NCBI GenBank assembly: GCA_938045585.1
Contig: CALIAU010000010.1
Location: 62,001 to 126,000, forward strand
Reading direction: 5' to 3'
Source: an uncultured Saprospiraceae bacterium
GTDB taxonomy: Bacteria; Bacteroidota; Bacteroidia; Chitinophagales; Saprospiraceae
DNA length: 64,000 nt
Shown here piece by piece: positions 1-64,000 of this stretch. How positions within the stretch are numbered: the stretch's first letter is position 1; each line of letters opens with the position of its first letter. Below the pieces are notes generated by a model. That model was given only the letters and a program-made list of their open reading frames with translations, searched no databases and was not told the DNA's origin. The translations under genes were made by a program, and so were the position numbers.

Positions 1-144
1 TAATCGAGCATCCCAGGTAGGGATTTGTATTCCCTTATATCCAAGTTTTGTCGCCCACTGGCATATTCCTTCAAGGCTATCGAAAGGTGCAATATCCCCC
101 ATAAACTGGGCAAGAAAGATCGCTGGCCCTTTAATTGTCATCAT
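1..144 (-). CDS. Sugar phosphate isomerase/epimerase, N-terminal part (cut by window edge)
   Basis: Only the first 48 codons lie inside the window; the gene runs off the left edge. The visible part reads MMTIKGPAIFLAQF, then a stretch ending GYKGIQIPTWD. This looks like the first strand and helix of the TIM-barrel sugar phosphate isomerase/epimerase superfamily (xylose-isomerase-like, AP endonuclease 2 fold). Members isomerise or epimerise sugars or inositols in the cytoplasm; the substrate cannot be read from this fragment. Two adjacent ATG codons (144 and 141) could each be the start. It is divergent from the next gene. The family call is fairly sure, the exact reaction unknown. Confidence 0.65.
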   Translation of the reverse strand, partial: MMTIKGPAIFLAQFMGDIAPFDSLEGICQWATKLGYKGIQIPTWDARL

Positions 145-189
145 CTTTACACATATTTTGCTTATAAATATACAAATCGATAGGGTTCC

Positions 190-248
190 ACCTACAAATC
201 TGTGTCTTATAGATGTACGGTCGTCTTAAGGGCATTGAAACCTACAAA
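190..248 (-). repeat. Two solo half-sites of the TTTGTAGGT repeat
   Basis: ACCTACAAA occurs at 190-198 and again at 240-248, i.e. TTTGTAGGT on the minus strand. This is the arm of the palindromic repeat that forms large clusters at 27-28 kb and 34.6-35.8 kb. Here no partner arm follows, so these are half-sites or chance matches. They lie in the gap between two divergent genes. Confidence 0.35.
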
Positions 249-338
249 AGCAAAGAAAATGAGACCTGGGAAAAAAAATCTCGTTTTGGTGGTAACACTT
301 TTGCTTTTAAAGAGATATACTAATATAGAAGCTACAGA

Positions 339-761
339 ATGTTAACCAACAGAGAAATAGAATATAGAGACTTACTGAACTCAAAACTGCTTGAGAACAG
401 ATTCAGGTTAGAGGACCTTATAGAAACATATGCGCCTCTCAGCTATGCATACTTATCAAGAGTAGGAAAATTAGATTCTAAGATTGATGAATTTTGTAGA
501 AACGTACCTGCTATTCGTCCTCAGATTGCAGCTCAGTTTTTGAAATCTCTATTATATGATTCTGATGTAACAGTATCTGTATTAGCCCGATATGAACTTA
601 GCCAACATGCAATAGAAGAAGGTCGTACCGTTTATGAAAGACTCACTTGGGACTATGAGCCAGCAAATCTTATTGAAGCTTTACTGACGAAAAGTCAACT
701 CCCTCAAAAAGGTAAGGAGCCAATCACAATGGTACTTTCTTCAGTTGCACAGGTTGCATAA
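339..761 (+). CDS. Hypothetical protein, 140 aa
   Basis: I do not recognise this protein. It has no signal peptide or membrane segment and no cysteine-rich motif; its composition (many Leu, Glu, Arg, few Gly/Pro) suggests a mostly helical cytoplasmic protein. The start ATG at 339 follows an AT-rich leader without a Shine-Dalgarno sequence. The gene stands alone, divergent from the isomerase on its left and followed by a 0.6 kb gap with repeats. A real gene is supported by its uninterrupted length and ordinary composition; no function can be assigned. Confidence 0.6.
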   Translation: MLTNREIEYRDLLNSKLLENRFRLEDLIETYAPLSYAYLSRVGKLDSKIDEFCRNVPAIRPQIAAQFLKSLLYDSDVTVSVLARYELSQHAIEEGRTVYERLTWDYEPANLIEALLTKSQLPQKGKEPITMVLSSVAQVA

Positions 762-895
762 AAGTCCCTTGGGCTAGATTTTAAGGCAGCACAGTTCTCA
801 CATCGCTACTTTCACCGTTTGTGGTTCTTTATACTTCAGCCCTTTTCTATTTACAATTTTCGGAAACTTTAATTTATAAGTGTTCATTACAATAT

Positions 896-984
896 GGGCG
901 TGCCCTCCTTTTCAAAGAAAAGCAGGTCGTGTCGTGCGCAGCCAGGTCCTCCGGACTCCTTCGGACTGCTACCACCACTCACGC
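896..984 (+). repeat. Dispersed GGGCGTGCCC...CTCACGC element, copy 1
   Basis: This 89-base stretch starts GGGCGTGCCC and ends CACCACTCACGC. It aligns along its whole length, with a few small indels, to the reverse complement of 35930-36019; shared internal blocks include GGTCGTGTCGT, CGCAGC and TGCTACCACCACTC. It is richer in GC than its surroundings. A more diverged third copy lies at 57874-58002. No ORF of note is inside. It behaves like a small non-coding dispersed repeat (REP- or MITE-like), but no transposase or target-site duplication was identified. Confidence 0.75.
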
Positions 985-1116
985 AAAATCATCCCACAAT
1001 TCCCCAGCTCAGACATCTTTCTCCTTCTCTTCATCAAGTCTAAGCTCTGACAACTGTATTATCTTCAGTCCTAAATAATTATGTCGCTCCTTCAGAGCTA
1101 AGATTTTTTTGTACAT

Positions 1117-1149
1117 CTTATAACCAAGAGATGCTCTCTTGGCTATAAG
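1117..1149. other. 15-bp stem hairpin
   Basis: The arm 1117-1131 (CTTATAACCAAGAGA) is matched by 1135-1149 with one non-Watson-Crick pair, around a three-base loop. A second perfect hairpin follows at 1153-1169 (TTGCCCC, TTT, GGGGCAA). Neither is followed by a T-run on the plus strand, and the flanks are not typical of a terminator. They could be transcript ends of the convergent genes or part of a structured repeat. Confidence 0.5.
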
Positions 1150-1197
1150 AGATTGCCCCTTTGGGGCAAAGCTTGTTCCATTATTTAAATTACCGTC

Positions 1198-1245
1198 TGC
1201 CCCGTCCGCTCCGTCCGCTCCGTCCGCCTTGTCTGTTCGTCTCCA
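1198..1245. repeat. TCCG-rich degenerate tandem tract
   Basis: The plus strand carries closely spaced CCGTCCGCT units (GTCCGCTCC repeated) continuing as GTCTGTTCGTCTCC. Its reverse complement (CGGACGGAG..., GACGAACAGAC) has the same word usage as the 225-base CGGA tract at 44275-44500 downstream of sprA, so the two are probably members of one low-complexity repeat type in opposite orientation. Confidence 0.5.
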
Positions 1246-1388
1246 TATCCTCTCGCTGTTTTGAAGTTACCCTCAGTCCGGTTTGTACACTCTGTCCCGC
1301 TTCCGTCCCAAACACGCCGCTCTCTCTTCATCTTTTAATTTTAGATTAAAGATTCCCAATCCATGAAACCAGCCCGCAGGGCGGAAAA

Positions 1389-2474
1389 CTATCGCCCCTT
1401 AAATATCGAATTCTGCTGATTAATACTCTCATCATGAATCGCTGCAAACAACTTCCTAATAAATTCATCACTGAGACCATTTCTATTTCCAATCTTCAAA
1501 TACCTTTGAATCTTCTTTGTCCAAGTTTTGTTTTGGTAAATAGTCATGTTATTGTCTTTCTTGTATTTGCCAATATCATTTACAATCTTCATTCTATTCG
1601 AAAGAAGATCCACAATATCATCGTCGATATTTTTTATTTCTTCACGAAACTGTTGTAATGGCGTTTGGATAGGAACCTCGCCTTCATAATCTTCCCTAAG
1701 AACCATTTCTGTAACCATGGCACCAAATACTTCTGGGGTGATCTGCTGCTTTGCATCGCTCCATGCATTGTCAGGATCTATGTGACTTTCTATCATCAAA
1801 CCATCAAAATCTAAATCCATAGCTTTTTGTCCTACATCCTGAAGTATATCCCTACGCCCACAGATATGACTTGGATCTGCAATCATTGGAATCTCTGGAA
1901 ATTCCTGCATAAACTGAATAGGAATTTGCCACTGGGGTCTGTTGCGATAATACTTTTCTCCAGAATATGAAAAACCTCTATGGATCGCGCCTAACTCCTT
2001 GATGCCTACTGCATCCAGTCGTTCAAATGCTCCTTTCCATAATGCCAAATCAGGATTGATAGGGTTCTTTATAAGAACAGGAATATCCACACCACGTAAG
2101 GCATCTGCAATTTCTTGTACCGCAAATGGATTTACTGTAGTACGAGCACCTATCCATAAAATGTCGATTCCAAATTCTAAACAAAGGTCCACATGTCTTG
2201 CCTTAGCGACTTCAACAGTGGTAGGAAAACCAGTAAGCTCTTTTGCCTTTGCCATCCAGGGTAATCCCTTGGCACCTACTCCCTCAAATGAACCAGGACG
2301 CGTCCTTGGTTTCCAAATACCACCTCTAAGGATATCAGATTTTCCTGTTGCTTTTAGTCGTTTTGCTGTATCTATTAATTGTTCCTCTGTCTCTACACTA
2401 CAAGGACCTGCTATAACAATCGGTCTCTTTTCTTTCGTTAACCATGTAGCTTGGCGCTTTTTTGTATCTGTCAT
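1389..2474 (-). CDS. aroF: Bifunctional DAHP synthase / chorismate mutase
   Basis: The N-terminal ~265 residues are a type I DAHP synthase of the AroF/KDO8P-synthase-like branch (PIVIAGPCSVET near the start, KPRTRPGSFEGVG, IADPSHICGRRD). It condenses phosphoenolpyruvate and erythrose 4-phosphate, the first step of aromatic amino acid synthesis. The C-terminal ~90 residues (FREEIKNIDDDIVDLLSNRM...) are an AroQ-type chorismate mutase. This order, synthase first and mutase last, is usual in Bacteroidota. The gene begins directly after tyrA ends and is the last of a three-gene operon with the aminotransferase and tyrA. Expression is probably set by the attenuator at 4481-4609. No pheA is in the operon. 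Confidence 0.93.
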   Translation of the reverse strand: MTDTKKRQATWLTKEKRPIVIAGPCSVETEEQLIDTAKRLKATGKSDILRGGIWKPRTRPGSFEGVGAKGLPWMAKAKELTGFPTTVEVAKARHVDLCLEFGIDILWIGARTTVNPFAVQEIADALRGVDIPVLIKNPINPDLALWKGAFERLDAVGIKELGAIHRGFSYSGEKYYRNRPQWQIPIQFMQEFPEIPMIADPSHICGRRDILQDVGQKAMDLDFDGLMIESHIDPDNAWSDAKQQITPEVFGAMVTEMVLREDYEGEVPIQTPLQQFREEIKNIDDDIVDLLSNRMKIVNDIGKYKKDNNMTIYQNKTWTKKIQRYLKIGNRNGLSDEFIRKLFAAIHDESINQQNSIFKGR

Positions 2475-3338
2475 TTATATTTTATTGTTAGTGTTTATTC
2501 CATTTAAGACCGGTGTGATCTCATTTGCTTTTTGCATTAATTTAAACGTATCATCCGCATCATCTTGACGGAGGCTGTTCGCGAAGTTTTCCAGATGAGA
2601 AATATAACTGTCTAAGGCTTCTAGTACGTATTCTTTATTACCATAAAATATGGGATTCCATGTTTGAGGCGAACTCTTTGCCAAGCGTACCGTAGAAGCA
2701 AAACCTGTGCTTGCAAGATTAAAAATCTGTTTTTCATCCTTTTCCAGATCTAGCACTGTATGCCCTAACATAAACGAACTGATATGCGAGAGATGAGAAA
2801 CATAGGCAAGATGCTTGTCATGTTCTTCAGAGTTGAGAAAAATGCTTTGCATGCCAATACTCTTGAATATTCTTAAGCTCGTATCCACAAATTTTTCATT
2901 GGATAAAGCTTGGTCACATATAATATTCTTCTTGTCTCGAAACAAACCACGATGTGCAGCTGTAGGTCCAGAAAATTCAGTTCCTGCTAAGGGGTGTGCT
3001 GCAACAAAATGAGCGCGCTTGGGGTGGTCTTTTACCGCATTGCAAATACGCTTTTTTGTAGAGCCAACATCAATAATGCATTGATGCGTTTGTAACTGAT
3101 CTAAGAGTTTTGGCAGTTTTGATTCTATCAAATTTACAGGGATAGCTAAAATTATAATATCACAGTTTTCTAGCATTTCTTCCTCTGTCATGATATCCTC
3201 CACAAGTTCTAATTCTAAAGCTTGTCTGCGGTGTGATTCTATGAGATCCCAGCCGTATACCTGTGTTGCAAGCTGCGCATTCAGTTCCATTGCAATGGAT
3301 CCTCCTATTAATCCTAAACCTATGACTCCTATCTGCAT
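2475..3338 (-). CDS. tyrA: Prephenate dehydrogenase
   Basis: Oxidises prephenate to 4-hydroxyphenylpyruvate with NAD(P), committing chorismate-derived carbon to tyrosine. The protein opens with a Rossmann motif (IGVIGLGLIGGSIA); VAAHPLAGTEFSGP is the prephenate-binding HPLAGxE motif with the catalytic histidine. Its 287 aa are normal for the single-domain enzyme, with no ACT domain. It overlaps the aminotransferase end by 10 bases and abuts the DAHP synthase gene, so translational coupling in one operon is likely. Without its own ACT domain, supply is probably controlled mainly at the attenuator. Confidence 0.93.
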   Translation of the reverse strand: MQIGVIGLGLIGGSIAMELNAQLATQVYGWDLIESHRRQALELELVEDIMTEEEMLENCDIIILAIPVNLIESKLPKLLDQLQTHQCIIDVGSTKKRICNAVKDHPKRAHFVAAHPLAGTEFSGPTAAHRGLFRDKKNIICDQALSNEKFVDTSLRIFKSIGMQSIFLNSEEHDKHLAYVSHLSHISSFMLGHTVLDLEKDEKQIFNLASTGFASTVRLAKSSPQTWNPIFYGNKEYVLEALDSYISHLENFANSLRQDDADDTFKLMQKANEITPVLNGINTNNKI

Positions 3339-4480
3339 CGTTCTATTGCTTTTTCAATGGTCGAAACATCTTGGCAAAGCGATGCTCGAATATAATTTGT
3401 GCCATTTGTTCCAAATATCTTACCAGGTGTTAGGAACACATGGTGTGCATGTAATACCTTCTCGCTTAGTTCTTCAGCGTCACTGTATATGTCGGGAACT
3501 TTTGCCCAGACAAATAGTCCTGCAGTGTTCTTGTGATATCTGCAATCAAGCAGGTCTAATAATTCCCAAACCTTTTCTCTTCGCTGTGTATATATCTCAG
3601 TCTGTTTTTGAAGCCATTCATCAGGTAGTTCTAAGGCTCTTGCTGCTGCAATTTGCATGGGCTTGAACATACCAGAATCCATGTTGCTTTTGAATTTCAA
3701 AACCGTATTCAAAATTTCAGCATTGCATGCCAGACAGCCAATACGCCAACCTGCCATATTATAATTTTTACTCAAGGAACTCAATTCAAGTGCGACCTCT
3801 TTTGCGCCTTCTAATTCTAAAATGCTAAAAGGCGTTTTATTCAATATAAAACTGTACGGATTATCGTGGCACAGAAGAAACTGCTTTTCCCGTGCAAGTG
3901 CTACAAGTTTTTTTAAGCTCTCCGGATTAGCTGGTGCACCAGAAGGCATATGTGGATAATTGATCCACATCAACTTAACTTTAGATAAATCCATATTTTG
4001 CAAACTTTGCATATCAGGGAGATAATTATTCTCTTCACGAAGAGAATAGAAAACTGGATTAGCTCCCGCAATCTTTGCCGCAGACTGGTAGGCAGGGTAT
4101 CCCGGATTTGGAACAAGTACTTCATCCCCTGCATTCAAAAAAGACATAGATATATGCATTATACCTTCTTTTGAACCAAGCAAAGGTAGAATCTCCGAGT
4201 TAGGATCTAGACTTACAGAGAAATGGCGTCTGTACCAATCTGCAAATCCCTGTCTAAGTTCAGCTAATCCTCTGTAGGGCTGATAACCATGTACACCAGA
4301 ATTTGCTGCTGAAGATTGAAGACTCTTGATAACAGCAGAGTCGGGGTCCAGATCTGGACTTCCTATTCCAAGATTAATTATAGACTTACCCTCTGCCTGC
4401 ATCTGTCTTATTTCTTGCAGCTTTTTGGCAAAGTAATAGGTCTTAACTCCTGCTATTCTATGTGCTTCTTGTATATGCAT
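3329..4480 (-). CDS. PLP-dependent class I/II aminotransferase
   Basis: A fold-type I aminotransferase: LGIGSPDLDPDS at the start, the SSLSKNYNMAGWRIG block containing the PLP lysine, and YPHMPSGAP as substrate/cofactor loop. Its place at the head of an operon with tyrA and DAHP synthase-chorismate mutase suggests it makes phenylalanine and tyrosine from their keto acids (inference); the sequence also resembles LL-diaminopimelate/aspartate aminotransferases. I choose ATG 4480 (MHIQEAHR), not the upstream ATG at 4498, because that lies inside the terminator hairpin that precedes 4480. An intrinsic terminator directly before its start codon makes this the gene controlled by attenuation. Confidence 0.88.
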   Translation of the reverse strand: MHIQEAHRIAGVKTYYFAKKLQEIRQMQAEGKSIINLGIGSPDLDPDSAVIKSLQSSAANSGVHGYQPYRGLAELRQGFADWYRRHFSVSLDPNSEILPLLGSKEGIMHISMSFLNAGDEVLVPNPGYPAYQSAAKIAGANPVFYSLREENNYLPDMQSLQNMDLSKVKLMWINYPHMPSGAPANPESLKKLVALAREKQFLLCHDNPYSFILNKTPFSILELEGAKEVALELSSLSKNYNMAGWRIGCLACNAEILNTVLKFKSNMDSGMFKPMQIAAARALELPDEWLQKQTEIYTQRREKVWELLDLLDCRYHKNTAGLFVWAKVPDIYSDAEELSEKVLHAHHVFLTPGKIFGTNGTNYIRASLCQDVSTIEKAIERCR

Positions 4481-4510
4481 AAAAAAAAAGGAGCCCAAAA
4501 TTTGAGCTCC
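4481..4510 (-). terminator. Attenuator terminator ending at the start codon of the aromatic operon
   Basis: On the minus strand GGAGCTC pairs with GGGCTCC (one G-T wobble), extended by A-T pairs at the loop, followed by nine T and then at once the ATG of the aminotransferase (4480). This is an intrinsic terminator placed between leader and operon. GAGCTC in its 5' arm (4504-4509) is identical to GAGCTC at 4550-4555 right after the leader stop codon. Because GAGCTC is self-complementary, the two can pair and stop the terminator from forming. Confidence 0.85.
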
Positions 4511-4555
4511 TTATTGTTATATATTTTCAATTAAACTATTGCATACAACGAGCTC

Positions 4556-4609
4556 TTACTGCGAACAGAAGTAAAAACTGTGGAAATATGCATCGAAAAA
4601 CTGTCTCAT
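4556..4609 (-). CDS. Phe/Tyr-rich leader peptide of the aromatic operon (17 aa)
   Basis: Reading from ATG 4609: MRQFFDAYFHSFYFCSQ, then TAA. Five of 17 residues are Phe and two Tyr. It lies between a Bacteroidota-type promoter and an intrinsic terminator upstream of DAHP synthase, tyrA and an aminotransferase. This is the layout of ribosome-mediated attenuation as in pheA/trp leaders. Two pairings could alternate: TGCATA inside the leader (4587-4592) with TATGCA (4540-4545), and GAGCTC 4550-4555 with GAGCTC 4504-4509. Stalling at Phe codons would free the latter and prevent termination. The mechanism is inferred; peptide, terminator and pairing words are read directly. Confidence 0.82.
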   Translation of the reverse strand: MRQFFDAYFHSFYFCSQ

Positions 4610-4616
4610 TGAACCG

Positions 4617-4649
4617 CAAACATAATATTATTATGGAATTTATTCAAAA
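4617..4649 (-). promoter_or_regulatory. Promoter of the leader / aromatic operon
   Basis: On the minus strand TTTTG (4645-4649) and TATGTTTG (4617-4624) are separated by 20 bases. This fits the Bacteroidota primary sigma consensus (TTG at about -33, TAnnTTTG at about -7). Transcription would begin near 4611, only a few bases before the leader ATG at 4609, so the leader mRNA would be nearly leaderless. Confidence 0.7.
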
Positions 4650-4728
4650 CTGTCACTAGTATACTTAAGATATTATTATCTATAATGTGTTAAAACTAAC
4701 GTGTTGGACATACCAAAAACAAGAAAAT

Positions 4729-4971
4729 ATGGCATATGATATAAACGATCCTACTGATTTAGACATTATGCGCTCAAATTTTGATATAATTTCAGGCGCA
4801 GAATGGGATGAATATATTGAAGAGGCCGAATCTAGGAATATGTCCTATAAGAACATTAATATTCTGAAAACAGCACGTAGGAAGGCCGGGATATCTAAAT
4901 ATCTAAGCCCAAAAGTCATCCTTTGGGTCCTAAATCTAGTAGAAAAGCTAGATTTTGATGAAGAAGAATAG
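4729..4971 (+). CDS. Hypothetical protein, 80 aa
   Basis: I do not recognise this protein. From ATG 4729 it reads MAYDINDPTDLDIM... and ends in an acidic tail (DFDEEE). An earlier ATG at 4687 would add 14 residues of poor, cysteine/tryptophan-containing sequence, so 4729 is preferred. No signal peptide or membrane segment; it looks small, soluble and helical, acidic at both ends with a basic middle (KTARRKAGISK). It is divergent from the aromatic-operon leader and precedes the sigma-factor gene by about 150 bases, with no evidence of co-transcription. Confidence 0.5.
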   Translation: MAYDINDPTDLDIMRSNFDIISGAEWDEYIEEAESRNMSYKNINILKTARRKAGISKYLSPKVILWVLNLVEKLDFDEEE

Positions 4972-5125
4972 CTAAATAGCCTAATTATTTACTTGAAACT
5001 AGAGATGCGTCTTGTAAATGACCTATTCAGACTTATCTCTTAATTATCTTTAACTATCTTTATTTTATTACAATGCAGGCAACCATTGCCAAATTGGAAT
5101 ATAGTATAAGTAGCAAATTGCTTCA

Positions 5126-5671
5126 GTGAACGAAGATATTTTAATAATCAAAGCTAAATCAGGAGAAAGACTTGCTCAGCAAGATCTTTATAATGCCTAT
5201 GCAAGGGATTGGTTTAGTATTTGTTTACGATATCAAAAGTACAAGTCAGACGCTGAAGATGCTTTACAAAACGCATTAGTCAAAATTTTTAGTCAATTAC
5301 GAAAGTTCGATATTAATTTAGGAAGCTTCGGAGCATGGTCCGCAAAGATTGTTGTAAATGAAAATTTACAATTGATCAAAAAACGCAGACTTAATTACGA
5401 ATTAGCAGATGTAGAAGAAAAACCTGCTAATAATCAAGAGCAAAGTGTATATGAAGGATTATCATCTGAAGTATTAACACTCATGATTCAAGAGCTTCCA
5501 ACTGGTTATCGTTCCGTGTTTAACCTGTATGTTGTAGACGGTTATTCTCACAAAGAGATTTCTGAAATACTTCATATTAATTTAGGAACATCTAAATCGC
5601 AATTGTCAAAAGCAAAATTGATGCTAAGAAAAAAAGTAGAGTCAATTATGTTAAATTCCAAAGTCTCATGA
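5126..5671 (+). CDS. ECF-family RNA polymerase sigma factor
   Basis: A 181-aa sigma-70 family factor with only regions 2 and 4. Region 2 is visible as DLYNAYARDWFSICLRY...SDAEDALQNALVKIFSQL (core binding and -10 melting). Region 4 is LPTGYRSVFNLYVVDGYSHKEISEILHINLGTSKSQLSKAK (helix-turn-helix for -35 recognition). It directs RNA polymerase to a regulon in response to an envelope signal. The start is GTG at 5126; no better ATG lies upstream in frame. It overlaps the next gene by four bases (ATGA), so the membrane protein downstream is very likely its anti-sigma partner. Confidence 0.9.
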   Translation: MNEDILIIKAKSGERLAQQDLYNAYARDWFSICLRYQKYKSDAEDALQNALVKIFSQLRKFDINLGSFGAWSAKIVVNENLQLIKKRRLNYELADVEEKPANNQEQSVYEGLSSEVLTLMIQELPTGYRSVFNLYVVDGYSHKEISEILHINLGTSKSQLSKAKLMLRKKVESIMLNSKVS

Positions 5672-7161
5672 GTAAGATAAAGAAAGATAAACTGGAAGAA
5701 TTTTTTGAGTCCCGCATTAAACAACAGACTGGTGCGGAAGACTGGAACCTACCATCAAATGATATTTTCTTAGCAGCTATAGAAAAGGTGGTAATACAAA
5801 AAGAAGAAAATAAGAGAAAATGGCTTATACTTTCCAGTATAGCATTCTTCACTCTTGTACTTAGTATTTTGTTATATATTTCAAATAGATCTCAACAGGT
5901 AAATCCTGCAATCGCAACTACAGAAACTCCTAACATAATCGAGAAATCAGAATCTGGCTCTCAGCAAACTATTCAAAAAATAAATACGAGTACAGCGAAT
6001 CAAAATATTGAAGAAAAAGTTAAGATTGCTCCTGTAAAATTCCAAGCAGCAACTACAATTGCAAACACAAAATCTACTCTTAGAAAACCAGCAGTTGGAA
6101 AAAGTAAAATACTACAATCTCAAAACCCTGTATTTCCTGATGCAACACAATTCGCCCCTGACAATATCTCAAATGAAATTAAGAGTAATATAAATATACA
6201 GCAAGCAAATGTACTTGCACCTTACTCTGATGATCGAAACCCTGCATTAACCAAAAGAACCAAAATTGAAACAATTAAGCTTTTAGCTAACAATAAACTA
6301 AGCGGTATTGAAACGAACGCATTAAATCTACCCATTGCAAATTTTGCGTATCTCGAAAACAGTAGCGCCAGTTGTTGCAATAGTAAACCAATTAGATTAT
6401 TTGCCCAGAGTTCTTTATTACAGTCATCTGTATTCATGAAAGATGTACATGCTAGTGATTTTACCTTAGAGGGATATGAGCGCTTTAGTATGGGATACTC
6501 TTTTGGATTTGGACTAGAAAAAGATTTATCAAATAAATTTAGTTTGAGAGCAAACACAAACTTGATACACTTTTCTAATTCAAGTGTGTATGAATCTAAG
6601 TTTAATTTTGATGAGACGCACGCCTTTATTGCAGATAATGGTGACCAGATGTACCATAATAAAATGGTTTTAAATACTCCAAGAGCACGGATTTCCATGA
6701 GTGATGATGTATTTATGGCTGATAAAATGAATCAGGATGATTTAATTACAAATACAACTGAAATAGTAGAATCCTATTGGGTTGCCCAATTAGGTATCGG
6801 TCTACACTATGCACTCTACAGCACAAGTAGACTTAGTTTAGATTTAGGCCTCACGCCTGGCATTAATTATATTTTCAACGACCATACAGAGCTGAGTACT
6901 GTATTAGAAGCACATAACATGCAAATGGCAAGTTATAACAGCACAGAAAATAGCATGGATGTAGGTGCATTTAATCAATTATATTTTGATGTAAATTCAT
7001 CTCTAAGTCTTAACTATCATTTTACAAATAATTGGACTCTACGCCTCTCTGGGCTCTATGGACATTCCTTAAATTCGATCAAGAAATTTGATGACCTAGA
7101 CTCAAGCAAAAGCTATTTTAAAACCCGTTCTGTTGCTGTAGGTCTGGCTTATCAGTTTTAG
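5668..7161 (+). CDS. Probable anti-sigma factor with inner-membrane helix and C-terminal beta-barrel domain
   Basis: 497 aa in three parts. Residues 1-50 form a charged cytoplasmic segment (KKDKLEEFFESRIKQQTGAEDW). Residues ~52-72 form one hydrophobic helix (WLILSSIAFFTLVLSILLYI). A ~150-residue Ser/Thr/Asn/Lys-rich linker follows. The last ~250 residues show alternating beta-strands and end in ...VAVGLAYQF, typical of outer-membrane beta-barrels in the porin family. Its four-base overlap with the sigma gene and its cytoplasmic head suggest it binds and holds that sigma factor (inference). One chain with an inner-membrane anchor and a barrel-like C-terminus would span the envelope. A soluble beta-domain is the alternative. 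Confidence 0.7.
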   Translation: MSKIKKDKLEEFFESRIKQQTGAEDWNLPSNDIFLAAIEKVVIQKEENKRKWLILSSIAFFTLVLSILLYISNRSQQVNPAIATTETPNIIEKSESGSQQTIQKINTSTANQNIEEKVKIAPVKFQAATTIANTKSTLRKPAVGKSKILQSQNPVFPDATQFAPDNISNEIKSNINIQQANVLAPYSDDRNPALTKRTKIETIKLLANNKLSGIETNALNLPIANFAYLENSSASCCNSKPIRLFAQSSLLQSSVFMKDVHASDFTLEGYERFSMGYSFGFGLEKDLSNKFSLRANTNLIHFSNSSVYESKFNFDETHAFIADNGDQMYHNKMVLNTPRARISMSDDVFMADKMNQDDLITNTTEIVESYWVAQLGIGLHYALYSTSRLSLDLGLTPGINYIFNDHTELSTVLEAHNMQMASYNSTENSMDVGAFNQLYFDVNSSLSLNYHFTNNWTLRLSGLYGHSLNSIKKFDDLDSSKSYFKTRSVAVGLAYQF

Positions 7162-7435
7162 ATTTCAAGCATATTTAATATAGACACTAATTACTTTACT
7201 AGTTACTTGACTAGATAATAGGCTTTGCATTACGCCTAATAGAATAACGCATTGCTTATTTCAAGCTATGAATGACGCTATCTTGCATAAATAGTGTTTG
7301 TTCCACCGCATTACTTTTGTCAAATAAGTGACAGAAATATTTATTCAAAAAAAAAGTTTGTGAACCTAAGCAACCAATCAAAAGTCGAAATATAGTAGAG
7401 GTGTTATTAATTACTAAAATGATAAAAAATTATAA

Positions 7436-8314
7436 ATGAAATCATACGGATTAAAAATTGCAACACTAGCAATTCTGTTTTTTACTTTTCAATCATGTGG
7501 GGATGATGAGAATGCATCAGGGAACTTCGACCTTAATATTACGGGACTTGAAGATTTAGGAGCAACACAACAATATGAAGGTTGGATTATAGTAGATGGA
7601 TCACCTGTAACGACAGGAACATTTACTGTAGATGGAGATGGTGCCTTATCAAGCACGTCTTTTGAAGTGGATGAATTAGACCTAGAGGCAGCAAGTACCT
7701 TTGTACTTACAATAGAACCAGTTCCAGATGCTGACCCTGCACCTTCAAGCGTACACATTCTTGCAGGAGATATTTCAGGAAATACTGCTAGCTTAAGCAT
7801 AGATCATGCAGCAGCATTAGGACATGATTTTGAAGATGCATCGGGTAATTATATTCTTGCTACACCAACGAATGATTTGGACACAGATGAGCACAGTGGA
7901 ATCTGGTTTTTGGATAATTCAAGCGGTGCACCTGAAGCAGGTCTTAACCTGCCAACTCTTCCAGAAGGATGGGCATACGAAGGATGGGCTGTTATAAATG
8001 GCCAACCAGTATCTACAGGAACATTTACAAGTATGACAGGAGCAGATGCTGGAGCATCTTATAGTGGACCGAATGCAGGCCCTCCTTTTCCAGGAGAAGA
8101 TTTTCTAATGAATGCTCCAAGTGGATTGAGCTTTCCAGTAGATCTTTCAGGCGGAACTGCAGTAATAAGCATAGAGCCAGTTCCAGACAATAGCCCAAAT
8201 CCATTTACATTAAAACCTTTACTATCAGGAATTCCTGATGATGCGCAAGATCACTTTGTATATGGACTAGATAGAAACCTAAACTTCCCAACAGGAAGTT
8301 TTACAATAAAGTAA
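7436..8314 (+). CDS. Lipoprotein with two tandem RskA-C-like domains
   Basis: The N-terminus is a lipoprotein signal: hydrophobic stretch ending in FQSC, with Cys at about residue 21 followed by GDDEN. The rest is two copies of one domain. The first contains YEGWIIVDGSPVTTGTF and ends with FVLTIEPVPDADPAPSSVHILAG; the second has YEGWAVINGQPVSTGTF and ISIEPVPDNSPNPF. This pattern (Y-x-x-W-x-V...G-x-P-V-x-x-G-x-F...EP.....P) resembles the extracytoplasmic domain of anti-sigma-K factor RskA. It lies downstream of the ECF sigma/anti-sigma pair after a 274-base gap and has its own terminator. A role in envelope sensing is a guess. Confidence 0.65.
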   Translation: MKSYGLKIATLAILFFTFQSCGDDENASGNFDLNITGLEDLGATQQYEGWIIVDGSPVTTGTFTVDGDGALSSTSFEVDELDLEAASTFVLTIEPVPDADPAPSSVHILAGDISGNTASLSIDHAAALGHDFEDASGNYILATPTNDLDTDEHSGIWFLDNSSGAPEAGLNLPTLPEGWAYEGWAVINGQPVSTGTFTSMTGADAGASYSGPNAGPPFPGEDFLMNAPSGLSFPVDLSGGTAVISIEPVPDNSPNPFTLKPLLSGIPDDAQDHFVYGLDRNLNFPTGSFTIK

Positions 8315-8350
8315 TTTAGTATTTGATTAATTATTAGAATTGACTTGTTT

Positions 8351-8389
8351 TATCACCATCAGCACTCTGTGTTGGTGGTGATTTTTTTT
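8351..8389 (+). terminator. Intrinsic terminator
   Basis: ATCACCATCAGCA pairs with TGTTGGTGGTGAT (wobble pairs allowed) around a short loop, followed by a run of eight T. It lies 40 bases after the lipoprotein stop codon. Confidence 0.8.
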
Positions 8390-8510
8390 GTGGCTATGTC
8401 TGGGAAAATGCCTGAAATACCTCTATTTAAAACTTAAAGCACAAGTTTTATTGATTTTTAGTCCATGGCTTTTGTACTTTTATAAGACTCAAGACCTTTA
8501 AAATGAGCTT

Positions 8511-9653
8511 ATGAAAAAAATTAGCCTATATACTATTCTACTTTGCTTATGTTTTTCTGCAACCGCACAAATAACTGTTCCTAATTCTACCTTGCCAGAT
8601 GTTGGAGATGTATTGTCTTTAACCCGATTCGATTATGAGTTAGAGTCAAGCAGTTTTAAAATGCAAGGTGAAAACCTAAGCTGGTCCTATGATGAGTTTG
8701 TAGTAACTGGTCCCGCAGTAGAAGAGTTTCTAGATATAACTGGAACTGAATTGGCTGATTCATTTCCTCAGGCAAATATGATTGTTGAATTGTCTGGTTT
8801 TCAAGCCGCAGCTGTTAGAGATGATAATACAATTGAAGTTGTCGGTTTAGGTGCGCTAGATTTTATGGACATTGCAATCGATGGGGGAATTGATTTTGAT
8901 GACAGTTATACCTTACGGAAAACGCCAATCAGTTATGGCGATTTTTATGAAGATAATTTTGACGTTGTAGTTCAAATTGCAGCAGAGGAAGTACCCTTTT
9001 TAGATACTATTGAAATTCCTATTCCTGGAGCAACCTTAGATTCCATTCGCTTAAATATTGTAAACTATAAAGCAGAAGAAGCAACCGCATGGGGTACTCT
9101 TGACCTGTTAGGTGAATCCTATGAGGTCTTGAAGGTAGAACAATTGGATACGTCAGCTCTTGTTGTAGAAGCTGGAGTAACTGTTTTTGGTAGCTTTTTA
9201 TGGGTGGATGCGAGTGAATTTTTGGATGGCTTAATTCCTAGTATCCCTAATAGGGTAACGCATAAATTTTTAGATGAAAATTCTAAGAGTCCCATTGTAG
9301 AGTTTACAGATGTATCTTTTGTAGATCCTCAGACGGGAGAATCAATAGAACGAGTAACTGGAAGGATGAGTGCAGAGATTTTATCCTCTTCGCCTGAAAT
9401 TCAAGTAGCCTCCAATGATATTTTAGTCTATCCAAATCCAACGAGTGATTTGCTAAGGTTTGAATTTGATGATCAATTAGGTGAAATTGAGAAAATCTCT
9501 ATTTTCAATTTAAATGGACAGCGAGTCTTTTCTACAAACAACTTTAACGGAAAACTATCAGTAAAAGATATTCCTGAAGGACATTACTTTATAAAGATCC
9601 ATACGGAGGAATCGATTTATCTTAAACGCTTGCAAGTAGTTAGTTCTAAATAG
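8511..9653 (+). CDS. Secreted protein with T9SS type A sorting domain, 380 aa
   Basis: Signal peptide at the N-terminus (KKISLYTILLCLCFSATAQ). The body (~290 residues) is beta-rich and acidic; I do not recognise its function. The last ~75 residues are a type IX secretion C-terminal sorting domain: VYPNPTSDLLRFEF, then ISIFNLNGQRVFS, KLSVKDIPEGHYFIKI and the terminal basic strand YLKRLQVV. The protein is therefore predicted to cross the outer membrane by the T9SS, whose translocon SprA is encoded at 36.7 kb, and to be surface-attached or released. Stand-alone gene following a terminator. Confidence 0.85.
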   Translation: MKKISLYTILLCLCFSATAQITVPNSTLPDVGDVLSLTRFDYELESSSFKMQGENLSWSYDEFVVTGPAVEEFLDITGTELADSFPQANMIVELSGFQAAAVRDDNTIEVVGLGALDFMDIAIDGGIDFDDSYTLRKTPISYGDFYEDNFDVVVQIAAEEVPFLDTIEIPIPGATLDSIRLNIVNYKAEEATAWGTLDLLGESYEVLKVEQLDTSALVVEAGVTVFGSFLWVDASEFLDGLIPSIPNRVTHKFLDENSKSPIVEFTDVSFVDPQTGESIERVTGRMSAEILSSSPEIQVASNDILVYPNPTSDLLRFEFDDQLGEIEKISIFNLNGQRVFSTNNFNGKLSVKDIPEGHYFIKIHTEESIYLKRLQVVSSK

Positions 9654-9794
9654 AATCAAGGAATTAACTTGGTTTTACAAATACTTCTACAATACCATCG
9701 AATCCTAAATCGCTAGGAAATACTTTTTGAAAAGCATCATATTTGATGTATGAAAAAGGGGAGATTCCCATTTCTTGAGTAAATTTAAGACTGG

Positions 9795-11282
9795 ATGTCT
9801 TTAATAAAAAAACTTGCGGGCGAAACTGTGATTTATGGCGTAAGCTCCATACTTCCTAGAGTACTCCATTACATCGTTTTCACAATTTATCTTACACGTA
9901 AATTCCCTGAGCAATCAGACTACGGAATATATAAAGACCTCTATGCGTATGCAACAATAATCTTGGTGTTGCTAGTGTATAGAATGGATACAGCATTTTT
10001 CCGTTTTGGGAGTAGGGAAGACGGTATCAAGAAAACATTTACAACTGCTATGATACCTATCTTTTTCACAAGTATGGTGATCATTGCTTTCATGTGGTTT
10101 CAAGCAGAGAATATTGCAAATCTTCTGCAGTATCCAGATCAGGCCTATTATGTAAAATGGTTCGCTCTTATCCTAGGCTTTGATGCGCTTACGGCCCTGC
10201 CCTTTGCTAAATATCGTTTAGAAAATAGACCTATGCGTTTTCTTACAGTTAAGTTGCTTAATGTATTCTTGACGATAGGTCTAGTCCTGTTTTTCTTAGA
10301 ACTCTGTCCGCTTCTTATAGATAAGGGATTATCTTGGGCAGACAAGATCTATAATCCAGATAAGAAACTTGACTACATCTTTATCTCTAATTTGATAGCA
10401 AGCTTTGTAGTCTTTCTTTTCGTCTTACCTGAACTACTCAAAGAGAAATTCCAAATGGATTTTACTCTTTGGAAAAAGATGCTTGTATATTCTCTTCCTC
10501 TTGTAGTGGTAGGGATAGCCGGTAATATAAACACAGCATTCGCAGCACCACTACAAAAATACTTCCTTGGTGGAGATATTAGTGATAATCTTAAGAATGT
10601 AGGGATTTACGCTGCGCCCGCATCTCTAGCTATTTTTCTAAATCTATTTAATGTTGCTTTTAACTATGCAGCTGAACCATTTTTCTTCAAGAACTATAAG
10701 GAATCCAATAGAGAAAATTTGTTTGGAAAAGTAGCCTTGTTATATACAATTTTTGGAGCCTTTGTTCTCTTAGGAATTTTAATGTATCTCGATAGCTTTA
10801 TGAAGATAATGGGGGCAAATTATAGGTCAGCTACCGAGATTGTTCCGATATTGTTATTTGCTAATTTATTCTTAGGTCTTTACTATAATTTTTCTATTTG
10901 GTATAAACTTAAAGATAAGACGCATATTGGAGCGTTGATTTCTATTGCTGGTGCAATAATCACTCTAGTTGTCAGTATTCGCTTTCTTCCTACCATAGGA
11001 TATCTTGCATCTGCCTGGGCAGCCTTTGCTTGTTTTGGCTTTATGGCTATTGCTGGATATATTACAGGGAGAATCTATTATCCTATAGACTATCCTATTG
11101 GTAAAATATTGATCTATGTGTTTATCGCCTTCGTTTTATTTAAGCTCAGCGTGTACATATCTAGCTTTGGCTTAGGTACCCTAGCTTTCTTTATTGCAAA
11201 TACAGTATTGCTTGTTGCTTATGGCATCTTTACCTATATATTAGATAAAGAAACTTTGCGAGAAATGTTTCGATCCAACTAG
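9795..11282 (+). CDS. Oligosaccharide flippase / polysaccharide biosynthesis membrane protein
   Basis: A 495-aa polytopic protein with about 12-14 hydrophobic helices, of the MOP exporter superfamily (Wzx/RfbX-like, polysaccharide biosynthesis protein). It begins SLIKKLAGETVIYGVSSILPR, the amphipathic start common in this family. Such proteins move lipid-linked oligosaccharides across the inner membrane. No glycosyltransferase genes adjoin it, so the substrate is unknown. The stop codon overlaps the end of the convergent 54-aa gene by four bases. Confidence 0.85.
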   Translation: MSLIKKLAGETVIYGVSSILPRVLHYIVFTIYLTRKFPEQSDYGIYKDLYAYATIILVLLVYRMDTAFFRFGSREDGIKKTFTTAMIPIFFTSMVIIAFMWFQAENIANLLQYPDQAYYVKWFALILGFDALTALPFAKYRLENRPMRFLTVKLLNVFLTIGLVLFFLELCPLLIDKGLSWADKIYNPDKKLDYIFISNLIASFVVFLFVLPELLKEKFQMDFTLWKKMLVYSLPLVVVGIAGNINTAFAAPLQKYFLGGDISDNLKNVGIYAAPASLAIFLNLFNVAFNYAAEPFFFKNYKESNRENLFGKVALLYTIFGAFVLLGILMYLDSFMKIMGANYRSATEIVPILLFANLFLGLYYNFSIWYKLKDKTHIGALISIAGAIITLVVSIRFLPTIGYLASAWAAFACFGFMAIAGYITGRIYYPIDYPIGKILIYVFIAFVLFKLSVYISSFGLGTLAFFIANTVLLVAYGIFTYILDKETLREMFRSN

Positions 11283-11443
11283 TAAAAATAAGTGGCTATG
11301 TAATCTTGTATTGCAACCCGATTCATAATGCCATAAATGAGCAGACCTAAAAAAGCAATAACTGCTGTAATTTTAAGTTTACGGGCAAAAGAAGCATTCT
11401 TTTCTCTTCTATTCTTATATCTGTGTCTACTGGTATATGACAT
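11279..11443 (-). CDS. Small single-pass membrane protein, 54 aa, coupled to ribA
   Basis: A short ORF starting at ATG 11443 that overlaps the ribA stop codon by one base (TAATG). The product has a strongly basic N-terminus (SYTSRHRYKNRREKN, then KLK), then one hydrophobic helix (ITAVIAFLGLLIYGIM) and a short tail. The charge pattern predicts the N-terminus in the cytoplasm. I do not recognise a family. The stop-start overlap and the good helix argue for a real gene co-translated with ribA. Its end overlaps the convergent flippase stop. Confidence 0.6.
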   Translation of the reverse strand: MSYTSRHRYKNRREKNASFARKLKITAVIAFLGLLIYGIMNRVAIQDYIATYFY

Positions 11444-12036
11444 TAGCTTTTCTTAAAGATATGGCCCATTTCAGATTCCTTGGTATCAAAATAGGCTTGA
11501 TTTGTTTTATTTGGACGTATAAACAAAGGTAGGCGTTCTAAAACGGTAATACTAGAATTTTCAAAAGCATTCACTTTATCTGGATTGTTTGTTAAGAGTT
11601 TAATCTGCTTAATGTTTAAGTCTTCTAGGATATTAATTGCTACGCTATAGTTTCTTTCATCCGGCATAAACCCTAAGGCTTCATTTGCCTCAATAGTGTT
11701 CATGCCCTCATCTTGATGATTATAGGCACGTAACTTATTTAATATCCCTATGCCTCTTCCTTCCTGGCGAAGATAGATGAGGACACCCTGATTGTTATTT
11801 AAGATTTCCAATGATTTATCTAATTGTTCTCCGCAATCACAACGTAGAGATCCAAATAAATCACCGGTCAGACATTCTGAGTGAATACGAATTACAACAG
11901 GCTTCGTTATATCCAATTCTGAATGAAGAAGCGCAAGATGGGGCATTTCTGCATTATCTTTGCGTATATAGGCCTGAATGATGAAATTGCCGTATTTAGT
12001 AGGTAGCTTCGCGTTTTCCTTTCTAATCAATATCAA
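11443..12036 (-). CDS. ribA: GTP cyclohydrolase II
   Basis: Converts GTP to 2,5-diamino-6-ribosylamino-pyrimidinone phosphate, formate and pyrophosphate, the first step of riboflavin synthesis. At 197 aa it is a stand-alone RibA (not fused to RibB). The zinc site is CLTGDLFGSLRCDCG with its three cysteines, and the catalytic core LRQEGRGIGILNKLRAY and LLTNNPDK are present. The start at 12036 gives MILIRKENAKLPTKYG, matching the family. It is followed, with one base overlap, by a 54-aa membrane protein gene. The 128-base gap upstream separates it from a divergent membrane-protein gene. Confidence 0.93.
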   Translation of the reverse strand: MILIRKENAKLPTKYGNFIIQAYIRKDNAEMPHLALLHSELDITKPVVIRIHSECLTGDLFGSLRCDCGEQLDKSLEILNNNQGVLIYLRQEGRGIGILNKLRAYNHQDEGMNTIEANEALGFMPDERNYSVAINILEDLNIKQIKLLTNNPDKVNAFENSSITVLERLPLFIRPNKTNQAYFDTKESEMGHIFKKS

Positions 12037-12164
12037 TGTGTTTGCTATACAACAACAAAACTAAGACATTAAGTTGTTGAAAATCGATATTTTCTCAAAT
12101 TGATTCAATTTTATGAATATCTGATAGGCTGAATTGTATATTAGCTGAGGATTAAACTTGCTCT

Positions 12165-13142
12165 GTGATAAGCTTACTTAAAAATAACCTCATATTAAGC
12201 CCATTTTTTTTGGCTGTTTTGGCATTTGTTCTTCGCATAGCGGGAATACTAAATCCACAGGTATATATTTTAAAGGATAGCGATGGATACCTCTATAGTT
12301 TGATTCATAATTTTTTTACACATCCCATTGGTCAAAGTATACTCTGTACCATTCTTATCATCTTTCAAGCAATTTGGATTAATAAAATTGTAATTGAACA
12401 CAGGTTAATAGAAAGTGCAAATTACCTACCCGCATTTTTATACATAATTTTTATGAGTTTGGTCCCAGACTTTTTAGGTCTCCATCCTTTTATTGTAGCA
12501 AACACCTTTTTTGTACTAGCAGTTGGAGAAATCGCCTCTACATATAAAAAAGCGAAGGTGAGCGGTACAGTATTTAATATAGGCTTATTAGTGAGTTTGT
12601 CTTCTTTGATATATTTCCCTTTTGCGATCTTTTATTTCTTTGCTTCTCTTGCATTGATGGTTATTCGTTCTTACAATATTCTGGAGCGCATCCAATTGTT
12701 TATTGGCTTTTTAACCCCATACTATACAATAGCAATGATTTTATTTTGGAGGGGAGAATTGAATTCTTTTTTTTCAGATTATGTTTGGGCAAATGTTTAC
12801 TTTCCTAGAGGACTATTTTCGTTGGATAAATTTTATGTGATTACACTCTCCATTGCACTTTTGATAGTTGTATTTTCTTTGTTTTCATATGGCGCAATGA
12901 TTCGTAAGAAAGGAATACAAATTGAGAAAATTACTGATATCTTATATTGGATTTTTATTTTTTCATTTTTTGGAATATTCTTTTGTAAAGAGCTGAGCGT
13001 GTATCACTATTTACTACTTGCATTTCCGGCTTCTATTGTCTTGGCTAACAATATATATTTGATTAAGAATCTTGCTATAGCAGAAATCTTGGGGCTTTCT
13101 TTAGTCTTAGGTGTTTTCGCTGTTCACTTCATTTTAATTTAA
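12165..13142 (+). CDS. Polytopic membrane protein, DUF6427-like
   Basis: A 325-aa protein with about eight to ten hydrophobic helices and short loops. Motifs such as LVPDFLGLHPFIVANTFF, SLIYFPFAIFYFF and a central GFLTPYY resemble the Bacteroidota integral-membrane family DUF6427, whose function is unknown. The start is GTG at 12165; the next in-frame codons (ISLLKNNLILSPFF) give the expected N-terminus. Stand-alone, divergent from ribA. Confidence 0.65.
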   Translation: MISLLKNNLILSPFFLAVLAFVLRIAGILNPQVYILKDSDGYLYSLIHNFFTHPIGQSILCTILIIFQAIWINKIVIEHRLIESANYLPAFLYIIFMSLVPDFLGLHPFIVANTFFVLAVGEIASTYKKAKVSGTVFNIGLLVSLSSLIYFPFAIFYFFASLALMVIRSYNILERIQLFIGFLTPYYTIAMILFWRGELNSFFSDYVWANVYFPRGLFSLDKFYVITLSIALLIVVFSLFSYGAMIRKKGIQIEKITDILYWIFIFSFFGIFFCKELSVYHYLLLAFPASIVLANNIYLIKNLAIAEILGLSLVLGVFAVHFILI

Positions 13143-13221
13143 CGTTTTTAAGAATCTAGATTCTTATTGTTAATGTATGTTTAAAAAGCTTGATTCCAGA
13201 GTTTTAAACCATTAAACAGGA

Positions 13222-13229
13222 TACTTTTG
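13222..13229 (+). promoter_or_regulatory. Candidate -7 promoter element
   Basis: TACTTTTG matches the Bacteroidota -7 consensus TAnnTTTG and lies about 40 bases before the start of the DsbD-domain gene. No clear -33 TTG is at the usual distance, so support is partial. Confidence 0.4.
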
Positions 13230-13269
13230 GGTCAATTCTTGTGTTGATAGAAGTATAAATATAAAAGTC

Positions 13270-13716
13270 ATGAAAATTAGCCCCATTATCCTATTTCTGT
13301 TTAGTCTGTGTTCATTTATACACGCGCAGGGAATACAACCTGTTGATTGGAAAGTAGAGAAGCTTTCAGAAACGGACAAAGAAGTAGAAGTTGCCTTTAC
13401 AGCAGAGATTATGAAAGGATGGGTGATCTATTCACCAGATACTGAAGAGGGGGGACCTATTCCAACACATTTTACCTTTGACCCTAATGCTGATATTCAG
13501 CTTTTAGGAAATGTCGTAACAAAGACAAATGTAGATCACGCTTTTGATAATATGTTCGAAATGAAGGTAGGTAAAATGAAGGATCAGGCTGTATTTGTGC
13601 AAAAAATCAAAAAGAATAAAGCTGCTACTGCACTTACAGGTGTAATTACTTTTATGTGTTGCGATAATGACAAGTGCTTACCTCCTAAAGATGTAGAATT
13701 CAGTATAGAATTGTAG
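13270..13716 (+). CDS. Stand-alone DsbD N-terminal (alpha-like) domain protein
   Basis: A signal peptide (KISPIILFLFSLCSFIHAQ) is followed by one ~125-residue immunoglobulin-like domain beginning IQPVDWKVEKLS and ending TFMCCDNDKCLPPKDVEFSIEL. The same domain occurs twice in the next gene (MTCDKEKCLPP in each). The paired cysteines of C-D-x-x-K-C are those used by DsbD-alpha-type domains to pass electrons to periplasmic partners. It lies 41 bases upstream of dsbD and is probably co-transcribed. Likely a periplasmic partner of DsbD (inference from homology and position). Confidence 0.75.
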   Translation: MKISPIILFLFSLCSFIHAQGIQPVDWKVEKLSETDKEVEVAFTAEIMKGWVIYSPDTEEGGPIPTHFTFDPNADIQLLGNVVTKTNVDHAFDNMFEMKVGKMKDQAVFVQKIKKNKAATALTGVITFMCCDNDKCLPPKDVEFSIEL

Positions 13717-13757
13717 CGTGTTTTTTATCTTCGTTTGCTGACAAAAACAACTTGCTT

Positions 13758-16277
13758 ATGCGTCAATTAGTATATTCATTCCTATTCCTATTTGCGTTTA
13801 TTCAAACGCAGGCTCAAATTCTGACACCAGTTAAATGGAAATTTGAACAAAAGTCACTCGGAAACGGTGAATTTGAACTGATTTATACTGCTAATATAGA
13901 TAAAGGATGGACTGTCTATTCACAGTTTGTTGATGAGGGTGGACCAGTGCCTACAAGCATAGAATATGATAATGCAGAGATAATCGAACTGATTGGAAAG
14001 GCAGAGGAATCCGGAAAGAAAAAAGAGGGGAATGATAAGATTTTTCAAATGCATGTTATTAAATATTTAGCTGACGAGCCCTTTATCATAACACAAAAGG
14101 TTAAAGTAAAAGACGCATCAAAACCTCTGACAGGTTATCTCAGCTATATGACCTGCGATAAAGAAAAATGTCTCCCTCCAACGGATGTTGATTTTAGTTT
14201 TGATTTAAGCGAGGGAGCAGGAGCTACTTCTGCTTCTGCTAGTACTAATGCTGCTTCTGCTAGTTCAGCTACTGCGATGGGTGGTGCAAATAAACTATTA
14301 GAACCTGTTACCTGGAATTTCGATATAGAAAAGCTTTCGGATTCAGAATATAATCTCGTGTATACGGCAGACATTGAAGATGGTTGGACAGTGTATTCAC
14401 AGTTCATTGAAGGGGATGGCCCGATACCAACAAGCCTAAACTTTGAAGGAACGGATGGAGTGGAGTTATTAGGGGACGCAACAGAGTCAGGAAAAAAGAA
14501 ACAAGGATACGATAAGATTTTTCAGATAGATGTAACAAAATATTTGTCTGATGAAGCCTTTGTAGTAAAGCAAAAAGTAAAGGTAAAAGATGCTTCTGTG
14601 CCTGTCACAGGATATCTCACCTACATGACCTGTGATAAAGAAAAATGTCTACCACCGTCTGATGTTGATTTCTCTTTTGATATAGCAAATGGTATTGCTG
14701 GTGATCCTACAAAAATGGGAGCGGCTGCGGGAGCAGTAACAATGAACCTAACAGGTGATGTTCTAGACCAGAAAGTACCCAAACTGAGAGAAACGTTTGA
14801 AGCACCTATTGGAGATTGTGGGACAACTGAAAAAAATAATAGCCTTATCTGGATGTTTTTACTAGGGATGGCAGGTGGACTTTTAGCCTTACTTACTCCC
14901 TGTGTGTTTCCAATGATCCCGTTGACCGTAAGTTTCTTTACTAAAGATACCAAGCGATCAGGCTGGATGAATGGAGCAATCTATGGCGCATCTATCATAG
15001 TAATTTATGTTGCCTTAGGCATGTTATTAACAGCCTTATTTGGAGAAGAAGCACTAAACCGCTTGTCTACGAACTGGATAGCAAATACAATTTTCTTTGT
15101 AATTTTTCTTGTCTTCGCATTTTCCTTTTTTGGATTCTTTGAAATCACGTTACCTAGTTCATGGTCAACTAAATCAGATGGCATGGCAGACAAGGGTGGA
15201 TTAATAGGAATTTTCTTTATGGCATTTACTCTGGCACTTGTATCCTTCTCCTGTACAGGACCCATAATTGGATCAGCCATCGTGCAAGCCGCCTCCAATC
15301 AGGTAGGTCCTGCCGTTGTAATGTTTGGATTTGCCTTGGCTCTTGCCTTACCTTTTGGATTATTTGCTGCCTTCCCCGCTTGGTTGAATACACTGCCTAA
15401 GTCAGGAAGTTGGATGAATTCAGTAAAAGTAGTACTTGGGTTTTTGGAGCTTGCCCTAGCCTTTAAATTTTTATCTGTAGCGGATATGACAAATCACTGG
15501 GGCTTCTTAAAATATGAATTGTTTATGGCCATTTGGGTGCTTTGCTTCTTGGGCATGGCGCTTTACCTCTTTGGCTTTATTAAATTTCCACACGATAGCC
15601 CATTGAAGAAATTATCTCCTGTACGATGGGGTTTTGCAATTTCAACATTGGCTTTTACAATATATCTAGCAACTGGTTTTTTCTATAATGATAAAACAAA
15701 GGCATATGATCCAGTTAGTTTAATGAGTGGACTAGCGCCTCCTTCGCATTATAATTTCTTCCTAGATAAGCCAGAAGTGGATAAGGATATGAAGGCTAGA
15801 TATTCTTCCTACTCAAAGTGTGCAAACAATATTGATTGTTTTAAAGATTATTACCAAGGGATGTCCTATGCACGAGAGCAGGGAAAACCAGCTCTTATTG
15901 ATATGACTGGACACGGTTGTGTAAATTGTAGAAAAACGGAGGAGCACATCTGGATTAAGGATAATATTAGAGATAAATTAAATAATGATTTTGTGCTCAT
16001 TTCTCTTTATGTCGATGATGATGCGGCCTTAGATAAAAAATATACCTCAGCTAGAGAGGGGAACCCAAAGATTAGAAACGTTGGGAATATGTGGGCAGAC
16101 TTTCAAATTGTAAATTTTGAGCAAAATTCTCAGCCACTATATATTATGGTAACACCAGATGAAGAGGTTTTAGCAACACCGCGAGGTTATAAGCCTGGTG
16201 CAGAAGACTATGATGATTATTTGAAATGCGGCTTGCAGGCATTTGAAAATTCTAAGAATTTGTTAGGAGCAAATTAA
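13758..16277 (+). CDS. dsbD: Thiol:disulfide interchange protein DsbD with duplicated N-terminal domain
   Basis: Carries electrons from cytoplasmic thioredoxin to periplasmic thiols. Order: signal peptide (MRQLVYSFLFLFAFIQTQAQ); N-terminal domain 1 (~20-155); a Ser/Ala linker; domain 2 (~180-315), each ending in MTCDKEKCLPP; eight-helix membrane domain from ~355 with the redox cysteines in LLALLTPCVFPMIPL and LVSFSCTGPIIGSAIV; C-terminal thioredoxin domain with GCVNCRK. 839 aa, longer than usual because of the second N-terminal domain. ATG 13758 is preferred to TTG 13752 since it directly opens the signal peptide. Operon with the stand-alone domain gene upstream; a terminator follows. Confidence 0.92.
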   Translation: MRQLVYSFLFLFAFIQTQAQILTPVKWKFEQKSLGNGEFELIYTANIDKGWTVYSQFVDEGGPVPTSIEYDNAEIIELIGKAEESGKKKEGNDKIFQMHVIKYLADEPFIITQKVKVKDASKPLTGYLSYMTCDKEKCLPPTDVDFSFDLSEGAGATSASASTNAASASSATAMGGANKLLEPVTWNFDIEKLSDSEYNLVYTADIEDGWTVYSQFIEGDGPIPTSLNFEGTDGVELLGDATESGKKKQGYDKIFQIDVTKYLSDEAFVVKQKVKVKDASVPVTGYLTYMTCDKEKCLPPSDVDFSFDIANGIAGDPTKMGAAAGAVTMNLTGDVLDQKVPKLRETFEAPIGDCGTTEKNNSLIWMFLLGMAGGLLALLTPCVFPMIPLTVSFFTKDTKRSGWMNGAIYGASIIVIYVALGMLLTALFGEEALNRLSTNWIANTIFFVIFLVFAFSFFGFFEITLPSSWSTKSDGMADKGGLIGIFFMAFTLALVSFSCTGPIIGSAIVQAASNQVGPAVVMFGFALALALPFGLFAAFPAWLNTLPKSGSWMNSVKVVLGFLELALAFKFLSVADMTNHWGFLKYELFMAIWVLCFLGMALYLFGFIKFPHDSPLKKLSPVRWGFAISTLAFTIYLATGFFYNDKTKAYDPVSLMSGLAPPSHYNFFLDKPEVDKDMKARYSSYSKCANNIDCFKDYYQGMSYAREQGKPALIDMTGHGCVNCRKTEEHIWIKDNIRDKLNNDFVLISLYVDDDAALDKKYTSAREGNPKIRNVGNMWADFQIVNFEQNSQPLYIMVTPDEEVLATPRGYKPGAEDYDDYLKCGLQAFENSKNLLGAN

Positions 16278-16302
16278 TTTAAGATAGTATCAAATAAAAA
16301 TT

Positions 16303-16340
16303 AAAACGGCCTTCATGCGAAATGTGTGAGGGCTGTTTTT
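16303..16340. terminator. Bidirectional terminator between dsbD and truA
   Basis: AAAACGGCCTTCA pairs with TGAGGGCTGTTTT (two or three G-T wobbles), flanked by a T-run on the plus strand and by an A-run at its left that gives T on the minus strand. It sits between two convergent genes. Confidence 0.75.
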
Positions 16341-16373
16341 GTAATAGGCATGCTGAAATTAAAATTCGAATGC

Positions 16374-17171
16374 TTAAACAATAAATTCTTGTTGTAGTAA
16401 GGCGCAAATGCTTGTATGCTTTAGCGGAATATCTAAATATGGATAATTAATCTTTGATAAATGTAAGCCATTTGGAAGGGCAGGCTTGAGACCTCTTTTA
16501 CTAATTTTATTTGCTAAAACATGTTCGAACTCTGTCAATGTCATGTGTCCTTTTCCAATTTCTAGTAGATAATAAATGCATAGCCGTACCATGCCCCGTA
16601 GAAAACGATTTGCTGTTATTGTGAATTGTAATCTTGTCTTATCAGAATTTATCTTGAGTTGAGCTTCTGTTACTTCACATAGGGTATGTTTGTAGAAATC
16701 AGGATGTTTACAGATTGCTCTAAAGTCATTGTATTTAGTTAAGAGTTTTGTAGCTGCTTGCATTGCTGTAAAATCATAGCCTTGTAAGTCATAGTAGGAG
16801 CTATATCGACTAAGCACTGGGTCATTCTCCGTATGTATGTAATATGTATAACTACGTGATGTGGCATCGTACCTACAATGATGATTTTCTTTTATAGGGA
16901 TAAGTTCATACACCGCAATATCATCTGGAAGATTTTTGTTTAGCCTAAATTTTAGATCAAAATCTAGATCATCGGGTAAGGTTATATGAATAAAGTACTG
17001 GCTTGCATGCACCCCGGCATCAGTGCGACCACAGCCATAGACCGTAATTGCTTTATGGAAGATTTTCTGGAGTGTAGATTCAATGGTTTCTTGTACGGAT
17101 TTGGCATTTGGCTGGCGTTGCCAACCACGGTATTTGGTGCCATCATATCCTATGTGTAAAAAATGCTTCAA
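16374..17171 (-). CDS. truA: tRNA pseudouridine synthase A
   Basis: Isomerises uridines 38-40 in the anticodon arm of tRNAs. The 265-aa protein starts with HFLHIGYDGTKYRGWQRQPN and has GCGRTDAGVHASQYF with the catalytic Asp (about residue 52), AICKHPDFYKHTLC, and RFLRGMVR near the C-terminus, all as expected for TruA. Length is normal. Monocistronic, convergent with dsbD; the start ATG at 17171 is at the usual place before the first beta-strand. Confidence 0.95.
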   Translation of the reverse strand: MKHFLHIGYDGTKYRGWQRQPNAKSVQETIESTLQKIFHKAITVYGCGRTDAGVHASQYFIHITLPDDLDFDLKFRLNKNLPDDIAVYELIPIKENHHCRYDATSRSYTYYIHTENDPVLSRYSSYYDLQGYDFTAMQAATKLLTKYNDFRAICKHPDFYKHTLCEVTEAQLKINSDKTRLQFTITANRFLRGMVRLCIYYLLEIGKGHMTLTEFEHVLANKISKRGLKPALPNGLHLSKINYPYLDIPLKHTSICALLQQEFIV

Positions 17172-17284
17172 TGGATTAGGAGTAAAGTTACGCTTTTGTA
17201 AATATGGACAGAGCTATATCTTTATGAATCAGCGATAAGTATACAAAATGAAAAACTGACATTTAAGAGAATATACCTTATACT

Positions 17285-18964
17285 TTATTCCCGTATTATG
17301 GAGCTAAGACCAATAGTATTTCCTTCTTGATCTATTAATTGTAAGTAATACATACCTGATTTAAACCCTTTTAAATCATCTTGTGCGATTGTCATTGTAT
17401 TTGGTCCTGGACTAAAATGCATCTGTCTTTTTAAAAATTGAGATCTGCCTAACAAATCCACTATTCTAAGACTAAGCGTAGTAGATTTTTTTAAATCAAA
17501 GTCCAGTTGTATGTCTTGCTTGGATGGATTGGGATAGACAAGAAAACCTATATCTATTGGATAAGCTAAATCGCTTGTTTCTGTTAGGTCTGGCTCTGCA
17601 GGGATATAGCTATAATAAATATCCTGACCACCATTAAATGTGGCAGCCCAGGCCAAGTGGGCGCCTGCATCTTCTGAAACCATATGGAAGTAGTCTCCTA
17701 TTTTACTCTGACTAGGAAAGCCTACATGGGGGTCAAAACTTTCACTCATTGGAATATTAGCAGACCATGATTCACCTGCGTCTAGCGAATATGCATAATA
17801 CAGTGCTGAGAGAAAACTGTTTTCTTGCTCTCTAGTATCTAGCCAAACTACATCAATTCTTCCATTGGGAGCAACACTCATCGTCCCAAACCATTGCCAA
17901 TTTTCGGTGGAGTTATCATTGTTTATCCTGAATGCCTCACTCCAAGTAACTCCACCATCTACACTTTTAGAAAACATAATATCTGCTGGGTCATCATTGT
18001 CTGACCTTTCTACAGAGCTTAATAGGTAGACATTTCCTCTTGAATCCGTATCAGAATGATCTGTCGCGACCCATACTTGGCCTAGCATCCCTGCGGGATT
18101 TGGACCATCATACAACGCCTGACCTCCCTTAAGGTCAACATAGGTAGATAAATCCCATGAAACAATACTTTCAGGATCTTTTGCTGTATTGGATTTCAAT
18201 ATTGCATGTTGTCCAGATATACCGCCACAAGCATAGAGTTCTCCATCTGGTCCTATATCCAGTGTACCTCTTGTTATGTTAATTGGAGTTAAACTGCAGT
18301 TTTCATAAGAACTACCTTGGTCTATTGATCGTGTGAAATTTCCATTAGGGCAGTCTGTAAATGACGATTTCCAAAAGGCATACATGTTCCCCTGTGAGGC
18401 CTGGTTAGTTTTGTCAATTACCATCCATTGTTTGTCACCACCAAAGGCATAGGTTTTGTTGGACCAGTCATCTAGGGTGAAGGATTTAAATACATCACAA
18501 GAGTAATCTTGGCTAAGACTGTTGTAATAAAAATTTCCATTTTTATCAGTAGATAAGACAGGGTCTGATCGGAAGAGTTCTTTTTCTATTGGCTCAAGGA
18601 AGTTCCAACTGTTTCCGCGATCGATAGAATAGGAGATGCCTGCTTGTCTGAAGTTGCTTTCGATATTTGCAAACTGTCTCCAGCCAATAACGATTCTGTT
18701 TGAGTTATTTGGATCTACCGCAATGCTGGGTTCGTTGGCTGCATCGTTTAGTATATCAAGACCATTAAGATCTGTGTTTACCTGGATCGTACTTATGAAG
18801 TTAGTCTGAAAACTGTAAGGTGGTGCTGACTTTCTTTGTTCAATGGGTATAGGCATATAGTCATCCTCTTTCTCCTCTATGTATTCTATTTGAGCTTCTA
18901 GGCAAAGAACAGGGCCTAGAAATACAAGTAGATGAATCAAACGAACATGAAAGTAGGAAGCCAT
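17285..18964 (-). CDS. Secreted BNR/Asp-box repeat protein with T9SS sorting domain
   Basis: After a signal peptide (ASYFHVRLIHLLVFLGPVLC...) comes a beta-propeller-like body with repeated Asp-box motifs (S-x-D-x-G-x-x-W): SIDRGNSW, SVDGGVTW and SLDAGESW. It resembles sialidase-like or exo-alpha-sialidase-annotated proteins, but a catalytic set cannot be confirmed by eye. The last ~85 residues are a T9SS type A sorting domain (VYPNPSKQDIQLDF, LRIVDLLGRSQFL, KGFKSGMYYLQLI). ATG 18964 is chosen because ATG 19009 would give an over-long n-region. It follows the foldase genes closely (about 50 bases after the surA-like stop), possibly the last gene of that operon. Confidence 0.8.
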   Translation of the reverse strand: MASYFHVRLIHLLVFLGPVLCLEAQIEYIEEKEDDYMPIPIEQRKSAPPYSFQTNFISTIQVNTDLNGLDILNDAANEPSIAVDPNNSNRIVIGWRQFANIESNFRQAGISYSIDRGNSWNFLEPIEKELFRSDPVLSTDKNGNFYYNSLSQDYSCDVFKSFTLDDWSNKTYAFGGDKQWMVIDKTNQASQGNMYAFWKSSFTDCPNGNFTRSIDQGSSYENCSLTPINITRGTLDIGPDGELYACGGISGQHAILKSNTAKDPESIVSWDLSTYVDLKGGQALYDGPNPAGMLGQVWVATDHSDTDSRGNVYLLSSVERSDNDDPADIMFSKSVDGGVTWSEAFRINNDNSTENWQWFGTMSVAPNGRIDVVWLDTREQENSFLSALYYAYSLDAGESWSANIPMSESFDPHVGFPSQSKIGDYFHMVSEDAGAHLAWAATFNGGQDIYYSYIPAEPDLTETSDLAYPIDIGFLVYPNPSKQDIQLDFDLKKSTTLSLRIVDLLGRSQFLKRQMHFSPGPNTMTIAQDDLKGFKSGMYYLQLIDQEGNTIGLSSIIRE

Positions 18965-19017
18965 ATTCCACAGTTTTGTATTTAAATATACAGAATTGCG
19001 GACTGGCATGCTTGTAT

Positions 19018-20361
19018 TTATTCTTTTGAGTATTGTTCAATTGCAGGGCAGCCACCATATTCAGGGCTTATTTCAATGAAGGTATCTTTCATTTTAGAAT
19101 TAATCCAATTGTAGAAAAACTCTTGCCTTTTGCTTTCACGTGCATAGCCCTGAATTTTGGAATAGTCTTCTTCTAGACTTGCTCTATGTGGATTTGAACG
19201 CGACTGCAGTTGGACAATTCTATACTGGGTTACACCTCGTGGAGTTTGGAATTCCAGTGGCTCTGAGATATCATTTAAACCTAGACTTTCGATTTCAAAA
19301 TATATGTCCGTAGGTAAATCCTTTGTTTCAAAGAAGGTGTTTCCAGTTGCTGGATTTACCATTCTTCCACTATTATTTTTACTGGAAGACTGATCTGAGG
19401 AGTACATGCTCACCGCTCTTTTAAATGTAATTTTTTCATTCAAAATATTGCTACGAATGCTATCGAGTTCAACACGTGCCAGGTCAAGATCATCCTGAGT
19501 GATTGTAGGCGTAATTAAAATATGTCTTAGGCTTATGTTGTTACCCCTTCTTTCTAGCATTTGTATAATATGGAAGCCAAATTCAGTTTCAACTAGCTCA
19601 GAGATTTCATTTTTTTCTAGAGTAAATGCAGCAGCTTCAAAGTCAGGAACATAGCTTCCTCTTTTAGCAAAACCTAATTTACCTCCCTGTGCACCAGAGC
19701 CCTTGTCATCAGAGTACTTGATGGCTAAATCTCCAAAATCAGCACCATCTAATAACTGCTTTCGAATATCAGCTGCTTTTTGCATCGCCTTTTCTCGTTC
19801 TTCAGAATTTACTTTAGGTTCATATACAAGTTCACCAATTTCTACTTCTGAGTTTAGATAGGGTAGACTATCCTGAGGTATACCATCATAAAACTCTACA
19901 ACCTCGCTAGGTGTTACTATAATGTCTGACATAAGAGTCGCCTGCATGCGTTCTGCAAGCATTTGTTGTTTTTGTTGGTCTCTAAGATTGTCTTTCATCT
20001 CATTTGGAGTCATTTTATAATAATCTTCAAAGAATGCTTCGTCACCATTCATTTGTCTAAGAACACTACCAATTCTTTGATCAAGCTGTGCTTCCACTTC
20101 ATCATCACTCACTTGGACACTATCTAGTTTTGCTTGGTGTACAATTAATTTTTGCCCAATTACAGATTCTAGTATTTGGCACTTAAATTCTTCACTGTCG
20201 TTTCCAGTTTGTTGAGAAGCATAGGCATATTGCTCCTCTACCTCCGATAAGAGAACGATTTCTGAACCAACTTTAGCAATTACTTTATCCAGCACTAGTT
20301 CTTGTGCATCACTAAGTACTGCTAAGCAAGAAAAGCTAAAAATGAAAATGAATTTTTTCAT
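19018..20361 (-). CDS. surA: SurA-like periplasmic peptidyl-prolyl isomerase/chaperone
   Basis: Signal peptide (KKFIFIFSFSCLAVLSDAQ), then a SurA-type N-terminal region (LVLDKVIAKVGSEIVLLSEVEEQY). One clear parvulin domain follows (ADFGDLAIKYSDDKGSGAQGG...GFHIIQM), then a second, weaker one (SLRHILITPTITQDDL...). SurA guides outer-membrane proteins through the periplasm. 447 aa is normal. It lies 8 bases after the lipoprotein foldase gene and is the third of three adjacent parvulin-type genes, so a shared outer-membrane biogenesis operon is likely. Confidence 0.88.
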   Translation of the reverse strand: MKKFIFIFSFSCLAVLSDAQELVLDKVIAKVGSEIVLLSEVEEQYAYASQQTGNDSEEFKCQILESVIGQKLIVHQAKLDSVQVSDDEVEAQLDQRIGSVLRQMNGDEAFFEDYYKMTPNEMKDNLRDQQKQQMLAERMQATLMSDIIVTPSEVVEFYDGIPQDSLPYLNSEVEIGELVYEPKVNSEEREKAMQKAADIRKQLLDGADFGDLAIKYSDDKGSGAQGGKLGFAKRGSYVPDFEAAAFTLEKNEISELVETEFGFHIIQMLERRGNNISLRHILITPTITQDDLDLARVELDSIRSNILNEKITFKRAVSMYSSDQSSSKNNSGRMVNPATGNTFFETKDLPTDIYFEIESLGLNDISEPLEFQTPRGVTQYRIVQLQSRSNPHRASLEEDYSKIQGYARESKRQEFFYNWINSKMKDTFIEISPEYGGCPAIEQYSKE

Positions 20362-20369
20362 GTGTTGAA

Positions 20370-21203
20370 TTATTGTATGTAGAATTCTACAGATTTATTT
20401 TTTAAATTTTTTTCGTATAAGTCTTCCTTATACTTATCTAGCAGGGCTGTTTTTCTCTGGTGTAAAATGAGTTTTCTTATACTGTCTTTTACTTTTTCGA
20501 GAGGCGTTACTTCACCTGCTTTTACTATATCCTTCAAGTAGAAAAAATAGCTGTATCCAGCCTGATCTCCATTAAAGGTTGTTTTTGGTTTCAAATTTAA
20601 TTTTGAGACCAATTTTTCTGGAAAGTACATTTTAGTTTCTGATAAAAACTGCCAATTTTCTGATAAGAAATGGAATTCGGCATTTTGTTCACAGAATTCT
20701 TTCACCTTATCTTTCTTTCCTTTTTTCCAATTGCTCTTAAAAGCATCTAACCCAGAAGCGGAATTGTCAATTTTACTTACCCAGCACTTTACTAACGGAT
20801 CCGTTACTATAAAATGATCCTTGTTCTCATTATAAAACGTCTCTATTTGGACATCTGTAACCTTACTGTCCAAATTTTCTTCGATGTGTTCTTTTTCAAA
20901 ATTATGTCTCAATAAGGATTCTCTATACGTTTTTACTAATTTATTCAAGTCTAAATCCTGTGCGACACTTTTTTCAGCCTCTAAGAGTATGACTGCTTCA
21001 CGTGCCCAATTTTCTGTATATGCACGAATAACATTATTACTATCTTCTTTAGAGCTATTCTCGGGAATCAGGGATTCAATTTCAGAGAGATATAATTTTT
21101 TATCACTGATCTTTGCCAACAAAGTATCCTGCACATTTTCTTGCTGTTCTTGTGTACAGGCAAAAAATAGTAAACATGATATGCTAAGAATAAGGTGTTT
21201 CAC
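20370..21203 (-). CDS. Lipoprotein related to SurA/PpiC chaperones, without a clear isomerase domain
   Basis: A lipoprotein signal (KHLILSISCLLFFAC, Cys about residue 16) precedes a helical region (LAKISDKKLYLSEIESLIP..., ENWAREAVILLEAEKSVAQDLDLNK) that matches the SurA_N-type chaperone helices. I see no parvulin HILxxP...GGxLG signature. The later part (EVTPLEKVKDSIRKLILHQRKTALLDKYKEDLYEKN) is the C-terminal helix of such chaperones. It shares one base with the end of the upstream foldase gene and is 8 bases before the surA-like gene. Probably a membrane-tethered chaperone subunit that has lost, or diverged in, the isomerase domain. Confidence 0.72.
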   Translation of the reverse strand: MKHLILSISCLLFFACTQEQQENVQDTLLAKISDKKLYLSEIESLIPENSSKEDSNNVIRAYTENWAREAVILLEAEKSVAQDLDLNKLVKTYRESLLRHNFEKEHIEENLDSKVTDVQIETFYNENKDHFIVTDPLVKCWVSKIDNSASGLDAFKSNWKKGKKDKVKEFCEQNAEFHFLSENWQFLSETKMYFPEKLVSKLNLKPKTTFNGDQAGYSYFFYLKDIVKAGEVTPLEKVKDSIRKLILHQRKTALLDKYKEDLYEKNLKNKSVEFYIQ

Positions 21204-23152
21204 TATTTAATGAGTGATTCAAAGACAGAGTCCATAATTTTGACCTCGTACTTTGACTTCAAAGATGCAATCCAATCTTTTTCTAATCTATCTTGGTAAT
21301 CTGCAATTATGTATCCTCTCGATTCATTCAATTTCTTATAACCAGGTTCCAATATTTGTGATACAACAGAAAACTTTGTACGTCCTTTCTCTGCTTTTAA
21401 GTCAGTAGAATTTCCTGCTTTCCATTTTAAATGTTCGGCAGCCTCATCTCCTTTTTCATAAGTGCGTTCCACAGCTTTAACAAACTTCTTATCTCCGTTA
21501 TATTTTTCTAAGACTGCATCTTTGGAATTTTTCTGTGCATACTTATACACCTCTTTTACAAACTTTGTATCGTCTGAGAATACTTCATACTCTAAAACTT
21601 CCGCTCTTTCTTTCCATGTATAATTCTCTCTGTTCGCCTCATAAAATTGCGTCAAGCCTGTTGTATCTGATGATGCTTTATCCCAAACCTCTTGTTTTGT
21701 AATTTCGAACAAAAGGATACCTTCTTGGTATTCTCTCATAAGCGCTTTGAATTCTGGATATTTATTTTCAAGATTACTTTCTTCGTAAGCAAGTGCTTCT
21801 TGTTCTATCAAGTTTAAGTATAAGGTCTCTGCAGATTCATCAAGTGGTGCAGATTTTTTAAACTTTAGTCGTTCTCTAGTTGCTTTTTTGCAATAAGCGC
21901 TGAAGTCACTGAGCATAATTGCTTTTTGCTTACCAAATGTAAATAACTCAGCATCTGTGATAGTTGGTTCTACCCATTTGAACGAATAAAATTCTCTGTC
22001 TAGTTTGGAAATGAACGTGCTGAGTGCAGCTTTATTTTCTGTAAAGCCCGCCTCTTTTTTAATACTGCCGATAAGCGCCTTTCTAGCAATCGTATATCTA
22101 TCGTCTTTGGAGACAAGATTCTGGAGTAAATTTTTTGAGCGATCAAAATCTGCATTATCTCTTTTTGAAATTCGTTTAATGATATGATAACCTACGGAGG
22201 TTTCAATAATCTCAGAAATTCCCGCATCCATTTTAATCCCAAATGCTGCTTTTTCAAAGATGGGATCGTAGCGTTTTATTCCTGCAAAGCCAAGGTAGCC
22301 TCCTTTGTTTTTAGAATTTGCATCTTCAGAATCTGCTCTAGCAACATCTTCGAAGGCTTCGCCATTTTTAATTTTTTGAAGTGCAGCTTCTATTTTTGTT
22401 TTTGCCTGTGCTGTTTCTTGTGCGTTTTTCGATTTTCTAGTAAGTATATGTGCGATTTCTATCTCGCCATAAGCAGGTCTTTGATTCTTAACCTTGATGA
22501 TGTGGAAACCCACTTTTGATCGAATGATGTCAGAGTACTTTCCTACAGCAGTATTATACATCGCATTTTCAAATTCATAAAACCCTTTTGGCATCATTGC
22601 AGTATAGTATCCAAGATGGCCACCTTTTGTGGAGCTATTTTTATCATCAGACACTTGCACACATACCTCATCCCAACTTTCACCCTTATCCAATCTTTGC
22701 TTTGCTTCCTTAATTCTGGTTTCAGCTTTTGTTAATGCGTCATCAGAGACTTTTTCTCCTACTGCTACCAGTATGTGTGAAACTTCTATATCTTTTTGCT
22801 TTCTCTCATGCAATTCCTTTACTAATCGAGAGGATACTTCTTTGTCAACCAGATAAGAATCAGCAAGTTGTTTTCTATAGCCTTCCAGTTCTTTATTGAG
22901 TTGTGCTATTGTATCTAATTCTAGTTCACGTGCACGTTGTACTTTAAGTTTGAATTTTACGTAGAGATCAAGATATTCTTCTAAGCTAGCTCTTGTATAA
23001 TCAGCACCATCTCCGTTGTTCTTATTATAGATATAGTCAAACTCAGATACATGAACAGGAACATCTTCGACTGTAAATAGAATAGGGTCATTTTGGGCAT
23101 AGATGAGACCTGTAAATAGGGTCAGAAATAAGCTAAAAATCAGTTTATGCAT
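21203..23152 (-). CDS. Periplasmic peptidyl-prolyl isomerase with two parvulin domains (PpiD/SurA type)
   Basis: Signal peptide HKLIFSLFLTLFTGLIYAQ, a chaperone N-domain (RARELELDTIAQLNKELEGYRKQLADSYL), then two parvulin domains. One runs from EVSHILVAVG to GFHIIKVKNQRP with GGHLGYYTAMMP inside; the second from EIAHILTRKS to GYHIIKR with GGYLGFAGI. A long helical C-terminal part (~270 aa) follows. ATG 23152 is chosen over 23173 since it opens the signal peptide directly, and because the candidate -7 box (23173-23180) would place the transcript start downstream of 23173. First gene of a three-foldase operon. Confidence 0.87.
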   Translation of the reverse strand: MHKLIFSLFLTLFTGLIYAQNDPILFTVEDVPVHVSEFDYIYNKNNGDGADYTRASLEEYLDLYVKFKLKVQRARELELDTIAQLNKELEGYRKQLADSYLVDKEVSSRLVKELHERKQKDIEVSHILVAVGEKVSDDALTKAETRIKEAKQRLDKGESWDEVCVQVSDDKNSSTKGGHLGYYTAMMPKGFYEFENAMYNTAVGKYSDIIRSKVGFHIIKVKNQRPAYGEIEIAHILTRKSKNAQETAQAKTKIEAALQKIKNGEAFEDVARADSEDANSKNKGGYLGFAGIKRYDPIFEKAAFGIKMDAGISEIIETSVGYHIIKRISKRDNADFDRSKNLLQNLVSKDDRYTIARKALIGSIKKEAGFTENKAALSTFISKLDREFYSFKWVEPTITDAELFTFGKQKAIMLSDFSAYCKKATRERLKFKKSAPLDESAETLYLNLIEQEALAYEESNLENKYPEFKALMREYQEGILLFEITKQEVWDKASSDTTGLTQFYEANRENYTWKERAEVLEYEVFSDDTKFVKEVYKYAQKNSKDAVLEKYNGDKKFVKAVERTYEKGDEAAEHLKWKAGNSTDLKAEKGRTKFSVVSQILEPGYKKLNESRGYIIADYQDRLEKDWIASLKSKYEVKIMDSVFESLIK

Positions 23153-23172
23153 GTTAGTTATTTTAGAGTGCA

Positions 23173-23180
23173 CAAAAATA
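23173..23180 (-). promoter_or_regulatory. Candidate -7 element for the foldase operon
   Basis: TATTTTTG on the minus strand fits TAnnTTTG and would start transcription near 23167, about 15 bases before ATG 23152. No good -33 TTG was seen. Confidence 0.4.
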
Positions 23181-23228
23181 GGAAATTCAAGCCTAGATTT
23201 TGTGAAGAAATCCTTAATACGGCTTAAT

Positions 23229-25682
23229 TTACTCGATATAACTTATCCTTTTGACTCTTTCTGATATATTAGCTAGGATTTCATAGGAAATTGTCCCTGC
23301 AAGTCGAGACATATGTATAATATCTGCATATGTTCCAAATATTTCCACGGGATCTCCGGCTTGTACATCTTCAATTCCAGAGATATCAATAGAGGTCAAA
23401 TCCATCGAAATATTGCCAATTATTGGGGCGAATTTACCCTTGATGTAGCAGTTGTAATTTTTTCCTGAAAGTATGCGAGGAAGCCCATCCGCATAGCCAA
23501 TATTTAGTGTAGCGATTCGTTTTGCTTGTTTTGCTTTATAGGACCTATTATATCCAACACTATCACCCTCTGAAATGTCTTTTATTTGAAGAACAAAGGC
23601 CTTAAGTGTGGCAACTTTTCTGAGTTTGTCTTGAATCGTTTTACTTACATCTATGCCATGTAATCCTAGACCTAGGCGTACCATGTCAAGTTGGTATTGC
23701 GGAAAGCGCACGATACCCGTAGAATTTAAAATATGTTCTAAGGCGGAATAGCCTAAACCAGTTTGAAGTTTCTTAGAAAGCCTTTTGTATGTATCGAATT
23801 GTTCTCGGGTAAAATTGTCTAAATTATGATCTTCGCTTCCTGCAAGATGGCTAAAGATAGTGACTACTTTGATGCGCTGATTTATTTTTAGCTGAGAGAT
23901 CAGCTTGTCTATTTCATTTTCTTGTATCCCTAGTCTGTGCATACCTGTATCAATATTTATATGAACAGCGATGCGCGCTTGTCTTCGTTCTGCTTCTATT
24001 TGCAAGGTTTTGAGTTGGGATACACTAAATATCTCAGGTTCGAGATTGTACTCAAAGAGTTTATCCATACTTTCTAAATCCGGATTAAGGACTAGAATTT
24101 TAGTTTGAATGCCTTGCGTTCTCAATTCTATTCCTTCATCAATCATAGCTACTACAAAATAGTCCACAGATTTTTTCTCTAAGTAACGGGCAAAAGAAAT
24201 GGCACCGGAGCCATAAGCACCTGCTTTTAAGACAACCATAATTTTAGTGGATGCATGAAGAAAGGACTTATATACATTTACATTGTTTTCTAAGGCGGTC
24301 AAATTTATTTCTAATTGTGCCTTGTGGGAATGTGCTTGTAAAAAATTTGCAATCTTTTCCAATTGATATTTACGAGCCCCTTTTATTAAGATTGCTTCTT
24401 CTTTAAACTGTAGACTTTTTATTTCGTCTTGATCGCGTACATGTATGTATTCTATTTCCTCCGGTAAATAGGATGCTAGCTTACGCATTTTATCGCCAAC
24501 TGTTATCACTCTATTTAGTTTGTATGTGATGAGATGTTGGCTGATGCTTTCCATTATATCTTCATTGCTTCGCAGTTGTTCAAAATCACTAAGAATTACT
24601 GTTCGAGACTTTGCCTTAGCATGTACATCAAGAAACTCCAAGGCATTTTTAAAGGAATGAAGATCTGCTGAATAACTATCATTTAATATTTCACAATGAT
24701 TGATTCCTTTTACAATTTCTAAACGCAAAGGCAGCATTGTTAATTTGCTCAGGGCAGTTTGAATATCCGTAATGTGCCATTGTTTATGAAGAAGATAATT
24801 AATAATGTGCAAGCAATTTTCTACAGAAGCTTGGTCAATGACGTGTAATTCAAATTGGAAACTTTCCTCTTGATGTTCGCAATAGACAAGAGTCTTTTCT
24901 TTTTCCTTCCTAAGTTCTATTATTTGGCATGCGTCAGATTGCCTATGTCCCCATGAGATAAGTTCTTTTTCCGCATAGCGTTCTAGAATTGCCGAGTTTA
25001 CAAGGTCTTGTGTTGAGCTGAAATAGATGGTCTTACAGTTCTTGAACATGCGTAACTTTTCGTCTAATTTTTGTTCAATACTTGTAAAACCCTGGCTGTG
25101 TGCATCTCCCAGATAGGTGAACATGCCTTCATCAGGTTCTATGATGTCTTGCAAGGCATTCATTTCATTTGGCAAAGAAATGCCTGCTTCAATAATTTGT
25201 AGCGCATGCTTTTCACGGATGCCGCACAGACTGAGGGCAACACCAATTTGTGAATTATAGCTGAGTGGACTACGATAGACATTTATTTTTTCTTGGAGGC
25301 ACTGCGCTAGCCATTCCTTTACAATCGTCTTCCCATTACTACCAATAATGGCCAAGGTCTCTGCCTTATACTTCTTGTTATTTTCTTTTGCTAATGCGTG
25401 TAAGCTTGCAATCTGATTACTCGATCTATAGTAGTGTGCATCCGATTGTTCTTTCCCTGAGTAATCTTGTGCAATTAAAAAATGTCGAACACCTTGTTTG
25501 TACGCATCTTGGATGTATTGATGACCATCTGTATGCTTTCCCTTAAGTGCTATAAAGAGACAATGATTTGGCTCTATTATGTTCCGACTGTCTAGGGCTA
25601 CATACTTGACAGTTAGCACAGCTGCCTGTGTTGTTTGTTCTGTTTGTAGAATGCTATATAGTTGGTCGGAATGAAAATGCAT
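23229..25682 (-). CDS. murF-alr: Bifunctional MurF ligase / alanine racemase
   Basis: An 817-aa fusion. Residues 1 to ~450 are MurF, adding D-Ala-D-Ala to UDP-MurNAc-tripeptide; AIIGSNGKTIVKEWL is the Mur-ligase ATP loop. Residues ~455-817 are a PLP-dependent alanine racemase: KIMVVLKAGAYGSG with the PLP lysine (about residue 484), SVGYNRSYKA with the catalytic tyrosine, IATLNIGYADGLPR, and IIGNISMDLTSID. It makes D-Ala and uses the dipeptide in one polypeptide. The fusion is usual in Bacteroidota. The start lies two bases after the end of purD, so the two are coupled. Confidence 0.95.
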   Translation of the reverse strand: MHFHSDQLYSILQTEQTTQAAVLTVKYVALDSRNIIEPNHCLFIALKGKHTDGHQYIQDAYKQGVRHFLIAQDYSGKEQSDAHYYRSSNQIASLHALAKENNKKYKAETLAIIGSNGKTIVKEWLAQCLQEKINVYRSPLSYNSQIGVALSLCGIREKHALQIIEAGISLPNEMNALQDIIEPDEGMFTYLGDAHSQGFTSIEQKLDEKLRMFKNCKTIYFSSTQDLVNSAILERYAEKELISWGHRQSDACQIIELRKEKEKTLVYCEHQEESFQFELHVIDQASVENCLHIINYLLHKQWHITDIQTALSKLTMLPLRLEIVKGINHCEILNDSYSADLHSFKNALEFLDVHAKAKSRTVILSDFEQLRSNEDIMESISQHLITYKLNRVITVGDKMRKLASYLPEEIEYIHVRDQDEIKSLQFKEEAILIKGARKYQLEKIANFLQAHSHKAQLEINLTALENNVNVYKSFLHASTKIMVVLKAGAYGSGAISFARYLEKKSVDYFVVAMIDEGIELRTQGIQTKILVLNPDLESMDKLFEYNLEPEIFSVSQLKTLQIEAERRQARIAVHINIDTGMHRLGIQENEIDKLISQLKINQRIKVVTIFSHLAGSEDHNLDNFTREQFDTYKRLSKKLQTGLGYSALEHILNSTGIVRFPQYQLDMVRLGLGLHGIDVSKTIQDKLRKVATLKAFVLQIKDISEGDSVGYNRSYKAKQAKRIATLNIGYADGLPRILSGKNYNCYIKGKFAPIIGNISMDLTSIDISGIEDVQAGDPVEIFGTYADIIHMSRLAGTISYEILANISERVKRISYIE

Positions 25683-25684
25683 AA

Positions 25685-26959
25685 TTAATTAAGATCAAAG
25701 CCAATGTCTGTCCTGTAATACTTTCCTTCAAACTGAGCTGAGCCTGCATTTTTTAAGGATTGTGCAATTGCCGTGTCCAAAGTGTCTCCAAATGCACTCA
25801 TGGCAATTACTCTACCACCATTCGTTTTTAAAATCCCATCTTCTAATTTAGTGCCTGCATGAAAGACAATACCTTCGTCTATCTGCTCTAGGTTTTCGAT
25901 AGCTTTTCCTTTTTCGTATGCTTCTGGATATCCACCTGAGACAAGAAAGACAGTAGTGCAATATCTATCGTCAATGTCAATGTGTATCTCATCTAAAGTT
26001 CCTTCTTTTATTTTTATGCAGAGTTCAGCTAGATCATTTTTTAATCGAGGGATAACAACTTCAGTTTCTGGATCCCCCATCCGTACATTGTATTCGATTA
26101 CATAGGGTTCGTTTCTTACCATAATGAGGCCGATAAATATAAAGCCAGTGTAGACCAGTCCACGATCTTTAATCCCATGCATAGTAGGTTGTACTACACG
26201 TTCGATAACCTTGCTCCGCATTGTTTCATCTACGAAGCTTACAGGAGAAACCGAACCCATACCGCCCGTATTTAAGCCTGTGTCTTTTTCGCCAATGCGC
26301 TTGTAATCTTTTGCAATGGGGAGAATTTTATAAGAGTTTCCATCCGTAAGTACAAAGATTGAAAATTCTATCCCATCAAGAAATTCTTCGATAACTACCT
26401 TATTGGATGCTTCACCAAATTTTCCTCCAAGCATTTCTTGTAAACTCTGTTTTGCTTCTTCACGATCCTGAATTATAAGCACACCCTTGCCAGCTGCAAG
26501 ACCATCGGCTTTTAATACATAGGGACTTGGATTTTTATCTATGTAGTCCAGACCTTCTTGTAAATTTTCATTCGTAATATTAATTGACGCCGCCGTCGGA
26601 ATATTATATTCTTCTAGGAAGGCATTTGTAAATGACTTGGACGCTTCTAATTCTGCTGCAGCTTTACTTGGTCCAATGACTGTAATATGTTGCAGAGATG
26701 GGTTTGATTTAAAATAATCATAGATTCCTAAGACGAGGGGTAGTTCAGGTCCCACGAGTATAATGTCTATATTATGATCCAAGCATGCCTTAGAAATACC
26801 TTCAAAGTCAGAAACGCTGAGGTCTAAATTAGTACCATGCTGCTGGGTGCCACCGTTTCCAGGCGCTATATAAAGATTGTTGCAATGGGAGCTTTGTGCC
26901 AGTTTCCATGCAAAGGCATGTTCACGTCCACCACTTCCAAGAACTAAGAAATTTTGCAT
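25685..26959 (-). CDS. purD: Phosphoribosylamine-glycine ligase
   Basis: Joins glycine to 5-phosphoribosylamine with ATP, the second step of purine synthesis. An ATP-grasp enzyme: NFLVLGSGGREHAFAWKLAQS at the N-terminus, IVGPELPLVLG, the ATP-grasp core YVLKADGLAAGKGVLI, LNTGGMGSVSPV, and EYNVRMGDPETEV at the metal site. ATG 26959 is chosen over 26980 because it gives the canonical N-terminus and because a TACCTTTG promoter box (26978-26985) overlaps the earlier ATG. 424 aa is normal. Two bases separate it from murF-alr. Confidence 0.95.
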   Translation of the reverse strand: MQNFLVLGSGGREHAFAWKLAQSSHCNNLYIAPGNGGTQQHGTNLDLSVSDFEGISKACLDHNIDIILVGPELPLVLGIYDYFKSNPSLQHITVIGPSKAAAELEASKSFTNAFLEEYNIPTAASINITNENLQEGLDYIDKNPSPYVLKADGLAAGKGVLIIQDREEAKQSLQEMLGGKFGEASNKVVIEEFLDGIEFSIFVLTDGNSYKILPIAKDYKRIGEKDTGLNTGGMGSVSPVSFVDETMRSKVIERVVQPTMHGIKDRGLVYTGFIFIGLIMVRNEPYVIEYNVRMGDPETEVVIPRLKNDLAELCIKIKEGTLDEIHIDIDDRYCTTVFLVSGGYPEAYEKGKAIENLEQIDEGIVFHAGTKLEDGILKTNGGRVIAMSAFGDTLDTAIAQSLKNAGSAQFEGKYYRTDIGFDLN

Positions 26960-26977
26960 TGAAAATATGAGTTTGGA

Positions 26978-26985
26978 CAAAGGTA
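26978..26985 (-). promoter_or_regulatory. Candidate -7 element for purD
   Basis: TACCTTTG on the minus strand matches TAnnTTTG, with expected initiation near 26972 and a 13-base leader to ATG 26959. The -33 element is unclear. Confidence 0.45.
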
Positions 26986-27010
26986 AAAAATAATAGATGC
27001 TAGAAGCTTT

Positions 27011-27074
27011 GTTTGTTGGTGCAAGCTACACAGAAAGAAGAAATATGGATTTGTAAGTCAAGCCACAAATTGCG
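27011..27074 (+). repeat. TTTGTAGGT palindromic repeats, cluster A (two degenerate copies)
   Basis: Two worn copies: one around 27011-27033 (TTTGTTGGTGCAAGCTACA) and one at 27044-27074 (ATGGATTTGTAAGTC followed by AAGCCACAAATTGCGA). They have the same orientation and flank words (ATATGG before, GCGA after) as the better copies at 27.8-28.1 and 34.6-35.8 kb. They lie just downstream of the outer-membrane-protein gene at 27117-27626. Confidence 0.6.
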
Positions 27075-27116
27075 AAGAAGCGAGAATAAAACTGCTTCTC
27101 ATATGTAATTATACTA

Positions 27117-27626
27117 TTAAAAACTAATGCCTAGAGCAATACCAAGGCCAACTATTTCAATATGTAGACGACCATATAAATGTTGAGTAACTAAAAAATG
27201 ATAGCCAAGTTCGAAGCTGGGTACATAATGCACTCCACTAATATTATAGGAGGAAAAATTATCTCGAACGATTATTCCTGATAGATCAAAGCTGTGCTTT
27301 TTTTTATGGAAAATCATGCGCGCTCCCACTGTTGGGCCTTTGGTGGTGCTGCCGCGTGGATATATATTATTGGAGCCATAACCCACCCTCAGATTCAAAC
27401 TAATATTTTTAGAGAATAGACTATCTAAAATTTTCCGTTCAAAATTTACTGTTAAATGAGATAGGAGTACATTCGATCTAGTTGAGATAAAGACTCCTGT
27501 TGCTGCTTCATAGTAAATTAGGTTTTTATGGACTGGTTTTAATTCTTCTTGCGCATATGACATATTGCTTAGTAGATTCAATGTAGTAGCAAGGAATATG
27601 TATTTACACATTGAGTGATATTTCAT
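27117..27626 (-). CDS. Small outer-membrane beta-barrel-like protein, 169 aa (paralogue of 34850-35326)
   Basis: A signal peptide (CKYIFLATTLNLLSNMSYAQ) is followed by alternating beta-strands (IYYEAATGVFI, LTVNFERKIL, SLNLRVGYG, YVPSFELGYHFL, YGRLHIEIVGLGIALGISF) ending in Phe, the pattern of a small outer-membrane barrel. The gene at 34850-35326 has the same strand plan (IYLDATTGII..., YFNVGYRY, FRIHFGLADLGIGLG), so the two are paralogues. Both are flanked on both sides by TTTGTAGGT repeat clusters and lie on the same strand. Function unknown. A second in-frame ATG at codon 6 could also be the start. Confidence 0.7.
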   Translation of the reverse strand: MKYHSMCKYIFLATTLNLLSNMSYAQEELKPVHKNLIYYEAATGVFISTRSNVLLSHLTVNFERKILDSLFSKNISLNLRVGYGSNNIYPRGSTTKGPTVGARMIFHKKKHSFDLSGIIVRDNFSSYNISGVHYVPSFELGYHFLVTQHLYGRLHIEIVGLGIALGISF

Positions 27627-27751
27627 ATGTTTTGATTTTGTGATGTGCTTGAAACGCTAAAGTGCAAGATCTTATGTTTGACCTTAAGTAATATATTCTG
27701 TTTGTTATTTAATAGGACACTTTATTTTGTTCTCATATTTCCCTTGTTGAA

Positions 27752-28133
27752 TTTGAAGGTGCAAGCTACAAACAGGGTCAAGGGAAAATATAGATTTGTA
27801 GGTCAAGCTACAAATATCGAGTTTAGGATTGTATGTGTTGAGGGGAGGAAAGCTTACATGGTAGGAATGAGAAGGAAATGGATTTGTAGGTCAAGGTAGA
27901 AATAGCTTTAGTGAGAAATATGGATTTGTAGGTCAAGCTACAAATAGCAGGTTGGAAGTTACAAAGAGAGAAAAAATATGGAGTGATTGTATTAAGGATT
28001 TAGCTAAAGCTACATACGACGTCAGGATATGGATTTGTAGGTACAACCTACAAATAACGATTAGCGGGTCGTTGGGTGGAAGTTGCAAAGAGTGAAGAAA
28101 TATGGATTTGTAGGTACAAGCTACAAATAACGA
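27752..28133 (+). repeat. TTTGTAGGT palindromic repeats, cluster B (about six copies)
   Basis: The 548-base gap upstream of the 27117-27626 gene holds copies at about 27752-27775 (worn), 27788-27820, 27879-27906, 27918-27949, 28027-28060 and 28100-28133. The consensus is ATATGGATTTGTAGGT, centre CA or ACA, then AGCTACAAAT or ACCTACAAAT and AACGA. The copy at 28027 has perfect arms. In this cluster the base outside the arms is A on the left and T on the right. Intervals vary (about 40-110 bases) and spacers are low-complexity AG-rich, not unique sequences. I see no gene in the gap; an ORF at 27645-27899 runs through repeats. Confidence 0.85.
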
Positions 28134-28174
28134 AAAAAAACGAGTGAGAAATTGTGAAAGAGAGACGTAAGTAT

Positions 28175-29284
28175 TTAGTCTAGTTTTGAAGAGTATAGTT
28201 TTTTGCCTTTGCTGGATGTGTCGTACCAGCGTTGGAGCACTGAGAAAGCAGGTTTGTTCCTAACCGTAAAATCTGTATTTTCTGGGGCTAATTCAGTATG
28301 TAACCAATTCCAAGCAAATCCGCCTGCTACCCAGTCTTCGTTCCAGAAGGTTTTATAGAAGGCTTCATAGAGATTTGTTTGTGCTGCATTGTTGGGTGTA
28401 GCGGTTCCATCGTCATGCTCCCAGGGTCTTAGTCCCGAATAAGAAACATTCCGATAGCCATACTCCGTAAGGACTATTTTTTTTCCATTCTCTTGATGTA
28501 GCTTTTGGAGCTTTCTTTTTATTGGTTGCCAGTTATCAAAGGCTTTCTCAACAGTAGGTGTTTCTTCATCACTGATAGGGAAGTAGGCATCTATTCCAAT
28601 AAAATCTACTTGAGACCAGAAGGATACGCTTTCGAATTCATCCCAATTGGCACTATAGATGATGGGGCCCTGATACTGACTTCTTACTTTGCTGATGAGT
28701 TGATTCCAGAATTCTGGTCTATGTTTTACAAATTCACGTAGCTCTGTACCTATGCAAAACATGTCTACTTCCATTGCTACTGCTAGGTCTACTAATTGCA
28801 TGATATAATCCTCATAATTCTGCTCCCATATCTGCCAGTCTTTTTCTTTTTTAAGCTTCAAGTCACCTCGCCAAACCGCGCCTCCTGTCTTATCTCCATC
28901 TGAAAAAAATAGTCGGCTTAGGCCTGATCGTTTATTTGTAATGGTATCCAATTTAATATGTGGTTTCAAAAACACTTTAAAGCCCGCTTCTTTGGCCAAT
29001 TCAATGGCTTGCATTTGTGCAGCGATTGTATTTCCCCAATGTTTATTTTCCTCGTCGGGTTTTAAGCTTAATGTTGTTCTATCTAATATCGCTTCAGGGA
29101 TGAGAGCTACCCAATTTGAATGTGTTTCTTGCATACTTTCAAACATACGTACGTCTAAAGATTGATCATGAGGACCCAAAAAGCTCATTCCTAATATTGG
29201 CATATCACTACTAGCGTCTTGAGCAAATGTATTTGATATACATGCTGCGGCTATTAGAATGATAATTATGATATGCTTTTTCAT
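28175..29284 (-). CDS. Secreted glycoside hydrolase, GH113-like
   Basis: Signal peptide (KKHIIIIILIAAACISNTFA) and a TIM-barrel body. It begins MPILGMSFLGPHDQSL, with VALIPEAILD, KVFLKPHI, MFCIGTELREF (likely acid/base Glu, about residue 180), VDFIGIDAYFP, and KIVLTEYGYRNV (likely nucleophile Glu, about residue 273), ending GGFAWNWLHTE. This resembles family 113 beta-mannanases and the related GTA-type TIM barrel family; substrate unproven. No T9SS domain, so likely periplasmic or secreted otherwise. It is the last of four closely spaced minus-strand genes under a sigma-54 promoter candidate. Confidence 0.72.
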   Translation of the reverse strand: MKKHIIIIILIAAACISNTFAQDASSDMPILGMSFLGPHDQSLDVRMFESMQETHSNWVALIPEAILDRTTLSLKPDEENKHWGNTIAAQMQAIELAKEAGFKVFLKPHIKLDTITNKRSGLSRLFFSDGDKTGGAVWRGDLKLKKEKDWQIWEQNYEDYIMQLVDLAVAMEVDMFCIGTELREFVKHRPEFWNQLISKVRSQYQGPIIYSANWDEFESVSFWSQVDFIGIDAYFPISDEETPTVEKAFDNWQPIKRKLQKLHQENGKKIVLTEYGYRNVSYSGLRPWEHDDGTATPNNAAQTNLYEAFYKTFWNEDWVAGGFAWNWLHTELAPENTDFTVRNKPAFSVLQRWYDTSSKGKKLYSSKLD

Positions 29285-29303
29285 TGTTCTAAATTATGAT
29301 CGT

Positions 29304-30581
29304 TTAAAAGTACTGGCCTAGGCCTACTACTATACCTCTTTGTTCTTTATTGAAAATGTCAATTCCATAATCGATACGTAAAACAGCATCGTACACTCTT
29401 TTATATATGATTCTAACTCCACCACCTACAAATTCTCTGAACTGATCAGGGTTTAAAATGTCACGTAATTGTCCTCCAGGATTTCTCCAAGTACCCAGGT
29501 CTGTGAAAGCGACAGCTTGAACAGCCCATTTTTTTCTGTCAAGAAGTGTGCGTCTATATTCTACATTAATTACAGCTTGGGCCGTACCTCTATCGATTCT
29601 ATTACCTACTCCTCGGAGATTTACATGATTGTCTGCTACAAAGGGTGCAAAGGGAGAATCAATATTAGATGAAATAGCTAATTTTAATCTTAGAGCGAGG
29701 TTATTTTTATTTCCTGCTTTAATATATTTTTTACCCTGAAATTGAAGACTATGAAACCAGGTGTTATCAATTGTATTATAAACATTCTGTACTGTTGTGT
29801 ACCAGCTATGTCCTGTAAGGTAAAAGGTATTATAGTTTAATTTATTTACCTGATATTCTAGTTTGGTCAAAAGTTTTGGTTGTGTAAATGACACAGGACC
29901 AGGCGTTGATTCTAGCGATTGATTTTCACTTTTACTATATTTTTCTATAAAGTATGTTCCACCAAATTCTAAGCCATGCTGTAGCCCAAATTGGCGTATG
30001 CCAGTGAGTGCGACACTATTGTTATCATAGTCATATAGCACCGTTCCTTCTGGAAAATATAAAGGTTCTCTTGATGACCACTTAGTAACACTAGCTGTGT
30101 AGCCCCATTGTGTGTTTCTGATATTAGGATTTCTATAGTAGATCTGGCCTGAATGTCTATTATCATTATACTGGTAATAGCTGCTTAGTGTCTGTCCCTT
30201 GCCTTGCCAGTTGATATCTACAAATCCAACTTGAAGCCAAACATTATTTGTTAGGTTGCCAAATTTTGCAATAGGTAGTAGTGTCTTTACTTCTTCTACA
30301 TGATAGACTAATTCTAAGCCATTGGAAATTGTATCTATTGTAATTGTTGCATTCCCTATACCAGAAATATTCTTAAGATTTTGAATGTCTTCTGCGATAG
30401 TGGATTCGTCTACATCTTGTCCGATTTTCGATTGTATGTTTTCGTGTACAAAGGCTAACTGTGTTTTTTCAAGTCCTTCAAATTTTACTGACTGTATGGA
30501 GTATGTTTGAGAAGATTGAGCTGATAGGTCAAGATTCCAATTCAAAACACCAATAATAATCAATACTCTTAAGATTTTCAT
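29304..30581 (-). CDS. Omp85/BamA-like outer-membrane protein with one POTRA domain
   Basis: Signal peptide (KILRVLIIIGVLNWNLDLSAQ), then one POTRA-type domain (YSIQSVKFEGLEKTQLAFVHENIQ...GIGNATITIDTISNGLELVYHVEE, residues ~27-110). A ~310-residue 16-strand-like barrel follows, with RNPNIRNTQWGY and the C-terminal segment VGGGVRIIYKRVYDAVLRIDYG...VVGLGQYF typical of bacterial surface antigen domains. A single POTRA makes it shorter than BamA, closer to small Omp85 proteins (425 aa). The terminal Phe fits BAM-dependent insertion. It is the third gene of the putative sigma-54-controlled set; 39 and 19 bases separate it from its neighbours. Confidence 0.82.
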   Translation of the reverse strand: MKILRVLIIIGVLNWNLDLSAQSSQTYSIQSVKFEGLEKTQLAFVHENIQSKIGQDVDESTIAEDIQNLKNISGIGNATITIDTISNGLELVYHVEEVKTLLPIAKFGNLTNNVWLQVGFVDINWQGKGQTLSSYYQYNDNRHSGQIYYRNPNIRNTQWGYTASVTKWSSREPLYFPEGTVLYDYDNNSVALTGIRQFGLQHGLEFGGTYFIEKYSKSENQSLESTPGPVSFTQPKLLTKLEYQVNKLNYNTFYLTGHSWYTTVQNVYNTIDNTWFHSLQFQGKKYIKAGNKNNLALRLKLAISSNIDSPFAPFVADNHVNLRGVGNRIDRGTAQAVINVEYRRTLLDRKKWAVQAVAFTDLGTWRNPGGQLRDILNPDQFREFVGGGVRIIYKRVYDAVLRIDYGIDIFNKEQRGIVVGLGQYF

Positions 30582-30620
30582 TTTGTTAGCTTATGTAAAG
30601 TTGTTCTTTAGGTTAGTTGA

Positions 30621-32156
30621 TTATCTATTATATCTAAACCCTAAGTTATATGTAGCTGCTTGACCTCCTGTTTGGTTAAGAAACTTATTGCTGAAATCAG
30701 TATACAGTAATTCTACTTCCACATTACGCGTAAACTGATACTTGGCACCTATACCTGCCTGTGTAAAATAGTCAAACTCTGCTTGCCATAAGGGTGAAAA
30801 CGCTCCAAGACCATATAATGTTATCTTGCTGGTAGGATTATAGCTAAAAATTAATGTAGCTGGGGTTGAAAATCTATTTGAATCATCCCTTCCAATATCC
30901 TCTATCAAGATATCAAATTCTGTAAATAATGAAAAGCTATTTCCTATGCTAAAGTCATTAAAAAACTGAGTCCACCAAGTTGCACCAGACCAGTCAATGA
31001 AGGGAGCTGATTCATTTCCTTGCAAATCATCGCCTACAGGTACTACAAAAGAACTCTGGATCGAAAAGTTAGGCCAGTTCACATTAGGTGCATATCTGAC
31101 CTGAGGACCTATGGCAGTAATTCCTTGTCTCTGACTGATTCCTTCTCCAGCAGAGCTACCAAATACATCAAGTACATTGGACGGAAGCAGATCATTTCTT
31201 ACTCTTCGATATCTTGAACTTATACCTACGTTCACTCTGTCGGTCAAACCATATAGAAAACTAAGTGAGGTCGTGAAGAAAGTAGATCGATTTGTAAGGT
31301 TATCCTGACTTCCAGTTCTTTGTGTATAAAGATTATTAAAGATCTTAGCCTCAATTGTACCTTTTTTTATTGTAGATGAGACTATGTATCTGCTTGAATT
31401 ATTACCAGCAGCAGTCGTGCTTCCATTGCTGGAAACACGCTGAGCTGTGTCATTTATACTCCAATCATAGTTGTAGTACTTTACCTTTGCTGAACTAGGA
31501 ACAGGGTTCGTTCTATACTTGTTGATAAATTTTAATATAGAATCAGTACTGCCACCAAAATCATTTGTATACCATTTGAATATCTGAGAAAGAGAAACAT
31601 TTGATCCATTTGCTTTGATGAATATAGGATCATTAATTGCTAATCTTGTTTGCATCTCAAGTTGCTCCTCTAATTTTTCTGGAGTATACGCAAAGTTTGT
31701 AATTGGTGGACAACCCATGGCACCACATACAAGTACAAAGTGAAAACGTGCATCTCCGTATGGCTTAAGTAGATAGTCTTTCTCTAGTTTGTTAAGAGTC
31801 ATTTTTTTACCACCTATCATACTTTTCTTACCATCAAAGAAACCGGATACATCTGTAACTGATTGTAATGGGTAGGCTTGAGCAGCATTATTTATAACCA
31901 ATAGATTATATGCATTAATGTAAAATGCTTGTTTTGTAGCATCGGAAGCATTGCTGAGCTCCGCTTCAGCAATAGTTTTGATTAAGCTTTTAAGTGCAGC
32001 GTCATTTTTTACTGCTCCGTAGTCGACAAGCCCATTCTTTACATTGCTTTTTAAAAAGCTGTGCGTGTCGTTAAAAAATTGATCCCCAATTTGGCCTGCA
32101 GTAAGTTGTGCAGTTATAAAGCTCATTGTGAATATAAAACTGAATAAAGTTTTCAT
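30621..32156 (-). CDS. DUF547 domain fused to an outer-membrane beta-barrel
   Basis: Signal peptide KTLFSFIFTMSFITAQLTAG, then a DUF547 domain (residues ~25-240) recognisable by QAFYINAYNLLVINNAAQAYP, GKKMTLNKLEKDYLL, DARFHFVLVCGAMGCPPI and IFKWYTNDFGG. A Ser/Asn linker (~250-270) leads to a C-terminal beta-rich part (~265-511) with strands such as VNVGISSRYRRVRN, IGPQVRYAPN, FTEFDILIEDI and YNLGFRYNR. Fusing a DUF547 domain to a barrel-like domain is unusual. DUF547 function is unknown. ATG 32156 is chosen because it opens the signal peptide; the ATG at 32231 would add 25 residues with no role. Second gene of the putative sigma-54 operon. Confidence 0.75.
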   Translation of the reverse strand: MKTLFSFIFTMSFITAQLTAGQIGDQFFNDTHSFLKSNVKNGLVDYGAVKNDAALKSLIKTIAEAELSNASDATKQAFYINAYNLLVINNAAQAYPLQSVTDVSGFFDGKKSMIGGKKMTLNKLEKDYLLKPYGDARFHFVLVCGAMGCPPITNFAYTPEKLEEQLEMQTRLAINDPIFIKANGSNVSLSQIFKWYTNDFGGSTDSILKFINKYRTNPVPSSAKVKYYNYDWSINDTAQRVSSNGSTTAAGNNSSRYIVSSTIKKGTIEAKIFNNLYTQRTGSQDNLTNRSTFFTTSLSFLYGLTDRVNVGISSRYRRVRNDLLPSNVLDVFGSSAGEGISQRQGITAIGPQVRYAPNVNWPNFSIQSSFVVPVGDDLQGNESAPFIDWSGATWWTQFFNDFSIGNSFSLFTEFDILIEDIGRDDSNRFSTPATLIFSYNPTSKITLYGLGAFSPLWQAEFDYFTQAGIGAKYQFTRNVEVELLYTDFSNKFLNQTGGQAATYNLGFRYNR

Positions 32157-32231
32157 GATTTTAAAATTTGTTAGTGATGAATGAATTAATAAATATGTAT
32201 TTGTCAAGTTGCGTAGAGCAAGTGTTTGCAA

Positions 32232-32594
32232 TTAAATTGATGTATCTGTTTTGGCGGATGGGCCTAAATGCAGATGATTCTCTTCTATTGTTTTTTCTAG
32301 TTGGTGTTGACCGATTATGCCAGTAAAAATTGCTTGTATTTTCCCAGCTTTTATATATAGCAATACTGGATTTTTATTGATTTGCAATTCTTGCATTATT
32401 TCAGCAGAAAGTTTCGGGCCCATTTTTTTGTATTGGATACTAGACTTTCTTTTATTCATAACCTTCGAAACAATCTTATCGATCAGGTAATTATGTCCGT
32501 CTCTTACACTCAATCTAATTAGGTAAGTAGAGTCTTCAAATGTGAGTCCTTCTAGAAGCTCATTTAGTTTGGAATTAGTTTTTGAATTATTCAT
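32232..32594 (-). CDS. Thioredoxin-fold-like protein lacking CXXC
   Basis: 120 aa from ATG 32594. The C-terminal half (INKNPVLLYIKAGKIQAIFTGIIGQHQLEKTI) matches the thioredoxin segment after the active site: cis-Pro strand, beta hairpin, last helix. No cysteine pair exists anywhere, so it is not a redox thioredoxin; a binding or scaffold role is possible. An upstream ATG (32624) exists, but the sigma-54 promoter candidate (32630-32645) would start transcription near 32619, so ATG 32594 is preferred. No signal peptide, so cytoplasmic. First gene of the set that continues with the DUF547-barrel protein. Confidence 0.6.
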   Translation of the reverse strand: MNNSKTNSKLNELLEGLTFEDSTYLIRLSVRDGHNYLIDKIVSKVMNKRKSSIQYKKMGPKLSAEIMQELQINKNPVLLYIKAGKIQAIFTGIIGQHQLEKTIEENHLHLGPSAKTDTSI

Positions 32595-32629
32595 GTCTCT
32601 AAGTTTTGTGTTAAGAACACTCATACTAA

Positions 32630-32645
32630 TTCAATGGCCGTGCCA
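32630..32645 (-). promoter_or_regulatory. Sigma-54 (-24/-12) promoter candidate
   Basis: On the minus strand TGGCACG-N4-TTGAA occupies 32645 to 32630. The sigma-54 consensus is TGGCACG-N4-TTGCW; only the C at -12 differs, and the GG and G landmarks have correct spacing. Initiation would fall near 32619, a 25-base leader before ATG 32594. The gene on the other side (32826) encodes a sigma-54 activator. Confidence 0.7.
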
Positions 32646-32727
32646 AACAGAAATTATTTTATGAAAAAGCTCATAATTAATTGATTATCAGGTGTATGAA
32701 AATTTTGAAAAAAAAATGTAATTTGAT

Positions 32728-32766
32728 TTTTACGAAAATATTTTACGATATATAGTAATTTTACGA
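32728..32766. promoter_or_regulatory. Three TTTTACGA boxes, candidate activator binding sites
   Basis: TTTTACGA occurs at 32728-32735, 32741-32748 and 32759-32766, all in the same orientation. They lie about 85-120 bases upstream of the sigma-54 promoter candidate, the usual place for enhancer sites, and within 100 bases of the start of the activator gene. The region is AT-rich, so chance cannot be excluded. Confidence 0.45.
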
Positions 32767-32825
32767 TTTTTTAACTACCTTATATCTATAATGATTTATA
32801 GAATTCAATAAATTATGAAGACGAT

Positions 32826-34583
32826 ATGATGGAATTCAAGAGAATGTGTCATGAAGCCCTAGAAGATCTTCCTGTGGGTGTCATCTGGTTTGACAAGGAT
32901 GCTAAACTGTTTGAGGTGAATAAGGCAGCATGTAAATACTGGGGGTATTCGCGTGAGGAATTTCTGCAGCTTAGCATATTTGATGTGAATCCGTTTATGA
33001 AACGAGAAAACTGGGCAGATCATTGGGTGGCAAAGCAAAAGGACCCTACCACATTTGAAGGGAAGCATAGGCGTAAAAACGGAGAGATTTTTCCTGTCAG
33101 CATTACTGATATTTTTGTAAAGCATCAAGGGGAAGTATACAGCTGCGCTATTATTACAGACATAACTAAAAATAAAGAAGCTGATCGACTAGCTCGGCTT
33201 GCAGACTTTACAGTACAGAAAGCGGGGGATGCAGTGCTTTGGTTATGCCCCAAAGGTTACATTAAGCGGGTAAACGAGGCTGCAATTGATAGATATGGTT
33301 ATACCAGTTCTGAATTTGAAGGTTTAAATATTCTAAGCATTTCTAAGGATGCTGACGAAACTATGTTTAGTAATATTTGGGAGAATTTAAAGGAAAAAAA
33401 GCAATTGGAATTTGAAGCCAATCATTATAGTAAGCAAGGGAAAAAATTCTCTGTGGAGATAAGTGCGCATCATATTCAGTTTGAATCAATGGAGTATGCT
33501 TGTACCATCGTTAAAGATATCACCGAACGTAAACAAAAAGAAGCAGCACTGAGAGGGGCGCTCATGGAAATTAGAGAGCTTAAACAAAAATTAGAGGCAG
33601 AAAATAATTACCTGCAAGAAGAAATAATTGTTGAAAATAATTTTGGAGAAATAATCAGTAACAGTAAAAAGTTTCAAAAAGTACTTACTCAAATAGAACA
33701 GGTTGCTGATACAGCTTCTACTGTGCTAGTTACTGGTGAGAGTGGTACGGGTAAAGAGCTCATCGCTAGAGCAATTCACCAATTAAGCAGACGGAATGCA
33801 CGTCCCATGATTAAAGTGAACTGTGCAGCCTTACCAGCTAATCTAATAGAAAGTGAATTGTTTGGTCATGAGAAGGGTGCTTTTACCGGAGCGATAGACA
33901 AAAAAATTGGAAAGTTTGAGCTGGCCAATGAGGGGACTTTGTTCTTAGATGAAATTGGAGAAATGCCAATCGAATTGCAACCGAAGATCCTTCGCGCCTT
34001 ACAAGAAGGAGAAATCGAAAGAGTAGGTGGTAGCTCGGTACAGAAAGTAGATGTGCGTATCATAGCGGCAACGAATAGGGATTTACCTAAAGAAGTCAAG
34101 GAAGGAAATTTCCGTGAAGATCTTTTTTATCGATTGAATGTCTTTCCTATCCACAGCATTCCGCTCAGGGAAAGAAAAGAAGATATACCCCTTTTAGTCA
34201 GTTTCTTTTGTGAAAAGCTAGGCAATAGATTAGGGCGGAAGATTACAAATATTCCCCAGAAGGTTATTTCTTCGCTCATGTCTTATGACTTTCCAGGGAA
34301 TGTCAGAGAGCTAGAAAACCTTATTGAACGTGGCATTATCATGTCCAAAGGAGACAAACTAAATATTGGTAGCTGGTTTAACCCAAAGAAGAAGGTTGAG
34401 AAAATGGAAAAGATACTTACGCTTGAAGAGGTGCAACGGAACCATATCATTGAAACGCTGAAGCATACTAACTGGAAGGTAAGTGGTAAGAGTGGAGCAG
34501 CAGAGCTACTGGCTATGCGGCCAACTACCCTTTATTCGAAGATGGAACGGCTGGAAATTAGGAGGAGTAATGATGTAGTGTAG
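32826..34583 (+). CDS. Sigma-54-dependent transcriptional activator with two PAS domains
   Basis: 585 aa. Residues ~10-120 and ~125-240 are PAS sensor domains (each ends with a [11 protein letters not shown]- or [11 protein letters not shown]-type PAC motif), then a coiled coil (~240-275). The AAA+ domain spans ~285-510, with Walker A GESGTGKE (~303), the sigma-54-contacting GAFTGA (~350) and Walker [12 protein letters not shown] Fis-type helix-turn-helix closes it ([24 protein letters not shown]). Signal probably sensed by the cytoplasmic PAS domains; no receiver domain. It is divergent from a gene set with a sigma-54 promoter candidate. Its last eight codons and stop are duplicated at 34778-34801. 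Confidence 0.93.
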
Positions 34584-34865
34584 TGTTATGGGTCAAGCTG
34601 CAGACAGCGGAAGTTGATATGGGTTTGTAGGTCAAGCTACAAACAACGGAGGTAGGTCAAGAAAAAAACAGTGTAAGGAGAAATATGGATTTGTAGGTAC
34701 AACCTACAAATAACGAAGGTCCAAGCTATAGACAGTGGAGTTTGATATGGGTTTGTAGGTACAACCTACAAACAACGAGGAGGAGTAATGATGTAGTGTA
34801 GTGTTATGGGTCAAGCTGCAGACAGCGGAGGTTGATATGGGTTTGCAGGTCAATCTAAAAACAAC
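34560..34865 (+). repeat. 88-bp direct repeat bracketing repeat cluster C
   Basis: 34560-34647 and 34778-34865 match at about 84 of 88 positions, offset 218 bases. The first copy contains the last eight codons and the stop of the sigma-54 activator gene; the second ends inside the last codons of the outer-membrane-protein gene 34850-35326. The 130 bases between the copies hold two good TTTGTAGGT palindromes. A segmental duplication is the simplest explanation. Confidence 0.85.
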
Positions 34866-34867
34866 AC
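34617..34867 (+). repeat. TTTGTAGGT palindromic repeats, cluster C (four copies)
   Basis: Copies at 34617-34650, 34683-34717, 34745-34778 and a diverged one at 34836-34867 that overlaps the 3' end of the neighbouring membrane-protein gene. The second copy carries A/T outside its arms, the others G/C. Between copies a companion motif recurs (CAAGCTATAGACAGTGG or CAAGCTGCAGACAGCGG, then AGTTTGATATGGG), itself like a worn right half of the repeat. Confidence 0.85.
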
Positions 34868-35326
34868 TTGGCCGAGACCTATCCCTAAGTCAGCTAGTCC
34901 AAAATGGATTCTAAACAATACACCATCCTTATGTTGATAACGGTATCCTACATTGAAATAAGGATAGAGTTTCCATCCTGGGTTTCTGTACCCATCGTAG
35001 TTGCTGTAATTCCCTCCAGCTCCGATCTCAAAATCTTGATTTTTTATGGAGATTACAGAATTCAGTCCTACCATAAACCCCGGACCGTATTCCAACCATA
35101 AAATGGATGAATGGACTGCAGAAAGACGGCCATAGATGTTAGATTTTTGGTTCTGGGTAAGAGGGTATTCATAGTTTAAACTGATACGCTGAATAATACC
35201 TGTGGTTGCGTCAAGATAAATTGAATGTTTGGGAAGGTCTATTTTTTCTGTGTTGAGTTGGGCGTTTAAGGCAAAAGGTAAAAGTAGAAGTAGTATTAAT
35301 GTGGAATTTGAATTTGATGGCTTCAT
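34850..35326 (-). CDS. Small outer-membrane beta-barrel-like protein, 158 aa (paralogue of 27117-27626)
   Basis: Signal peptide ending LLLPFALNAQ, then beta-strands IYLDATTGIIQRISLNYEY, SNIYGRLSAVH, YPYFNVGYRY, FRIHFGLADLGIGLG. The related gene at 27117 ends soon after this in a Phe; here the end is QVLFLD, whose codons fall inside a diverged repeat copy and the second arm of the 88-bp direct repeat, so the original C-terminus may have been altered. Repeats lie downstream (cluster C) and upstream (cluster D). Function unknown; same strand and context as its paralogue. Confidence 0.68.
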   Translation of the reverse strand: MKPSNSNSTLILLLLLPFALNAQLNTEKIDLPKHSIYLDATTGIIQRISLNYEYPLTQNQKSNIYGRLSAVHSSILWLEYGPGFMVGLNSVISIKNQDFEIGAGGNYSNYDGYRNPGWKLYPYFNVGYRYQHKDGVLFRIHFGLADLGIGLGQVLFLD

Positions 35327-35338
35327 ATGCTTAGAATG

Positions 35339-35815
35339 ATATGGGTTTGTAGGTCAAGCTGCAAATAGCGAACTTTCAAAAAACGTGGTGTTAGTATTAA
35401 TCTATGTGCAAAGTGGAAACAAGGGTGTGGAAATGTCTGCGTGGATTATTATACTTGATATGGGTTTTTAGGTCAACCTACAAACAACGGAGGACAGCGA
35501 AGTTTGATATGGGTTTGTAGGTACAAGCTACAAACAACGGAGGACAGCGAAGTTTGATATGGGTTTGTAGGTACAAGCTACAAACAACGAAGGTGCAAGC
35601 TATAGACAGTGGAGTTTGATATGGGTTTGTAGGTATAACCTACAAACAACGAACGGTTAGTAGGACAAGCTATAGACGGTGGAGTTTGATATGGGTTTGT
35701 AGGTCAAGCAAGAAACAGCGTAAGGAAAAATATGGGTTTGTAGGTACAACCTACAAACAACGGAAGTTAAGCTACAGACAACGGAGAAGTTTGTAGGTCA
35801 TGCTACAAATAACAA
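35339..35815 (+). repeat. TTTGTAGGT palindromic repeats, cluster D (eight copies)
   Basis: Copies at about 35339-35371, 35458-35491, 35507-35541, 35557-35590, 35619-35652, 35689-35720, 35730-35763 and 35790-35815, all in the same orientation. Most have G before TTTGTAGG and C after CTACAAA, giving arms of up to 10 bases; centres are CA, ACA or ATA. They occupy the whole upstream region of the 34850-35326 gene. No gene is seen; ORFs at 35800-36003 and 35803-36021 run through this and the next repeat. Confidence 0.88.
35491..35590 (+). repeat. 50-bp tandem duplication inside cluster D
   Basis: A unit beginning AGGACAGCGAAGTTTGATAT and containing one full palindrome is present twice head to tail with a 50-base period and no visible difference, indicating recent copying. 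Confidence 0.85.
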
Positions 35816-35929
35816 AACAACAAACAGTAGCCAGAAGCAAGGAAGCAAACAATAGACATATTATAAAAAATCATAATATGTGGTGCGATTTTTGTAGGTT
35901 TATTGCTTGTATGCCCATAAGAACGGGCT

Positions 35930-36019
35930 GCGTGAGTGGTGGTAGCAGTCTCCGAAGGAGAGTCCGAAGGACCGAGCTGCGGACGACACGACCGCTTTCT
36001 TAGGAAAGGGGGCACGCCC
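35930..36019 (-). repeat. Dispersed GGGCGTGCCC...CTCACGC element, copy 2
   Basis: Read on the minus strand it starts GGGCGTGCCC at 36019 and ends with CTCACGC at 35930, aligning throughout with 896-984. GGTCCTTCGGACT and CTCCTTCGGAG inside can form small hairpins. It ends 29 bases before ruvA, so it must lie in or next to the ruvA promoter. Plus-strand flank after it is AAATAATT; copy 3 has AAATAAAT at the same place. Confidence 0.75.
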
Positions 36020-36048
36020 AAATAATTGAAAATGAGGGATATATAATT

Positions 36049-36645
36049 ATGATAGGATATCTAAAAGGAGAATTGACGCATAAGACACCGACCTTTGTAT
36101 ATATAGAGGTCGCGGGTGTGGGTTATCATGTGAATATCAGTCTGAATAGTTTCTCGGATCTGGAAGGGGCGACACAGGCGAAGGTGTTTACGCATATGAT
36201 TGTGAAGGAGGATAGTGATACGATTTTTGGCTTTTCTACTATGGAGGAAAGGGACTTATTTGTCTTGTTAATTTCGGTGAAAGGTGTCGGGGGCAACACT
36301 GCGCGGGTAATTTTATCTTATATGAGTCCCAAGGAGGTAAAAAGAGCGATTATGCACGATAACGTTGCGGCGTTTAAAAACGTTAAGGGCATAGGGCCGA
36401 AGACGGCAAAGCAGATTTTGCTGGATTTGAAGGATAAGGTGACGAAGTTGGCAGATAATGCGGTGGATTTAGAAATTGTAGGCGAAAATAGCCATAATAT
36501 TAGGGATGAAGCGGCGTCGGCACTGCAGGCGCTGGGCTTCCAAAAGACGATTGTAGAGAAGAAAATTGCCCAAGTTTTGCAATCTGGAGAGCCTGGGATG
36601 GAATTAGAACAGATTATAAAGGAAGTTTTGAAGCAATTCTCCTAA
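36049..36645 (+). CDS. ruvA: Holliday junction branch migration protein RuvA
   Basis: 198 aa, normal length. OB-fold N-terminus IGYLKGELTHKTPTFVYIEVAGVGYHVNI; two helix-hairpin-helix motifs (LISVKGVGGNTARVIL and FKNVKGIGPKTAKQILLDL) that bind junction DNA; C-terminal RuvB-interacting helices (EAASALQALGFQKTIVEKKI). RuvA tetramers hold the four-way junction for the RuvB motor; ruvB is not in the window. ruvA directly upstream of sprA is an arrangement known in Bacteroidota. A dispersed repeat lies just upstream of its start. Confidence 0.95.
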   Translation: MIGYLKGELTHKTPTFVYIEVAGVGYHVNISLNSFSDLEGATQAKVFTHMIVKEDSDTIFGFSTMEERDLFVLLISVKGVGGNTARVILSYMSPKEVKRAIMHDNVAAFKNVKGIGPKTAKQILLDLKDKVTKLADNAVDLEIVGENSHNIRDEAASALQALGFQKTIVEKKIAQVLQSGEPGMELEQIIKEVLKQFS

Positions 36646-36728
36646 AAAACATAATCTGAAGGACATATTTGCGTTATGTTTCCGACTGCAGTAAATGTGG
36701 TCATAGTTACTTGTATTTTAAATATAGT

Positions 36729-39700
36729 ATGTTGCAATTGAGATTAAAGTTGATTTCCACAGCTTTTGTGGTTTTAGTGGTGGTTATTCGTGTTTTTGGG
36801 ACAGGGAATACTGTGCCTGAACCGTGGATTTATGATGCGGAGATTGTTGTAGATACCATCCCTCTCCAGGATAATTACGACAATTCCATCTACGATACCT
36901 ACGAAAACCCATTTGATTTAAAGCCTACGAATATAGTCCAGACTGCCGAGTACGATCCTGTTACTGGCAATTACGTGATTTATGAGAAAATAGGGGAAGA
37001 ATATTTCCGGACACCTACGATTATGACCTTTGAGGAATATGTAGAGTGGCAAAATAAAGAACAAGAAAAACGCTATTTCCAAGAACTGGCCGGGATAAAT
37101 ACCGATTATAAGAGTTCGAGTGGAATTGTAGATCCTATTTCTAAAATTGATATAAAAGACAATCTAGTAGATAGGCTCTTTGGAGGTACAGAGGTGGACT
37201 TGCAACCACAGGGAAACATCGACCTTACCTTTGGAGGAGATTACCAGAGAATACAGAATCCAAATATTCCCGTAAGGAACCAGACGAATGGTGGATTTGA
37301 TTTTGATATGGATATCAAGATGAACGTAGATGGTACGATAGGGAAGAAAATGAAATTGGGATTCAATTATGACACACAAGCAACCTTTGATTTTGATAGA
37401 AAAATCAAACTGGAATATGATACGGAGGCATTCTCTGAAGATGATATCATTAAGAAGCTAGAGGCAGGAAATGTGAGTTTACCTTTGCGTAGTTCACTCA
37501 TCCAGGGTGCGCAATCATTATTTGGTCTGAAGACTGAATTGCAGTTTGGTAAATTAAGATTGACAGGTATTGCTTCGCAGCAAAAATCAAAAAACGAAAG
37601 TCTGAATATTCAGAGTGGAAGTTCTGTACAAGAGTTTGAAATACGTCCAGATGAATACGACGAAAATAGACACTTCTTTATCTCCCATTACCACAGAGAT
37701 ACGTACGAGCGAACACTCAGCAATCTGCCCTATCTAAATACGCCCTTCCGTATAAATAATATCCAGGTATGGGTGTCTGATGACAGGGCGGATTATCAGC
37801 AAAATAGTACACAGATATGTTTTATCTCAGATTTGGCTGAGCCAAATGAGGATAGGTTTTCCAATCCTGACGCCATGTATGAGGTGCTAGGACCAATTTT
37901 CCCGGATGTTTATTTAGGTGCAGATGATTTACGACTGCCCGATAACAATGTCAACACGCTCTATAGAAATGCAACTGGTAATGGTCTTGTGGATGATGAA
38001 AACGCACGTAGAAAAGATATGACGAGTTCTATTCTGAAGGGTGGTCAATATGGACTGACACAGACACGTGATTTTGAGGTGCAACGAGGTCGTTTATTAT
38101 CAAGATCAGAATATAGTTTTAATCCAGAGCTAGGATTTATTTCCTTGAATGTGCGTCTTCAGCCAAACCAGGTTATGGGTATTGCCTATGATTATTTCTA
38201 TACTGAAAACTGTGATACCCTGTATTCAGTGGGGGAACTTTCTCAGGATGCTGTTTTTTCTGATACGAATGAAGAAGGAGAGGTAGAACCCACTTCCGTT
38301 CTGTATGTGAAAATGTTGAAGAGTAGTAATCAGCGTGTGGATAATCCTAACTGGGATTTGATGATGAAAAACGTCTATCCATTACGTACAAATACATTAG
38401 ACCAAAATGATTTTGAGTTTGACATCTTTTTTGAAGATGATGCGAATGGAACGCTGGTTAAGTTTCTGCCCTTTCCGGGTGCAGAGTCTTCACCATTATT
38501 GAATTTATTTCAGTTAGATAGACTTAATAGTTTTGGTGATCCGCAGCCAGATGGCATCTTTGATTTTGTGCCTGGTGTCACGGTGATTCCTGGTGCGGGT
38601 TCTATGGTCTTTCCAGTGCTGGAGCCTTTTGGTTCTTCTATTGATTCTTTGTTAGCACCGCTGGGTATACCGCAAGAAGACATTGACGAATTTAAATTCA
38701 ACGAACTCTATGATACAACTGTCGTGATTGCACGTCAGTTGTTAGAAAAAAATAAATTCTTAATGAAGGGAAGGGTGAAGTCTAGTTCTTCCTCAGAAAT
38801 TTCATTAGGTGCTTGGAATATTCCAAACGGTTCTGTGCGTGTCACAGCGGGAGGAGATGTTTTAACTGAGGGAGTAGATTATGAAATAGATTATGGAATA
38901 GGTCGAATACGTATTATCAACCAAGCCTATCTACAATCAGGCGTCCCCATACGTGTCTCCTATGAAGATAACTCAGTCTTTAGTTTGCAACAAAAAACCA
39001 TGTTGGGTTTACGTGCAGATTATGAGGTCAATGATAAGTTGGCTTTAGGAGCAACCTATTTGCGTTTGTTTGAGCGACCCTTTACTGAAAAAGTAAATGT
39101 AGGCGATGATCCTATTAATAACAGAATATTTGGAGCAGACCTTTCCTACAGTACTGAGTCGGAAGCGATCACGAAGTTAGTCGATAAGTTGCCACTCTAT
39201 AGTACGAACGAACCCTCCACCTTTAACTTCAGTGCGGAGGTTGCAGCCTTAAAGCCAGGCCACTCTAGTGCGATAAACCTGAGTGATCAAGATGGAGGTG
39301 TGGTAAGTATTGATGATTTTGAGGGAGCGGTAAGTGGTTTTCCATTAGGTTCACAAACGAACAGATGGTTCCTTGCGAGTACACCAGTAGAATTTCCAGA
39401 AGGTGATTTAGTTAACGATCTTGCCTATGGTGCAAATAGAGCCCTGCTTAACTGGTACACGATTGATAGGACCGGAAGAAATGCCAATGATAATGACGAT
39501 CCCTATTCTCAGTTAGTACAACAAAACGATATTTTTCAAAGAGATATACCAGTGGGTCAGCTTCCTGATCTATTTACCTTTGACCTCAGTTATTATCCAG
39601 AAGAGAGGGGGCCCTATAATTTTGACCAGGTAGGAGGAACTGACTTTTCCGCGGGTGTTGATCCAACAAGTCTAGATGAAATTAAATTATTAGAGCCAGA

Positions 39701-42700
39701 AACTAGATGGGGTGGGATAATGCGCTACTTTAATAATAGTGATTTTCAGGCAGCCAACTATGAGTTTATAGAATTCTGGTTGTTAGACCCTTATTTAGAA
39801 GGCGATGAAATACGAGGTAAGGACCACTTGCCAGATGAGGCAGGAAAATTGATTTTCCATTTGGGGAATGTTTCTGAGGATATCTTAAATGATAACCAGC
39901 AGTTTTTTGAAAACACGATTTCAGTTGATCCAAATGAAGTAGGTCCAGTTGCACAGACTACGTGGGGGGATGTTCCCTTAAATCCACCTACGAATAATGC
40001 CTTTGACTTGAATAACAGAGAAGAGCAAGATTTAGGATTGGATGGATTAGATAATTCAGGAGAGGCTGTAAAATATGATGATTGGATAATGTCATTAGAA
40101 TCTGCAGGTTTTGATGGATCTGTTTTAAGAGATGATCCTGCGAATGATGATTTTATATATTTCTTAGATCCAGCATGGCCAGATGAAGCTACTTTGTTTG
40201 AGCGTTATCAGCAGTTTAATGGACCGGAAGGAAACGCACCGGATGGAACGCAGAATGAAAGAGGAAATCCTAATCCAGATACGGAGGACTTGAATAGTAA
40301 TTTTAGTTTGGATGAGGGAGAGAATTATTATAAGTATGAGGTAGACCTGATAAATAACAATGGTGAACTTACTACAGAAGGGATACGCTATTATAGAAGT
40401 ACTACAACCAGTACAGATGGAAGAAGATGGTATCAGTTCCAAATTCCTATCAACGAGGTGAACGAAGCCAACACGGTAGGTCAGATACAGGGCTTTAGAT
40501 CTATACAGTTTATTCGTATGATCATGCAGGGCTTCAGTACTCCAAAGACTTTACGTTTAGCAGAATTTAGATTATTAAGAAATCAATGGAGAAAGGCGGA
40601 TCCAGTATGTAGAGGATTGGATGGCGATCCACCACCAGAACTGATATTAAATGTAGGCGATGTAGGATTAGAAGAAGATTCTAATAGAGATCCATTTGGT
40701 TATGAATTACCGAAGGGAATTCAGCAGGAACAATTATTTGGAACCTTCTCACAGGTGCTCCAGGATGAAAAGTCCTTGAGTATGAGCTTTGAGGGCTTGA
40801 CGGATTCCTGTGAGGTTGCCATGAATAAATTGACCGAAATAGACATGCGTTTATTTAAACGCTTGCAGATGTTTGTCCATGCAGAAGATAAGGCCGGTCG
40901 TGAAATAAACGATGGAGACATCAGTCTCTTTATACGCTTAGGAAAGGATTTTGTGGATCATTACTATGAATATGAAATTCCACTTACGATGTCACGCGTT
41001 GGCGAACCCATGGATGCAGATGAGAGTGAACAGGTATGGCGAACGGAGAATTTCCTAGACTTCCCGCTGAGTTTGTTTACAGAATTAAAGAAGGAAAGAA
41101 ATGTTGCGAATGGAATTCTAACAGAAGAATTTGGTAGGCCCTATAATGATTTGATTACGCGGGTAGAAGAAGAAGTGGATGTAAATAAAGAACGGCATTT
41201 ATTAAATGTAAAAGGAAATCCAAACCTAGGTCAGATTAAGGGTATACAGATAGGTATCAAAGTAAGTGAGGGAGTGTCAGCACCTACGGAAGGATTCTGT
41301 GGTTCGGTCTGGGTAAATGAATTACGAGCGAATGGACTAGAAGAGCGCGGAGGATTTGCGGGACTGGCACGTATGGATATTCAACTAGCAGACCTGGGTA
41401 GTTTATCCGCTGCTGGGGGATATAGTAGTGTAGGTTGGGGAGCGCTGGATCAAAAATTAGCGGATAGATCATTAGATGAATTTATCAACTATGATTTAGC
41501 GGCGAATTTTGAGTTGGGTAAATTTGTGCCGTCTTCGTGGGGACTGAGTGTACCTTTCTATGCACAGTATTCTAAAAATATAAGAAATCCAAAGTATGAT
41601 CCTTACGATAGAGATTTGGATGTAAATGAAGTAATAGAAATTGCGGAAACTCCGGAACAGATACAACTTGTAAAAGAACGGTCCCAGGAGGTGAGTACGA
41701 TACGTACGGTTAACTTTACAAATGTGAGGAAGACGCGTCAGGGGAAGAAGGGCTCAGCAAAGCCTTGGGATGTAGAAAACTTGAGTGCGAGTTATGCCTT
41801 TACCGAGGTAGAGCGAAGAGATCCTATATTAAAAGAAGACAACTCGAAAGACTACCGTGTAGGAGTAAATTATAACTACGCAGCGAAGGGTTATAATATA
41901 CAGCCATTTAAGAAATTGGTAAAAAGTAAATACTTGAAATTTATTTCGGAGTTGAACTTTAACCCAATACCAAGTTCCTTTAGTTTTGGATCAGAGGTAC
42001 GTAGATTTTCCAGTCAACGTACATTTAGAGAACCAGCTGCTCCTGTATTCCAGTTTAACGATAGACGTTTTGACTGGACACGAGATTACGACTTAAAGTG
42101 GGACTTGACGAAGGCTCTGAAGCTATCGTTTACGGCAGCCAACCAATCGGTAATCGATGAATATAGACAGGTAGGGATAGCAGCAGATCCTGCAGATAGG
42201 CAGTGGGTAAACGAACGCGGAGAGGATGTGACAGATCAGGTGAATAATGGGGGGAGTGATGCCGTGAGTAAATACTGGAAAGATAATCTACGCAGTGGTG
42301 GTAGGGTAAAAGATTACAACCACAGGCTAGGGCTTACCTATAATATACCGTTTAAAAACTTCCCAGGTTTGGAGTGGATAACAGGAAAGGCGCAGTATAG
42401 ATCTGATTATGCTTGGACTGCTGGTGCATTGATAGCGATTGATACGGAGGGCAATGGTCCGGGGAATGTCATTCAAAATAGTCAGGACCGTTCATTGACG
42501 GCAGGATTTAATTTAGAGAAATTATACGAGAGGATTGGATACTTTAAACGCTTAGAGGGCAAGGGTTCTAAGAAGTCAAAACGTTCGCGTAGGTCTGTGC
42601 GTGACAATGCCAATGATTTATCTAGTGCGGACGGTAAAAAGAAAACAGAAAGAGCAAAGAACACAGATACGGGTGGAGGAGCTTCATTTATAGAGAAGCT

Positions 42701-44210
42701 ACTTTTGCGACCGATACTAAGTTTGCGTAAGGTAGACCTTACCTATCGGGAAGATTATTCCACAGTTATTCCTGGGTTTTTGGGTGAGCCAGAATTACTG
42801 GGACTATCCGGAGGCTTTGGTGCGCCGGGATGGGATTTTGTGGGAGGAATCCAACCAGATTTAACATTGGATAATGATGGGAGAAACAACTGGTTATTCA
42901 GAGCTGCTGATCAGAATTGGTTAAATAGTAGTTCAGCTTTTAACCAACAGATACTACAGAATCAAGCAAAGAATTACGAGGCGAAGATAAAGGTGGAGCC
43001 TTGGAAGGATGTGAAGATAGATGTGAATTTCAAAAAGAACTATTCTATTAATCATACAGAGAACTTTAGGTTTAAAGAGCAAGAGTTTGGTGATTTCAGG
43101 CAGTTGGCATTAAATGACATAGGCTCTTTTGAATACACCTACTTTTCATTGCCGACCTTATTTAATGATTCGGATGATGGACTGAAGCAGTTATTTGCAA
43201 CGTTTGAAGATAACAGAACTATTATATCAGATAGGCTACCGAATGAAACAGGTGCTGGAGAACATAGTGTGGATGGTAGCGCATATGCGCAGGGATATGG
43301 TGCATTGAGTTCTGAGGTCTTGATACCCGCCTTTCTTGCAGCCTATACAAATGGTGATCCTAATACTGTGTTCTTGGATTTAGAAAATGAGGTTGCGAAG
43401 ACATCGTTTATACCAAAGCCAAATTGGAAGATGACATATAATGGTTTGTCTAAGTTGGCTATGTTTAAAGATATTTTCTCAAGTTTCAGTTTAGAGCATG
43501 GATATTCGAATACTCTCCGTGTGAGTAGGTTTAGTACAGATCCAGAGTTTAATGCGAGCAGTCCATTTGGAGGGTTTAAGCAGAATGGAAATTACTTTTC
43601 TCGTGTAGAGATTCCAGAAGTAGTTGTGCAGGAGCGCTTTGATCCTATCATTGGGGTAAAGATGAAGACTAGAAACGATGCAAACTTTGGAATTGCGTAC
43701 AGGAAGTCTAGAACACTAGCCCTGTCCTCGATAGCTAAGACAGTGGATGAGCAAAGAAATACGGAGTTGTCTTTTGAGGTGGGTTATACATTTAGGAATG
43801 TGAATATTGGATTCCTTACAAACGATAGTGGAAAGAATAAGCGAAAGAATAGAGACGACAAGGACGATGAGGCAGAAAAAGATGATAAGAAAGATTCGCA
43901 GGTGGATAGAAACAGAAGAAATAACAAACGAGGTGTCATAAATACACGTGGAAGAGACTTAGTCTTTAATCTGGATTTTGCCTTTAGTGATAATGTGTCC
44001 TTTGTACACAGGATAGATCAGGGTAATAGTGCTGAGCCTACCAGAGGATTGGAGTCCTTGCGTATTAGCCCATCTGTAGACTATGAAGTAAACGAAAACT
44101 TCACATTAAGAATGTTTGTTGAATACTCGAAAACAAAACCAAGATTATCTACTTCGTTTCCTATTACCAGTATTCTGGGAGGGTTAACGATGCGATTTAA
44201 TCTTAACTAA
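36729..44210 (+). CDS. sprA: Type IX secretion / gliding motility translocon protein SprA
   Basis: A 2,493-aa protein from ATG 36729 (MLQLRLKLISTAFVVLVVVI, a signal peptide). The in-frame TTG at 36669 would add 20 residues before the signal peptide and is not used. Size and order fit SprA/Sov, the very large outer-membrane barrel that exports T9SS cargo: an N-terminal segment with TPTIMTFEEYVEWQNKEQEKRYF, repeated TFGGDYQRIQNPNIP..NGGFDFDMDIKMN-type strands, long acidic loops, and a C-terminal part rich in barrel strands ending LGGLTMRFNLN. Its substrates here include the four CTD proteins of this window. Followed by a terminator. Confidence 0.94.
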   Translation: MLQLRLKLISTAFVVLVVVIRVFGTGNTVPEPWIYDAEIVVDTIPLQDNYDNSIYDTYENPFDLKPTNIVQTAEYDPVTGNYVIYEKIGEEYFRTPTIMTFEEYVEWQNKEQEKRYFQELAGINTDYKSSSGIVDPISKIDIKDNLVDRLFGGTEVDLQPQGNIDLTFGGDYQRIQNPNIPVRNQTNGGFDFDMDIKMNVDGTIGKKMKLGFNYDTQATFDFDRKIKLEYDTEAFSEDDIIKKLEAGNVSLPLRSSLIQGAQSLFGLKTELQFGKLRLTGIASQQKSKNESLNIQSGSSVQEFEIRPDEYDENRHFFISHYHRDTYERTLSNLPYLNTPFRINNIQVWVSDDRADYQQNSTQICFISDLAEPNEDRFSNPDAMYEVLGPIFPDVYLGADDLRLPDNNVNTLYRNATGNGLVDDENARRKDMTSSILKGGQYGLTQTRDFEVQRGRLLSRSEYSFNPELGFISLNVRLQPNQVMGIAYDYFYTENCDTLYSVGELSQDAVFSDTNEEGEVEPTSVLYVKMLKSSNQRVDNPNWDLMMKNVYPLRTNTLDQNDFEFDIFFEDDANGTLVKFLPFPGAESSPLLNLFQLDRLNSFGDPQPDGIFDFVPGVTVIPGAGSMVFPVLEPFGSSIDSLLAPLGIPQEDIDEFKFNELYDTTVVIARQLLEKNKFLMKGRVKSSSSSEISLGAWNIPNGSVRVTAGGDVLTEGVDYEIDYGIGRIRIINQAYLQSGVPIRVSYEDNSVFSLQQKTMLGLRADYEVNDKLALGATYLRLFERPFTEKVNVGDDPINNRIFGADLSYSTESEAITKLVDKLPLYSTNEPSTFNFSAEVAALKPGHSSAINLSDQDGGVVSIDDFEGAVSGFPLGSQTNRWFLASTPVEFPEGDLVNDLAYGANRALLNWYTIDRTGRNANDNDDPYSQLVQQNDIFQRDIPVGQLPDLFTFDLSYYPEERGPYNFDQVGGTDFSAGVDPTSLDEIKLLEPETRWGGIMRYFNNSDFQAANYEFIEFWLLDPYLEGDEIRGKDHLPDEAGKLIFHLGNVSEDILNDNQQFFENTISVDPNEVGPVAQTTWGDVPLNPPTNNAFDLNNREEQDLGLDGLDNSGEAVKYDDWIMSLESAGFDGSVLRDDPANDDFIYFLDPAWPDEATLFERYQQFNGPEGNAPDGTQNERGNPNPDTEDLNSNFSLDEGENYYKYEVDLINNNGELTTEGIRYYRSTTTSTDGRRWYQFQIPINEVNEANTVGQIQGFRSIQFIRMIMQGFSTPKTLRLAEFRLLRNQWRKADPVCRGLDGDPPPELILNVGDVGLEEDSNRDPFGYELPKGIQQEQLFGTFSQVLQDEKSLSMSFEGLTDSCEVAMNKLTEIDMRLFKRLQMFVHAEDKAGREINDGDISLFIRLGKDFVDHYYEYEIPLTMSRVGEPMDADESEQVWRTENFLDFPLSLFTELKKERNVANGILTEEFGRPYNDLITRVEEEVDVNKERHLLNVKGNPNLGQIKGIQIGIKVSEGVSAPTEGFCGSVWVNELRANGLEERGGFAGLARMDIQLADLGSLSAAGGYSSVGWGALDQKLADRSLDEFINYDLAANFELGKFVPSSWGLSVPFYAQYSKNIRNPKYDPYDRDLDVNEVIEIAETPEQIQLVKERSQEVSTIRTVNFTNVRKTRQGKKGSAKPWDVENLSASYAFTEVERRDPILKEDNSKDYRVGVNYNYAAKGYNIQPFKKLVKSKYLKFISELNFNPIPSSFSFGSEVRRFSSQRTFREPAAPVFQFNDRRFDWTRDYDLKWDLTKALKLSFTAANQSVIDEYRQVGIAADPADRQWVNERGEDVTDQVNNGGSDAVSKYWKDNLRSGGRVKDYNHRLGLTYNIPFKNFPGLEWITGKAQYRSDYAWTAGALIAIDTEGNGPGNVIQNSQDRSLTAGFNLEKLYERIGYFKRLEGKGSKKSKRSRRSVRDNANDLSSADGKKKTERAKNTDTGGGASFIEKLLLRPILSLRKVDLTYREDYSTVIPGFLGEPELLGLSGGFGAPGWDFVGGIQPDLTLDNDGRNNWLFRAADQNWLNSSSAFNQQILQNQAKNYEAKIKVEPWKDVKIDVNFKKNYSINHTENFRFKEQEFGDFRQLALNDIGSFEYTYFSLPTLFNDSDDGLKQLFATFEDNRTIISDRLPNETGAGEHSVDGSAYAQGYGALSSEVLIPAFLAAYTNGDPNTVFLDLENEVAKTSFIPKPNWKMTYNGLSKLAMFKDIFSSFSLEHGYSNTLRVSRFSTDPEFNASSPFGGFKQNGNYFSRVEIPEVVVQERFDPIIGVKMKTRNDANFGIAYRKSRTLALSSIAKTVDEQRNTELSFEVGYTFRNVNIGFLTNDSGKNKRKNRDDKDDEAEKDDKKDSQVDRNRRNNKRGVINTRGRDLVFNLDFAFSDNVSFVHRIDQGNSAEPTRGLESLRISPSVDYEVNENFTLRMFVEYSKTKPRLSTSFPITSILGGLTMRFNLN

Positions 44211-44240
44211 GATGCAATAAATACTAACAAGTAACTAGAG

Positions 44241-44273
44241 GTGGTGCGGCGATGGCTGTGCCACTTTTTTTTT
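44241..44273 (+). terminator. Intrinsic terminator of sprA
   Basis: GTGGTGCGGC pairs with GCTGTGCCAC (three G-T wobbles) around GATG, followed by nine T. It begins 30 bases after the sprA stop. Confidence 0.82.
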
Positions 44274-44274
44274 G

Positions 44275-44500
44275 ACTGGATGGAGCGGATGGAGTGGACT
44301 AACGGACTAAGCGGACGAAACGGACAGAACGGATGAACGGATGAACGGACAGAACGGACGAAACGGATGAACGGATGAGCGGACGAAACGGACTAACGGA
44401 CTAACAGACGAACGGATGTACAGACTAAGCGGACGAAACAGACAGAGTGAACGAAAGCGGATGTACGGACAGAGCGATAGAGCGGACGAACGGATAAAAT
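44275..44500 (+). repeat. Degenerate CGGA tandem tract
   Basis: About nineteen CGGA words occur in 225 bases, spaced 8-10 bases and linked as CGGACGAAA, CGGATGAA, CGGACAGAA or CGGACTAA. Spacing is not a multiple of three and an ORF through it (44416-44601) is not credible. It lies between the sprA and mscL terminators, so it is probably not transcribed. A similar, shorter tract in reverse orientation is at 1198-1245. Confidence 0.85.
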
Positions 44501-44504
44501 GGAA

Positions 44505-44536
44505 TAAAAAAAAGGGAAACCAAATGGTTTCCCTTT
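44505..44536 (-). terminator. Intrinsic terminator of mscL
   Basis: AAAGGGAAACCA and TGGTTTCCCTTT form a perfect 12-bp stem with loop AA (44511-44536). On the minus strand it is followed by a T-run (44505-44513), 23 bases after the mscL stop. Confidence 0.9.
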
Positions 44537-44558
44537 ATACATTCAGTGTTCTAAAGGA

Positions 44559-44954
44559 TTACTTCTTCAGAGCATCTCTAATTTCTGCTAATAAAGTTTG
44601 ATCAGCAGTTGGTGCTGGATCTGGAGCTGCTCCCATAAATTTGATCTTGGATTTAGCAAGCATAAATAATACCCATCCTACGATCAGTAAATTAATGATT
44701 GAATTTATCCATTTACCATATCGGATTGCATTTGCTGGTTTTGTAACAGTACCATCAGCAGCAATTTCAGCTGGACTTAATACTTTTTGCATAGATCCGA
44801 AATCAAGACCTCCTGCGAAATGTCCCACAATAGGCATGATGATATCGTTTACAAATCCATTTACCACAAGGCCAACAGCTCCTGCAAGAATAACTGCTAT
44901 CGCAAAATCGATAACATTACCCGTCATGATAAATTCTTTAAATTCTTTAAGCAT
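44559..44954 (-). CDS. mscL: Large-conductance mechanosensitive channel
   Basis: 131 aa. N-terminal helix LKEFKEFIMTGNVIDFAIAVILAGAVGLVVNGFVNDIIMPIVG is the first membrane helix of MscL, followed by a periplasmic loop, the second helix INLLIVGWVLFMLAKSKI and a short C-terminal helix (LLAEIRDALKK). It opens on membrane tension to release solutes during osmotic downshock. Normal length. Monocistronic with its own terminator. Confidence 0.95.
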   Translation of the reverse strand: MLKEFKEFIMTGNVIDFAIAVILAGAVGLVVNGFVNDIIMPIVGHFAGGLDFGSMQKVLSPAEIAADGTVTKPANAIRYGKWINSIINLLIVGWVLFMLAKSKIKFMGAAPDPAPTADQTLLAEIRDALKK

Positions 44955-45046
44955 GATTTTCGTTTTAGTTAAAAATAGAGTTAATAATTAAGTGTCGTTT
45001 AGTAAGACGTTAAAAGTGAAAATACGTAACATATAAGAACTTTTTA

Positions 45047-45493
45047 TTATAAATACATAGGTTTTAAGATTCCTTCTTCCAAAGAGATAAACGTTTCGGT
45101 TCTAGCAATACCTTCAATAATTTGAACTTGGCTATTAAGAATTTGCATTAAATGGTCATTATTCTTAGCATATACCTTAGCAAAAATTGAATAATTCCCC
45201 GTTGTGAAGTGCGCCTCACTAATTTCCGGTATCGTTCTCATCGCTGAGATTACGGTCCTATAATTTTTGGCTTTTTCAAGGAAAATCCCAATAAATGCAA
45301 TGGTTGTGTAGCCTAAAGCCTTGTAATTAATCTTTGCAGTGTAGGCATCTATGATTCCTTTCTTTTCTAACTTTTTTAGTCTTTGTTGAATAGCTACGTT
45401 AGAAATTTCAATTTCTTTTGCCACTTCTGTGATTGCAAGTCGGCTGTTAGCCAAAATGCTGTTTATTATTTTAATATCTATCTCATCTATCAT
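45047..45493 (-). CDS. Lrp/AsnC-family transcriptional regulator
   Basis: 148 aa: N-terminal winged helix-turn-helix (LANSRLAITEVAKEIEISNVAIQQRLKKLEKKGII, residues ~12-48), then the RAM ligand-binding domain (YTTIAFIGIFLEKAKNYRTVI..., GNYSIFAKVYAKNNDHLMQIL). Family members bind amino acids and form octamers. It is divergent from asnB across 76 bases, and AsnC-type proteins commonly control neighbouring asparagine genes, so it probably regulates asnB and itself from that gap (inference). Confidence 0.9.
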   Translation of the reverse strand: MIDEIDIKIINSILANSRLAITEVAKEIEISNVAIQQRLKKLEKKGIIDAYTAKINYKALGYTTIAFIGIFLEKAKNYRTVISAMRTIPEISEAHFTTGNYSIFAKVYAKNNDHLMQILNSQVQIIEGIARTETFISLEEGILKPMYL

Positions 45494-45569
45494 TAAAAAT
45501 ATTAATTTACTTGCAATATATGATTTAAATAATTAAGTTTAATCTGTATTTTGGTTAAAATAGTAAATT

Positions 45570-47153
45570 ATGTGCGGTATTTTTGCAGCAATTGACACAA
45601 AAAAGGATAAAAAATTCCTTTTTCCTCACTATCAGAAGATCCAACATAGAGGTCCAGATGATAGTACGTACAGAGAAATTAGTGAAAAAATTCACTTTGG
45701 TTTTCACAGATTAGCAATAAATGGATTACATCCTGCCAGTAATCAGCCCTTTTTTATAGATGGCGTATGGTTGATTGCCAATGCTGAAATATTCAATTAC
45801 AAGGCTTTAGCTGAGGAATATGCATTGCATCTACAGACAGATAGTGATTGTGAAGTGCTCATTCATTTATATAAAAAACTAGGCTTAACAAAGATGTTGG
45901 ATCTATTGGTAGGTGAGTTTGCATTTGTCTTGTATGATATAGAAAAGGATACTGTATTTGCATGCAGAGATCATTTAGGTATCCGTGGTATGTACATGGG
46001 TAGGGATGAAGACGGTGCGACGTATTTTGCGAGTGAGGCAAAGGCCTTAAGTTTTTGTTCTCAGCTCAAACAATTTCCGCCAAGACATATTTGGGATAGC
46101 ACAACAGGTACATTTAGCTCCTATTATGAGCTGAGTTTTCCACAGCACTCAGACCAATCAGAAAAGACACATTTAAGAGAGATAAAAACACTGTTTACTA
46201 AGGCAGTGAAAGATCGTATGCTTTCTGATAGAAAGATTGGTTGTCTATTAAGTGGAGGATTAGATTCATCTTTAGTTTCGGCGATTGTTGCTAGGGAGGC
46301 ATTAGACCCAAAGGATATAGAGACCTTTTCTATAGGAATGGAGGGTTCCCCTGATTTAATTGCTGCACAAAAGGTAGCAGACCATATTGGGACTACCCAT
46401 CATAGTATTGTGTTTACTGAGCAACAATTTTTAGATGGATTAAAGGAAACTGTATATATCACTGGCTCATTTGATGTGACGACTATTCGGGCATCGGTTG
46501 GGCACCAGTTAGTAAGTAATTGGATAAAGGAAAATTCGGATGTGAAAGTGCTTTTTACTGGGGAGACAATTGATGAAATGGGATCCTACCTTTATTTTCA
46601 GCAAGCACCCTCAGCGGAAGAATTCCAAAAAGAGGGTATACGTTTATTACAAGATATTCACTTCTTTGATATGTTACGAGGGGATAGAAGCATATCATCC
46701 GCAGGACTGGAAGCACGAGTTCCTTTTGCAGATAGGGAGTTTGTGGAGTACTTTATGGGAATTGATCCAGCCTTACGCATGTTTGATGGGACAGAAAAAA
46801 TAGAGAAGTATTTACTTCGCAAAGCCTTTGAGGACGAGGACTTAGTTCCCAAAGATGTATTATGGCGCAGAAAAAATGGGTTTTCTGATTCCGTAAGTAA
46901 AAAGACAAGGTCATGGTCTACAGTCATACAAGACTATGTACACACGCTCGTAAGTAATAAAGAATTTGAAGAGTCAAAAGACAGATATGCACATGATAGG
47001 CCTCTCACCAAAGAAGGATATTGGTATAGAAAAGTGTTTGAACAGTTCTATGGTGAATTTGATGCTGCGACACCTTATCAGTGGTTACCTAGATGGTGCG
47101 GAGAAGTTACTGACCCATCAGCAAGAGTCTTAGAAATGTATAAGGCAGATTAG
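45570..47153 (+). CDS. asnB: Asparagine synthetase B (glutamine-hydrolysing)
   Basis: Makes asparagine from aspartate, glutamine and ATP. Cys2 directly after the initiator Met (MCGIFAAID) is the glutaminase nucleophile; KIQHRGPDDS and FAFVLYD belong to the N-terminal class II amidotransferase domain (~1-185). The synthetase domain has the pyrophosphate loop LLSGGLDSS (~226), LFTGETIDEMGSYLYF and the later GLEARVPFADREFV. 527 aa is close to bacterial AsnB; compared with the usual motif SGEGADE the loop reads TGETIDE. Divergent from an Lrp/AsnC regulator; bidirectional terminator downstream. Confidence 0.93.
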   Translation: MCGIFAAIDTKKDKKFLFPHYQKIQHRGPDDSTYREISEKIHFGFHRLAINGLHPASNQPFFIDGVWLIANAEIFNYKALAEEYALHLQTDSDCEVLIHLYKKLGLTKMLDLLVGEFAFVLYDIEKDTVFACRDHLGIRGMYMGRDEDGATYFASEAKALSFCSQLKQFPPRHIWDSTTGTFSSYYELSFPQHSDQSEKTHLREIKTLFTKAVKDRMLSDRKIGCLLSGGLDSSLVSAIVAREALDPKDIETFSIGMEGSPDLIAAQKVADHIGTTHHSIVFTEQQFLDGLKETVYITGSFDVTTIRASVGHQLVSNWIKENSDVKVLFTGETIDEMGSYLYFQQAPSAEEFQKEGIRLLQDIHFFDMLRGDRSISSAGLEARVPFADREFVEYFMGIDPALRMFDGTEKIEKYLLRKAFEDEDLVPKDVLWRRKNGFSDSVSKKTRSWSTVIQDYVHTLVSNKEFEESKDRYAHDRPLTKEGYWYRKVFEQFYGEFDAATPYQWLPRWCGEVTDPSARVLEMYKAD

Positions 47154-47280
47154 TTCGCCTTATACAAAAAGCTTTTCTTTGTTTCGCACTGGTGTCACGG
47201 CCTGACTGCGTTCCTTTGAAGATGCTTATGCTTGTTAGCAGGTTAGCAAAAAGTGTGGGCACTAAATTTTAGAATATAAA

Positions 47281-47310
47281 AAAGCAGTGCATCAAACGAT
47301 GCACTGCTTT
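47281..47310. terminator. Bidirectional terminator between asnB and the lamin-tail gene
   Basis: AAAGCAGTGCATC (47281-47293) and GATGCACTGCTTT (47298-47310) form a perfect 13-bp stem with loop AAAC, with A/T-rich flanks on both sides. The two neighbouring genes converge on it. Confidence 0.88.
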
Positions 47311-47339
47311 TATGTTCGAATTATACTTGTTGTAGTTTC

Positions 47340-48428
47340 TTATATCTTCATAATACGTTTTGTCATCGAGTTGCTGCTTGATTCAATGCGTACTATATAC
47401 ATTCCTTCTGAAAAGTTTGAAAGATTAAAAGTGGATCCGCCATCAGATTCTAAGATCAATTGACCTCCTCTTGTAAAAATCATCACTCTTTCAATATCAT
47501 CTCCTCTTACTGAAAATTGATCTTCTACCACTGTGCTACTGATGCGTACATCCATTTCTTTTTCGATCATAACACTTTTCACCTCTGATCTTGTCTCCGT
47601 TCCATTAAGGTCATACTGAGTAAGCCTGTAGTAGTTAATTCCTGCAGAAGCATCTGTATGTGTAAATGTGTAATCATATCCTCTTGCTGACCTTGATTCT
47701 TCCGTTCCAACTGATTCAAAGTTTTTAGCATCTGTACTCCAGTCGATAGAAAAATAGTCGTTGTTTATTTCGGTTGCAGTACTCCATTCAATAAGTACAT
47801 CTCCTCTTTCTTCTACAACATCAAAGCTTTTCATCTCTACTGGAAGTGCTATAAGTAAGGCTTCAGGAAGGTAATCACATCCTGGATTTGCTTCACCACA
47901 TGCACCTGATAAGTTAACACATTCTGGTTCTGGTGCACACCATTCTTCACAGCAGACAGCATTTGCAGGCGCATCAGCACAATCAAGACTTCCCCAAGTT
48001 GCAGAAATGGCATCTGTTCCATCTGATAAATTAATTACCTCTCCAGGTTCAGAAATCCATGGTGTTGGATCATTTAAGTCTACTACACAGGGAGGAGCTG
48101 TTCCAGTCCAGTCCGTTACAAGAACTATACATTTACCGGGAGCCATTGTTGTTCCACCCGGGAAAGTATATTCAGCAGGTCCAGAACTGTGATCTCCAAG
48201 AGTCCATCCAGAAATATCAGCTGTTGTTGAGCCAGTATTACATATTTCAACAAATTCGTCCGTAGTTTCTATGACTCCGTCGCCATCCGTATCTATACCT
48301 GCAGGATCTGCAGATCTATTTGTGTAAATAGAAGTAATTTCTACACCACCTAGATCGCACTGAGCAGTCATAGGGATTGAAAATATTATGAATAAGCAAA
48401 TAAAAAGTAGTGTGTTTCTCATTATCAA
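47340..48428 (-). CDS. Secreted lamin-tail-domain protein with T9SS sorting domain
   Basis: Signal peptide (RNTLLFICLFIIFSIPMTAQ), then a lamin tail domain (residues ~22-150) with DEFVEICNTGSTTADISGWTLGD and YTFPGGTTMAPGKCIVLVTD. A cysteine-rich spacer follows (CCEEWCAPEPEC...), then the common Bacteroidota segment PVEMKSFDVVEERGDVLIEWSTATEINNDYF. The terminal T9SS type A sorting domain has VMIFTRGGQLIL, FNLSNFSEGMYIVRI and SMTKRIMKI. Predicted to be exported to the surface through SprA. Function of the lamin-tail domain here unknown; in bacteria it often accompanies surface nucleases or adhesins. Confidence 0.85.
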   Translation of the reverse strand: MIMRNTLLFICLFIIFSIPMTAQCDLGGVEITSIYTNRSADPAGIDTDGDGVIETTDEFVEICNTGSTTADISGWTLGDHSSGPAEYTFPGGTTMAPGKCIVLVTDWTGTAPPCVVDLNDPTPWISEPGEVINLSDGTDAISATWGSLDCADAPANAVCCEEWCAPEPECVNLSGACGEANPGCDYLPEALLIALPVEMKSFDVVEERGDVLIEWSTATEINNDYFSIDWSTDAKNFESVGTEESRSARGYDYTFTHTDASAGINYYRLTQYDLNGTETRSEVKSVMIEKEMDVRISSTVVEDQFSVRGDDIERVMIFTRGGQLILESDGGSTFNLSNFSEGMYIVRIESSSNSMTKRIMKI

Positions 48429-48739
48429 TTTTTAAGTTTTCGAATTTTATAATCCAAGTGCGGTGGTTTCGAACCGTCACTTATATGACATCCTTTAAAC
48501 CCTATACCCGAAGATTATTTAATTATTTAAGACTTTTTAACAGGTAAAATGTAAACTAGTTTACATTTGATTTTCAAAGTGATTTCGATCGATTTATGAG
48601 TTAAATAGGCAGTCTTAGCTTGAATAATGCAGTGTTGAGATTCTTCCGCTTATAAAGTGTATTCATCAAAAAAATCCAACTAAATTGCTTTAAATGTTTT
48701 TGCAGCGATACATAAAAATCTGAAAGAATATTCGCTTAA
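48429..48739. other. Intergenic gap, nothing recognised
   Basis: A 311-base AT-rich gap between two minus-strand genes. A small palindrome (CGGTGGTTTCGAACCG, 48461-48476) is present. No ORF, tRNA, terminator or member of the repeat families was seen. It probably holds the promoter of the lamin-tail gene, but no clear TAnnTTTG was found. Confidence 0.5.
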
Positions 48740-49261
48740 CTAAATAATTTGATTGGAAGAAGTCTCGGATATTAGCTGATTTAATTGGTCTTTATTATTG
48801 ATAATATAGACTCGTTTGCTTTTTGGCAGCTTGCTAAGTTTCTTAAGTAAAGCGGATTTATTTCTGAGATTAAAAGTGAGTACATAGTGCAGGAATTCAA
48901 GATCAAAGCGTTCTCGACAGCCTTCAGTCATATCTGGACGTGTAGTACGCCAATATTTAATTGTTCTTGAAATAACACGGTACAGGGCCTTGTAAGTGGG
49001 AACTAATAGTAGTATTACTGTGTCTGCTCGCTCTAAGCGTAGATCCATTGTGCTGCCATAGTTACCATCGATAATCCAAGCCTCTTTCTTAGCCAGTGCT
49101 TGCACGATAGGTTCCCATTCTGATTTGGGTTTTTCAACCCAACCGGCTTGCCAATAAAATTGATCTAGATGATACAGGGGTAGCTTGAGTATATCTTTTA
49201 GTTGTCTGGCTAGTGTAGACTTGCCTGCTCCACAGGAACCTATGATCATTATCCGTTTCAT
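48740..49261 (-). CDS. P-loop kinase-like protein (FlaR / topology modulation family)
   Basis: 173 aa with Walker A IIGSCGAGKSTLARQL at residues ~5-20, then LPLYHLDQFYWQAGWVEKP, WIIDGNYGSTMDLRLERADTVILL and a basic RTIKYWRTTRPDMTEGCRERFD lid segment. This is the pattern of the adenylate-kinase-like family often annotated as DNA topology modulation protein FlaR; the true substrate is unknown. It follows the GNAT acetyltransferase gene by nine bases, probably one transcript. Confidence 0.82.
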   Translation of the reverse strand: MKRIMIIGSCGAGKSTLARQLKDILKLPLYHLDQFYWQAGWVEKPKSEWEPIVQALAKKEAWIIDGNYGSTMDLRLERADTVILLLVPTYKALYRVISRTIKYWRTTRPDMTEGCRERFDLEFLHYVLTFNLRNKSALLKKLSKLPKSKRVYIINNKDQLNQLISETSSNQII

Positions 49262-49270
49262 CAGAATATG

Positions 49271-49780
49271 TTATTTGCTTGTAAGCAAAAAGATGAAGTG
49301 ATCTTTATTTGGCTTTTTGAATTTTTGGTATTCTACTCCTTCAAGTAATTTGGCACCTAGCTTCATCATAGCAACCTTGGATCTCAGGTTGTCTCGGTCT
49401 ACGTAATAGAGAACATGGGTCCAATATTGAAATGCATGTTCCATCATCAAATGTTTGAATGACTTGTTGTAAACGCCTCCCCAATATTTCCTCATAAGAA
49501 AAGACCAACCTATTTCTATTGCCTTGTCAACGTTTGGGATAAGATTAAATCTGGAGCTTCCTATTATTTCGTTTGTTTTTGCATCTAATATGACCAAGGC
49601 ACCACCCGTTTCTAAGGAGCTTTTAAAAAATCCTTCAAAGACCTCTCGCTTATATCGTTTAACGGGGTGTTGTTCCCAGATAAGCGGATCATTGGCAGCA
49701 GCATACAAGTCTTCGAAATCTCCTGCAGCTAATGGTCGGATTTTTACTAGATTATTTGATAAATGGGGCTGTCTTTCCAT
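49271..49780 (-). CDS. GNAT-family N-acetyltransferase
   Basis: A ribosomal-protein/amino-acid type GNAT: VKIRPLAAGDFEDLYAAANDPLIWEQHP at the start, ALVILDAKTNEIIGSSRFN as beta4-beta5, EIGWSFLMRKYWGGVYNKSFKHLMMEHAF around the acetyl-CoA-binding region, and VDRDNLRSKVAMMKLGAKLLEGVEYQKF near the end. Acceptor unknown. ATG 49780 is chosen: the ATG codons near 49807 lie inside the aconitase terminator hairpin (49792-49820). Nine bases separate it from the kinase-like gene. Confidence 0.85.
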   Translation of the reverse strand: MERQPHLSNNLVKIRPLAAGDFEDLYAAANDPLIWEQHPVKRYKREVFEGFFKSSLETGGALVILDAKTNEIIGSSRFNLIPNVDKAIEIGWSFLMRKYWGGVYNKSFKHLMMEHAFQYWTHVLYYVDRDNLRSKVAMMKLGAKLLEGVEYQKFKKPNKDHFIFLLTSK

Positions 49781-49791
49781 AGGCTGTAAAT

Positions 49792-49820
49792 AAAAAAAAG
49801 CCATCAAGATTGATGGCTTT
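49792..49820 (-). terminator. Intrinsic terminator of the aconitase gene
   Basis: On the minus strand AAAGCCATCA and TGATGGCTTT form a perfect 10-bp stem with a four-base loop, followed by a T-run that ends 12 bases before the acetyltransferase start. It is 25 bases after the aconitase stop. Confidence 0.88.
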
Positions 49821-49845
49821 CTAAGTTAGAGTTAATTTATATTAT

Positions 49846-52122
49846 TTAGGCAACGCCCATATCTTTTCTAATCTTATTCAATGCAGAGCCTGCACGTACC
49901 CAATCAATTTGTGCTTGATTGTACGTGTGCGCTACTTTGAACTCATCATTTGTACCATCGTGGTGATCCAGTTTTATTGTAAGTGGCTTTCCTGGAGCCA
50001 TCTGATCAAAATCTGTAATAGATACAATATCATCTTGACGTACAAGATCGTAGTCTGCTTTATTGACGAAAGTCAGTGCGAGCATACCCTGTTTTTTAAG
50101 ATTCGTCTCATGAATACGTGCAAACGATTTTACGATTACAGCATTTACACCGAGAAATCTTGGTTCCATTGCTGCATGTTCTCTTGAAGACCCTTCACCT
50201 AAATTCTCCTCTCCAAATACAACTGTCCCGATACCTTTTGCTTGGTAGGCCTTTGCAGAATCTGGCACAGGGATGTAATCATTGTTTACATAGTTAAGAA
50301 CAGAGTTTGCTTTATCATTGAAATAGTTGATTGCACCTGTATAACAGTTTTCTGATATATTTTGGAGATGCCCCCTATAGGTTAACCATGGTCCTGCCAT
50401 AGAAATGTGATCCGTCGTACATTTTCCTTTGACCTTTATCAGTATGCGCATGTCAGTCATGTCATCCTGTGTAATAGGAGTAAAGGGAGTAAGTAACTGT
50501 ATACGATCAGAATTAGGATCTACCTTAACGTCTATGCTGCTACCATCTTCTGCTGGGGCGTTATACCCTCTATCCTTAACATCAAAACCATTTGGTGGTA
50601 ATTCATGTCCAGTTGGTTCATCCAATTTTACCTGTTCACCCTTATCATTTGTCAAAGTATCTGTCATTGGATTAAAGTCCAACCTACCTGCTATTGCAAT
50701 AGCCGCTACCATTTCTGGTGAAGAGACAAAGGCATGCGTACTTGGATTACCATCCGCACGCTTAGAGAAGTTTCTGTTAAAAGAATGTATAATACTATTC
50801 TTTGGCGCATTCATAGGGTCCTTGTATCTTGCCCATTGCCCTATACAGGGTCCACATGCATTGGTAAATATTTTAGCATTTAGATCTTCAAATATTTGAA
50901 GTATACCATCACGTTCGGTTGTATATCTAACCTGCTCAGAACCTGGATTTATCCCAAACTCTGCCTTGGTAGTAAGTCCTTTGTCGACTGCCTGCTTTGC
51001 AATAGAAGCAGCTCTAGAAAGATCCTCATAAGAAGAGTTTGTACAAGAACCTATCAGTCCCCATTCTACATCTAGAGGCCATCCATTTTCTGTCGCCTTG
51101 TCCGTCATTTCTTTTCCTACGTTAGTAGAAAGATCCGGTGTAAAGGGTCCGTTGATAAGTGGTTGTAATTCAGAAAGATTTATTTCTATAACCTGATCAA
51201 AATATTTTTCTGGATCTGCATAACATTCTTCATCTGCAACCAAATATTCTTTCACTGCCAAGGCAGCATCTGCCACATCCTCTCTGTCTGTTGCTCTTAG
51301 ATATCTATCCATACTTTCGTCATAACCGAAGGTAGAGGTTGTTGCACCTATTTCTGCGCCCATGTTACAGATAGTTCCTTTTCCAGTACAGCTTAGATTT
51401 TTAGCACCCTCACCAAAGTACTCTACAATAGCACCTGTTCCACCTTTCACAGTAAGTATATCTGCTACCTTTAAGATAACATCCTTAGGCGAAGACCATC
51501 CGGATAATCTACCCGTTAATTTAACACCGATCAATTTTGGGTTTTTTAATTCCCAAGCCATACCAGCCATTACATCTACTGCATCTGCTCCACCTACACC
51601 TATTGCTACCATGCTAAGACCACCTGCATTCACTGTGTGGCTATCCGTACCTATCATCATACCGCCAGGAAAGGCATAATTTTCTAAGACCACCTGATGA
51701 ATGATTCCTGCGCCAGGTTTCCAAAAACCAATGCCATATTTATCCGAAACAGATTCTAAAAAGTTAAATACCTCATTACTTGTATTTATTGCATTTTGTA
51801 AATCTTCATCCGCACCTATTTTTGCCTGAATCAAGTGATCACAATGTACTGTGGAAGGTACAGCAACCTTACTTTTCCCCGCCATCATAAATTGAAGTAG
51901 CGCCATTTGCGCAGTTGCATCTTGCATCGCGACACGATCGGGTGCATAGAAAACGTAGTCCTTTGCACGTTCGTAATTAGCCATTGGAGAATCCGCATGC
52001 AGGTGTGCATACAATATTTTTTCTGCAAGAGTTAAAGGGCGATCAAGCGTTTCTCTGATCGCTGCAATTTTTCCTGGTAAAGCTGCGTAATGCGCTTTAA
52101 TCATGTCTATATCAAATGCCAT
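49846..52122 (-). CDS. acn: Aconitate hydratase (mitochondrial type)
   Basis: Interconverts citrate and isocitrate in the TCA cycle through a [4Fe-4S] cluster. The three cluster cysteines are visible in GSCTNSS (about residue 359) and [10 protein letters not shown] (about 422 and 425). Other family landmarks: [74 protein letters not shown]. 758 aa with swivel domain last, the mitochondrial-like branch. Monocistronic: a promoter box lies 21 bases upstream and a terminator follows. Confidence 0.95.
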
Positions 52123-52462
52123 AAATCTGTTTGTTTGAGCTGCAAATATATCTCTTTATATAGAGAGAACACAGAATTATGAAAACTGTTGAATAAAAAA
52201 GGGCTATAATTTCGTGATTTTTAACAAGCAGTATCCATATGGACTAAGATTGCAATCTGATATCTCCATATTCTTAAGAAGAAAACTCTGGGCGATTCCC
52301 ATTTGCTATACACAATTGCCACCCACGGGTCAGGCTATGCTGCGGTTCCGCCTGCCTGCTTGCATACGCAGGCAGGTCCTTATCGCGAAAAGGGCTAGAC
52401 TAAGTGCTAATATGTCCATACCTTATTCTTTAATGCATCTCGAATACGTTATTTTTAAGGGT
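52123..52462. other. Divergent intergenic region with a CCTGCCTGC hairpin
   Basis: The 340 bases between the divergent aconitase and lipoprotein genes include a GC-rich patch at about 52315-52390. In it CCTGCCTGC (52351-52359) and GCAGGCAGG (52368-52376) form a perfect 9-bp stem. The same hairpin word occurs in the dispersed element at 57939-57960, and nearby CCCACGGGTCAGGC is also GC-rich, so this may be a worn relative of that element. An open frame from 52214 runs through it into the lipoprotein gene but has no protein-like sequence. Confidence 0.55.
52143..52150 (-). promoter_or_regulatory. Candidate -7 element for aconitase
   Basis: TATATTTG on the minus strand fits TAnnTTTG, about 20 bases before ATG 52122. 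The -33 region (TGTGTTC) is a poor match. Confidence 0.5.
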
Positions 52463-54229
52463 ATGAAATTATTAAGCAAACTTCTACTCCTTTCTTTATT
52501 CCTTATCTATGCCTGCGGAGATGATTCAGCAACGGACCCAGACATCTATTCATGTTCTGACTTGGAGCAATTTATTGCAAGAGTAAAAATGGAATCAGAA
52601 AATGATAATTATATCATGGATAGAGATTTCCAAGACGGTGCATATATATTTACCTATGTTGATGGACTACAGTTATCATTACTTGAAGGAGAACAATGTG
52701 AACAAAATAATCTGTTTGGAAATGATGGTTGGTCTTTTATTATGCAATTTATCGGTGGCAGTACTTCAGGAAGTCTTAAAAGAATTGGCAACATATTTCT
52801 TGACAGCAGTGTAAATCCTAATGGCTATTGTCCACTGATGTCTACTATAGAAACAAATTTACCAGCAGGCCTGCGAGTTCGTAGTGTCGTACAAGGAAAA
52901 CATGGGAGCATAACAGATGTTGTGCAAGAACACGTGTCTGCAGAAAAGAATCCAAGTTTAGCAATTTATGGATTGTATCCAGATTATGAAAATACGATAG
53001 AATTAGAAGTCTATTCTGCATCTGGTGATTTTCTAAAGAGTATCTCAATAGATGTGCAGACAGATCCTATAGAACTTGATCTACCAGAAATCGTAGTTAG
53101 CACAATGGATACGGTCGCCATGCAAGAAGGGCTTACTCTGATTAGTGAACGTCTCTACAGCAAACCCAATAGACCCTTTATGATAGATGCGTATGGAGAT
53201 GTGCGTTGGTATCTTGTACTAAAGGATCATCCGCAATTGTCAGACCTGATTTATGATGTGGGTATGGAACGATTGCAGAATGGCAATCTGTACTTTGGAG
53301 ATCTTATAACAGATTCTGTATACGAGATGGACTGGAGTGGAGAAGTAGTTTCACAGATATCTCTTGCACCCTATCAGTTTCATCATAATGTATATGAAAA
53401 ACCAGATGGAAATTTCTTAGTAACTGTTACTGATTTAAACAGTACACACCAGAATGGTACGCCCACTGTGGAGGACTTTATCTTGGAAATAACACCAGAA
53501 GGAGTACAGTTAAAGCAGTGGGATTTAAAAGATTTCTTAGATGAAAATAGAACCGCCTGGGATGATAATCTTGATGATCTACCTGTGGACTGGGCGCATG
53601 CAAATTCTGTCGTATATGATCCCAGTGACAATACCATTATAGTGAGCTGTAGATTGCAAGGAGCAATTAAGATTGGCTATGATGATGCGATAAAGTGGAT
53701 TATAGGACCGCATAGAGGCTGGGGACAGAATAGGAGAGGAGAAGACTTGAATCAATTTTTATTGCAAGCTTTAGACGCAGACGGAAATCCAATTATGGAT
53801 ACAGCAGTATTGGATGGCGTTGCAAATCATCCTGACTTTGAATGGAACTGGTATCAACATGCTGTGGACAAACTACCCAATGGTGATTTTATACTCTTTG
53901 ACAATGGGGACAAGAGAAATTTCACTGGGGACGAACGCTATAGTAGAGCTGTTCAATATCGTGTAGACGAAAGCAATAAGACGATACAACAAATCTGGGA
54001 CTATGGGAAAGAACGTGGTTTGTTCGCCTATTCATTCATTGTTTCAGATGTAGATAGACTGGATAATGGAAATATACTTTTTGCCCCGGGACATAGAGTG
54101 AATAATATGAATGGAGAGGGAGGAAAGCTTATTGAAATTAATCCGGAGACAGACGAGGAAGTATGGGAAGTAGAGATAGCTGGACAGAGTGGTAGAGCGT
54201 TTCATAGGGTGGAACGGATAGTTTTCTAA
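52463..54229 (+). CDS. Arylsulfotransferase-like (ASST) lipoprotein
   Basis: 588 aa from ATG 52463. Lipoprotein signal KLLSKLLLLSLFLIYAC, with Cys about residue 18. After ~150 residues comes a beta-propeller of the arylsulfate sulfotransferase type: RPFMIDAYGDVRWYL, FHHNVYEKPDGNFLVTVTD, VDWAHANSVVYDPSDNTIIVS, KWIIGPHRGWG, WYQHAVDKLPNGDFILFDNG and LDNGNILFAPGHR. The conserved histidines after QF, WA, WYQ and PG are those expected to bind or receive sulfate. Such enzymes move sulfate between phenolic compounds in the periplasm or on the surface. In-frame codons from 52214 are not used because they precede the signal. Confidence 0.8.
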   Translation: MKLLSKLLLLSLFLIYACGDDSATDPDIYSCSDLEQFIARVKMESENDNYIMDRDFQDGAYIFTYVDGLQLSLLEGEQCEQNNLFGNDGWSFIMQFIGGSTSGSLKRIGNIFLDSSVNPNGYCPLMSTIETNLPAGLRVRSVVQGKHGSITDVVQEHVSAEKNPSLAIYGLYPDYENTIELEVYSASGDFLKSISIDVQTDPIELDLPEIVVSTMDTVAMQEGLTLISERLYSKPNRPFMIDAYGDVRWYLVLKDHPQLSDLIYDVGMERLQNGNLYFGDLITDSVYEMDWSGEVVSQISLAPYQFHHNVYEKPDGNFLVTVTDLNSTHQNGTPTVEDFILEITPEGVQLKQWDLKDFLDENRTAWDDNLDDLPVDWAHANSVVYDPSDNTIIVSCRLQGAIKIGYDDAIKWIIGPHRGWGQNRRGEDLNQFLLQALDADGNPIMDTAVLDGVANHPDFEWNWYQHAVDKLPNGDFILFDNGDKRNFTGDERYSRAVQYRVDESNKTIQQIWDYGKERGLFAYSFIVSDVDRLDNGNILFAPGHRVNNMNGEGGKLIEINPETDEEVWEVEIAGQSGRAFHRVERIVF

Positions 54230-54376
54230 GGTTTGGTGGATGGAATACTCTACCATCGATATAATGCTCTACTTTGTACTGATTACGGCACCCTTCATCT
54301 AAAGAAGAAGAAAGGCGTTAACTTTTGATTGGAGAAATCGCTCTCTTCCTCTTGAACACAAGAAAAATCAAGCAAA

Positions 54377-55546
54377 ATGAATTTCAGGCAACTCTTCTTC
54401 TTTGTTACGACAGTTTTTATAATGGCATGTAAGGAAAGTCCCGAAAAAACAAACGTAAAAGAGGATCAAACGACCTATCAATCTGAGAAACTTGAAGAAT
54501 ATTTTGAAACTTTAAAGGATCTGAAAAAATTTAATGGTGTTGTACTTGTGAAAAAGCAGAATGCAATAGTGCACAGCGGGATTTATAACATCTTTGAAGA
54601 TCCGACAAACAGTTTGCATGTATTTAATCATTCCCAGTTTGATATTCATTCGATATCAAAATTGATGGCAAAGGCGGTCTTTGTGGATTTAGAGAAGGAG
54701 CATATCCTATCCCGAACTGATTATATAGCTAAATACATTCCAGACTTTCCGAAAGGAGACAAAATCACCTTAGAACATCTATTAGATAATCAATCTGGTC
54801 TGCCTAGAGGTTTAAAGAACAAGCCAGATAATTTAATAGAAAAAACGCCAGATGAACTTATAGATTTAATTAAGAAAGAAGAGTTCTTGTTTGAACCAGG
54901 AAGTGAAACAGGATATTCTAATATTGGATATCAAGTGCTATATTATATCATTGCGAAATCAGTCGTTATGCCTTTTGTTGCATTGCTTGATAAAAAATTA
55001 TTTAAGCCTTTACAGATGCATAGTACCGGAGCACATTTTTATTTACCTAAGGAAAATTTGAAATCCTTAGTGATGAATCATGAAGGTGAGGATGGTGATT
55101 TTATAGTTGTCCCTAATGTACAAAGTGATGGAAAGAACCAAGCAAAAATATACTCAACGGTAAATGATCTGATTCTGTTTATTGAACATGTAAAAAATGA
55201 ACCCTACGCAAAACAACTTGGAAACAAAGAAAGAATAGGCTGGTCAGGTGGAGGGGATGGTATTCTGTCCCATATTGAATATAATCTAGCAGGAGATTAC
55301 GAACTGTGCTTCTTTTCTAATTATGACGAAATTCCTTTTGGAGACATCATTAAGACTGTTGAAAAGATTATGACAAATCAGACCTATACATTACCCAAAG
55401 CTATTAACAGAAAAGCAACGACACTAAGCGATGCAGTACTAAAGAATTATGTAGGCAGATACAGGATGAGAGAGTTTAATAATAATGTGTTTGAATTTAG
55501 ACTGGAGGAATCAAAACTTGTGTTTTATCAAGATGGAGAGAGATGA
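54377..55546 (+). CDS. Class C beta-lactamase-like serine hydrolase lipoprotein, cut by an in-frame TGA
   Basis: A lipoprotein signal (NFRQLFFFVTTVFIMAC) precedes a penicillin-binding/class C beta-lactamase-like domain: catalytic SISK in FDIHSISKLMAK (about residue 93), Tyr of GYSNIGY (about 179) and WSGGGDG as the third motif. Members are peptidases or esterases. The frame stops at TGA 55544-55546 after YQDGER, in the middle of a C-terminal lipocalin/DUF3471-like region, and continues open in the same frame to 55699. TGG to TGA (Trp) is a likely mutation. The catalytic domain is intact, so a shortened product could still be active. Confidence 0.75.
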   Translation: MNFRQLFFFVTTVFIMACKESPEKTNVKEDQTTYQSEKLEEYFETLKDLKKFNGVVLVKKQNAIVHSGIYNIFEDPTNSLHVFNHSQFDIHSISKLMAKAVFVDLEKEHILSRTDYIAKYIPDFPKGDKITLEHLLDNQSGLPRGLKNKPDNLIEKTPDELIDLIKKEEFLFEPGSETGYSNIGYQVLYYIIAKSVVMPFVALLDKKLFKPLQMHSTGAHFYLPKENLKSLVMNHEGEDGDFIVVPNVQSDGKNQAKIYSTVNDLILFIEHVKNEPYAKQLGNKERIGWSGGGDGILSHIEYNLAGDYELCFFSNYDEIPFGDIIKTVEKIMTNQTYTLPKAINRKATTLSDAVLKNYVGRYRMREFNNNVFEFRLEESKLVFYQDGER

Positions 55547-55699
55547 TCTGAACTACAAGCGGAAACTGAGAATACCTTTTTTGACGAACCCACAAATGAA
55601 GACTATTTCGAATTTAGAAAGAAGAAGGATGGGGATTATGAATTAATCTTTCATTATAAGAAAGTGGAGGTAAAGGGTGTGCTTGAAAGAGAAGAGTGA
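55547..55699 (+). pseudogene. In-frame continuation of the serine hydrolase after TGA
   Basis: The same reading frame stays open for 50 codons after the TGA and ends at TGA 55697. It gives a strand-rich, protein-like sequence (SELQAETENTFFDEPT, then YFEFRKKKDGDYELIFHY) that fits the C-terminal accessory domain of this hydrolase family. No start codon precedes it, so it is translated only by readthrough, if at all. Confidence 0.65.
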
Positions 55700-55797
55700 A
55701 TCCATTACATGCGAGTAAATATTTGAATAAAATTATCTTGGCGATGTAAATAAGACTGAGAAAATGAGTATCTTATACTTCACTCATTCTAAAAGAT

Positions 55798-56319
55798 ATG
55801 CAGCCATCTAAATTGTTAAAACTAGCAACAGCAGTATTATTTATCTTCATCTCTTTCACGGGATATAGCCAAACCAAGATTCTTTTGCACACAGACTTTG
55901 AAGGGAATGTGGTCTCTGGCTCTAAAGAAAAACTGATCGAAGAAATTCGCAAAGGCTATTCGGTTAGAGTAGGTTGGCAACTTGATTTTAATAAGGACGG
56001 GGTAGGAGATTTTGACCATTGGGCGCCAGCAGAGTTTATCACTATTCTTGGCAATGATGTATTTACCCAAATACGAAATATAAATGTGCAATTGCCCTAT
56101 CAGGATAAACCTCAGGTAGATATTATTCCTGTGAATATTATGTGGACTGCAATACTCGGAACGAACAGTGTCTTAAGAAACAGGTCTGTGTATGAAGACT
56201 TAGAACTCGAGTATGACGAGGAGGGTAAAGCGATAATGGATGAGGAAACGGAACAGCAAATGAAAATGCGCGAAGTCAGTTCTTGGAAGGTTGCAACGTT
56301 TTGGGCGATTGAGTACTAG
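55798..56319 (+). CDS. Secreted hypothetical protein, 173 aa
   Basis: A signal peptide (LLKLATAVLFIFISFTGYSQ) precedes about 150 residues of mixed alpha/beta sequence with an acidic patch (YEDLELEYDEEGKAIMDEETEQQ) and FNKDGVGDFDHW, which resembles a calcium-binding D-x-D-x-D loop. I do not recognise a family. It lies about 100 bases after the interrupted hydrolase and 43 bases before the reductase-like gene; no terminator was seen between the two latter genes, so co-transcription is possible. Confidence 0.6.
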   Translation: MQPSKLLKLATAVLFIFISFTGYSQTKILLHTDFEGNVVSGSKEKLIEEIRKGYSVRVGWQLDFNKDGVGDFDHWAPAEFITILGNDVFTQIRNINVQLPYQDKPQVDIIPVNIMWTAILGTNSVLRNRSVYEDLELEYDEEGKAIMDEETEQQMKMREVSSWKVATFWAIEY

Positions 56320-56362
56320 TTCTTACAAAGCTACTATGTTGGTGTAAATATTTGAAAATTGA

Positions 56363-56902
56363 ATGGATAGTAAGAATATAGTATTTATTGCGCAAAGTCT
56401 AGATGGTTATATTGCTGGTAAAAAAGGTGAACTGGATTGGCTACATAGCATTCCGAATCCGGAAAAGGATGATTTGGGTTTCACACAGTTAATGCAGGAT
56501 GTAGATGCAATTGTAATGGGGCGACTAACTTTTGAAACTGTTTGTGGATTCGGAGGGGAATGGCCATATAGTAAACCTGTATTCGTATTAAGTAAGACTC
56601 TGCAGGAAGTGCCTAGTAGATTCAAATCGAAAGTGAGTTTGTTGCAGGGTAATCCTAGTGAAGTTCTTGCCAAAGTTCATGCTAGAAAATTCTTCCGTTT
56701 GTATATAGACGGAGGGACAACCATACAAAGTTTCCTTAAAGAAGATTTGATTGATGAACTTAGAATTACTACAATTCCAATTTTGCTTGGGGGCGGCTCC
56801 TCACTTTTTGGAGATCTAGTTTCTGTGGTAGATTTTGTTCATATAGAATCAAAGGTGTTCTTAGGTCAGCTTGTTCAGAGTCATTATAAAAGAAAAAGAT
56901 AA
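56363..56902 (+). CDS. Dihydrofolate-reductase-like (RibD C-terminal) protein
   Basis: 179 aa of the DHFR-like fold: NIVFIAQSLDGYIAGKKGELDWL, VDAIVMGRLTFETVCGFGGEWPY, KPVFVLSKTL, LYIDGGTTIQSFLKEDLIDELRITTIPILLGGGSSLFG. These are the cofactor-binding motifs of the RibD_C/YwjB-type reductases, which use NADPH on an unknown substrate and are distinct from true FolA. Cytoplasmic; followed by a terminator-like hairpin. Confidence 0.88.
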   Translation: MDSKNIVFIAQSLDGYIAGKKGELDWLHSIPNPEKDDLGFTQLMQDVDAIVMGRLTFETVCGFGGEWPYSKPVFVLSKTLQEVPSRFKSKVSLLQGNPSEVLAKVHARKFFRLYIDGGTTIQSFLKEDLIDELRITTIPILLGGGSSLFGDLVSVVDFVHIESKVFLGQLVQSHYKRKR

Positions 56903-56933
56903 CATGCTAATTTGTTGAATTCTATTTTCGTGC

Positions 56934-56967
56934 AAAAAAAATAGCAGACTAAGAATTGTCTGCTATT
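56934..56967 (-). terminator. Terminator between convergent genes
   Basis: ATAGCAGAC and GTCTGCTAT form a perfect 9-bp stem (extended by an A-T pair) around TAAGAATT. An A-run on its left gives a T-run on the minus strand, so it mainly serves the gene at 56996-57709. Confidence 0.8.
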
Positions 56968-56995
56968 AAAATGGTTATGGAATTCAGTTCTTGGT

Positions 56996-57709
56996 TTAAT
57001 TTTCTACCTCCATCAATTCTTTTACTTCTTTCACTTCTTTTGTTAAAGAAGCCTTAGATGCTTTCTTCTTACAAACCTTACAGAGTTCAGAAATTCCTTT
57101 TTGTTCAAAGGACTCTTTAATACTTCCGTTACTAAGTGACTTACCTTTAATGTACTGGCAGTCATCGTAGGCATGGTATTTATTCCCCGCAGTAGACCAG
57201 TATACATTGTCGCTATTAATATTGAGGCTTTGCGCAGCTACTGTTTGTGCATTAATTTCTTCAGAATATTTCTCAACAGACGGAGGGTTAAAGTCTGCTC
57301 CTGTTAGGCCAGCAGCTACCATAGCAACAGCAGCGATACTTCCCGCAATGCCTTTTGTCTTTCCACTAATATTTTTATTTGTAAGAATCAAAGCTACCAT
57401 AGGTAAAAAGGCAAGCACTCCCATTATTGCTCCGAGTTGGTTTTGTATGAAGAACCGTGTGGAGTCTTTTTCTGAGGCTGGATCTAGTCTGTTTGCTTTT
57501 TTCCAAAGTGTAGATCCTGTAATTGCTAGTGCTAGAATTACGACTATAGCAATGATCAACTGAATCAGCGTTTCATCGCTTATAAGTTTCATGATTGCAA
57601 ACACCTGACCTGCCATTGCTAGTAGCCAGGCTACAAAGGCAAATATGCGTAATTGTTTTGCTTTACCCTTTGCTTCAGGAGAAGCTTGGAATGAATTTGT
57701 ATTGCTCAT
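56996..57709 (-). CDS. Membrane protein with C-terminal Cys/His putative metal-binding segment, 237 aa
   Basis: Four hydrophobic helices are visible (IFAFVAWLLAMAGQVFAIM; LIQLIIAIVVILALAITGS; GAIMGVLAFLPMVALIL; GIAGSIAAVAMVAAGL). A soluble tail follows: VYWSTAGNKYHAYDDCQYIKG...ISELCKVCKKK. The H-x4-C...C-x2-C set resembles small zinc-binding modules found at the ends of bacterial nuclease or Ada-like proteins. The last 25 residues are a charged helix (SLTKEVKEVKELMEVEN). No family is assigned with confidence; orientation of the tail is not certain. Monocistronic. Confidence 0.65.
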   Translation of the reverse strand: MSNTNSFQASPEAKGKAKQLRIFAFVAWLLAMAGQVFAIMKLISDETLIQLIIAIVVILALAITGSTLWKKANRLDPASEKDSTRFFIQNQLGAIMGVLAFLPMVALILTNKNISGKTKGIAGSIAAVAMVAAGLTGADFNPPSVEKYSEEINAQTVAAQSLNINSDNVYWSTAGNKYHAYDDCQYIKGKSLSNGSIKESFEQKGISELCKVCKKKASKASLTKEVKEVKELMEVEN

Positions 57710-58043
57710 TAATTGTGTTTATTTTTTGACGTTGAGGTGTATGTATAAGTCACCTTGCATGTAGTGAGATTTTTTTTGGACGGGCATAGGAGAAAGACGC
57801 TAGAAAGCAAGAAATTAAATTAAAATGAAACTTGTAATGCGGAATTGTATTTTCTAAGGCTCTGAAGGAGCCGCGCGTGAGTCTGCCTGGAAGGCACCGC
57901 AGGTGGTCGCATAGCGACCGAGCCGTATGGCGAGCCTGCCTGCCTGCGTGCGCAGGCAGGTCTGAAGGGAGCGACCTCCATCTCTGATGGATGGGCACGC
58001 CCAAATAAATATTTTAATGGTTTTTCTACGAGAAACTCTAATA
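57710..58043. other. Intergenic region occupied by a dispersed element
   Basis: The 334-base gap between two minus-strand genes contains the third copy of the GGGCGTGCCC element (57874-58002) and AT-rich flanks. Overlapping ORFs at 57750-58004 and 57820-58062 are produced by the GC-rich repeat and are not credible genes. Confidence 0.7.
57874..58002 (-). repeat. Dispersed GGGCGTGCCC...CTCACGC element, copy 3 (diverged, longer)
   Basis: On the minus strand it starts GGGCGTGCCC at 58002 and ends CTCACGCGC at 57874, the same ends as copies 1 and 2, with a different, longer middle. Several hairpins are visible: GGTCGC and GCGACC around ATA; CCTGCCTGCG and CGCAGGCAGG (57939-57960); CATCTCTGATGG. 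The plus-strand flank after its end (AAATAAAT) resembles that of copy 2. Confidence 0.7.
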
Positions 58044-60290
58044 CTAATTCTGGATAATCCACTTTTCTGTTTGTACTACTTGGCCTGCCGTGTTTTTTAG
58101 TATTAAAAGGTAGAGACCAGGACTGAGATCTGTGTCTATATTTACAAAGGAATTATATATGCTTCCAGCTCTAAACGGTTGTCCATAGCTGTTCACTATC
58201 TCGTAGTTGTACTTTTTAGAATTTCCTGGAATGTGTATGTTGAGCAAGCCGGCACTTGGATTTGGAAAAATCTTAGCGACGTTATTGTACACTTCATCCT
58301 CTGTGTTTGTTGTGGATTCCACGAAAATGCTGGATACAAAATTTGTGAAAATGGCTTGGTTGCTATCAAAATAAATTTTTGCGAAGTTTCTGATTTCCGC
58401 ATGGTCCTGAATGCCTTCAACGTGATCTATGGCGAATCTAATTGCTCCCTGCTCTTCAGGATTAAGGACTATAGGTTGGAAGGTGAAGATAAGTTTATTT
58501 TCTTGTTGGCTGAGAGTGTGTGCATGTGAAGAATACAATACCTCAAGAGTAGAGATATCCAAAGTGCTAGGGAGATCATCTGTAATGACGACTCTGTATG
58601 CAGGGTAATTTCCTACGTTTTCGAAACGGATAATATATTCTAAACGCGTTCCTATCAGGGTGTAATTTCCTAAGGTACCATCATCTGGACGTACTTGTTT
58701 GTCGTTTGGATCAGCTGAGCAGACAATAACATCAGTGATAGAGTCTGTGCTTACAATTTCTTGGGCTTCATTTCTTACTACATAGTTAAGAGTAAATTCC
58801 TGCGCCACAAAGGTTTCGTCTGGTGTTTCGAAGAGGGCACTATAATTTCCTAGACTGTCAATGTCGAGTGTGTTTAGATTCCACACTATAGAATCGTCAT
58901 CGTAATAGTCCGGTTCTGTTGTGATTATGGTAGAGGGTAGAAAATTAAAGAGTGAATCTTGATATAGGGTAAGTGTACCTGTGAATGGAATACTACCAGT
59001 ATTAGCAACTTGCATCTTTAGTTTCATAAAGGCATTACATAGGGGGATATCGTTTAATCCTGAAAGTCGGATAGCTTCTTCAAAAGAAGAAGGATAGAGC
59101 CCAGGATTGTAATCATAATACTGCCCTAGATCAGTTATGGTGATGATACTGTCATTCGTAAATGACCAGGGTTGCGCAGGGTCAAGGATCATATTGTATG
59201 CACCTTCATTTACAAAGAAGAGGTGTGTGTTGTCCGGTCTTATCTCTGACTTAAGTGTATCCACACTTAATCCAAGACGGATATTGTTTAAGAATGCTTC
59301 TTCTGTTTCTTTAATACCGTTTTGATTCAGGTCGTAAAAAGGCTTGCCTCTTATGATTGCTGTTAATTCATAAATGTCTGTGAAGAGGGTGTGATCTACG
59401 TACACTTCTGAAAGCAATATGTTATCTCTCTCTTCTCGGATACAGATACCATAATTAAATACACCTGCATTATTGAAAATACCGCTCAGAGTTCCATTCT
59501 CAGTATCAAGGCTTATATCGTTGTTAGGTCCAAAGGCTGTCTCCACATCAAATTCAGGCAGAAGAAAAGAAACTGGATCAAAGGGTGGCAGGCAGTTTGC
59601 TGCTTCAGGAATTACTCCATTGCAGGCATTGGGATTACCGCCCATGGTCCCCTGTGTCCCGCCTGCTGTAAGAGGTGCACAAAAAGAATAACTGAGTGCA
59701 TCTCCATCTAATTCAGCCTGAGGGAGTGCAAGTGTGTTCTCTACTCCTAATACCGTTATTGATGCTGGGATATCAAATAGTTGCGGGGAATCATTTTGTA
59801 ATTGTAAGGCTTCCTCTGTAATAAGCAGTTGAATCCCAAATCCTGTTTCTTCAGGACTTATAATATTAGTGAGGGTATGGACTCGACAGCATCTCTGGTA
59901 GGCTATTAAAACATCGGATGCAAGAGATCTTGGTAGAGTGAGCTCTGCACTATATACAACCGACTCATAACTTGGAATCAGATCTGTTATTACAAAAGGC
60001 AGGTTGCCTAAATTATGTTGCAAAATTCCATTATGGGGTATTTCTTCTAAGGTTGTGTAGAGATCCCAGTTTTCCATTTCACCTGTGTAAATGCCTAACT
60101 GGATAGCTTGGTCAAAATCAGCACCAGATCCATTTGCATCCCTGTAAACGGTAAGTCTTAGCTCTAGTGTAATCGTCTCTGCATTTAATTCTAAGGTCCG
60201 ATAGGTCATATTTCCTCCTAAAATATGCGCCGCTTGCACTGAAAACAAACAAAGGAAGAAGCAAATAGAGGTGGAAATGAGCTGTTTCAT
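58044..60290 (-). CDS. Large secreted protein with DUF11-like domain and T9SS sorting domain
   Basis: 748 aa from ATG 60290, which opens the signal peptide (KQLISTSICFFLCLFSVQAA); the ATG at 60344 would add 18 residues before it. N-terminal part (AAHILGGNMTYRTLELN..., LRLTVYRDANGSGADF) matches a domain frequent in gliding-associated/adhesin-like proteins of Bacteroidota. A middle region of beta domains follows, then a DUF11-like conserved repeat (SADPNDKQVRPDDGTLGNYTLIG, LEYIIRFENVGNYPAYRVVITDDLP) and a T9SS type A sorting domain (IFPNPSAGLLNIHI, YEIVNSYGQPF, LSPGLYLLILKN, WIIQN). Probably a surface adhesin or structural protein exported through SprA. Confidence 0.85.
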   Translation of the reverse strand: MKQLISTSICFFLCLFSVQAAHILGGNMTYRTLELNAETITLELRLTVYRDANGSGADFDQAIQLGIYTGEMENWDLYTTLEEIPHNGILQHNLGNLPFVITDLIPSYESVVYSAELTLPRSLASDVLIAYQRCCRVHTLTNIISPEETGFGIQLLITEEALQLQNDSPQLFDIPASITVLGVENTLALPQAELDGDALSYSFCAPLTAGGTQGTMGGNPNACNGVIPEAANCLPPFDPVSFLLPEFDVETAFGPNNDISLDTENGTLSGIFNNAGVFNYGICIREERDNILLSEVYVDHTLFTDIYELTAIIRGKPFYDLNQNGIKETEEAFLNNIRLGLSVDTLKSEIRPDNTHLFFVNEGAYNMILDPAQPWSFTNDSIITITDLGQYYDYNPGLYPSSFEEAIRLSGLNDIPLCNAFMKLKMQVANTGSIPFTGTLTLYQDSLFNFLPSTIITTEPDYYDDDSIVWNLNTLDIDSLGNYSALFETPDETFVAQEFTLNYVVRNEAQEIVSTDSITDVIVCSADPNDKQVRPDDGTLGNYTLIGTRLEYIIRFENVGNYPAYRVVITDDLPSTLDISTLEVLYSSHAHTLSQQENKLIFTFQPIVLNPEEQGAIRFAIDHVEGIQDHAEIRNFAKIYFDSNQAIFTNFVSSIFVESTTNTEDEVYNNVAKIFPNPSAGLLNIHIPGNSKKYNYEIVNSYGQPFRAGSIYNSFVNIDTDLSPGLYLLILKNTAGQVVQTEKWIIQN

Positions 60291-60375
60291 TGGTTCAAAT
60301 TTATTTAATATACTCAGAACTAGATAAATAGGCTCCTTAGGCAAGAGTTTTCTTTCTATTCCTCAATGCATAACG

Positions 60376-60383
60376 TACATTTG
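60376..60383 (+). promoter_or_regulatory. Candidate -7 element for aspS
   Basis: TACATTTG fits TAnnTTTG, about 20 bases before the aspS ATG at 60404. The -33 region (TTTTCTTTC) is a weak match. Confidence 0.45.
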
Positions 60384-60403
60384 CAATCTAAAATAAGAAG
60401 AAT

Positions 60404-62176
60404 ATGTATAGGACGCATACATGTGGAGAATTAAGAATGGCTGATGTCGGAAAAGATGTCACTCTAAGCGGTTGGGTACAGATATCCAGGGATATGGGAG
60501 GATTGACCTTTGTAGATCTAAGAGATAGATATGGGATTACACAACTTGTATTTGATATGGAGGCAAATGCAGCGCTTTGTGAGACGGCAAGAAAGCTAGG
60601 TCGTGAGTTTGTTGTCACAGCAAGTGGAAAGGTCAATGAGCGCTCTAGTAAGAATCCCAATAGAGATACGGGTGATATTGAAATAATTGTAGATGCGCTA
60701 GAGGTACTGAATGCGGCTAAGACACCGCCTTTTACAATTGAAGAAGATACGGATGGAGGAGATGATATTCGTATGCAGTATCGTTACTTGGATTTGAGAA
60801 GAGGACCTCTCCAAAAGAATATAATCTTCAGATCTAAGTTGGCAATAGAGACAAGGAAATACTTAGATGAAAATGGTTTTATAGAAGTGGAAACTCCCTG
60901 TCTCATAAAAAGTACACCTGAGGGTGCGCGTGACTTTGTTGTACCGAGTCGGATGAATCCGGGACAGTTTTACGCCCTTCCGCAATCGCCGCAAACCTTT
61001 AAGCAGATCTTAATGGTTGCTGGATATGACAAATATTTTCAGATAGTGAAATGTTTTAGAGATGAAGATTTACGTGCAGACCGTCAGCCTGAGTTTACAC
61101 AGATAGACTGCGAGATGGCCTTTGTTACAAGAGACCAGGTCTTAGCTACATTTGAAGGATTAACTAAGCATGTGTTCAAAACATTAAAGAATATTGAACT
61201 AGCGGATTTTCCTAAAATGGAATATGATGAGGCAATGCAACGCTACGGTAGCGATAAGCCAGATGTGCGTTTCGATATGGAGTTTGTGGAGATGAATGCC
61301 TTTGCACAAGGCAAAGGATTTTCAGTCTTCGATAATTCTGAATTAGTGGTAGGTATTTGTGCAAAAGGAATTGCGGATAAATATTCTAACAAGGATATGA
61401 AATTGCTAACGGAGTGGATGCAAAGACCACAGATTGGTGCAAAAGGATTGGTGTATGTTAAGTTCATGGAAGACGGAAGCATTAAGTCTACTGTAGGTAA
61501 GTTTTTTGATGATGAGACCCTACGTTCTTGGGCATCTCATTTTGGTGCAGAGAAAGGCGATGTGATTTTTGCCTTAAGTGGAGAAGTAGATAAAACTAGA
61601 AAGCAGTTGAATGAACTGCGATTGGAGATGGGGACACGATTAGGTTTGAGAGATAATACGGTGTTCGCGCCGCTATGGGTAATCAACTTCCCACTATTAG
61701 AATGGGATGAAGAAAGCGAACGTTTCCATGCGATGCATCATCCATTTACTGCGCCTAAAAAGGTGGACGAACAAAAAATGCTATCTGGAGATCACGAGAC
61801 GCTGAAGAATCTAAAAGCAGATGCCTATGATCTGGTTATAAATGGTGTGGAGATAGGTGGAGGATCTATCCGAATCCATGATAGAGAATTACAAAGTAAA
61901 AACTTTGATCTGCTTGGCTTTACGAAAGAAGAAGCGGAGGCACAGTTTGGATTTTTATTAGGTGCCTTCGAATACGGTGCGCCGCCGCATGGAGGAATCG
62001 CATTTGGTTTTGATAGATTATGTGCAGTCTTGAATGGAGTGAATTCTATACGTGACTTTATAGCCTTCCCTAAGAATAACCAGGGAAGAGATATGATGAT
62101 TGACGCACCTAGTCCGGTGGACAATGAGCAGTTAGACGAACTAAATCTTGCTTTAAATTTAAAAGAGAACGTATAA
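60404..62176 (+). CDS. aspS: Aspartyl-tRNA synthetase
   Basis: Attaches aspartate to tRNA-Asp. 590 aa, the bacterial-type length with the GAD insertion domain. OB-fold anticodon domain first ([24 protein letters not shown]...[13 protein letters not shown]), class II motif 2 region ([25 protein letters not shown]), the GAD-type insert (~280-420), and motif 3 [15 protein letters not shown], ending with the signature [19 protein letters not shown]. The membrane-protein gene downstream starts six bases after the stop. Confidence 0.97.
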
Positions 62177-62182
62177 TTTATT

Positions 62183-63535
62183 TTGGATAAAAAGAAATGG
62201 ATAAAGACGTTTACGAAGTTTGACTTTGGTCTTATCTTTTTCTTTTTATACACCTTACTCACCATCATTTTTTATCAGGAAAGAACTTTATTTTTAGATA
62301 ATCCTTTTCAGGTCTTCCATATGATTGTGGAAGATAAGATTGAGATTATGGCAGGCAGATGGCCTGCTAGTATTATTCGCTGGCTGCCGTTTTTGGCAAT
62401 CAAAGCAGAATTGCCTTTGCAAGTTGTACTCCACGTTTTTTCCTTTTCCTATCTACTTTTTCATTTTCTTGTGTTTGTGGTATTGCGTTGGGGGATGCGC
62501 GAAAAGAAATTATCAGACTTTTATGCGCTTTGGTTATTGTTGATAAGTGGGCATGCATTTTTTTGGAATAACTCAGAACTGATTCAGGCCTGTTCTGTGC
62601 TTTTTATTTTTATGGGTCTGGTCAAAAAGGAGCAAAGTGGATTGCCAAGGATGCTTGCATTGTTTCTGAACCTAGTACTTCTGTTATTTTATCATCCCTT
62701 AATAATTATTCCAATTGTAGCAGTATTGATATTTTGGATTTTACAAAATAAGAAACGAGCTAAGGAATATCTTAGCTATACTGGAATCGCCATACTGCTT
62801 TACTTTGCAAAGACTAGCATGTTTACAAATTGGTATGACAGTGGTAAACAAGACGCCTTTAAAAATAATGTTGAAGAATATGGTTTAGGAATACTTCAGT
62901 CAGAAGGATTTTTAAACAATATGCAAAGTTTTATATCCGGTTGGAACAGTGTCATTACTCTTGCTGCACTAGCGGCAATGTATTTCTTTTATAAAGAAAA
63001 AAAATGGCTGTGTTTACTTGCTTTACCAATCGGGATTATTCTCTACAATATATTGATTGCACTTGCAGACCCTAAGGTGAGTTATACCTTTTATAACGAG
63101 GTAAACTTTATTCCCTTGGTGGCTATTATTCTTTTAGGATGCATGCAGCTCAGCCATAGAGTTGTTGCAAATAAAATACTATGTCTAGTCTTACTGTTGT
63201 TTTTTGTGTTTCGGATTTCTTATGATGCTCGATTTTATACGGATCGCATAAACTACTGGGAGTCAGAATTGTCAAAGGTCGAAGAAAAAACTATAAAAGC
63301 AGAAAGTGAAGTGGATATGTCTAAGTTGCTTATGAGTTGGGCAAGTCCGTATGAATCTATTCTTATAAATCATCTGGGGGAATCAAGGCAAGAAAAAACC
63401 CTATTGGTGCATCCTAAGGCATCGGATATAAAGGATAGAAGTAATCCTACTAAGTTTATAACCCACTTCAAGCCCTATACAATGGAGGAGGTGAATGCGC
63501 GCTATTTTAATTTGACTTCAAAAAAGGGGTATTAA
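62183..63535 (+). CDS. Polytopic membrane protein, 450 aa
   Basis: About ten to eleven hydrophobic helices with a soluble C-terminal tail of ~90 residues (ESELSKVEEKTIKAESEVDMSKLLMSWASPYESILINHLG...). The layout recalls membrane glycosyltransferases or polymerase-like proteins, but no catalytic motif is evident and I assign no function. The start is TTG at 62183, since no in-frame ATG is found before the first helix. It begins six bases after aspS and may be translationally coupled to it. Confidence 0.65.
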   Translation: MDKKKWIKTFTKFDFGLIFFFLYTLLTIIFYQERTLFLDNPFQVFHMIVEDKIEIMAGRWPASIIRWLPFLAIKAELPLQVVLHVFSFSYLLFHFLVFVVLRWGMREKKLSDFYALWLLLISGHAFFWNNSELIQACSVLFIFMGLVKKEQSGLPRMLALFLNLVLLLFYHPLIIIPIVAVLIFWILQNKKRAKEYLSYTGIAILLYFAKTSMFTNWYDSGKQDAFKNNVEEYGLGILQSEGFLNNMQSFISGWNSVITLAALAAMYFFYKEKKWLCLLALPIGIILYNILIALADPKVSYTFYNEVNFIPLVAIILLGCMQLSHRVVANKILCLVLLLFFVFRISYDARFYTDRINYWESELSKVEEKTIKAESEVDMSKLLMSWASPYESILINHLGESRQEKTLLVHPKASDIKDRSNPTKFITHFKPYTMEEVNARYFNLTSKKGY

Positions 63536-63545
63536 CGGTTTCTAC

Positions 63546-64000
63546 CTATTTTAATAGATCAATCTTCATCCTTGCAACTAGATCTTCTATACGTTCTGAG
63601 CTTAAGCGTTCGCGCGATAGGCTGTCGACCAGGATAGGGAAGGCAAGAGGAGTTGCTTTGTCGGGATAGGTAATGATGAGTTTTTGCTTTTTTATTCTGC
63701 TGAGTGCATCTCGCATTCTTGCCTCTTCTAATTGAAATGTACGCACTTCTTCTTGTGTTTGCATAAAGAGTAGGTTGTCAGCTTCATATTCCTTAAATAC
63801 CTCAAAGAGGAGTGAGGAGGAGGATTGTAAATGTCTATCTTTTTTCATTTTGCCAGGAAATCCGGCAAATATCAATCCTGATATACGAGCAATGTCTCTA
63901 AATCGTCTTCTAGACATTTCTACAGCGTTTATACTTTGGGTTATGTCTTCAATAAGATTATCATCAGAGAAAAGATCTTTGTTGATGATTGACTCTATGT
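63546..64000 (-). CDS. Ligase-associated DEXH-box helicase, C-terminal part (cut by window edge)
   Basis: The frame is open to the right edge of the window, so the ATG at 63917 is internal; the visible 150 codons are the end of a longer protein. The sequence (SINAVEMSRRRFRDIARISGLIFAGFPGKMKKDRHLQ, LLFEVFKEYEADNLLFMQTQEEV, AFPILVDSLSRERLSSERIEDLVARM) matches the C-terminal domain of the Lhr-type helicase that accompanies an ATP-dependent DNA ligase in bacterial DNA repair operons. The helicase motifs themselves lie outside the window. Convergent with the membrane-protein gene. Confidence 0.78.
   Translation of the reverse strand, partial: IESIINKDLFSDDNLIEDITQSINAVEMSRRRFRDIARISGLIFAGFPGKMKKDRHLQSSSSLLFEVFKEYEADNLLFMQTQEEVRTFQLEEARMRDALSRIKKQKLIITYPDKATPLAFPILVDSLSRERLSSERIEDLVARMKIDLLK

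Follow-up and report, generated by a model that had tools for sequence, protein, structure and literature searches.

A probable Phe/Tyr leader-peptide attenuator ahead of an aromatic amino acid operon in Saprospiraceae, with counterparts across Bacteroidota

The window, a 64 kb stretch of Saprospiraceae DNA, carries ahead of an aromatic amino acid operon what is very probably a classical ribosome-mediated transcription attenuator sensing the charging of Phe-tRNA and Tyr-tRNA. Its parts and their spacing are evident in the window, the closest relative preserves the leader frame, and across related loci region 2 is complementary in a species-specific manner to region 1 on one side and to region 3 on the other. 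The conserved leader, the recurrence of the module, and this complementarity argue for the Phe/Tyr attenuator proposed earlier from the letters of the window (the sequence-only reading).

Anatomy of the leader and its operon

The sequence-only reading described a promoter, a 17-residue leader peptide with seven aromatic residues, a GAGCTC motif following its stop codon, and a second GAGCTC in the 5' arm of a terminator. All of these are present in the minus-strand sequence (Table 1), as are the nine T and, at once after them, the ATG of the operon that it named. The gene identities hold by profile matches, and the aminotransferase, tyrA, and DAHP synthase/chorismate mutase genes each overlap or abut the next. 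The gene upstream of the leader is divergent in orientation.

Table 1. Features of the leader region and operon, in window coordinates
Feature	Position	Strand	Evidence
-33 element TTTG	4645..4648	-	Sequence; consensus from PMC7366714; 20 nt spacer to -7 box
-7 element TATGTTTG (= TAnnTTTG)	4617..4624	-	Sequence; same position in G001 alignment
Predicted transcription start	4612	-	Position of the box at -12 to -5 (PMC9723704)
Leader peptide ORF, MRQFFDAYFHSFYFCSQ-stop (F4 F5 Y8 F9 F12 Y13 F14)	4556..4609	-	Sequence; frame kept in G001
TGCATA, outer extension of the protector stem	4587..4592	-	Paired with 4545-4540 in predicted fold
Region 1, AGTTTTTACT, protector 5' arm; overlaps codons 11-14 (Ser-Phe-Tyr-Phe)	4570..4579	-	Fold; 1:2 complementarity
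Region 2, AGTAAGAGCT, protector 3' arm	4551..4560	-	Fold
Region 2 core GAGCTC, antiterminator 5' arm, immediately 3' of leader stop	4550..4555	-	Stalled-ribosome fold; 2:3 complementarity
TATGCA, pairs with TGCATA (4592-4587)	4540..4545	-	Fold
Region 3 core GAGCTC, antiterminator 3' arm and portion of terminator 5' arm	4504..4509	-	Fold
Intrinsic terminator stem-loop AAGGAGCTCAA-ATT-TTGGGCTCCTT, regions 3:4	4488..4512	-	Sequence; fold
T run, nine T, abutting the operon's first ATG	4481..4489	-	Sequence
Aminotransferase ATG	4480-4478	-	Sequence
Class I/II aminotransferase, first gene of the operon, 383 aa	3329..4480	-	Domain matches
tyrA, prephenate dehydrogenase; overlaps aminotransferase gene	2475..3338	-	NF006307 above NCBIfam cut-off; PF02153, PF20463
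Bifunctional DAHP synthase/chorismate mutase (chorismate mutase II)	1389..2474	-	PF00793 and PF01817

The closest relative of the window is a genome of the same genus (G001), the aminotransferases being 73% identical. The -7 element keeps its position there in the alignment, reading TATGTTTA. In Flavobacterium psychrophilum the sigma-A box has been mapped at -12 to -5 (PMC9723704), which places +1 near 4612 and gives the 5' UTR a predicted length of about 3 nt: the box lies 7 nt from the leader ATG, with the same spacing in G001. The leader mRNA of the window is thus predicted, from the position of the box, to be nearly leaderless. Initiation close to the leader ATG, pointed out in the sequence-only reading, stands as a prediction, and it recurs in other lineages.

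The leader of G001, MRQFFDAYYFSFYYCSQ, retains the frame, length, and aromatic residues of its counterpart, with Phe and Tyr codons exchanged for one another and synonymous changes in Asp and Ser codons. Conservation of the leader frame, named at the outset as a test on which the proposal could fail, is therefore found in G001, and comparable modules stand ahead of the aromatic operon in 80 of the 104 Bacteroidota loci compared. A pairwise count of structural changes would have had just two sequences to draw on, too small a number, and the genus offers no third genome; that count was set aside in favor of a permutation test over 79 modules.

The leader stretch of the window folds more stably than its dinucleotide shuffles (z -3.2). 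Folding the RNA with the ribosome at three positions yields a protector stem of -16.0 kcal/mol, an antiterminator of -13.5 kcal/mol with the ribosome stalled, and a terminator of -15.4 kcal/mol with region 2 masked by the ribosome; the last two are mutually exclusive, and the same three states form with the RNA of G001. The terminator, which lies between the leader ORF and the first structural gene, has 11 pairs and a 3-nt loop. The antiterminator helix extends past GAGCTC into GTTGTATG (4549-4542, minus strand). The pairing of TGCATA with TATGCA, suggested previously, appears in the predicted fold, where it lengthens the protector stem, and species-specific complementarity supports both a protector stem of this kind and the GAGCTC antiterminator. 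Region 2 begins 12 nt past the last aromatic codon, right behind the stop, and the control codons are placed such that a stalled ribosome would free region 2 and an advancing one would mask it. Because the complete terminator is stronger than the antiterminator, antitermination must be kinetic.

In the proposed mechanism, transcription would begin about 3 nt ahead of the leader AUG. Were Phe or Tyr scarce, a ribosome would stall at codons 12-14 (Phe-Tyr-Phe) and melt protector hairpin 1:2, leaving region 2 (GAGCUC...) free to pair with region 3, the GAGCUC of the terminator 5' arm; the terminator would then be blocked and RNA polymerase would enter the aminotransferase-tyrA-DAHP synthase/chorismate mutase operon. 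With Phe and Tyr plentiful, a ribosome at the stop codon would cover the adjoining GAGCUC, allowing terminator 3:4 to form. With no ribosome, region 2 would be held by hairpin 1:2 and the terminator would form too. The start site, stalling, termination efficiency, and amino acid response in this scheme are predictions from sequence.

Plus-strand genes elsewhere in the window include one for an ECF-type sigma factor (5126-5671) and, after it, one (5668-7161) whose product is predicted to contain a single membrane-like segment and has a long C-terminal part. A similar-looking pair lies close to pheA in G001 (L114:2309-2893 and 1066-2328, minus strand).

Distribution, complementarity and alternative explanations

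Modules were sought with a detector that requires an ATG-initiated mini-ORF, 8-45 codons long, in which some stretch of eight codons encodes five or more aromatic residues, and after it a terminator-like hairpin with a T run within 75 nt of the mini-ORF stop. Over both strands of the window the detector returns one match, the leader at 4609-4556. Among 104 Bacteroidota loci, drawn from relatives of the window genome and from named genomes, a module precedes the opening gene of the aromatic operon in at least 80; this is a lower bound, since three more (L020, L080, and L109) have Phe/Tyr leaders but no terminator that passes the filter. The loci cover Saprospiraceae, Lewinella, Phaeodactylibacter, Portibacter, Marinilabiliaceae-type genera, Cytophagales (Pseudarcicella), Chitinophagaceae, and Flavobacteriaceae (Aquimarina, Polaribacter, Zobellia, Flavobacterium, and others). 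Within this set, the full anatomy occurs in Saprospiraceae, Flavobacteriaceae, Cytophagales, Chitinophagaceae, and Bacteroidales/Marinilabiliaceae-type genomes. As a few genomes are present in both sets, later tests were run on non-redundant modules; over 79 of these, Phe makes up 24% and Tyr 16.5% of the leader residues.

The device is not universal in Bacteroidota: 24 of the 104 loci have no detectable module, all examined Sphingobacterium among them. In Sphingobacterium and a close relative (L042, L047, L058, L063, L064, L070, L071, L072, L081, and L082) the aminotransferase has no adjacent pheA and no leader attenuator was detected, and control has apparently been lost or replaced at loci of this type.

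Most of the operons begin with pheA, and the module then lies ahead of that gene; in the window, G001, L069, L086, L096, and L102 the module stands directly ahead of the aminotransferase. G001 has a stand-alone pheA (L114:6164-6997) beside rarA, a place that a different gene occupies in the window genome (L117). A profile search with a positive control found no prephenate dehydratase in the window genome, nor did a search with the G001 PheA, which had no positive control of its own; aroC and trpB are present. pheA is thus apparently missing from the window genome, although at 98% completeness a gap may account for its absence. If this loss is real, Phe codons would still control entry into an operon in which TyrA, the committed branch enzyme, now serves tyrosine synthesis alone. 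No Phe/Tyr module was found at pheS of either genome or at the stand-alone pheA of G001. Neither genome has a hisG match (control genomes matched 13/14), and histidine auxotrophy of the genus is possible.

Complementarity was examined over the 79 non-redundant modules by pairing the segment after the aromatic codons with the terminator 5' arm of its own or of other modules. For the antiterminator (2:3), the mean duplex energy is -15.75 kcal/mol with the own partner, and permuting the partners weakens it to -10.18 kcal/mol (z -18.0; z -4.0 in a control with reversed sequences). For the protector (1:2), in which leader codons pair with the following segment, the values are -16.0 and -11.4 kcal/mol (z -14.3; control, z -2.3). 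Both helices display species-specific complementarity.

Region 2 starts a median of 11 nt after the aromatic codons (IQR 9-13, sd 3.7; 98 modules), while its start relative to the stop codon ranges from well within the ORF to just past the stop (sd 11). Spacing is therefore kept relative to the control codons rather than to the stop, which fits a segment that has to stay free of a stalled ribosome and be covered by a moving one; as the mispaired control has an identical median region 2 position, constant spacing is no independent proof of pairing. In 97% of non-redundant modules region 2 lies within the ORF or no more than 3 nt past the stop, so that an advancing ribosome must cover it.

The alternative that survives best, albeit improbable, is mainly translational control with little termination, the hairpin that ends at the first ATG hiding the start codon until leader translation exposes it. 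The hairpin does lie within about 10 nt of the ATG in the window and G001, near enough to hinder initiation, and Bacteroidota are described as having no Shine-Dalgarno-led initiation (PMC9723704). Against this, a T run follows the stem in the window and, by definition of the detector, in all 80 loci. The distance from hairpin to gene is 15-50 nt in most loci, and where two modules stand in tandem the first hairpin is mostly 116-400 nt away, unable to mask a start codon.

Transcription attenuation is likewise preferred over a chance arrangement, in which the terminator would serve another transcript and an aromatic-rich ORF would arise by accident in an A+T-rich leader. Short ORFs and terminators are common, and Phe and Tyr codons are A+T-rich, but no detector match occurs in 1040 dinucleotide shuffles of the upstream regions (0/1040), on the reverse strands of those regions, or in operon-internal stretches of similar size. 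The match in the window is the single one in 64 kb, and frame and aromatic residues are conserved phylum-wide. With the upstream gene divergent, no upstream transcript is in need of this terminator. Chance occurrence is accordingly rejected as highly unlikely.

A ligand- or protein-binding RNA (riboswitch or T-box) that senses an aromatic compound beside an incidental ORF can be dismissed with near certainty, and other known RNA families were rejected as well: alternative hairpins in a leader ahead of biosynthetic genes would suit such an RNA, but the window has no Rfam match at gathering score (Plastid-psbA-2 heads the sub-threshold list and Phe_leader follows), Phe/Tyr coding and alternative pairing are conserved and no aptamer sequence is, and the spacing is constant relative to the aromatic codons.

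Predicted near-leaderless leaders and tandem modules

Of the 64 non-redundant first leaders, 49 have an exact TAnnTTTG box no more than 60 nt away, over a background of 7.6%. Box-to-leader distances form two sets, 4-10 nt in 13 loci and 15-44 nt in 36, and a UTR of 0-6 nt is predicted for 13 of the 49 exact-box loci, the window included. Genome-wide, 5' UTRs shorter than 10 nt account for only 3.7% of those mapped in B. thetaiotaomicron (PMC7366714), and leaderless mRNAs for 5.5% in F. psychrophilum (PMC9723704).

At least 18 loci, mostly of Saprospiraceae, contain two complete Phe/Tyr leader-terminator modules in series upstream of pheA (L007, L008, L009, L010, L011, L014, L016, L022, L034, L035, L037, L039, L040, L041, L054, L055, L061, and L062); L040 is from Phaeodactylibacter xiamenensis. 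Phe and Tyr are abundant in first and second leaders alike. Only one of the 18 second leaders has a separate exact promoter box in front of it, and the tandem modules therefore appear to share one transcript. The modules of L041 are separated by 207 nt holding a repeated ACATAGTT/CTATGTGA-like inverted sequence.

These observations suggest, at about even chances, that Bacteroidota attenuate aromatic synthesis partly via (near-)leaderless leader mRNAs, and that many Saprospiraceae place two full Phe/Tyr attenuators serially behind one promoter, giving multiplicative or two-threshold control. The literature that could be searched seems to hold no description of the tandem form or of the leaderless class, nor of serial control by two attenuators for one amino acid pair.

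Classical attenuation requires a ribosome that starts at once and closely trails RNA polymerase. If the (near-)leaderless and tandem readings are true, they would reveal transcription tightly coupled to translation in a phylum whose translation initiation is unusual. A full attenuator anatomy in a phylum without Shine-Dalgarno-led initiation makes coupling and leaderless initiation testable on a short, well-defined RNA, and the tandem form is a natural test of what a second serial attenuator contributes. The element also offers Bacteroidota an amino-acid-responsive control part.

Comparison with known systems

Leader-peptide attenuation is a textbook mechanism. That of the window element is already known, the tandem and leaderless variants being its less familiar parts. 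Vitreschak, in 2004, reportedly counted Bacteroidetes/Chlorobi among the groups with candidate attenuators, and no first discovery is therefore claimed for attenuation in Bacteroidota. The pheL-pheA and pheST attenuators of Escherichia coli combine a Phe-rich leader peptide with protector, antiterminator, and terminator helices ahead of aromatic amino acid genes. The corresponding Rfam model, Phe_leader (RF01859), aligns end to end with window positions 4482-4610, but the score of 21 bits (E 0.27) is far under the cut-off of 55. The window leader further differs from the E. coli element in mixing Phe and Tyr codons and in the gene order that follows it, and its predicted 5' UTR of about 3 nt would leave no room for a Shine-Dalgarno site.

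The two ORFs of Salmonella mgtCBR sense different signals (ATP and proline), whereas both modules of the tandem Saprospiraceae loci are Phe/Tyr-rich. What mgtCBR nonetheless has in common with the tandem loci of relatives of the window genome is a pair of short ORFs with serial attenuators ahead of one operon (PMC3641672); in the window genome the module is single. Bacteroid-trp RNA (RF01692) occurs upstream of trp genes and is a suspected attenuator. It was predicted as a cis-regulatory RNA of Bacteroidetes and listed as not a switch (Weinberg 2010, PMC2864571); its genes differ from those considered here, and the window contains no match to it. In 2010, Naville and Gautheret presented a case of such attenuation from Firmicutes and knew of no earlier one from any group other than Proteobacteria and Actinobacteria (PMC2965389). 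The trpL of Sinorhizobium meliloti is a leaderless leader-peptide mRNA that starts at its ATG (PMC7298713), resembling in this the predicted (near-)leaderless window leader; it is a Trp leader of Alphaproteobacteria, and no sequence relation is claimed.

The closest parallel in phylum and pathway comes from a 2021 transcriptome study of F. psychrophilum, which reported strong clues for leader-peptide attenuation ahead of amino-acid operons and a pheA 5' element, conserved there and in other Flavobacteriaceae, that had no Rfam hit (PMC9723704). The available part of that study does not give the anatomy, covariation, or a tandem form of the element. The window module differs in preceding the aminotransferase, a position explained by the absence of pheA from the operon. 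In the Flavobacteriaceae loci analyzed here the module stands before pheA, and it is very likely that their pheA element and the window module belong to the same family.
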